Shown here: piece by piece, positions 1-28,044 of the stretch
How the letters are laid out: each line of letters begins with the position of its first letter
How positions within the stretch are numbered: the stretch's first letter is position 1
DNA from: a virus
Length of the DNA stretch: 28,044 nt
Direction: 5' to 3' (one strand)
Virus record (IMG/VR): IMGVR_UViG_3300047643_000076
Location: 1 to 28,044 of that record
Notes under the pieces: generated by a model
What the model saw: only the letters and a program-made list of their open reading frames with translations
Databases searched by the model: none
What the model was told of the DNA's origin: nothing
Program-made: the position numbers and the translations under genes

Positions 1-804
1 TTACTCAAACAAATTGCGTTGTTCAACAGGTGGAAGGTAATTCATCGTAAAGACCTCAGTTTTCATTTCACCGGCCGTAACGCTGGCCGCTTTGTGCATT
101 ACGTGCTCGACGGTGTTCCATCGGTTCCGGGCCGTGTAATCGGCCAATATCGCACTTGGAAAGGTTGTCAACAAGAACTTCCCTTTGATCTTACCCAACA
201 GATCCAGCAATTGGGCAAATTGGGCCTCCGTATAGCCGCCATAGTGCCCCATACTCGTATTAATATATGGCGGGTCTACAAAGTATAGGGTTTCCGGAGA
301 ATCGACCACCTCGATGACCTTTAATGCATCACGGCAGAATATTTGGACATTATCGAGGCGCTGGACATACTTCCTGTCGAAATAATCTTTAACATTTTTA
401 AAACGCCTGGCTTCATTCTGTGTGTCGCTAAACGCCCAGCTATTTCCCATATTACTGGAAAAAGACTGGTGCGACAGAACGAACACGGCCCATGCACGCA
501 GAACTTTGTCTTGATTAAACCCGGCTTCCCAGAGCTGCTTCGCTTGCTTCCATTGGTATTCGGAATATAGAGTGACGTCGACCTCATCTTGCAGAGCGTC
601 GAATTGCCGCTTTATAACTCGGTAGAAATTGATAATGTTGTCGTTTACGTCGTTTATTATTTCGACTTTGGCCTTTGGTTTCTCAAAAAATACAGCGCCA
701 CCACCGAAGAAGGGTTCCACATAGCAGGTATGCGAAGGGAAGGAGGCAATGATCTGATGGGCGAGCTGCTGCTTGCCTCCCCAATACTTTATACAAGTTT
801 TCAT
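1..804 (-). CDS. D12-class DNA N6-adenine methyltransferase
   Basis: Phage-type adenine methyltransferase that transfers a methyl group from SAM to adenine N6 in DNA. Seen: the N-terminal KYWGGK motif (about residues 6-11), EPFFGGG (30-36, SAM-binding FxGxG motif), NDVND (51-55), and the catalytic DPPY at 177-180 followed by a Gly/Tyr-rich stretch. At 267 aa it is the normal length for the D12 (Dam-like) family and looks intact; the stop is the first codon of the window on this strand. It is the last gene of the leftward lysis block, 8 bp after the spanin stop. No restriction endonuclease partner is visible, so it is probably an orphan enzyme protecting phage DNA from host restriction or marking it; the target sequence cannot be read from the protein. 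Confidence 0.93.
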   Translation of the reverse strand: MKTCIKYWGGKQQLAHQIIASFPSHTCYVEPFFGGGAVFFEKPKAKVEIINDVNDNIINFYRVIKRQFDALQDEVDVTLYSEYQWKQAKQLWEAGFNQDKVLRAWAVFVLSHQSFSSNMGNSWAFSDTQNEARRFKNVKDYFDRKYVQRLDNVQIFCRDALKVIEVVDSPETLYFVDPPYINTSMGHYGGYTEAQFAQLLDLLGKIKGKFLLTTFPSAILADYTARNRWNTVEHVMHKAASVTAGEMKTEVFTMNYLPPVEQRNLFE

Positions 805-812
805 TCAATCCG

Positions 813-1289
813 TTATCGTTTAATGAACAATCCAAAGATCACCCCGAAAATAAAGAATACACTTCCGATTTTTAGATAATCAAACCAACCCAATTCTTGC
901 ACCCGTTCCGTTGTGCGCTCGGTCAGTGTGACCTTTCCACGCGCGCTATCGGGCTTTACATAATAATCGACGACTGCCTCAACCGGCAGGGAGTTCAGTT
1001 CGTTCAACGCTTTTTTCAGACGTTCCTTTGTGTTTGCCACTTTTGCCGTATTGTTCTTTATGCTGTCGGCGATGTTGAAATGCGTCGTTATTTTGGCGAC
1101 AGTATCATGTCCTGACATCTTCTTGCCCTCAATAGTGCTATCGCTCATAACGGCACTCACTGAACCATGCACTGGTTTGACCGGCAAAACGACGGGAACC
1201 TCGACTTTCTTCTCCATGATTGTCTCCCGGATCGGGCCGCACCCTGTGAAAAACAAACAAAGCGCGATAAATGCAAATAGATTTCTCAT
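813..1289 (-). CDS. Probable unimolecular spanin (u-spanin)
   Basis: 158 aa. The N-terminus is a lipoprotein signal peptide ending in FFTGC, with Cys17 as the predicted lipidated residue. The C-terminus is a single hydrophobic span (about 139-156) ending in a short basic tail (IKR). A periplasmic stretch of about 120 residues, partly helical (KERLKKALNELNS), lies between them. An outer-membrane lipid anchor plus a C-terminal inner-membrane anchor is the architecture of u-spanins such as phage T1 gp11, which fuse the two membranes in the last step of lysis. The ATG at 1289 overlaps the endolysin stop (ATGA) and has AGGTGG upstream; an in-frame GTG at 1301 is less likely. Placement directly after endolysin supports the call. 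The role is inferred from topology and position, not from sequence similarity. Confidence 0.75.
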   Translation of the reverse strand: MRNLFAFIALCLFFTGCGPIRETIMEKKVEVPVVLPVKPVHGSVSAVMSDSTIEGKKMSGHDTVAKITTHFNIADSIKNNTAKVANTKERLKKALNELNSLPVEAVVDYYVKPDSARGKVTLTERTTERVQELGWFDYLKIGSVFFIFGVIFGLFIKR

Positions 1290-1933
1290 TTTCCGAACCA
1301 CCTTTCTTTCAATGTGGCAATACGTTCGGCGTAACTGACTGATTCACTCGGCAAAAAGCGTTTAGAGTGAGCCCAATCGATTCCGCCGTTATCGATTGCC
1401 TTGTTGACTCGATACATCCCGCAATTATAACCGGCTGCAGCATACAGCTCCCGGAGACGTAGCGATCTGCGATATGCCGAGCGTTCTGTGGGGAATAGTT
1501 TAATATATATCGCCGATTCCAAGTCAGACATATATTGGACATTCGCCCGGATTGCCCAGCGAGGATTGTAAATATCGGCTTGATATTGCGCGCTATCCGC
1601 ACATGTTGTATTGACTGTCTGTGCTCCATATCCCTGCGCGGTAGTCCAAACAAACTGACTATACCCGGCTGCAGCTCGGCCAGTCAGAACGGCCGTCACG
1701 GTGTCGATACCGCGACGTTTCCACGGCTTTATTTCCGACGTAGCACGTGCATTAAAACCAGATTCGCAATAAATCTGGATGTACCGGTACGGATAATGCA
1801 CGCTGTCATGGTAGACTGAATACGATTCAGTCCTCAGTGTGTCAGCATGCGGAAACGATCTACCGGCCGGAAAGGAGCCAAGCAACAGCCAGCAATAAAC
1901 AAGCAAGAACGATAGGGTTAGTGCGCGCGGCAT
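1286..1933 (-). CDS. Exported lytic-transglycosylase endolysin
   Basis: 215 aa. Cleaves the glycan strands of peptidoglycan. Seen: the SLT-family motif YCESGFN with the probable catalytic Glu57, then AAGYSQFVWTTAQ, matching the G-x-x-Q...TA block, and YNCGMYRVNKA, matching the YNxGxxRV block. The first 24 residues form a hydrophobic signal sequence (LTLSFLLVYCWLLLGSF), so the enzyme is probably carried across the membrane by the host Sec system rather than leaving through holin holes. I chose the ATG at 1933 because GGAGG lies about 8 bases upstream; an ATG at 1960 lacks this. The gene overlaps the end of the holin gene by 74 bp and its stop overlaps the spanin start. Confidence 0.85.
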   Translation of the reverse strand: MPRALTLSFLLVYCWLLLGSFPAGRSFPHADTLRTESYSVYHDSVHYPYRYIQIYCESGFNARATSEIKPWKRRGIDTVTAVLTGRAAAGYSQFVWTTAQGYGAQTVNTTCADSAQYQADIYNPRWAIRANVQYMSDLESAIYIKLFPTERSAYRRSLRLRELYAAAGYNCGMYRVNKAIDNGGIDWAHSKRFLPSESVSYAERIATLKERWFGK

Positions 1934-2156
1934 TTTGAACCTCCAAGTTCGGATAAGCAAATTTCATAATAAGAAGAAACGCGGTGATTTTGAGCGCTCC
2001 CTCTGCGATTGATTCAGTCAACGCCTTGATCGTCGCGACGTCGACCGCTACAAGAAACCACATTAACGCCAGTGCGATAAACGCCAGGGCGAAAGCGACA
2101 ACATGTCGCTGCAGCGCATAAATGATACGTTGCTTGCGCGTGTATCCGAGTTCCAT
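1860..2156 (-). CDS. Holin-like small membrane protein
   Basis: 98 aa, starting MELGYTRKQR, with three predicted membrane spans at about 18-38, 53-67 and 81-96, a short basic N-terminus and an Arg at the very end. This is the size and topology of class I holins. The ATG at 2156 is preceded by AAGGAG with good spacing; an open frame extends further upstream into the fibre gene but lacks that signal. It is the first gene of the lysis cassette, just upstream of and overlapping the endolysin. Because the endolysin carries its own export signal, this protein may act as a pinholin that depolarises the membrane rather than as a large-hole holin; that is inference. Confidence 0.7.
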   Translation of the reverse strand: MELGYTRKQRIIYALQRHVVAFALAFIALALMWFLVAVDVATIKALTESIAEGALKITAFLLIMKFAYPNLEVQNAARTNPIVLACLLLAVAWLLSGR

Positions 2157-2175
2157 AATTGACTCCTTATTTAAA

Positions 2176-4038
2176 TTATATTTGATAGGTAAAGGTATAT
2201 CCGTCAGATCCAGCTGTTCCGCCATTTCCACCAGTTCCGGCTGCCCCACCTGTTACGGTAAGTGTTCCAATACCACTGCCTGTTGTTGATCGATAGCAGA
2301 TTATTATACACCCTCCACCGCCGCCGCCACCATTTCCTGATTTGTCTGTGGCAGTTACGCCGTTGCCGCCTTGTCCACCTTTTGCTTGAATTGTTCCGGC
2401 ATTATTTAGGACAAAAGCATAAATAAGTATAACGCCTCCACCACTACCACCACCACCACCTGTGATCTCGGATGATCCAGTACCCAATCCAGCACCTCCC
2501 GATCCTCCTTTTGCACCTGCTAAACGTGCGTTTGCCGCAGAACCCGCCACAGAAGCTGCCCCATGACTTGAACCGCCACTACCACCACCGCCAGCAAGCA
2601 TATTCGCACTTACGGCTGTTGGTACTGCGATAAGCGGGGATACCGCCACAGTCGACGAACCGTTAGACGTTCCTGTGCCTGTATTTCCTCCACCATTACC
2701 GCCAGCCATTCCAGAAGCAAGAAATAATCTTTGAGTGTATGGAGCCGCACCACCATTGCCCGGCACCGCAGTTCCACTTGCTCCAGGACTTCCGGAATTT
2801 CCGCTACAGTCAATTATACCATTGTTTATTAGAGTTCCGGCGCAGTGAATTTCAAAACCAGCAGGATTGACTGTGACACCATTATTGATTGTAATATTGA
2901 TGCAGTTAATTTCACGCGTCAGAGTATAAACATTTCCAACAGGCACAATCCCAAGGATTGTAGTTGCGCCATCAAAGGTCACAGACCCATCACTTTTATC
3001 ACCAAATAAACTGTATTGATCTCCGGTGTTCGTGTTTGAAGTATTTTCGATTACTGTCTTTTGTGCGTCAGTACAATATCTCTTGTCTGCACTATCAGCG
3101 ACGTTTGCCGTTGTTAAGGTTCTATCGGCAGTAAGATCTAAACCATTTATCTGTCGTGAAGTCGGAACACCGCCAAGAAGTGCCAATGTGTATATCGGGT
3201 CAAAATACGCTTTCAAAGTCGCCTTGACATTTACCCATGTCACCCCTTGAAGTAACCCTGAAACACTATCCCAAATACCAAATTTGTCAGCATCAATCGG
3301 CGTTGCTTTTGCAGTGGTTGCATTTATCTTTGTGCCGATATTGGTGTTCCAGTTCGTTTTGTCGGTGTCGGTGACGAGACGGTGTGTAGTATCATCAATC
3401 AGCTGAGACAGTAACGTCGGAATTGCAGGATAAGGAACGGCAGTCCAGCTGCCAATCTGTGTCGGATTGTCGCCGGTTATTATCCACATCGGATGCAGTG
3501 ACTGATCGCTTCGAATACACCAATCACCTTTTTGCCCGGTCAATGCAAGCATTGCAGCTTGATTGATTGGTGTTCCAAGAAATTCAGTTAAAGATATCAG
3601 CGGTATCTGATTCGGATCTAATTTTCCGTCGACAAGATCAGCTTTGCCGTTCCAAGTTGCTTTTTCAGCATCGGTAACAGTTCTGTGTTCTTCATCCTGT
3701 GCCAGCTGCGACAATCCAAGATTGTTCATGTATTGAATTGCAAATGCTTGCAACTGCGCAAATTCAGTGCTTCCTTCATTTATAACCGCGCTTGTTAATC
3801 CTTGTATGTTCGATCCCCATAATACTATTTTGCTGGCTGTAATTGACGCGGGAAAAGTGATCCGCGTAAAACCAACATTCAGCATAATAGGCAGATGGGG
3901 AAAAACATCGGAAACGACGCCGCCCTCGGATGAGTCCGGGTCAAAAAATATGGCAGAGATAACGGCTTGCGATTCCGATTGAACCAGCAACGACGTTACC
4001 TGTTGGCTTGCAAGCAGGTCTATTGTAAAACTTTCCAT
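2176..4038 (-). CDS. Tail fibre/adhesin with polyglycine-rich tip
   Basis: 620 aa. Residues 1-110 are a unique N-terminus, probably for attachment to the fibre before it or to the tail. Residues about 110-335 contain three degenerate copies of a phage-fibre motif (EHRTVTDAEKATWN, THRLVTDTDKTNWN, DKRYCTDAQKTVIEN) and a module with GDWCIRSDQ...GSWTAVPYP common in fibres. Residues 360-412 look like short beta-helix rungs (INITINNGV, GTLINNGIIDC). Residues 412-613 are strongly Gly/Ser/Ala-rich, with runs such as GGGGSGGS and GGGGGSGGG alternating with short beta strands (VILIYAF, CIIICYR). This resembles the polyglycine-sandwich adhesins of T-even-like phages (S16 gp38 type). The start overlaps the upstream fibre stop by one base (TAATG). 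Likely the receptor-binding protein. Confidence 0.8.
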   Translation of the reverse strand: MESFTIDLLASQQVTSLLVQSESQAVISAIFFDPDSSEGGVVSDVFPHLPIMLNVGFTRITFPASITASKIVLWGSNIQGLTSAVINEGSTEFAQLQAFAIQYMNNLGLSQLAQDEEHRTVTDAEKATWNGKADLVDGKLDPNQIPLISLTEFLGTPINQAAMLALTGQKGDWCIRSDQSLHPMWIITGDNPTQIGSWTAVPYPAIPTLLSQLIDDTTHRLVTDTDKTNWNTNIGTKINATTAKATPIDADKFGIWDSVSGLLQGVTWVNVKATLKAYFDPIYTLALLGGVPTSRQINGLDLTADRTLTTANVADSADKRYCTDAQKTVIENTSNTNTGDQYSLFGDKSDGSVTFDGATTILGIVPVGNVYTLTREINCINITINNGVTVNPAGFEIHCAGTLINNGIIDCSGNSGSPGASGTAVPGNGGAAPYTQRLFLASGMAGGNGGGNTGTGTSNGSSTVAVSPLIAVPTAVSANMLAGGGGSGGSSHGAASVAGSAANARLAGAKGGSGGAGLGTGSSEITGGGGGSGGGVILIYAFVLNNAGTIQAKGGQGGNGVTATDKSGNGGGGGGGCIIICYRSTTGSGIGTLTVTGGAAGTGGNGGTAGSDGYTFTYQI

Positions 4039-5564
4039 TATGTCATCTCAAAATAAAGAAACACTATCCATTTATCGGTATCGCCGGGCTGTTGATCTCC
4101 CGCATCATCCGTGAATTGTTGAGAGTATAAAACGATATCATCATTCGATGCTGCGTCATGCTGCATTAGTCGAAATGTCGGATGAATCGGCATCGCACTG
4201 ATATCGCCGCGCACAATTTCAGGGCGCACGGGATATGCGGTATTGTTAAAGGCAAGATGCGGGGCAAACTCCATTCTTGCTGTATAATCTTCCTCACCAC
4301 CGAAAGCTGCACCATGATACATTATAACTTTTTTAAGAATAGCTCCGGGCAGAACAAGATACAGAGGATCGCCATCGGGCTCAGAGAATGGAATCGGATT
4401 GTTGTTGGAATACCCTGCAATTTTTTTATAGAGCCTAAAAGAGAACGATTTGTTAACAGCACTGACAGCGTCGATTTGGTTTGCGACATATTCCTGCGTA
4501 GCTAATTCTTTACCTTGCGACCGAACTTTTAGGTATGGGAAATCGACATAATCATTCTGATTGACATTCTCCATCAATATTTTATAAACGCCATCTTTTG
4601 CGTTTTCAATTAACGTTATCAATACTCCATTGGTATTGATAACGCGCAAGCGCAGACCGGGTGATCCATCGGCTAAAATTAATTCAAGCGCAGGATAAAC
4701 ACCCTTAATGTATATTGTTCTTAGGAATGTTTTTATCCCATCGATAGCTTGATCTGTTGTCAATCGTACGAATGAAGCAAGAGAGGCAAGGCTGGCATAA
4801 CGTGCATCATGATCTCCGCTCGATTTGTGTGCAGTGAGAGCTGTATTCACTGTCGAGGCGGCTCCAAGAGTATCGTATCGTGCATCATTGCGAGTATCAT
4901 TATGTGCATCATGGTCATTGCTGGATTTATGTGTCGTTAATGCGCCGCTCACGGCCGCTGCCGCACCAACAACATCATAACGTCCATCGTTGTGAGCGTC
5001 ATGATCTGTGCTCGATTTGTGTGCAGTGAGAGCTGTATTCACTGTCGAGGCGGCTCCAAGAGCATCGTATCGTGCATCATTGCGAGTATCATTATGTGCA
5101 TCATGGTCATTGCTGGATTTATGTGTCGTTAATGCGCCGCTCACGGCCGCTGCCGTACCAACAACATCATAACGTCCATCGTTGTGAGCGTCATGATCTG
5201 TGCTCGATTTGTGAGTTGTGAGTGCACCATTGACTGTGTCTGCCTCTGTATCGATATTCGACTGCAGCGCTGTGTCCGCTGTAGAGCGTGTGGCTGCCTC
5301 CGTATCGATATTCGACTGCAGCGCTGTGATCGCCGTAGAGCGTGTGGCTGCCTCCGCTTCAAGCGCCTCGTCTTGTACGTTCTGCTGAGCATCGTCCTCG
5401 CTCTTCGTGTAATAAAGCGAGGGGTGTCCATTCGCGACGTGCGTCTCAGCTTGAGACGCGAGCGAATTGACAGCTGCAGCAAGTGTATCATCGTTCGCAT
5501 TCCACTTAACGCGGCCGGCGTCGATGGTATCGGATGATGCTACTGTATTGACTGTTGTAGACAT
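4038..5564 (-). CDS. Tail fibre protein with tandem repeats
   Basis: 508 aa. Residues 1-70 are an N-terminal segment with a DTLAAAVNSLASQAETHV-type helix. Residues about 70-110 hold near-identical 18-residue repeats (TRSTAITALQSNIDTEAA type, predicted coiled coil). Residues about 118-255 consist of repeats around THKSS-DHDAHND...RYD, with two near-identical 64-residue blocks. The His/Asp-rich HDAHND motif could bind metal ions along a trimeric stalk; this is inference. The remainder (260-508) is a non-repetitive beta-rich region, including VRLTTDQAIDGIKTF, a motif frequent in phage fibre stalks. It has a strong AGGAG 8 bases before the ATG and lies between the tail-tip protein and the second fibre. 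Likely a fibre shaft that carries the downstream Gly-rich adhesin. Confidence 0.8.
   Translation of the reverse strand: MSTTVNTVASSDTIDAGRVKWNANDDTLAAAVNSLASQAETHVANGHPSLYYTKSEDDAQQNVQDEALEAEAATRSTAITALQSNIDTEAATRSTADTALQSNIDTEADTVNGALTTHKSSTDHDAHNDGRYDVVGTAAAVSGALTTHKSSNDHDAHNDTRNDARYDALGAASTVNTALTAHKSSTDHDAHNDGRYDVVGAAAAVSGALTTHKSSNDHDAHNDTRNDARYDTLGAASTVNTALTAHKSSGDHDARYASLASLASFVRLTTDQAIDGIKTFLRTIYIKGVYPALELILADGSPGLRLRVINTNGVLITLIENAKDGVYKILMENVNQNDYVDFPYLKVRSQGKELATQEYVANQIDAVSAVNKSFSFRLYKKIAGYSNNNPIPFSEPDGDPLYLVLPGAILKKVIMYHGAAFGGEEDYTARMEFAPHLAFNNTAYPVRPEIVRGDISAMPIHPTFRLMQHDAASNDDIVLYSQQFTDDAGDQQPGDTDKWIVFLYFEMT
4818..5201. repeat. Two 192-bp tandem repeats inside the fibre gene
   Basis: Units at 4818-5009 and 5010-5201 are nearly identical; single-base differences seen include agtatcg/agcatcg and gcaccaac/gtaccaac. 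A short third partial copy begins at 5202. Each unit encodes 64 residues made of two THKSS-DHDAHND sub-repeats. The near identity at DNA level, including silent positions, points to recent duplication or gene conversion, and to a fibre shaft length that can change by recombination. Confidence 0.92.
5248..5355. repeat. Two 54-bp tandem repeats inside the fibre gene
   Basis: Units at 5248-5301 and 5302-5355, both starting gtatcgatattcgactgcag, differ at a few bases near their middle (gtgtccgctg versus gtgatcgccg). They encode an 18-residue unit of the TALQSNIDTEAATRSTA type, with the heptad-like pattern expected of a trimeric coiled coil. Confidence 0.88.
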
Positions 5565-5575
5565 ATTTGCTCCTA

Positions 5576-6046
5576 TTATTTAAAATCGACAAATGTATTG
5601 TCGGCGATCGACGAAAACAACGTATCGCGACTACCCCAATATTGTACTGGGTAGTTTAAGGGCGATTCAAAACGGGTATTGCCACGGAACACTAATGAGA
5701 ATCCTTTCACCGCTTCGGCGACGTGTGCATCCTCGTGTTCCAGTTCATCGTTCATATCGACGCTGTAGTGTTCGTCACTGTCAGTCGACGGATAGAACTG
5801 CAAATCGGTCGAATTAATGTTAAGTAGATCGCGAAATGACGCGAGCAGGTCATACGATGCGGCGTCGTATGCAAGTGTCGCTTGGTAATAATAACCTCGG
5901 CACCTGCGAGTCTTTGTACCGTCGAATGGATTTTTATATTCGACTTCGTCTCGCGTCCACGTCTGCGTCATCGATGTGAACTCGCTTGCGTCGAAGCTGA
6001 TCGTTTTTTCTGAACCATTCAGCGTAAAAACAATTTTAGGGATCAT
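5576..6046 (-). CDS. Tail-tip protein of unknown function
   Basis: 156 aa, not recognised as a named family. It is beta-rich and acidic in its middle (STDSDEHYSVDMNDELEHED), with no signal peptide or membrane span. It lies between the tail hub-like protein and the first fibre, and its ATG overlaps the upstream stop (ATGA), with GGGAGAG about 8 bases upstream. In long-tailed phages this slot usually holds a distal-tail or baseplate component connecting hub and fibres, and that is the likely role here. The function is inferred from position only. Confidence 0.55.
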   Translation of the reverse strand: MIPKIVFTLNGSEKTISFDASEFTSMTQTWTRDEVEYKNPFDGTKTRRCRGYYYQATLAYDAASYDLLASFRDLLNINSTDLQFYPSTDSDEHYSVDMNDELEHEDAHVAEAVKGFSLVFRGNTRFESPLNYPVQYWGSRDTLFSSIADNTFVDFK

Positions 6047-7257
6047 GCGAATACTCTCCCGACGACCTTCGTCGTTTCGTCGACATATTCATCGGTTATA
6101 GACATCATCAGCGCGTTCGATCCGCGTATTGAAAGTAATTCAAACGGATTGAGCGCAGGAACCAGGTCGTGATACAACACCTCGACCTCTTTAAACGGCT
6201 TTACAAAACGATCAAAGTGTTTACTGCAATATTCAGTTAATCCGCTGATTGATGTTCTGCCGTTGACCGTAACCATTGAGAACACGGGGATCGAGTCGAA
6301 CGGATAATAGTCCGGGTCTTTAGCGACGACGCGCGTTACAGCATTCAGTTCGTCATCTGACTTGGCCCACATACCATCCGGCACGCGTAAATCAAGAGCA
6401 TCTTCCGTGTTAACAGAAGCCGCGCCGGTGGGATACACGTAAGGATGCAGGCCATCGGATCGATACTCGCCATAATAATACGACACATAACTGCCCTGCT
6501 TGACTTTGTAGGAGATTATGACGGATGCATACTGCGCGTCGCGATCCGTTTCTTTATAGGATGCGATCAGATCGTCGTATCCGGTGTGCAGCACGTCCGC
6601 ATACTTCAAGCGTGGTACGACTTTTAGCACAGGCATTCCGCTACTGTCGTAATCGTCAGACACAAAAAGCAACGCCCGGTAATGCTTCGCGAAGTCAAGC
6701 CAGAAGTCACGCAGGCTGTACGATTCGTTTTCCTTCAAAAAGTCGAAATATTTATCGTTCTTTTTCCCGGTCGTATTTGCAAACTCAAAATCAGACGGAT
6801 TAAGAACCACACTACAGATACCGCGACCGTGCAACGTGTTCGTCGCAACAAGGTCGAACGCACTAAGCGCAGCCTTCAGGCCGTCGTCCGTCGAATATGT
6901 GATACCATCAGGAGAGGTTTCGAGGCGAGCTTTTGCCGTGTTGAATAATGACTTGACGATGTGTACGGCGTTCAACGAATAAACTTCCGTCTCTGGATCG
7001 TATTCCGCGCCATCGGCTTGGAATATTCCACGGAAGCGCCGTGTTGTTGTTCCGTCCTTAGTTATTGCCACTGCGAGATAAACCGTCGTTCCGGCAAGAA
7101 CAGATCTATAAAGTTCAGAAGCTTCAAGCATGTCGAGCTTCACATCCGATGCTATAAAGGCATACTCGTCTTCTTCGTACGCCCGGGTCAATTCGATGGA
7201 CTTGACCTTCGCAGCAAAAATCGCAGTATCGCTATATGTCGATATACTCACGTTCAT
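6043..7257 (-). CDS. Putative tail hub / distal tail protein
   Basis: 404 aa. The N-terminal 130 residues (ISTYSDTAIFAAKVKSIELTR, then TTRRFRGIFQADGAEYDPET) look like the strand-rich start of tail hub or distal tail proteins, and VYSLNAVHIVKSLFN resembles a segment common in tail-tip proteins encoded after tape measures. The rest is mixed and Tyr/Asp-rich, with no enzyme motif seen. It follows the tape measure with an ATGA overlap at 7254-7257 and precedes the tail-tip unknown. By position it should be the structural hub that caps the tail tube and carries the fibres. No peptidase or lysozyme domain is visible. Confidence 0.6.
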   Translation of the reverse strand: MNVSISTYSDTAIFAAKVKSIELTRAYEEDEYAFIASDVKLDMLEASELYRSVLAGTTVYLAVAITKDGTTTRRFRGIFQADGAEYDPETEVYSLNAVHIVKSLFNTAKARLETSPDGITYSTDDGLKAALSAFDLVATNTLHGRGICSVVLNPSDFEFANTTGKKNDKYFDFLKENESYSLRDFWLDFAKHYRALLFVSDDYDSSGMPVLKVVPRLKYADVLHTGYDDLIASYKETDRDAQYASVIISYKVKQGSYVSYYYGEYRSDGLHPYVYPTGAASVNTEDALDLRVPDGMWAKSDDELNAVTRVVAKDPDYYPFDSIPVFSMVTVNGRTSISGLTEYCSKHFDRFVKPFKEVEVLYHDLVPALNPFELLSIRGSNALMMSITDEYVDETTKVVGRVFA

Positions 7258-10178
7258 AATGCGAGAGCCGCGCGGCGGCGCGTCAATTGTTTATCCAGCT
7301 TATCATATTTCTGCCAATCCGTCCGTGACTCTATGACGACGCTCGGATTCAAATTCTTTATTGATCTGTTGAGCTTCGCAAACATGCCCAGCAGAGACGA
7401 TGCGGACGATGCATCGCTGTTTACCGCAACGACATCACCAACAATGCCACCAGCGCTATACTTCGGCATTATTATATTACCAGCATTGAACGCCTGTAAA
7501 AACGCGACGTTCTTTTGTGCTACTTCTTTGCGAATGATGAACTCACCTTTCTCGGCTTCGATTACGGTTCCACCTTCTGCATGCGACTTTCCACCGACAG
7601 TGCCGCCGGTACCGAACTTCGGTATTATCGCCTCAAGCGCAGCTTGGAGTGCAACACCGGCTGCAGGAGCGAGAATCAGAGCGAGCGGGCCGGTTGCTTC
7701 TACAATCGACGCGACGTATGACATCACAGCCTGCGCTATCTTTGCCCGGATAGTTTCATTTACTTGTTGATTAATCTGCTTTCCGAGGTCGACGTCAGCT
7801 TGGTATGCCTGCATTCCAGCCTTGATACTGGATTCAACTTCTTGTTCACGTATAGTGATTTTATCTTTTATCGAATCAATTAAACTTTTATCCCTATCTA
7901 ATTGAGATTTAAGGTTCTTGCGTTCCTCCGCGTCAGTCGAAGCAAGATACTTTTTCTCATCAGCGGCTTGTTTCTTTTGAGCTGCGGCAAGATCATCCTT
8001 CATTGATGCAATACTGTCGTTCGCCTTCTTCGCGTCCTTCACTTTATTGGCGTTGATCTGCTTCTCTTCCTGATATGCTTTATTCTCCTCGGCAAGTTCT
8101 TTGGCACGTGCAGCATCCGTAATTGAATAATCGACATCGACGGTTGCCTTTTTAGTAGAGGCATCTTTACTCGTCGCTTCGATGTCTTTTTTCAGCTGTG
8201 CCAGCTGCGCACGTAATTCTTTGAGCTTTCCGGGATCAGAGGTCGCTTTAATTTCCGCTTCGATGATTTTCTCATTGAGCTCTATAGCTTTTTCAGCTGC
8301 ATCCCGTTCAAGATCAATACGCTTCAGAGCAAACTCTTTTGTAATCGCCTCTTTCTCCGTGTCGGTCTTTGCTGCAGCAGTTTTACTTTTTTCCTGATAG
8401 TCATATTCAAGAGAAAGTGATTCCTTCATGCGTTCAACGTCTTTGATCTGCTGTTCGAGGCTCAACTTTTCATCAGCGAGTTTTGCATCGAGCTTTATCT
8501 GTTTAAGCTTCTTGTTGTGTGACTCAAGGGCCAATCGTTCAAGCTCTTTTGCTTGCCCTTGCGTCACTTCCTGATTTTTCAACTGCGTTTTGATGTTCGC
8601 AAGTTCTTCTTTATAAGCAACCTCTTCCAGAGCTTTGCGCTGTGCAATGCCGGACTTCTCGGTTTCAGCTGTCTTCTTCTCGATTTCTATCATCGCTTTC
8701 GACATACTATCATATGCCACCTTCGCAGCACCGGCGCGTTTGTTCAATTCCGCGTTGATGATCTGTGTCGAGTCCTGCCATGCTTTCTTTTCCTCGTTCA
8801 GCTGTTCAAGCATCTTCTTACTCGCATCATCTGTTTTACCGGCAAGAGCAGCGATCTGCTGATTTATTTTGTCGAGTTCTATTTTTGCATTCGCTTTACT
8901 CCATTCTAATTCCGCATCAGAAAGGATTTTCACTTTATCAGCAAGATCGTCAAGACCGATAGCAGTTCTGTATCCGGCTTCGCGTTGCTGCTTCAGCTGC
9001 TCTTCCAGCTTCGCTCCATGTGTTATATAAGTGTAGATCACAGCGCCGAGGCCCGCGATAGCCGCAATGAGCCATGTAATTGGATTGGCGAGTATCGCCG
9101 CATTCATTGACATGATTGCAGGAACAAGCTTTGACCATATTCCTATCGAGGCTATAAGAGCATTTGCGTTAACAACCAGCAATGCCGCAGCGAAGGCCCC
9201 TACAACAGCAATGATGAGGGCGATATATATGTTTCCATTTTGTATTGAAGTCCAAAGCGTTCCCAAACCGGTAGTGATCGAAACAAGTAGATAGGGCAGT
9301 GCTCCGAAAGAAGTATTTAAAAGAACTGCGACAGCGGCGAGTGTTGCAATGCCTGCGGCGGCAATCTTTAAAGAATCTGGAATGCTACCTACAACCGACA
9401 TCGCATTCGTCACGGTAGTCACAATCGATTTAATCATCGGAAGAAACGCTTGAACGACGCTCCGAGAAATAGAGTCGAGAGCGTCGTTCATCGTCGATAT
9501 TTTTCCGGCCATAGTCTCGGCTTGTTGTCCCATTATGCCGCCGTACGTTGCCATTGCGGCAACGAAAGCTTTCCATACTTCTGATCCCTTCGCACCGCTG
9601 GCCTGCATGCGTTCGAGCTGCGTGCGGGTTTCGCCGGACATAAGCGCAAGCTCCTGCAGACGCATTGCCGCTTCACCGAATTCTTTACCTGCATTGATAT
9701 TCGTGTAGGCACGGCCCACCCACATTGCTATTTCTTCGAAGCTCGCTCCGGATGCGCTTGCCATATCACCGACCATCTTCAGCGAGTCGCCAGTTGCCAG
9801 CGCGTTACCGCCGAAGGTTTGAAGGATTTTTGATGCCTTCACAACTTCCGGCAATTCGAACGGCGTCGCATTGGCAAAGTCAGCCAGCTCTTTCATTCTA
9901 TCTTTAGCAGCCGAAGAGCTTTTAAGCAATACGCGCATCTGCACTTCTGCCTGTTCAAACGCGCTTGCCTTAGAGATCGGTTCTGATACGAGGTTTTTTA
10001 GACGGGAAATAACTTCGATGCTTTGATTGATACCGAGCATCCGTTCACCGAGGTCTTTGAATCGCGACGATGCCGCGTTTGCGGCCACACCGGTGCTATT
10101 GACTGCTTCGGTTATCTTTTGCGCCGCTGCAGCAGCCTGATCGCCGGAGAGAGTAATTTTTAAAGTTATTTCTGTCAT
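7254..10178 (-). CDS. Tape measure protein
   Basis: 974 aa. Sets tail length and is ejected with the DNA. Residues about 40-245 are the conserved N-terminal TMP domain (ISKASAFEQAEVQMRVLL, ATPFELPEVVKASKILQTFG, WVGRAYTNINAGKEFGEAAMRL, QAETMAGKISTMNDAL). About 265-390 is strongly hydrophobic, with several membrane-like spans. About 390-790 is long charged coiled coil rich in Lys, Glu and Ala. The C-terminus has a hydrophobic patch and then GTGGTVGGKSHAEGG...EKGEFIIRKEVAQKN, a motif often found at the end of tape measures. The gene follows the G/GT chaperone, as is usual. At roughly 0.15 nm per residue the length would fit a tail of about 145 nm. The ribosome binding site is weak (CCGGA). Confidence 0.95.
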   Translation of the reverse strand: MTEITLKITLSGDQAAAAAQKITEAVNSTGVAANAASSRFKDLGERMLGINQSIEVISRLKNLVSEPISKASAFEQAEVQMRVLLKSSSAAKDRMKELADFANATPFELPEVVKASKILQTFGGNALATGDSLKMVGDMASASGASFEEIAMWVGRAYTNINAGKEFGEAAMRLQELALMSGETRTQLERMQASGAKGSEVWKAFVAAMATYGGIMGQQAETMAGKISTMNDALDSISRSVVQAFLPMIKSIVTTVTNAMSVVGSIPDSLKIAAAGIATLAAVAVLLNTSFGALPYLLVSITTGLGTLWTSIQNGNIYIALIIAVVGAFAAALLVVNANALIASIGIWSKLVPAIMSMNAAILANPITWLIAAIAGLGAVIYTYITHGAKLEEQLKQQREAGYRTAIGLDDLADKVKILSDAELEWSKANAKIELDKINQQIAALAGKTDDASKKMLEQLNEEKKAWQDSTQIINAELNKRAGAAKVAYDSMSKAMIEIEKKTAETEKSGIAQRKALEEVAYKEELANIKTQLKNQEVTQGQAKELERLALESHNKKLKQIKLDAKLADEKLSLEQQIKDVERMKESLSLEYDYQEKSKTAAAKTDTEKEAITKEFALKRIDLERDAAEKAIELNEKIIEAEIKATSDPGKLKELRAQLAQLKKDIEATSKDASTKKATVDVDYSITDAARAKELAEENKAYQEEKQINANKVKDAKKANDSIASMKDDLAAAQKKQAADEKKYLASTDAEERKNLKSQLDRDKSLIDSIKDKITIREQEVESSIKAGMQAYQADVDLGKQINQQVNETIRAKIAQAVMSYVASIVEATGPLALILAPAAGVALQAALEAIIPKFGTGGTVGGKSHAEGGTVIEAEKGEFIIRKEVAQKNVAFLQAFNAGNIIMPKYSAGGIVGDVVAVNSDASSASSLLGMFAKLNRSIKNLNPSVVIESRTDWQKYDKLDKQLTRRRAALAL

Positions 10179-10228
10179 TGTGATTCCGGATGATTTATTG
10201 CAGCAAGGGGAATATTCCGAGGATTAAA

Positions 10229-10836
10229 TCAATACCGCCGCCGCAACAACATCTCTAATAAATCCGCTATTAAAGCATCAGGCGATTTATAGTCGCCGTC
10301 GTGTATCCGTTCGAGCTGCGAATCGATCATAGACTTCTGCTCGATAAACATTTGTGCTACATCACCGAAGGGCCAGACATCCCAGAGTTCTTTCCATGCG
10401 CGTGCATCGCCATTTGCGCAAAAATTTACAGCAAAACTTAAGGCTACGGCGATTGGAATTTCTTCGCCTTCACTTCCAGCGGAATCTTTTACGGATGCGC
10501 AGACTTCGCTTGCTTTTTCAAGTTCGCGCTGGAATCGGTAAAAAAATCAGTGATGATTCCTGTCAGCATTTCTACGTCACCGCAGGCCATAGCGTCTTCC
10601 ACCGTGACCGGTTCGACGAACATCGCTTCGAGCAATGCCTGTACCTTCTGATCGTCCGTCATAACATCGAGAAGAATAACGTCGAATGATTTTTTTACTT
10701 CATCTTCGAGACCGGCAAACATAGTTGCGACCTCGGTCAGTGTTTTCGCTCCGAAGACCTTCGCAACTTTAAGCAGACGACGGCTGGTGACTTCAGCCGT
10801 CGTGAATTTTTTACCATTGATCTGATACGTTTTCAT
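10229..10836 (-). CDS. Tail assembly chaperone, GT-type frameshift product
   Basis: 202-residue product predicted from a -1 frameshift. The first 99 codons are shared with the 115-aa G-type protein. At the T7 run (10546-10540) the frame shifts back one base and continues as YRFQRELEKASEV for 103 more codons to a TGA at 10229. The second half reads as normal protein, with a Trp-rich helical segment (ARAWKELWDVWPFGDVAQMF) and a basic end (MLLRRRY), and has no start or ribosome binding site of its own. Position between tail tube and tape measure is exactly where long-tailed phages place the G/GT chaperone pair that loads the tape measure and recruits tube subunits. The frameshift is inferred from sequence. 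Confidence 0.85.
10489..10836 (-). CDS. Tail assembly chaperone, G-type short product
   Basis: 115 aa, the product when ribosomes do not shift. It begins MKTYQINGKKFTTAEV, is mostly helical with an acidic middle, and ends in a short tail (NLKKQAKSAHP) after the slip site. It resembles the short tail chaperones of Mu-like and lambda-like phages, which bind the tape measure before tube polymerisation. It has a GAGGTG motif upstream and lies 11 bp after the tail tube stop. It shares its first 99 codons with the longer product at 10229-10836. Confidence 0.8.
   Translation of the reverse strand: MKTYQINGKKFTTAEVTSRRLLKVAKVFGAKTLTEVATMFAGLEDEVKKSFDVILLDVMTDDQKVQALLEAMFVEPVTVEDAMACGDVEMLTGIITDFFTDSSANLKKQAKSAHP
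10540..10546 (-). promoter_or_regulatory. -1 ribosomal slippery site T TTT TTT
   Basis: In the frame of the upstream gene the codons read GAT TTT TTT ACC, so the heptamer fits X XXY YYZ (T TTT TTT) with both tRNAs able to re-pair after slipping one base. A 103-codon open frame follows at once in the -1 frame. A stimulatory structure downstream was not established by eye. Confidence 0.85.
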
Positions 10837-10847
10837 TCATTCACCTC

Positions 10848-11291
10848 TTAAGCTGCTGCAGTCACGAGTGAATAGATTTCACTTTCATCCGCCGCAGGCT
10901 TTTCACCGTGCAGTTTGATGAAAGAGGTGTCACCGACGTTGAGCTCACCGGACATCAACAGAGAGAAGTCCTTGATGAGCAGAATCGGATTCGTCGCAGA
11001 GACCGTTCCGAACGGTGTCGCTTGCAGGGAACAATTTGTTCCGCGCAGCGCCTGCAACGCCGTCGCTGTCGTAGAATCAACCTCCAGTGTGCTTGTTTCG
11101 AACTTGGCCGTAAGATCAAGTGCTTGAGCGCCGAGCTGAGACGACACGGAGTTCTGATCCCAGGTGACTTTTGCGAAGGGCTTACCTTTAAGGTTTCCCA
11201 AATCGGTAGCACCAGCAGTAAACACCGGCGCTGCACCGGCGACGTTCCCGACAATTTTCAATGTCTTGATAGACATTTTAAATAAAGACAT
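10848..11291 (-). CDS. Putative major tail tube protein
   Basis: 147 aa from the ATG at 11291, which has GAGG 6-7 bases upstream; the open frame upstream of it overlaps the previous gene. It is beta-rich, with alternating segments such as KTLKIVGNVAG, FAKVTWDQNSVSSQLG and LDLTAKFETSTLEVDSTT, and ends in small residues. Size, composition and position just before the G/GT chaperone and tape measure match tail tube subunits of siphovirus-type Mu-like phages. No sheath gene sits next to it. Similarity to a named family was not tested. Confidence 0.65.
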   Translation of the reverse strand: MSLFKMSIKTLKIVGNVAGAAPVFTAGATDLGNLKGKPFAKVTWDQNSVSSQLGAQALDLTAKFETSTLEVDSTTATALQALRGTNCSLQATPFGTVSATNPILLIKDFSLLMSGELNVGDTSFIKLHGEKPAADESEIYSLVTAAA

Positions 11292-11298
11292 ATGTGCC

Positions 11299-11517
11299 TC
11301 ACTTTCTTTTTTTGTTATCGTCAATCCATGTGCGGATATATGCAACATCGGCCTGCACATGGTCAATCTTTGCATTCACTGCGTCCAGCGCGCGGTCGAT
11401 CATTTGATTGACTTCTTCGCGCTTCGGTCTATCGGACACATAGCGCAAGGATACGGTGGCGATACTCACCATGCCCACAATAGCTACAATCGTTTGTATG
11501 AACTGCATCATATCCAT
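11299..11517 (-). CDS. Small membrane protein, N-terminal span plus coiled coil
   Basis: 72 aa beginning MDMMQFIQT, with one N-terminal membrane span (about 4-24) followed by an amphipathic helix (REEVNQMIDRALDAVNAKIDHVQAD) and a basic end (DDNKKRK). The ATG at 11517 has AAGGAAAAGG upstream. It lies between the capsid and tail tube genes, an unusual place for a membrane protein. The topology resembles inner-membrane spanins or the small DUF2730-like proteins of Mu-like phages, but neither is established. Function unknown. Confidence 0.6.
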   Translation of the reverse strand: MDMMQFIQTIVAIVGMVSIATVSLRYVSDRPKREEVNQMIDRALDAVNAKIDHVQADVAYIRTWIDDNKKRK

Positions 11518-11557
11518 TGCCTTTTCCTTTGATCGAATTATTATTCCCGCATCCGCC

Positions 11558-11594
11558 GCGCCGTTCATGTCTCGGAGAAGAACAAGAACGGCGC
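11558..11594. repeat. Inverted repeat between capsid and membrane-protein genes
   Basis: Perfect 9-bp arms, gcgccgttc at 11558-11566 and gaacggcgc at 11586-11594, enclose 19 bases. It lies downstream of the major capsid gene on the leftward transcript. There is no T-run, so it is not a classical terminator; it may be an RNA hairpin that stabilises the capsid message or damps read-through. Confidence 0.4.
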
Positions 11595-11638
11595 TAAGCG
11601 TCTGCGGAGGCGTCCGTGCGGTCGGAGTGATTATTTAT

Positions 11639-12583
11639 TTACAGCATGAATCCTTTCAATCGTTGTGCAGAGGTCGGCGCGAGAATGGTCGCTTGCGCAT
11701 CCATTTCCACCAGCGTGGTGTAATGAACGCCCACCAGACCAAGATCACGAACCTGAAGACCGACGTTCGTACCGATCGTGGTATCTTCCTTCTCGCCGAA
11801 CTTCACGCAGTAAATCGATGCGCACCCGGTAGCTGTGGTGCCGCATGCTTCCGTGAAGGGAAGAACGGGTGTCACTTTGTCCTTGCTGTAACCGGCATTG
11901 ATGATCGGCGTACCGTTGTAGGACGTAACCTGACCGAAGACACCGTCGATGTCGTCGAACTTCACCGAGTCCCGAGCGATATTCGACAACCGGCTGATGC
12001 CTCGGGACGGCATAATCAGCACAGCACCCGCGCCGACACTGGCGATAAGCGAGTCGAGCGCTTCGATGAACGTTGCCTGCACAGCCTTTGCTTCGGAATC
12101 GTTTCCGGCAACAACCTGCAGACCGTTTACGTCGAGCGCCGTAACATACGCCGCGGCAATCAACGCTTTCAATCCGGCCATCTGGTTGTTATCACCAGTT
12201 CCGTTGATCAGCTGATGCATGAAGTATCGGCCAAGGCCACGCGCGAAGGATTGCAGTTCGCGGATGCGTTCACTCTCCACACTGCCCCCGCGTCGTTCAT
12301 ATGCGAGATCGGTCAACACTTTGTCGCCGAGAATCGCCAGCGCAACGGGCGCGGTAGAAGGAGCGCCTTCCACACCGGCGTAATCTGAACCGATCGCACG
12401 CTGACTCCCGCCCGCTTCGGTTGCGGCTTTCTTCGGGTTATCCGCATTGCCGAGGAAACTGTAGAACTGTGCGTACTCGAAAATTTGAGACGCACCGCGC
12501 ATCTCGTTCAAGGCGACAGCGCGCAGGGCGGGATTGGAATCCGATGTCTGCGTCGTTTCGCCGGAAAGCTGTTCAAGTAACAT
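11639..12583 (-). CDS. Major capsid protein (probable HK97 fold)
   Basis: 314 aa with a strong AAAGGAG before the ATG. Features typical of HK97-fold capsid proteins: a helical N-terminal stretch (NPALRAVALNEMRGASQIFEY), a long helix (RIRELQSFARGLGRYFMHQLINGTG), and a P-domain-like VLIMPSRGISRLSNIARDS followed by TSYNGTPIINAGY, which resembles the segment where capsid proteins describe a test for a site-specific loop. The length is near that of the Mu major head protein (gpT). It directly follows a scaffold-like gene. The fold is inferred from pattern and context. No linked decoration protein is visible. Confidence 0.8.
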   Translation of the reverse strand: MLLEQLSGETTQTSDSNPALRAVALNEMRGASQIFEYAQFYSFLGNADNPKKAATEAGGSQRAIGSDYAGVEGAPSTAPVALAILGDKVLTDLAYERRGGSVESERIRELQSFARGLGRYFMHQLINGTGDNNQMAGLKALIAAAYVTALDVNGLQVVAGNDSEAKAVQATFIEALDSLIASVGAGAVLIMPSRGISRLSNIARDSVKFDDIDGVFGQVTSYNGTPIINAGYSKDKVTPVLPFTEACGTTATGCASIYCVKFGEKEDTTIGTNVGLQVRDLGLVGVHYTTLVEMDAQATILAPTSAQRLKGFML

Positions 12584-12610
12584 GTTGTTCTCCTTTAAAA
12601 AAGTGATTGT

Positions 12611-13159
12611 TTATTTATCGCTACCGGCGCTTGTTGCGCGCAGTTCTTCCTTTGCCGCTTCGATGTAGGGCTTCGGGTCTTTGAAATAATTCGCACTCTT
12701 TTCCGCCGCCGTTCCGGGGGTGGAAGCGCTTTGCGATGCTGTTGCAGCGGCAGCGATTACCGGCAGGTCATCGATTGCCTGCGAAGCGGAATCAAAGTTC
12801 GCTTCCAAAAGACCGCGATACATCTTGATCTTATCGTCTGCTTTCGCAGGAATTTTTTTATCTGCGATCGCTTTCGCAAGGCGCGCATCGACCTTCGACT
12901 TCAACTGATTCTTTTCCGCATCGACGGTTTTGTCGGAAAGCGTCTTCAATGATGCGGCAAGCTCTTTGTTCGACTTTTGAAGCTCATCTAACATCGCTTG
13001 CACTTCCGGCGCGAGTTTCAAATCCGGTTTCGGTGTCGCTGGTTTCTGCGGCTCAACCGGCGTCGGCTCCGGTTCCTTCAGCGAAGCTTCCAGATCGTCG
13101 ATCTCTTTTTTCTTGTCGGGAAACATCGCTTTAAAAAAAGCGATCAATTCTTTTTTCAT
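12611..13159 (-). CDS. Putative capsid scaffolding protein
   Basis: 182 aa, first gene of the leftward virion block. A charged N-terminus with a Pro/Lys/Glu-rich linker (about 28-47) leads to a coiled coil (about 50-90: VQAMLDELQKSNKELAASL and following), then a Lys/Ala-rich helical region and a low-complexity Ala/Ser stretch. Highly charged, helical and without Cys, it has the character of scaffold proteins that shape the procapsid and are then removed. Mu-like phages often fuse or overlap scaffold with a protease; no protease motif is seen here, so maturation protease activity must come from elsewhere or be absent. The start has GGAG upstream (ACGGAGAAGG). Confidence 0.65.
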   Translation of the reverse strand: MKKELIAFFKAMFPDKKKEIDDLEASLKEPEPTPVEPQKPATPKPDLKLAPEVQAMLDELQKSNKELAASLKTLSDKTVDAEKNQLKSKVDARLAKAIADKKIPAKADDKIKMYRGLLEANFDSASQAIDDLPVIAAAATASQSASTPGTAAEKSANYFKDPKPYIEAAKEELRATSAGSDK

Positions 13160-13216
13160 GTTCCTTCTCCGTTTAAGTGTTCAAAAAATGACGATACAAA
13201 ATAACATGGGCGGAGA

Positions 13217-13224
13217 ATTATAAT
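13217..13224. promoter_or_regulatory. Possible back-to-back -10 boxes of divergent late promoters
   Basis: The 141-bp gap between divergent virion blocks contains attataat, which reads TATAAT on the plus strand (13219-13224) and TATAAT on the minus strand (13217-13222). Neither has a recognisable -35 box at 16-18 bp. A hexamer repeat, tatccg twice, lies at 13231-13242. Good -10 with poor -35 is what activator-dependent late promoters (Mu Mor/C type) show, but no Mor/C homologue was recognised. Weak evidence. Confidence 0.35.
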
Positions 13225-13300
13225 AGACCATATCCGTATCCGGACGATTATTTTTTCCGTTGTGAATTATTTTTGTTGCACACTTTTACGAGAGGCATAC

Positions 13301-13645
13301 ATGCTTTACGAATACTCTACCGTTGAAAATCTTCTAACCGCGCAAGGCAAAACAGTTTTAAAAGATTCAGCGACGTATGCCACATTCGCAACTGCTGCGG
13401 AGAACATCGTCGCCGAGAAATGCGGAACGTTGTCAACGGCTCCTACATGGCTCACTATGCCGTACGTGTGGATACTCGAATATCTCGCATCGGCGAAATA
13501 TTCCGGCATCACACAGGAATTGTTCACTCGCCTTTCGACAAACTACAACAGCGCACTCAAAATACTTTCCGCTCACCCACCGAGACGAGCCGAGGGAACT
13601 GCATCTATCGGAGAAATGGAAGGACTCTACACTGATGAGTACTAA
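13301..13645 (+). CDS. Putative head-tail connector protein
   Basis: 114 aa. Helical, with TVENLLTAQGKTVLKDSATYATFATAAENIVAEKCG, then a Trp/Tyr segment and YNSALKILSAHPP. The size and helical-bundle pattern resemble gp6/gp36-like connector adaptors that sit under the portal, but no diagnostic motif was seen. The ATG at 13301 has GAGAGG upstream; an earlier ATG at 13262 lacks one. It opens a three-gene plus-strand block and overlaps the next gene by 11 bp. The function is inferred from size and neighbours. Confidence 0.5.
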   Translation: MLYEYSTVENLLTAQGKTVLKDSATYATFATAAENIVAEKCGTLSTAPTWLTMPYVWILEYLASAKYSGITQELFTRLSTNYNSALKILSAHPPRRAEGTASIGEMEGLYTDEY

Positions 13646-14138
13646 ACGGAATTTTCTTTCGAAGGAAAAAGCAAAGAAGATCGCTATCTGGAAAAGCAAT
13701 CATCCGGAAGCGACACTCTCGGCGCTTGCAAAAAAGTTCAGCGTCAAGGAACATCAGGCTCGTTATGCGCTACAGAAGCATGCTGAGCAAAGTGAGCTAT
13801 TTCGCGGAACATCGAAGGGCCGGATGATGGCCGCACAGATGCTGCAAGGCGAACACGACGATCTCGAAGTGATGAAATCTCAACTGCAGCTTTGTGCCGG
13901 TATTTTGGAAACCGATCAGAAGCTTGCGGTTGCATCGCGCGTGAAAATACTGTATCAAATGGCCCGCATACGACAATTCCTGCAGAGCGTTGATCTCGAA
14001 GCGCATATAAAGCGCGCAGACGCTGAAATCATTGTGCGCATCATTCGCCGATTTCTGCCGGATGCCAGCAATGACGATGCGATCAAAATCTACAATGAAG
14101 AAATTGTTAAATGGAAACTTGAGAAAGGAAAGGCATGA
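13635..14138 (+). CDS. Putative terminase small subunit / HTH protein
   Basis: 167 aa from the ATG at 13635, chosen because it lies just inside the end of the previous gene. Residues about 10-50 form a helix-turn-helix (KKIAIWKSNHPEATLSALAKKF, then VKEHQARYALQKHA); the rest is helical and charged, with an IVRIIRRFLPD segment near the end. An N-terminal HTH plus oligomerising helices is the layout of small terminases, which recognise DNA for packaging. Against this, the large terminase is 4 kb away on another transcript unit. A DNA-binding regulator of virion genes is the main alternative. Confidence 0.45.
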   Translation: MSTKRNFLSKEKAKKIAIWKSNHPEATLSALAKKFSVKEHQARYALQKHAEQSELFRGTSKGRMMAAQMLQGEHDDLEVMKSQLQLCAGILETDQKLAVASRVKILYQMARIRQFLQSVDLEAHIKRADAEIIVRIIRRFLPDASNDDAIKIYNEEIVKWKLEKGKA

Positions 14139-14536
14139 CTCTCAGGGAATCGTTTACAACGATCTTAGCGCATCTGCAAGCGAGCAATCTACTGACGGGC
14201 GTAAACGTTGATTACGGTGTGTTCGGATCAATGCCGAGCGTTACGCCGTCGCTGTTGCTCTACATCGAGCCGGAGGATGGTGATGCATCACAGAAAGGTT
14301 CTGCAACGCGCAAAGTAAAACTACGAATTTTCGGATGTTACGGTGGAGAGACAAATCCAATTCTCGCCGCACTCGGCGCAGTAGAACTATGTGAGAGAAT
14401 TGAGCAGATAATGTCCAAAGAGGAAGAGGTTATTCTGGAGATGAACGAGAAGCCGCCGCAGTTCGACGATTACTATTCCGACTTTGCAGCGGCGTATATC
14501 GATTTTCACATTATCTATGAACCGACGCAGGAATAA
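14135..14536 (+). CDS. Putative tail terminator (Mu gp37-like)
   Basis: 133 aa. An N-terminal helix (LRESFTTILAHLQASN) is followed by beta strands (SLLLYIEPEDGD, KVKLRIFGCYGG) and a final YIDFHIIYEPTQE strand. This alpha/beta pattern and size resemble tail terminator and Mu gp37-like (DUF1834) proteins that cap the tail tube and join it to the head. The ATG overlaps the previous stop (ATGA), so translation is coupled. Last gene of the short plus-strand block. The family call is by pattern. Confidence 0.5.
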   Translation: MTLRESFTTILAHLQASNLLTGVNVDYGVFGSMPSVTPSLLLYIEPEDGDASQKGSATRKVKLRIFGCYGGETNPILAALGAVELCERIEQIMSKEEEVILEMNEKPPQFDDYYSDFAAAYIDFHIIYEPTQE

Positions 14537-14563
14537 ATATGACTATTAATAACCGTTCTTGTT

Positions 14564-14848
14564 TTATCGTTCATCGGACGATTTGTTCTTCTCGAAACAA
14601 CTTGGCGATATTGATGGATATAAACCGATCAATACCGCGATCTGACTGTCGAGATTCTTTTCATACATCTTCCTTGTCGAAACTAACAGCGTTTCAACAT
14701 TTACGTCAAGCTGCTTGGCATACATGGCGGTCTGTATCTCAAATATCGTTTCGAGCAATGCGCGCATTTCAATATTTAAAGCGAAAGAAGCCCTGACCAT
14801 GTCTTTATATTTTGCCGACATTCGATATTCATTTTGATCTTCGCTCAC
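14564..14848 (-). CDS. Hypothetical protein
   Basis: 94 aa, not recognised. Mostly helical, with a conserved-looking core (ALNIEMRALLETIFEIQTAMYAKQLDVNVETLL) and a charged tail. It starts at a GTG (14848) with AGAGG about 10 bases upstream. It runs convergent to the connector block and lies downstream of the repressor, so it is probably made with the repressor in the prophage state. No membrane span or enzyme motif is seen. Confidence 0.6.
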   Translation of the reverse strand: MSEDQNEYRMSAKYKDMVRASFALNIEMRALLETIFEIQTAMYAKQLDVNVETLLVSTRKMYEKNLDSQIAVLIGLYPSISPSCFEKNKSSDER

Positions 14849-14868
14849 AATTCAGATCCTCTGCATTG

Positions 14869-14903
14869 AACCCAGCACACTACGAATCGTAGCGCGCTGG
14901 GTT
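14869..14903. terminator. Nested inverted repeat, possible terminator
   Basis: Outer arms aacccagc (14869-14876) and gctgggtt (14896-14903), with inner arms ctacga/tcgtag around a single base, make a long interrupted stem. On the plus strand it is followed by tgttcttt, a weak T-rich tail. It sits between two small minus-strand genes and could stop plus-strand read-through from the connector block or attenuate the leftward transcript. Confidence 0.5.
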
Positions 14904-14917
14904 TGTTCTTTGAAATA

Positions 14918-15208
14918 TTACAATTTCGATACGACTTCAAGATCGGTTTCATGATTAGCTATAAGAGCCTCAACGACAAGTTTTAATTTTCTTTCGCCGA
15001 AGATCACCTTTTCGAGTGTCTTTGCAGCATCGATAGCTATTTGCGCTTTTTTCTTTGGAGACTTCTCGAAATATTCTCTTATAGTGGTCACGATTCGATA
15101 GACTTCCATATTATCCATTAGTATCTCAACTTCTCCACCTTTGAACATTTTTATTTTAGATACTCCTCCAAAAGAGCGTAGGATTTGTACTTGGTTTTGT
15201 TTTGCCAT
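14918..15208 (-). CDS. Hypothetical lysogeny-block protein
   Basis: 96 aa, not recognised. The N-terminal part is strand-rich (VQILRSFGGVSKIKMFKGGEVEILMDN) and the C-terminal part is helical and basic (KSPKKKAQIAIDAAKTLEKVI). No membrane span or metal motif. It has GGGAG before the ATG. It is the second gene of the leftward block behind the repressor and is followed by the nested hairpin. Confidence 0.65.
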   Translation of the reverse strand: MAKQNQVQILRSFGGVSKIKMFKGGEVEILMDNMEVYRIVTTIREYFEKSPKKKAQIAIDAAKTLEKVIFGERKLKLVVEALIANHETDLEVVSKL

Positions 15209-15249
15209 TGAAACATCTCCCTCGTTTAGTGTTGTATATTCTTTGAATA

Positions 15250-15375
15250 TTACCTTGGAGTACCGATCATGATTCCAATTAAAGCAAAAATAATAATCAT
15301 TATCGCGAAGCCGACATACTGCACGATCTTAATTCGTTTTGCCTGCGCATCGGTTAAGGATTGTTGCTCTGACAT
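15250..15375 (-). CDS. Small single-span membrane protein
   Basis: 41 aa (MSEQQSLTDAQAKRIKIVQY then a hydrophobic span). A polar, slightly charged N-terminus of about 18 residues is followed by one membrane span (VGFAIMIIIFALIGIMIG) and a short end TPR. A perfect AGGAGG lies 5-6 bases before the ATG, which strongly supports translation despite the size. It lies between the repressor and the 96-aa gene on the same strand. Candidate for a prophage-expressed exclusion or membrane-modulating peptide; the role is unknown. Confidence 0.7.
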   Translation of the reverse strand: MSEQQSLTDAQAKRIKIVQYVGFAIMIIIFALIGIMIGTPR

Positions 15376-15411
15376 ACTTCCTCCTGCGATTAATATTCTT
15401 CAATTGTAGTG

Positions 15412-15771
15412 TCATTGTTTTTTCCTTCGCCTCATCCCCTGAAGCGGCGCCAGTAGTGTTTCAACAAGAGCAGGCGCAAGAGCGTTTCTCAGTTTCTCGT
15501 TCTCCTGTTTTAACTGTAAATTTTCTTCCCTCAGTTCTTTAAACATTACACATTCAATATCCATTTCACCTTTGCCGGTAGCAAGCCAAATTATATTGCA
15601 TCCATCTTCAATTAATTGAGCCGTTAAGTTTAATGGGTCTAAAATGCCTGTAAAATACTTATTTACATCCTGTGGGAATATGTTCATCCTACGAGCAAAC
15701 TCCGCTTTCGAAATGTGCTTCGAAAGGTAGTATTCTTCCAGACGTTTGCCCTTTATCAAGTGTTTAGACAT
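15412..15771 (-). CDS. Phage repressor, HTH with C-terminal coiled coil
   Basis: 119 aa from the ATG at 15771. Residues 20-45 form a helix-turn-helix (SKAEFARRMNIFPQDVNKYFTG), followed by the block GCNIIWLATGKGEM (57-70), which matches the GxNxxWLxTGxGxM end of CI/XRE-type N-terminal domains. Residues 76-96 are a coiled coil (ELREENLQLKQENEKLRNAL), and the tail is basic (RRRKKQ). There is no S24/LexA-type peptidase domain, so self-cleavage under SOS is not expected. The start was chosen because the divergent promoter, with its -10 at 15800-15805, would begin transcription just upstream; the frame also opens further upstream, beyond the operator. Likely immunity repressor acting on the palindrome at 15797-15825. 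Confidence 0.82.
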   Translation of the reverse strand: MSKHLIKGKRLEEYYLSKHISKAEFARRMNIFPQDVNKYFTGILDPLNLTAQLIEDGCNIIWLATGKGEMDIECVMFKELREENLQLKQENEKLRNALAPALVETLLAPLQGMRRRKKQ

Positions 15772-15793
15772 AAGAAATTTTCTTATTTTCCCC

Positions 15794-15822
15794 TTGACAA
15801 GTATAAGATTAATTCTTATACT
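15794..15822 (+). promoter_or_regulatory. Rightward early promoter, sigma-70 consensus
   Basis: TTGACA at 15794-15799 and TATACT at 15817-15822 with exactly 17 bp between them. Transcription would start near 15829 and reach the first HTH gene at 15881 after a leader of about 50 bases. It overlaps the repressor-side palindrome almost completely, so repression by occlusion is expected. Confidence 0.88.
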
Positions 15823-15825
15823 TGT
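15797..15825. promoter_or_regulatory. Operator palindrome over the early promoter
   Basis: Perfect 12-bp arms, acaagtataaga (15797-15808) and tcttatacttgt (15814-15825), separated by 5 bp. The arms cover the end of the -35, the spacer and the -10 of the rightward promoter, and the mirrored -10 of the leftward one. Best candidate binding site for the adjacent HTH repressor or for the Cro/Ner-like protein. Confidence 0.85.
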
Positions 15826-15828
15826 GTT
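15800..15828 (-). promoter_or_regulatory. Weaker leftward repressor promoter
   Basis: Because the operator is a palindrome, TATACT also reads on the minus strand (15800-15805), with AACACA 17 bp upstream (15823-15828) as a poor -35. The start point would lie near 15793, giving a leader of about 22 bases before the repressor ATG. A weak promoter overlapping the same operator suggests autoregulation. Confidence 0.5.
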
Positions 15829-15880
15829 GTCATTCAACAACGCTATTTAAAACATCAATATCAACAAAGTAGAGGTTTTT

Positions 15881-16060
15881 ATGAATAAGGTCAATAACCG
15901 AGTTGTAAATATAAACACGGCGGAGCTCGGTCGTCGTCTCAACATAAGTCAACAATACGCCTATCTCATCGTCACCGGCCAACGACCCGGAAAAAAGTAT
16001 CAGAAGCGCATCCATAGATTTATAAAGTCCGAAACACGGAAATTGGCTGCTGCAGCGTAA
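15881..16060 (+). CDS. Small HTH protein, Cro/Ner-like
   Basis: 59 aa, first gene on the rightward early transcript. It reads MNKVNNRVVNINTAELG, then RRLNISQQYAYLIVTGQRP as a probable helix-turn-helix, then a basic helix and LAAAA. Size and place match the Ner/Cro regulators that switch off the repressor promoter and modulate early transcription. A GAGG lies about 6 bases before the ATG. It resembles the next gene (16154-16384) in its first residues and in overall pattern, suggesting a tandem duplication. Confidence 0.7.
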   Translation: MNKVNNRVVNINTAELGRRLNISQQYAYLIVTGQRPGKKYQKRIHRFIKSETRKLAAAA

Positions 16061-16153
16061 TCGGGAGGTCGATTTAAACGGCCCCCAATCGATCACAAAC
16101 GGGCGTTGATTTTTCCAACGCTTAAAGGATAGAGAACTGGAAAGGGTAAGGGA

Positions 16154-16384
16154 ATGACAAAGGTCAATAACGTAATGTTAGCGCAAGCAATAAGTGAAGC
16201 AACCGGTGTAACTGTAAGCCGTCCAGATGTTTCCAACTTCAAGAATAAGCGATTCAATTTCATCGGCAAAGCAAAGCGCAAAGCAATAAAAAAATACTTC
16301 ATCGCGCAAGGCGTCATCGCTCCACCTGCACCGAAACCGAAATGCATTTGCCCGACATGCGGCAAACAATACGTAAAAAAATAA
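16154..16384 (+). CDS. Small HTH-like protein with Cys-rich tail
   Basis: 76 aa. It begins MTKVNN like the preceding gene, followed by AQAISEATGVTVSRPDVSNF, which reads as a helix-turn-helix, then a basic helix (GKAKRKAIKKYFIAQG), a Pro-rich linker and CICPTCGK. The Cys triad could be part of a metal site, but only three Cys are present. Upstream AAGGGTAAGGG serves as ribosome binding site. A leader of 93 bases separates it from the first gene and contains a small hairpin (gcgttg/caacgc). Probably a DNA-binding early regulator. Confidence 0.6.
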   Translation: MTKVNNVMLAQAISEATGVTVSRPDVSNFKNKRFNFIGKAKRKAIKKYFIAQGVIAPPAPKPKCICPTCGKQYVKK

Positions 16385-16411
16385 TTCATAAACCAATCGG
16401 AGAATAACATC

Positions 16412-16627
16412 ATGGCAAAGAAAATTACTGCAACGGTCAAGACTCTTTCGATCGAAAAGTTTGCAAATGACATTAAGCGAGAGGTTGAACGGATAAAAAT
16501 TCAAGTAAAGAAGTATGACATGAAATGGCTGTACGAGGTTTACAAAATCGCTGCTTTAATTTACACGCTTCAATCTGAAGCAGAATACAACCGTCTTGTG
16601 AAAAAGACAGTTGCCGGTATGGCCTAA
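16412..16627 (+). CDS. Hypothetical small protein
   Basis: 71 aa, basic, mostly helical (IEKFANDIKREVERIKIQVKKYD, then WLYEVYKIAALIYTLQSEAEYN). No known motif; the segment KIAALIYTL is amphipathic rather than a clear membrane span. TCGGAGAA lies at 16397-16404, 7 bases before the ATG. Early-region gene of unknown role. Confidence 0.65.
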   Translation: MAKKITATVKTLSIEKFANDIKREVERIKIQVKKYDMKWLYEVYKIAALIYTLQSEAEYNRLVKKTVAGMA

Positions 16628-16661
16628 CAACAAAAGAAGGCTAATTATGAAATTCGATAGA

Positions 16662-17144
16662 TCACATAAGAGACAAGATAATGGAATACGCTACACCTGC
16701 GAAAGAGAGCAAGAAGGATGCAATAGCGATCATAAAGTTGATCCGATCCGAGTATTCACTGTAGATGCCGTTGTAATTCCTTATCATCGTGTCTCGTTGC
16801 GTATTGGCGGCCATACGGATGTCTCGCAGGACATCCATGTAGTGGAAAAAGCTGACATCACCATTCGCAATCGATGGAATATTAAATTCTGGATGCACCA
16901 TAAAGTTGGATGCTTTCGCGTCCCATTCGAGAAACTTTTCCTGCGATTCCTTCACTTGTTCGCCCAGAGTAAGAATTTTCTTTTTATAGCCAAACAAAAA
17001 TGCTTTCGGCATACTGAATTTCATAACTCCTAATGCAATGGAAGCGCTTTCTTTTACGATAGAATTGAATTCGTCGATCAATGAAAAATACTTTTCATTG
17101 TTCTCTCTATTGATTCGGATTACTTGTTGTTTTTGTTCGGACAT
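16662..17144 (-). CDS. Minus-strand membrane-anchored protein, possible moron
   Basis: 160 aa on the strand opposite to all its early-region neighbours. About 130 N-terminal residues are soluble and helical (NNEKYFSLIDEFNSIVKESAS, KKKILTLGEQVKESQEKFLEW), followed by a C-terminal membrane span (INFMIAIASFLLSFAGVAYSIILSLM at about 135-160). The tail anchor would leave most of the protein in the cytoplasm. AAGGA lies before the ATG. A single gene inserted in reverse orientation with its own upstream gap is typical of morons expressed from the prophage, for example superinfection exclusion or defence proteins. No family recognised. Confidence 0.65.
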   Translation of the reverse strand: MSEQKQQVIRINRENNEKYFSLIDEFNSIVKESASIALGVMKFSMPKAFLFGYKKKILTLGEQVKESQEKFLEWDAKASNFMVHPEFNIPSIANGDVSFFHYMDVLRDIRMAANTQRDTMIRNYNGIYSEYSDRINFMIAIASFLLSFAGVAYSIILSLM

Positions 17145-17158
17145 AAATCATTCCTTTC

Positions 17159-17210
17159 TGCTGGTTTGTGAAATAGCGAGTATGGGCACTCTTAAAGTAG
17201 CAAACCAGCA
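17159..17210. repeat. Inverted repeat between divergent genes
   Basis: Perfect 10-bp arms, tgctggtttg (17159-17168) and caaaccagca (17201-17210), enclose 32 bases. It lies just upstream of the minus-strand membrane protein (start 17144) and before the plus-strand gene at 17249, so it may be an operator or promoter-region loop for the reversed gene, or the edge of an inserted moron. Confidence 0.5.
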
Positions 17211-17248
17211 CGAAAGACTCAAACGATATATATCGGAGGGCTAAGAAA

Positions 17249-17398
17249 ATGCTACAGAAAAAGGCAGTGCGCTACCGCAAAGAATCACACGGCGTATACG
17301 TTGTGTATGCCTATGGCGTGCGGAACGCATTCGGCAACAGCCGCGATGCAAAGAGATTCTTCAGACTCTGCAACCTTAATCAAAAGACAGCAGCATAG
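17249..17398 (+). CDS. Small basic protein
   Basis: 49 aa (MLQKKAVRYRKESHGVYVVY and following), rich in Arg, Lys and aromatic residues, with a compact pattern of two strands and a helix (GNSRDAKRFFRLCNLN). A strong TCGGAGGG lies 8 bases before the ATG. The fold suggests a small nucleic-acid-binding protein, but nothing is diagnostic. First plus-strand gene after the reversed membrane-protein gene; 15 bases separate it from the next gene. Confidence 0.6.
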   Translation: MLQKKAVRYRKESHGVYVVYAYGVRNAFGNSRDAKRFFRLCNLNQKTAA

Positions 17399-17413
17399 AA
17401 AGGACGGTGTGCG

Positions 17414-17704
17414 ATGGGAACGGGTATTACAATATCGGTTATCGGTATTTTCTCTTTGGTGTGGTGCTTGGTCGTCAACGGATCACATTGCGACGATGAG
17501 CATCTGCGTGACATCGTGCTGAAAGATGCGCATAAATCTTTTCCGTCGATGTCTATACCGGATGCGTTGCATTCTCTTTACTGCCATACGATTAGAGAGA
17601 TACAGCAAGCGCACAAACAAAACAATTTCGACACCCTGGATTTGGAGGACCGTCTGACAGCCATTCAGATGGAATACCAAAGACACCTGATGATCGAAGC
17701 ATAA
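17414..17704 (+). CDS. Small membrane-anchored protein
   Basis: 96 aa. The N-terminus is a membrane span or uncleaved signal (GITISVIGIFSLVWCLVVNG, about 3-22), followed by a soluble helical domain (ALHSLYCHTIREIQQAHKQNN, LEDRLTAIQMEYQRHLM). Upstream AAAGGACGG serves as ribosome binding site. No family recognised; an early membrane protein of unknown role. Confidence 0.6.
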   Translation: MGTGITISVIGIFSLVWCLVVNGSHCDDEHLRDIVLKDAHKSFPSMSIPDALHSLYCHTIREIQQAHKQNNFDTLDLEDRLTAIQMEYQRHLMIEA

Positions 17705-17730
17705 TATTATTTAGATCGGAGAATAATACA

Positions 17731-17976
17731 ATGAAAAATCTTATCAAGAAAATAGCACGCGCAATCCTCCGCGACGAATTAGCCGAGATGGAAGCGCGCG
17801 TTCAGGTGGCCGAGTCTCACGCAACGATTCTCGACAATCAGATCATCGGTCTCGTTTCCGCATTATCCGAATCTCGGAAGGATGCATCTCAACGCCGCTC
17901 GATTACTTTCTGCAACATTGATGGAACACATAGTCAACGGCGTGCTAAAAGTCGAAACTGGCGGCACGATCGCTAA
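17731..17976 (+). CDS. Small coiled-coil protein, C-terminus uncertain
   Basis: 81 aa. The first 50 residues are convincing: a basic amphipathic N-terminus (MKNLIKKIARAILRDELAEM) and a coiled coil (ARVQVAESHATILDNQIIGL). TCGGAGAA lies at 17716-17723 before the ATG. After about residue 50 the sequence (SQRRSITFCNIDGTHSQRRA) looks unlike natural protein, whereas the +1 frame over the same bases does look natural. Either the true product ends through a frameshift, a sequencing or evolutionary frameshift is present, or two small genes overlap. Confidence 0.5.
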   Translation: MKNLIKKIARAILRDELAEMEARVQVAESHATILDNQIIGLVSALSESRKDASQRRSITFCNIDGTHSQRRAKSRNWRHDR

Positions 17977-17980
17977 TTAA
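17882..17980 (+). CDS. Possible overlapping small ORF or frameshifted C-terminus
   Basis: In the +1 frame relative to the 81-aa gene, an ATG at 17882 opens MHLNAARLLSATLMEHIVNG followed by VLKVETGGTIAN and a TAA at 17980, 13 bases before the terminase start. Its composition is far more protein-like than the overlapping frame. A purine-rich GGAAGG abuts the ATG, too close for a normal ribosome binding site, so it is more likely the real C-terminus of the upstream gene after a frameshift. Confidence 0.35.
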   Translation: MHLNAARLLSATLMEHIVNGVLKVETGGTIAN

Positions 17981-17993
17981 AAGAAAGAACGCA

Positions 17994-19649
17994 ATGTTTT
18001 CGTCAATAGAATTATCCTTTAAGGAATTTGAAGAGAGCGCCGAGCTTGCCGCTCGGTTGTCGAAGTGTAATCCGTTTACCGATGCCGAACGTACCGAAAG
18101 CGCCAGAGAAAAACGTATACGCGATTCGTTTGCGCGCTTCGAGGCGTTTGACATCAACTATTTTCCGGCAGCAATGCACGAAGACTATGCTGATCCGAAT
18201 GAGATGCATCGATATATTGCCAGCGCATTCACTGTGCCGGGCGTGCATGTCGTGTTCGGGCCGAGGAAGCACGGGAAAACAGCAACAGCGAAGAAAGTTT
18301 TTATATGGCTGCTGCTGAGCGGTCGCGCCGACATTGGTGGAACGTATGCCGAAACGCTCATACCAAAATCGACCAACATACTTAAAGACATCGTATTACT
18401 CATCGGCAAAAACGAACGTATTCAGGAAGACTATAAAGTCGAGTTCACCGAGGCGAACAGTGACCAATGTCAATTCCGCATAACGGCAGATCTGTCCTTC
18501 TTGTCGGAGAAAGGCGCTAAGAAGAACAAAGTAAATTACAATGCATGGAAATATGTCGCAGCATTTTCTGAAGGTCGGTCAGTGCGTGGTTATACTCGGA
18601 TATTTGCCAGACCACAGGTATTGCTTGGTGACGACGTAGAGACACTCGAATCGCCGATGAGCAACGACGCCGTGCAGCTCCGCATCAACAAACTTACAGA
18701 AGCGTTTCAATCGCTAACCGATAACGGCGTATTCTGCATATTCGGCAACGATTTCACGACAGCTGGAGCGTTGCATCGTTTGAAGCTTCAGCAAGAGCAA
18801 GGCATTCTTGCAAAGAATTATGACGTTGTTTCCTTCACAGCGTGGCTCGACAAACCGATAGCGATAGCATGTGTAGCCATCTCGAAACTACTCACCTTCT
18901 CACGCAACGAAAAACAATTTCCGCGGCCATTATGGTTCAAGCGTTATGCGGCAAAGACGGAGGAAGCTCTGAAAATTCTTTTGAAGCCGTTCTCAGAGAG
19001 CGACTGGCAGGGCAACTTCCAGCAGAATCCAGTTCCGCCTGAAGGCGATTTCTTCACGCGCGAGCATTACCACGAATGGACCTCTATCCCGGATGACGCA
19101 AAAGGTGTGTTGTGGGTTGATCCAAATCTTTCCAAGAAATCGAAGGGCGATACGACGGCGATGCCGGGTTATAAATATTCTGCTTCGACAGATTCTTATT
19201 TCATTCCAGAAGCGCTCTGCCGGTCGTTTGCAGACAGCAATAAACTACTTGATGAAGTTTTCCGGATGCGCACTTCATGCAAGGTTGCCAATATTGGCTT
19301 TGACGGCAATGTGAACCAAGAATCAAACTGGACGAACAACGTTAGAAACTGGTGCCAAATTAAAAAGCAACCGTTTCCTCACGTTGAGTATCGCAGGTAC
19401 AATGTCGACGAATTGGCAAAGAATTTTCAAGCGGTGTATGCCGCTGATAAAGTTTTCTTCCCTCCCGGATTCGCAAAGACCCCGGATGGTGAACGATTCC
19501 TTGCTCAATTCTTTTCGTTCACCGGTGTAAAGATGAACAAGAAAGACGATGCACCGGATTCTGTGATTAGCGCGCACGAATTTCTGCTCGACCGGAAGTT
19601 GAACAAAAAAAGCGGCCCGCCGGTAAAAGCTGTCGATGATGTGTATTAA
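17994..19649 (+). CDS. terL: Terminase large subunit
   Basis: 551 aa. ATP-driven motor and nuclease that packages phage DNA into the procapsid. The ATPase domain has Walker A GPRKHGKT (89-96) and Walker B VLLGDDVE (209-216). The RNase H-like nuclease domain has VDPN with Asp376, GFDGN with Asp437 and the terminal KKDDAPDS with Asp522, the expected three acidic residues. Length is normal. AAGAAAG precedes the ATG. It is followed after 13 bases by the portal gene, so terminase, portal and gpG form one unit. For a transposable phage headful packaging from an integrated copy is expected, but that comes from Mu knowledge. Confidence 0.93.
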   Translation: MFSSIELSFKEFEESAELAARLSKCNPFTDAERTESAREKRIRDSFARFEAFDINYFPAAMHEDYADPNEMHRYIASAFTVPGVHVVFGPRKHGKTATAKKVFIWLLLSGRADIGGTYAETLIPKSTNILKDIVLLIGKNERIQEDYKVEFTEANSDQCQFRITADLSFLSEKGAKKNKVNYNAWKYVAAFSEGRSVRGYTRIFARPQVLLGDDVETLESPMSNDAVQLRINKLTEAFQSLTDNGVFCIFGNDFTTAGALHRLKLQQEQGILAKNYDVVSFTAWLDKPIAIACVAISKLLTFSRNEKQFPRPLWFKRYAAKTEEALKILLKPFSESDWQGNFQQNPVPPEGDFFTREHYHEWTSIPDDAKGVLWVDPNLSKKSKGDTTAMPGYKYSASTDSYFIPEALCRSFADSNKLLDEVFRMRTSCKVANIGFDGNVNQESNWTNNVRNWCQIKKQPFPHVEYRRYNVDELAKNFQAVYAADKVFFPPGFAKTPDGERFLAQFFSFTGVKMNKKDDAPDSVISAHEFLLDRKLNKKSGPPVKAVDDVY

Positions 19650-19662
19650 GAAAGGATGATCG

Positions 19663-20817
19663 ATGAAACTGTATCCAACACTCCAAGATTTTTACGGCTA
19701 TTGCAAAGCCGCAGACGTGTCGAATCGTAATATGCGTTCTACAATGCAGATGTACCAAGCTCTACAACGCGCGTTTATCAATAATCCGCGCATATACGGT
19801 CACGCCGTAACACGCACCAGCGCACTTTCATCTTTCTCATGGGACATCTTATGCACGGACAGCGCATTTGAGAAGAACGTGCCGGGCGTTAAAGCGCGCG
19901 TAGCACAGACCATTGCAACGATGCTGCAGTATCAATTGAGGACGATTCTTTACAGCGCCATGCTGCTAAAGTTGCGCACGGTGACGAACGACAAGATCGG
20001 CAATTCTCTCGTTGTTGATCGTGCGTACGAACCGACTGAATTCGATTACGACAACGCAAACATCTACATCTTTTCGCCGGACAATAAAACAACCACGATC
20101 GACCGCAGCAAATTCCAAGCGGAATATTTATTCGATTGCAATCCGGCCCTACCTCGTGGCGGCGTGTTGCGCGCCATTATGCCGAGCGAGATTCTCCGGC
20201 ACGACATGATTCTTGAAAACGCCAATTATCTCCGTAAGCTCAAAGGCATCCTTCAGATCATCAACAAGGGCACGAGCGATGACAATCAAAAATCTGCAGA
20301 GGCTGCCGCGTCGACAGCGATCAAGAATAATTTCCTGGTAACAGACGACCAGATCGAATTCAAGTTGAACGAAATTGCAGCCACAAATGGAACAGCGTTT
20401 AAAGATTTTATCGAAGCACGTGAATCGGAAATAGCCATAGCTCTGCTCGGACAGGCAAACACGAGCGAACTTCCGAATAGCGGTGGAAGCCGGGCCGCAC
20501 TGCAAGTGATGAAACTCGTCAGTGCAGACATTTTCTATACAGACATGAATCGCTTCGAGGCATTGGCCAACCAATTACTTTTGATGGATTACCTCCTCAA
20601 TTATGACAAATCCGCAACGCTTGCCGAATTGCCGGTCTACTTCCAGTTTAAGATGAGCGAGGAACAGGAAGACGTGGAAGCAGTCGCAAACGCAATACAG
20701 ATTCTGTCGACGGTTATGGAAATGCGCAAAGACGAAGTTTATGCACGCGCCGGGTTTACCGCGCCAAAAGATGGCGATGATTTATTCAAACCACTTACGC
20801 CGCAGGCGGGAATATGA
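19663..20817 (+). CDS. Portal protein (Mu gp29-like, DUF935)
   Basis: 384 aa, shorter than the roughly 500 aa of many portals. It starts with a helical N-terminus (MYQALQRAFINNPRIYGHAV) and TRTSALSSFSWDI, the typical opening of DUF935 portals, which place a 'W-x-I/V' strand after a helix. The middle has MPSEILRHDMILENANYLRKLKG and the late part ESEIAIALLGQANTSELPNSGGSRAALQV, a classical portal segment in which a helix is followed by a GGS loop. It ends with a helical, acidic clip-like region. It sits between terminase and gpG, as in Mu. AAGGATG precedes the ATG. The ring forms the DNA channel at the head vertex. Confidence 0.88.
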   Translation: MKLYPTLQDFYGYCKAADVSNRNMRSTMQMYQALQRAFINNPRIYGHAVTRTSALSSFSWDILCTDSAFEKNVPGVKARVAQTIATMLQYQLRTILYSAMLLKLRTVTNDKIGNSLVVDRAYEPTEFDYDNANIYIFSPDNKTTTIDRSKFQAEYLFDCNPALPRGGVLRAIMPSEILRHDMILENANYLRKLKGILQIINKGTSDDNQKSAEAAASTAIKNNFLVTDDQIEFKLNEIAATNGTAFKDFIEARESEIAIALLGQANTSELPNSGGSRAALQVMKLVSADIFYTDMNRFEALANQLLLMDYLLNYDKSATLAELPVYFQFKMSEEQEDVEAVANAIQILSTVMEMRKDEVYARAGFTAPKDGDDLFKPLTPQAGI

Positions 20818-21371
20818 AACTCGCTGAACACATATTGAACAAAACCGGCGTAGCTGCGCTGGCGATGATCGAAGACAAAGTATTGCGTGGTGTGGACGTC
20901 GACGGAAAACCGTATCGATATTCAACGAGTCCTTTCTTTATGCCCTTCAGTAAGAAATTCTACAGCCGCCTCGGTGGAAGCAGCGGAGAAGGAAGACTGT
21001 TCCAAATCGTTAAGAGCAAACGAACCGGAAAACTTGGAATGATTATTCTCGGTGGATATGCAGCATTTAAACAGAACGTTTATCCGGATACCGCAACCGA
21101 TTTTTTGACAGTCACCGGTAAGATGCTGCGCAATATGAAGATCATCGCTTACAATATCGGCGGCGACGGCGTTACGCTCGGATGGAGTGACCCGAAGCAG
21201 GCACAGAAAGCGTTCTGGCTAAACATCAGCGGAGCTGGCAAGAGACGTAAACTCTGGAAGTTCTTCGGACTATCGAAAACTGAAGAGCAAAAGCTTGCAG
21301 ATAAGCTCACTCCGGATATTGTCGAGAGCGTTGCAGAAGATATTGTTAAAAAGCTTCGTATCAAATCGTGA
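20814..21371 (+). CDS. Virion morphogenesis protein (Mu gpG-like)
   Basis: 185 aa. It begins with a helical segment and DGKPYRYSTSPFF, continues with a strand-rich middle (LTVTGKMLRNMKIIAYNIGGDGVTLGW) and a KAFWLNISGAG block, and ends with KLWKFFGLSKTEEQKLAD, the characteristic C-terminal 'R/K-x-F-x-G-L-S' motif of the gpG/tail-completion family, which helps join tails to heads. The ATG overlaps the portal stop (ATGA), so translation is coupled. In Mu this gene also follows portal and gpF; here gpF/MuF is absent from this spot and found instead at 26971. Confidence 0.82.
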   Translation: MKLAEHILNKTGVAALAMIEDKVLRGVDVDGKPYRYSTSPFFMPFSKKFYSRLGGSSGEGRLFQIVKSKRTGKLGMIILGGYAAFKQNVYPDTATDFLTVTGKMLRNMKIIAYNIGGDGVTLGWSDPKQAQKAFWLNISGAGKRRKLWKFFGLSKTEEQKLADKLTPDIVESVAEDIVKKLRIKS

Positions 21372-21382
21372 AAGGTATAGTG

Positions 21383-21550
21383 ATGAAATATACAATGCGA
21401 TACGTCGGTAATCATCCGGATAGACTCAATAGACTTCGTCAAATAAATCTTCCGAATTTTCCGACGCTGTATGCGGATAGAATGGCATTCCAGAAGAAGA
21501 TCGAAAAACTTGTCAAAGAACAAATAGCAAGAGAGCAGACACATGAATGA
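21383..21550 (+). CDS. Small basic protein upstream of transposase
   Basis: 55 aa (MKYTMRYVGNHPDRLNRLRQ and following), basic, with a helical C-terminus (RMAFQKKIEKLVKEQIAREQ). AAAGG lies about 9 bases before the ATG at 21383; a GTG at 21368 overlapping the gpG stop is an alternative start. Its end overlaps the transposase start by 8 bases (ATGAATGA), so it may act as a translational coupler. Function unknown. Confidence 0.55.
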   Translation: MKYTMRYVGNHPDRLNRLRQINLPNFPTLYADRMAFQKKIEKLVKEQIAREQTHE

Positions 21551-23213
21551 CAAACAAAAAAATATAGCACTGGCACGAGCCGATTTTCTTGTCGCTTATG
21601 GCAACGTTGCTCAAGCTGCCGAATTGATATTACCGGCAAAGCAGCAATTTATCGATGCCTACAATATAGGTGCAGCAGGCATTTTGCCGAACGTCTATAA
21701 AGTGCTTGGAAGCGTCTCTTTCAAAACTGCGGAGCGCTGGCGTAAGCAATTAACAGACGCAGGCGGAGACCTCGAAGCGCTCGCGACGAACTACCGATAC
21801 AAATCTTTCAGCGAACGGAAGCTGACGGATATTGAAAAAAATAAATTCCTTGATGTTCTCCTTAGACCGACGAAGATCGACATCGGTCATGCGATTGCGC
21901 TGACTAAATACACTTTAAAGCTCAACGGTATCCCGTCCACATCTTCGGACATGACATTCCGACGATTTGCCGCTGATTATTATGAGCAGCACAGAACTAC
22001 TTGGATTCAGATGCGCGAGGGTGAGAAAGCGTTAAAAGATAAGTTACTTCCCTACATCGAGCGAGATATAAATCGACTCGAAGTAGGCGATGTGTTCGTC
22101 GCTGATGGAAAGACGACGACATTTAACATCATCAATCCATACACCGGCCACGCGCAGAAAGCGACTTTGATCGGACACCTCGACTGGAAGAGCAAAGATC
22201 TTGCCGGATGGGAGCTGATGCTGACTGAAAACGTGCAGGCTATCGCATCCAGCCTACGCAACGGCATTATGCGTCTTGGTCGCACATGCAAGATTACCTA
22301 TCAAGATAATGGCAAAGCATTCAAGGCCCGGTTCTTTCAGAATTCGCCAAGCTTTGAAGAGTGCGGATTTTATGGAGTGTTCGGTAGGCTTTCTATAACG
22401 CCGGTTTTCTCAATGCCTTATAACGCGCGCGCGAAGGTTATCGAAAGATTCTGGCGTGAATTTGTCGAAGGCGGAGAGAAGCTTGTTCCGAGTTTCACCG
22501 GCACAAGTCCGACAGATAAAGCCGCATATGTAATGCGCAACGAAAAATTCCACAAACAGCTGCACGAAGAAAAATACGGAGTTGACGGTGTTGCAATTAC
22601 GCTCGACGAAGCTAAATACTTTATTGACAATTGGCTGAGCTTTTATCGTTCACTCGAATCTCCGCACGTTTCCGGTAAAGCAATCGGCGAAGTTTTCAAC
22701 GAGGCCCGAATCATCGATAATCCGATTCAAGAAAAGCTGCTCGATGATCTCATGATGCAGCTCGAAGATAAAGATTATAAAATTGGTCGGAACGGTGTCA
22801 ATATATTGAATTCTCATTATTACGCACCGGAGCTGACTCACATTGTTGGTGACGACGTTCGCGTGAAAGTGTCGATCTTCGATTATTCTTACGTGAAGGT
22901 ATTCACTTGCGACGGTCGTTTCGTATGTCGCGCAGAGCGAGTCGAGAAAACGCACCCGATGGCGTTCCACCTCGGCAATGCGAAGGATCAGCAGGACTTC
23001 AAAGAGCGCTTAAAAATACAACAACGCGCAAAGAAGGAAGTCATGCATAATACGGCGATTCAAATGCGATACCTGCAGGGAGCTGCGAATATGATCGCTG
23101 ACGGCACCTATGGCGTGCCGCTCAAGAGCATCGAGCAGCCGCTGCAACTTGTGGAATCAGCTCCGGAGGCACCGGAGAGTGATGAATCTTTTATAAACCC
23201 TTATGAAGGTTAA
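21543..23213 (+). CDS. A: MuA-type DDE transposase
   Basis: 556 aa. Catalyses replicative transposition and integration of the phage. An N-terminal HTH-like region covers about 20-90 (VSFKTAERWRKQLTDAGG), a linker runs to about 175, and the RNase H-fold core carries VFVADGK (Asp188), ITYQDNGKAF (Asp255) and AKVIERFW (Glu301). The first spacing of 67 residues equals that of MuA (269 to 336); the second of 46 is shorter than MuA's 56. A beta-barrel-like region follows (VSIFDYSYVKVFTCDGRFV), as does a basic helix (ERLKIQQRAKKE), then an acidic tail that may contact the ATPase partner. Shorter than Mu's 663 aa, consistent with a smaller end-binding domain. Followed by the ATPase gene. Confidence 0.95.
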   Translation: MNDKQKNIALARADFLVAYGNVAQAAELILPAKQQFIDAYNIGAAGILPNVYKVLGSVSFKTAERWRKQLTDAGGDLEALATNYRYKSFSERKLTDIEKNKFLDVLLRPTKIDIGHAIALTKYTLKLNGIPSTSSDMTFRRFAADYYEQHRTTWIQMREGEKALKDKLLPYIERDINRLEVGDVFVADGKTTTFNIINPYTGHAQKATLIGHLDWKSKDLAGWELMLTENVQAIASSLRNGIMRLGRTCKITYQDNGKAFKARFFQNSPSFEECGFYGVFGRLSITPVFSMPYNARAKVIERFWREFVEGGEKLVPSFTGTSPTDKAAYVMRNEKFHKQLHEEKYGVDGVAITLDEAKYFIDNWLSFYRSLESPHVSGKAIGEVFNEARIIDNPIQEKLLDDLMMQLEDKDYKIGRNGVNILNSHYYAPELTHIVGDDVRVKVSIFDYSYVKVFTCDGRFVCRAERVEKTHPMAFHLGNAKDQQDFKERLKIQQRAKKEVMHNTAIQMRYLQGAANMIADGTYGVPLKSIEQPLQLVESAPEAPESDESFINPYEG

Positions 23214-23225
23214 TCGGAGGAAAAC

Positions 23226-23408
23226 ATGCAAACAATTGAACAAGTGGTTTTTATATTGAATCAAGACGACATCGAATCAGCTGTTAGAGATTTCGTCTGT
23301 CGTTGTCATCCGCAATTCAGCACAGGATTCACGGTCGAAGTCGAAATTGAAAACAATTTGACCGACGTACGAGCGACGGCAACCGCCTCAAAAGAGAAGA
23401 ACAATTAA
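23226..23408 (+). CDS. Small protein between transposase and ATPase
   Basis: 60 aa (MQTIEQVVFILNQDDIESAV and following), acidic, with a short helix and two strands (FTVEVEIENNLTDVRATATAS). TCGGAGG lies before the ATG. No family recognised; conserved placement within the transposition block suggests an accessory role in it, but that is inference. Confidence 0.6.
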   Translation: MQTIEQVVFILNQDDIESAVRDFVCRCHPQFSTGFTVEVEIENNLTDVRATATASKEKNN

Positions 23409-23433
23409 AAATAATCAAATCGGAGAATACAAA

Positions 23434-24321
23434 ATGAACCAGACACCATTACAACAAGAACTGAGCATGCTGCTGACGCAGCTCGCCGTGAACAACAAAA
23501 AGGCCGCGCGCATGATCGGTATCGGAGAAACGAGCTTGCGGCAATGGATTGCTAACGAATATAAGAGCAATCCTTCGAACATCGAGGAACGCGTTCGGAA
23601 TTTTATTCAACGTGAAAAAGAAAAACGTGCGAGCGTTCATCTGAATATTCCGTATGTCGACATTAAAGTCGCACGGACAGTCACAAAGGTGCTGCGTACC
23701 TGCCACATCAACGGCGTTATGGGATTGATTTATGGCGAGAGCGGTCTCGGTAAAACAACGGCAACGTCAGAATACGCCCGGTTGCATCCTGATACGATTT
23801 ACATCGAAGCGAACCGAGCCTATTCGGCAAAGATTCTTTTTCGACATCTGCACCAAATTCTCGGCTATCCGGGCCGCGGAGCCACTATCGATATGATGAA
23901 CGATGTCATTGCACGCTTAAAGGACAGCGGTCGTCTGATTATTATCGATCAGGCAGAATATCTGAACGAAACGACATTACATCTTCTACGTACTGTTTAC
24001 GATAAAGCACGCGTCGGTGTTGCTATCGTCGGAACGCAGGAACTGTATCGCCTTGTGACACGGAAAAAAGGTGAACTCGCGCAGGTTCTTACGCGAATCA
24101 CCGTTACAGCCGCATTAAGTCCGTGGATCGATTCGGACGTCGACGATGTCGTGACTGCAGCACTTCCGAAATTCAAACATTACTCCGGTGACTTTGCACG
24201 CTTCGCGCACGGCAACGGAATGATGTTAAAGAATTTATTATTCAACACGCTGCAATGTTCGACGGCTAATGATGTGAATCCGAAGCTCATCGAACAGGCC
24301 AGTAAATTTTCATTAAAGTGA
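23434..24321 (+). CDS. B: MuB-type AAA+ transposition ATPase
   Basis: 295 aa. Target-DNA binding ATPase that activates the transposase and directs it away from the phage's own DNA. Residues about 12-50 form an HTH (NNKKAARMIGIGETSLRQWI), as in the MuB N-terminus. The AAA+ core has Walker A GESGLGKT (101-108), Walker B RLIIIDQAE (167-175, Asp172 and Glu175), sensor-1-like VAIVGTQEL, and an arginine-rich LTRITV segment. The C-terminus is a helical domain. TCGGAGAA lies before the ATG. It is separated from the transposase by one small gene. Length is close to MuB (312 aa). Confidence 0.94.
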   Translation: MNQTPLQQELSMLLTQLAVNNKKAARMIGIGETSLRQWIANEYKSNPSNIEERVRNFIQREKEKRASVHLNIPYVDIKVARTVTKVLRTCHINGVMGLIYGESGLGKTTATSEYARLHPDTIYIEANRAYSAKILFRHLHQILGYPGRGATIDMMNDVIARLKDSGRLIIIDQAEYLNETTLHLLRTVYDKARVGVAIVGTQELYRLVTRKKGELAQVLTRITVTAALSPWIDSDVDDVVTAALPKFKHYSGDFARFAHGNGMMLKNLLFNTLQCSTANDVNPKLIEQASKFSLK

Positions 24322-24332
24322 GGAGCAATACA

Positions 24333-24863
24333 ATGGCAAAGAAAGATACAAACGTCATAGAGCTGGCTTCATTCGAACAAGCTGACGACCTACTTCTTGA
24401 ACTTGGGCAGATTACGGCAAACGTCGCAAAAGAAGAGGCTTCAATGAACACGCAGATACAGAAGGCACGCGATCTGTATGCACAACGCACCGAAGATGCC
24501 CTGTCGCGTAAAGCGCAGATTGAAAAAACGCTGGAACATTTCTGCATTTGCAATAAGCAGGAGTTTGAAAAAATCCGGAAGCGGGAATTGAATCACGGCG
24601 TCGTTGGGTTCCAGACAAATCCGCCGAAAGTAGCGCTCTTAAATCGGAAGTACAATGAAGGAACGGTTATCGAACTTTTAAAGAAGCTCCGGCTCATTCG
24701 GTTCGTTCGCAGCAAAGAAGCGATTGACAAAGAGGCGATCATCGCCGCATACTTAGGAAAAGAGATAGATGACGCGAAGATCGCTTCTGTCGGTTTACGC
24801 ATCGATCAAGCGGAAACATTCATCTGCGAACCAAAATGGGAAGAATTGTCGAACGTTGCATAA
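24333..24863 (+). CDS. gam: Gam-like host-nuclease inhibitor
   Basis: 176 aa from the ATG at 24333, which has GAGGAG upstream; an in-frame GTG at 24318 overlapping the ATPase stop is less likely. The N-terminal half is a long helix pair (LLELGQITANVAKEEASMNTQ, KARDLYAQRTEDALSRKAQI), and the middle has HGVVGFQTNPPKV, the Gam signature (G-x-x-x-F-x-x-x-P-P-x-V). In Mu, Gam is a Ku-like end-binding protein that shields linear phage DNA from exonucleases. Position after the ATPase matches Mu. Confidence 0.92.
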   Translation: MAKKDTNVIELASFEQADDLLLELGQITANVAKEEASMNTQIQKARDLYAQRTEDALSRKAQIEKTLEHFCICNKQEFEKIRKRELNHGVVGFQTNPPKVALLNRKYNEGTVIELLKKLRLIRFVRSKEAIDKEAIIAAYLGKEIDDAKIASVGLRIDQAETFICEPKWEELSNVA

Positions 24864-24896
24864 TAACAAAGGCGGAGATACCGCCGGAAAGGCCTT

Positions 24897-25082
24897 ATGG
24901 GACTCATAACTGGTATTCTTAGCGCGACGGTAAAAACAGCACTCACACCGGTCGCCCTTGTCAAAGATGTCGTAAATATAGCGACAGGCGAAGATGCTAA
25001 TGCCACAAAACAGTTGCTGAAATCTGCAGTGGACGACACAAAAGAAGCTGTCGACGACTTTGCAGATGGAAAACTACTATAA
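24897..25082 (+). CDS. Small conserved phage protein
   Basis: 61 aa (MGLITGILSATVKTALTPVA and following). A moderately hydrophobic, amphipathic N-terminal helix is followed by an acidic helix (KSAVDDTKEAVDDFADGKLL). Similar short proteins with this MGL...LTPVA/KDV pattern occur in other phages by my recollection, without a known role. GGAAAGG lies before the ATG. Confidence 0.6.
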   Translation: MGLITGILSATVKTALTPVALVKDVVNIATGEDANATKQLLKSAVDDTKEAVDDFADGKLL

Positions 25083-25093
25083 GGAATGAAATC

Positions 25094-25285
25094 ATGGCAT
25101 CGACGAAAAAACCAATCGAGCAGAAGTTCCTCGAATTAATCGAGGACAATTTCATGAGCGGAATCGACGAGGACGCAAAACATCGCGTCCTCCGTGACGA
25201 AATAGTTGCAGACGGCAGCTCGTTTGCTGAACACTTCACTGTTGCCGAGCGTTTGCACTTGGTAAAGGTCTGCGACGGAATGTAA
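25094..25285 (+). CDS. Hypothetical small acidic protein
   Basis: 63 aa (MASTKKPIEQKFLELIEDNF and following), helical, acidic at the centre, no Cys motif or membrane span. The layout (helix, loop GIDEDAKHRVLRDEI, helix) suggests a small interaction domain. Upstream AAGGAATG supports translation. Early gene of unknown role between two other small genes. Confidence 0.55.
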   Translation: MASTKKPIEQKFLELIEDNFMSGIDEDAKHRVLRDEIVADGSSFAEHFTVAERLHLVKVCDGM

Positions 25286-25307
25286 AAAGTAATCATCGGA
25301 GAGAACA

Positions 25308-25730
25308 ATGTCGAGCATCTATTATGCTATACTAATGGAGTTTAAGCAGAAATGGGAACGGCGATACCCTGGAAGAACGTTCACGCCGAGACCTCAACAT
25401 TTCAAACAGGTGAAAGAGCTTCTTACGCCGGTTGAAGGCTTCGCTCCATTAGAGCTTACGGAAATTGTCGAGCGCATGCACATCTATTTGAAAACCGATT
25501 TTTACAAGGTATGTGCTCACAATTTTTCGAAGTTCGTTGAACACTTCGATACTTTTATTCCACCGCCGCCGAAGATTCCACCCGGAACGAACATGTGCAA
25601 AGGATGCGGCGTCGTTTATCGAATCGGTGACAACCATAGATGCAGCGTTGAGCGCTCCGGGGACCGGAAAACGAAAGACCCTGTATTGCTTCAAAACCTT
25701 TTACCTCCACAGGAGAGTCGCCATGAATGA
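25308..25730 (+). CDS. Helical protein with C-terminal zinc finger
   Basis: 140 aa. The N-terminal 80 residues (MEFKQKWERRYPGRTFTPRP, ELTEIVERMHIYL, YKVCAHNFSKFVEHFDTF) follow a pattern seen at the ends of phage replication-associated proteins, where a small helical domain recognises partner helicase or DNA. After a Pro-rich linker there is a Cys2HisCys finger, Cys97, Cys100, His110, Cys112 (MCKGCG...HRC). Likely a nucleic-acid-binding early protein. TCGGAGAG lies before the ATG. It overlaps the next gene by 8 bases (ATGAATGA). Confidence 0.6.
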   Translation: MSSIYYAILMEFKQKWERRYPGRTFTPRPQHFKQVKELLTPVEGFAPLELTEIVERMHIYLKTDFYKVCAHNFSKFVEHFDTFIPPPPKIPPGTNMCKGCGVVYRIGDNHRCSVERSGDRKTKDPVLLQNLLPPQESRHE

Positions 25731-26016
25731 AACAGATGATTCAACCGTAAGTATTGCCGACGACACACGAGACCAGAGCTACATGGCTTTGATCGCAGAA
25801 GGCAAAGAACTGAGTCAGGAATATAAATTATATGTATTGTATCGCACGCGTGGCGATCTTTCCGACCGTGAAGCCGCCGCGTTGCTGAGAATTCCGGAAG
25901 CGCGCATTGCTGCACGTAGGAACCATCTGATTGAAGAAAAATATCCGGTCGTTGATACGGGTATCTTCAAGGATGCAATAACTAAGCGCAATGTGCATGT
26001 GTGGGGTGTGCGATGA
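25723..26016 (+). CDS. Winged-helix-like early regulator
   Basis: 97 aa. After a polar N-terminus comes EYKLYVLYRTRGDLSDREAA and LLRIPEARIAARRNHLIEEK, a helix-turn-helix with an Arg-rich recognition helix, then a short strand pair (PVVDTG, RNVHVWGV) like a wing. This composition is frequent in phage proteins that control early or late transcription. AGGAG precedes the ATG at 25723. It overlaps the next gene by four bases (ATGA), so it is coupled to gemA. A candidate late-gene activator for this phage, since no Mor/C homologue was recognised. Confidence 0.6.
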   Translation: MNETDDSTVSIADDTRDQSYMALIAEGKELSQEYKLYVLYRTRGDLSDREAAALLRIPEARIAARRNHLIEEKYPVVDTGIFKDAITKRNVHVWGVR

Positions 26017-26423
26017 ACGCGCTCGCGACGATTCATATTGCAAAAAAGGAACTTGGTATTGACTCGGTCGCATACGAAGCGATGCTTTCACCTTATGGCG
26101 TGACATCGTCGAAAGATTTGAGTTATGCGCAACAGCTGGAGCTCATCGCTACATTTGAAAAAATCGGATTCAAAATAAAGATAAAAAAACCGTTGAAATA
26201 TGCCGATCTGAAAGAGGTCAGATATGCAGACTCCGGGGAAAGACTTGCTACACCGGCCCAGCTTCGTATGATTGATGCGCTCTGGATGACATCGCCTGCA
26301 GTTCGCAATAAAACCGAAGAGGGCATGAATAATTTTACCAACCGGATAGCCGGTGTCAACAAGATTGAATGGCTGACGATGCGAGACGTGCGGCGAGTAG
26401 TGAAAGCAATCAAGGGTCTATAA
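26013..26423 (+). CDS. gemA: GemA-like regulatory protein (DUF1018)
   Basis: 136 aa from the ATG at 26013, which overlaps the previous stop. It begins MNALATIHIAKKELGIDSVA and YEAMLSPYGVTSSKDLSYAQ, the typical N-terminus of GemA (I-H-x-A-K-x-x-L-x-x-D...Y-x-x-M-L...S-x-x-x-L). The C-terminus has LATPAQLRMIDALW, matching the 'T-x-x-Q-x-x-x-I-x-x-L-W' pattern, and ends in a basic helix (DVRRVVKAIKG). In Mu, GemA alters host gene expression and supercoiling. Mu-like position downstream of Gam supports the call. Confidence 0.9.
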   Translation: MNALATIHIAKKELGIDSVAYEAMLSPYGVTSSKDLSYAQQLELIATFEKIGFKIKIKKPLKYADLKEVRYADSGERLATPAQLRMIDALWMTSPAVRNKTEEGMNNFTNRIAGVNKIEWLTMRDVRRVVKAIKGL

Positions 26424-26431
26424 GGTGTCGT

Positions 26432-26680
26432 ATGATATGCAAAAAGTGCGGTTGCGAGAAGTTCAACGTTATAAAAGTTTATCGAAACAGGATACGCCAA
26501 AATGGTCATTGGGTAAGTTCTGACGATAAAGACACGAGGTTCGTTGCTTGCGTAGAGTGTGGACGTCGGACAATCACCGAAACGAAGGAAGTGAGTGAGT
26601 TGGTTTGGAATAGAACAGATTTTAAGGTATACGAACGCAACGCAGACGGACAAACATTTTTATTCGGGAACGAGGTGTAA
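26432..26680 (+). CDS. Small zinc-ribbon protein
   Basis: 82 aa (MICKKCGCEKFNVIKVYRNR and following). Two Cys pairs, CKKC near the N-terminus and CVEC in the middle, form a zinc ribbon, with strands between (NVIKVYRNRIRQNG, FVACVECGRRTI). The rest is a strand-rich tail ending in FLFGNEV. Likely nucleic-acid or protein-binding. AAGGTG precedes the ATG. Follows gemA after 8 bases. Confidence 0.65.
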   Translation: MICKKCGCEKFNVIKVYRNRIRQNGHWVSSDDKDTRFVACVECGRRTITETKEVSELVWNRTDFKVYERNADGQTFLFGNEV

Positions 26681-26683
26681 AAA

Positions 26684-26971
26684 TTGAGTAGCCCCAAAAA
26701 TATATACATGAGATCATTAGTGATCGCCGCACTTAAAAAGTACGGATATTCGGCACAGGTTCTTCAGACAATGGAAGAATGTGGAGAACTGATTGCGGCA
26801 CTCAATCAATTTGTATTCAGAAAACGGATTTCCGCTGAAAAGCTCGCATCCGAAATTGCGGATGTTGAAATTATGTGCGATGCAATGCGTAGTATGGTCG
26901 GCGATGACCTTGTTGACAAGCAGGTTTTGAAAAAACTAAATAGGTTGAAGAAACGACTCGGACTTGAGTGA
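26684..26971 (+). CDS. MazG-like nucleotide pyrophosphohydrolase
   Basis: 95 aa. All-alpha NTP-PPase pattern: TMEECGELIAALNQF gives the first metal-binding E-E-x-x-E block, and SEIADVEIMCDAM gives the second E-x-x-D block. It begins at a TTG (26684) with GAGGTG upstream; an ATG at 26708 is an alternative start but would shorten the first helix. Phage MazG-like enzymes hydrolyse NTPs or alarmones such as ppGpp, thereby altering host stress signalling. The stop overlaps the next ATG (TGATG). Confidence 0.82.
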   Translation: MSSPKNIYMRSLVIAALKKYGYSAQVLQTMEECGELIAALNQFVFRKRISAEKLASEIADVEIMCDAMRSMVGDDLVDKQVLKKLNRLKKRLGLE

Positions 26972-28044
26972 TGACCGAAGACCTTCGGAAAAAAATAAAG
27001 TCTATCATCCGGCAGTATATGGAAAGCGGGAAAGCCGATAAACTTTCTATCGACGGAATGCAGGACATTCAACGCGTCATAAAAAAATACGGAGCGGAGA
27101 GCATTGCTAAGTCGGAATTGAAGCCTTTGCTGGCTGAAGTAATGGATGAATTGCAATCGAAGTTCCTGTCTGAACATCTTGGTGAAGTTCAGGGTGATAC
27201 GAGCCGATCGATGCAAACGATTATCGACGCGGGTGTGAGTGATTCGAGGAAAATCGACAGAGCAATACTCAATGGCGTCGTAAAGGGTATAAACGATGGT
27301 ATAAGCGGCAATCTGAGCTGGAGAGATACAGCACGCATCGCCTTGCGTCGATTGAATCTTGCCGATCACCACATCGAGACGAATATCAATACGGTGCAGG
27401 CCGCCCTCGACAATACTGCACGAGTAGCGCAATTCAAGGCTGCAGATGTTGCATACCTTCGATATTCCGGCCCGGCAGGAACAAAGCGACCGTTTTGCAT
27501 GGAACATATCGGGAAAGTATATACAGTTACAACAGTAGAGGGCATGCTTAACGGTTTCGGACAAAAGGCGCTCATCTATTGCGGTGGATGGGGTTGCCGT
27601 CATCGCTGGGGTGCTGTAAATCAAGGAAGTGTGACCATCGAGGACGGACGCAAGAGCAAACAGCATGAGATCGATACGGCAAACGCGCTTAGCAATGCTG
27701 GGTACGACGTTGTTCTGAAGAAAGAAAGCACCGAGGAAGGTGTGAAGTCGTTCGAAGGGTATGTCAACGATAAGAAAGCCGAATTTAAAAGCCTCACGAA
27801 CGCGACATCAAACGAACAGAATAGAGCGAAGCTGGACTACCAGGAGGCTGTAAAACAAGGAGGCGAGCATTTTGTGTTGCAAGTGACAAAGGAAGAAGCG
27901 AACCTCGATGAGATCAATACCGGATTGTTAAAAGCACTGAAGTGGGATATTTCGAGAAAAATCACTACCATTACGATAATACGTAACGGTTCCATCCAAA
28001 CTATAAGCCGAGACGACTATGAAAAAGGTCAACGTTTCTTTTGA
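26971..28044 (+). CDS. MuF-domain protein with C-terminal toxin-like nuclease
   Basis: 357 aa. Residues 1-215 form a MuF-type minor head domain: a helical N-terminus, SWRDTARIALRRLNLADHHI (116-135), then RPFCMEHIGKVY (173-184) and CGGWGCRHRW (204-213), the hallmark 'C-x-x-H-G...GG-x-x-CRH' end of MuF. Residues about 230-357 are a separate domain, QHEIDTANALSNAGYDVVLK, then FEGYVNDKKAEFKSL with Glu271-x-Lys273, then a helix and VKQGGEHFVLQV. This fits a PD-(D/E)xK-like fold close in pattern to the CdiA C-terminal tRNase family; Glu262 stands where an Asp is usual. MuF-toxin fusions are a known class of phage-borne polymorphic toxins, thought to be delivered with the virion. Placed at the right edge; any immunity gene would lie outside. 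The ATG overlaps the MazG stop. Confidence 0.85.
   Translation: MTEDLRKKIKSIIRQYMESGKADKLSIDGMQDIQRVIKKYGAESIAKSELKPLLAEVMDELQSKFLSEHLGEVQGDTSRSMQTIIDAGVSDSRKIDRAILNGVVKGINDGISGNLSWRDTARIALRRLNLADHHIETNINTVQAALDNTARVAQFKAADVAYLRYSGPAGTKRPFCMEHIGKVYTVTTVEGMLNGFGQKALIYCGGWGCRHRWGAVNQGSVTIEDGRKSKQHEIDTANALSNAGYDVVLKKESTEEGVKSFEGYVNDKKAEFKSLTNATSNEQNRAKLDYQEAVKQGGEHFVLQVTKEEANLDEINTGLLKALKWDISRKITTITIIRNGSIQTISRDDYEKGQRFF

Follow-up and report, generated by a model that had tools for sequence, protein, structure and literature searches.

How are the two reading frames that overlap just upstream of the tape measure gene in this viral contig related, and does the second reach expression as an extension of the first? 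The window, by which we mean the whole 28,044-base stretch analysed here, carries a MuA-type transposase (phrog_310, E 6e-65, together with a Mu-transpos_C match), a Mu-type portal (Portal_Mu, E 8e-24), a phage terminase, a head protein matching phrog_212 and a tape measure gene. Together these genes indicate a Mu-like transposing phage with siphophage-type head and tail gene order. Elsewhere in the window, positions 4807-5356 hold two sets of tandem repeats, one with a 192-bp unit (2.1 copies, 98%) and one with a 54-bp unit (2.3 copies), both within a 508-aa open reading frame (4038-5564) that is perhaps a tail fibre gene.

Two frames upstream of the tape measure gene

The features at issue, all on the minus strand of the window, are as follows.

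7254..10178, minus strand: tape measure protein (TMP), 974 aa; phrog_9959 E 7e-18; Pfam TMP_3 E 4e-9, just under the cut-off
10848..11375, minus strand: probable tail tube protein, 175 aa, placed by position only, between the head genes and G
10489..10836, minus strand: G-type tail assembly chaperone ORF with ATG start, 115 aa, zero frame; phrog_1613 and fold matches
10540..10546, minus strand: slippery heptamer T_TTT_TTT in GAT TTT TTT ACC (10548-10537), X_XXY_YYZ phase; kept as U_UUU_UUN in relatives
10229..10546, minus strand: T frame (-1), running 105 codons from slip site to stop (TGA), adding 103 residues after the slip; no start of its own
10229..10836, minus strand: predicted GT fusion via a -1 shift, 202 aa; aligns across the junction with four relatives

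The sequence-only reading had taken G for a tail assembly chaperone. The tail assembly chaperone family phrog_1613 weakly matches G over residues 2-99 (E 0.01), and the AlphaFold model of G (pLDDT 80.6) has a tail assembly chaperone as its best BFVD match (E 1.7e-3, short of 1e-3; probability 1.00), with further named tail assembly chaperones among the next matches; a PDB fold search with the same model gave no match. The assignment is supported by the position of G before the TMP gene and by the resemblance of its modelled fold to predicted tail assembly chaperones. T had no family match, and a viral fold search with its model (pLDDT 72.8) gave nothing useful. The candidate tail tube ORF likewise had no family match in the profile search.

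T stands in the -1 frame relative to G, rather than -2 or +1. It ends at TGA 10231-10229 and opens exactly at 10546 because TGA 10549-10547 closes it directly upstream; the shift must therefore fall between 10546 and the G stop. T_TTT_TTT is the sole in-frame X_XXY_YYZ heptamer within this overlap, and its phase is as first proposed. An A_AAA_AAA heptamer farther upstream in G (10696-10690, in GTA AAA AAA TCA) was rejected as the slip site, as the -1 frame there stops before the T frame. The first ATG, GTG or TTG of T comes at 10351, 195 nt in, and translation across the slip gives 202 residues, so the earlier description of a 103-codon open frame with no start of its own, extending G into a 202-residue product, proved accurate. 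Its statement that no gap is left before the tape measure was nearly right, but the TMP ATG (10178) follows the T stop (10229) after 50 nt.

Taken by itself, the window makes a modest case for a frameshift. Across 6,639 in-frame positions in its 20 long ORFs we counted 5 U_UUU_UUN motifs, the T_TTT_TTT site included, and 19 X_XXY_YYZ motifs, so that an 18-codon overlap would contain the former by chance in about 1% of cases and the latter in about 5%. Comparison with relatives is what decides the matter.

Relatives and their frame relations

Searching viral contigs directly for relatives of G and T returned none, and tblastn of the window's G and T against 50,697 phage records gave no match; nor did a capsid scan of viral contigs, or a search with the window terminase among the phage records. 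Relatives were reached through the terminase. Some lie in viral contigs, others in Ignavibacterium, Kapaibacterium and Stygiobacter genomes or in other Bacteroidetes MAGs, and the phage of the window probably belongs to Bacteroidota hosts. Two relative-bearing genomes have CPR bin labels, which may reflect errors of binning. Each locus was scanned for a G ORF followed by a tape measure gene, with a T frame that opens within G but out of frame with it, and such pairs were found in most loci that extend to that region. Loci in which the G/T pair could not be resolved (L021/L061, L046, L049, L052-L054 and several short or truncated contigs) were not counted, and L007/L009 (terminase 24%) was dropped as a relative, its virion gene set being different. 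A search with the window TMP did not recover the TMPs of L002, L006 and L007.

In 21 tail modules, including that of the window, T is in the -1 relation to G and an in-frame U_UUU_UUN lies inside the overlap. The window has T7, L055 and L074 have T_TTT_TTC, and L059 has T_TTT_TTA; four modules carry T8 at the junction (L013, L056, L060, L076), one carries T10 (L050), and 12 of the 21 carry T9 (L002, L010, L015, L016, L017, L018, L022, L047, L057, L058, L065, L066). L076, which was found with G and T profiles and no motif requirement, has the expected T8. In L013, a degenerate repeated segment (2700-3100) lies between the T frame and the start of the tape measure gene. Comparison with related phages, which the sequence-only reading had proposed as a check, thus came out in favour of the site and of both frames.

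Alignments of the window GT with those of L055, L015, L047 and L057 (E 4e-17 to 9e-14) run through the junction, the slip falling at residue 99 in the window and at residues 97, 99, 101 and 101, respectively, in these relatives. In the close pair L047/L057, pN/pS of T is 0.085 in its own frame versus 2.2-2.9 in the other two, which indicates that T is under purifying selection in this pair. A chance overlap with a non-coding second frame would need only the roughly 1% event of an in-frame U_UUU_UUN in such a stretch, but the homology of T between phages and its low pN/pS in L047/L057 make this reading extremely improbable. It is hardly more probable that T is a separate small gene, translated by its own or by coupled re-initiation and never fused to G. 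Non-standard starts (ATT, ATC) are present in the T frame, but the first conventional start lies far inside it, several relatives have no start in T at all (L002, L059), and T proteins resemble one another from the slip site onwards. Among loci with both G and T, we looked for the layouts that would contradict a fusion by frameshift, and found none with the two fused in one frame and none with a T start at the junction.

The -1 relation did not extend to every relative. Eleven other modules require a +1 shift (L008, L012, L020, L024, L048, L051, L062, L063, L069, L070, L079), and all have a zero-frame TTT_CGN inside the overlap. One of the +1 scans asked for TTT_CGN, so the unbiased part of this set comprises 8 non-redundant modules and the 2 motif-blind finds, L069 and L070. 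Junction positions are ~1786 in L020, ~8762 in L048, ~9947 in L062 and 7814-7820 in L008, and the fuller TCC TTT CGN, as in influenza PA-X, occurs at the junctions of L020, L048, L062 and L070. A -2 shift was rejected for the TTT_CGN relatives, as UCC_UUU cannot re-pair two bases back; some relatives thus appear, from their sequences, to use a forward slip at UUU-CGN. UUU_Ynn has been reported as prone to +1 shifting in bacteria (PMC5009743), and UUU_CGN is the +1 motif of influenza A PA-X and of plant amalgavirus (PMC5009743, PMC5052127). Judged by title, none of five papers naming UUU_CGN together with frameshifting concerned phages, and the foremost was on plant amalgavirus. Those viral sites seem to resemble the sites of our +1 relatives, which are DNA phages of bacteria, and not the -1 site of the window. 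One -1 module, L050, has T10 followed by CGA (~7118-7130), with a U-run -1 site and TTT_CGN both in frame and both shifted frames open.

Homopolymers are where indel errors arise and the window is a metagenome contig, so we also considered whether a sequencing or assembly error, or a real homopolymer indel, had split one ordinary gene into G and T. The out-of-frame layout recurs, however, in 32 modules that are independent of one another or have diverged, and involves two different motifs; both T9 and the two frames are kept in L047 and L057; we regard this explanation as very unlikely.

A candidate stem and the probable mechanism of the shift

A stimulatory structure a few nucleotides 3' of a -1 site is common, though not obligatory. 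Downstream of the T run, the window contains a perfect inverted repeat.

10527..10534, minus strand: 5' arm of the candidate stimulatory stem, TTCCAGCG, 5 nt past the slip site
10474..10481, minus strand: 3' arm of the candidate stimulatory stem, CGCTGGAA, perfect inverted repeat of the 5' arm

The stem has 8 bp at a spacer of 5 (p 0.005-0.007 against dinucleotide shuffles), while the whole-fold energy past the slip site is unremarkable (z -0.7 to -1.8). Stems were also seen in the short-run -1 relatives L055 (T_TTT_TTC, p 0.008) and L059 (T_TTT_TTA, p 0.03), and scores were weaker in two later cases, D3112 (p 0.09) and L074 (p 0.22). No conserved stem was found in the nearest T9 relatives of the window (L015, L047, L057), and the 13 T9-T10 modules as a set had none at the usual spacing (combined p 0.33). 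A rank test comparing the stems of short and long T runs gave p 0.003, a value that is not independent because the idea was formed on the window, L055 and L059.

The distribution of run lengths and stems bears on whether the shift might arise during transcription, with RNA polymerase adding one U (or dropping two) at the T run and normal translation then yielding GT. Of the 21 -1 modules, 12 carry runs of precisely nine Ts and one a run of ten, lengths beyond what ribosomal slipping needs, and the long-run set lacks a stem at the usual spacing. T9 members possibly rely on such slippage, because T runs longer than 8 are known as sites for it (PMC3711429). The window has only T7, under that range; L055, L059 and L074 have six Ts followed by C or A with the frame relation unchanged, and the window stem is placed as at ribosomal -1 sites. 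For the window we therefore consider transcriptional slippage improbable, though less so than the other alternatives weighed above.

Ribosomal -1 frameshifting appears to be the best mechanism for the window because a perfect 8-bp stem starts 5 nt past the run. Most ribosomes would translate G to its own stop, giving the 115-aa chaperone. With UUU UUU occupied by Phe-tRNAs, a minority would slip one base back on U_UUU_UUU, and the downstream stem would hold the ribosome during the slip; the slipped ribosomes would continue into T and produce the 202-aa GT fusion. The two frames, the slip site, the conservation of both, the selection on T in relatives and the stem as a stretch of sequence were observed; slippage itself, its efficiency, its stimulation by the stem and the roles of G and GT are inferred. 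By analogy with lambda, many copies of G and few of GT would coat the tape measure protein, and T would recruit the tail tube protein. We conclude that the overlapping frames of the window are very probably the G/GT pair of tail assembly chaperones in a Mu-like siphophage, joined by a ribosomal -1 slip with a stem.

Module exchange and known recoding systems

On the terminase tree, at least five changes between -1 and +1 are needed, three of them forced by well-supported branches. The sister pair L019/L060 (-1) and L069 (+1) have capsids that are 83% identical, whereas their chaperones show no significant match, indicating that the tail module has been exchanged between them; an in-place switch of direction is excluded here by the same comparison. 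L074 is a -1 module with T_TTT_TTC, yet it matches the profile of the +1 chaperones (E 2e-16), so a switch of direction is also possible inside one lineage of chaperones. By and large, shift direction goes with the tail module. We tentatively propose, with confidence a little short of even, that these Mu-like siphophages, which have relatives in Bacteroidota genomes, make up a single clade whose tail modules are interchangeable and differently recoded: by -1 shifting at short U runs with a stem, possibly by polymerase slippage at T9, and by +1 shifting at UUU_CGN.

The slip sequence of lambda, G_GGA_AAG, differs from that of the window. In layout and direction lambda gpG/gpGT is alike: a short ORF lies just upstream of the tape measure gene with the shift near its end, the direction is -1, and the T frame is reached only through the shift (PMC5009743). 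Recoding of tail chaperones by -1, -2 or +1 is known and widespread, with an established role in lambda (PMC5009743). In the HK97-like tail chaperone cluster, recoding measured with reporters was 6-7% (PMC3711429); its sequence family differs from that of the window.

Among Mu-like phages, Mu gp41/gp42 share the reported role and gene position of G and T, but use a -2 shift (PMC5009743) in a phage with a contractile tail, whereas the window has a -1 relation and a siphophage-type layout. The sequence-only reading had set the window apart from Mu on this point; the difference is real, but Mu is the exception, as -1 shifting had already been published for D3112-type phages. T TTT TTC with a -1 shift was reported for PaMx73, a Mu-like siphophage of P. 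aeruginosa (PMC4378225), and we checked D3112 here, finding T TTT TTC at L064:7009 with the -1 frame open. These Pseudomonas phages (Casadabanvirus) share with the window a U-run -1 site between the chaperone frames (PMC4378225), but have T_TTT_TTC where the window has T_TTT_TTT, and no likeness was detected between their G and T sequences and those of the window. As judged from its sequence, the window is a further case of known -1 chaperone recoding, with precedent in Mu-like phages.

The correct gene model for this locus includes a predicted 202-aa GT that start-to-stop gene callers overlook, and the public phage collection contains no chaperone resembling those of this phage group. Members of the group seem to connect the same two genes in different ways, through -1 shifts, +1 shifts and perhaps transcriptional slippage, and lend themselves naturally to comparison. 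Such a comparison would allow a test of how the ratio of G to GT in the tail holds when the mode of recoding changes, and of UUU_CGN as a programmed +1 site in bacteria.
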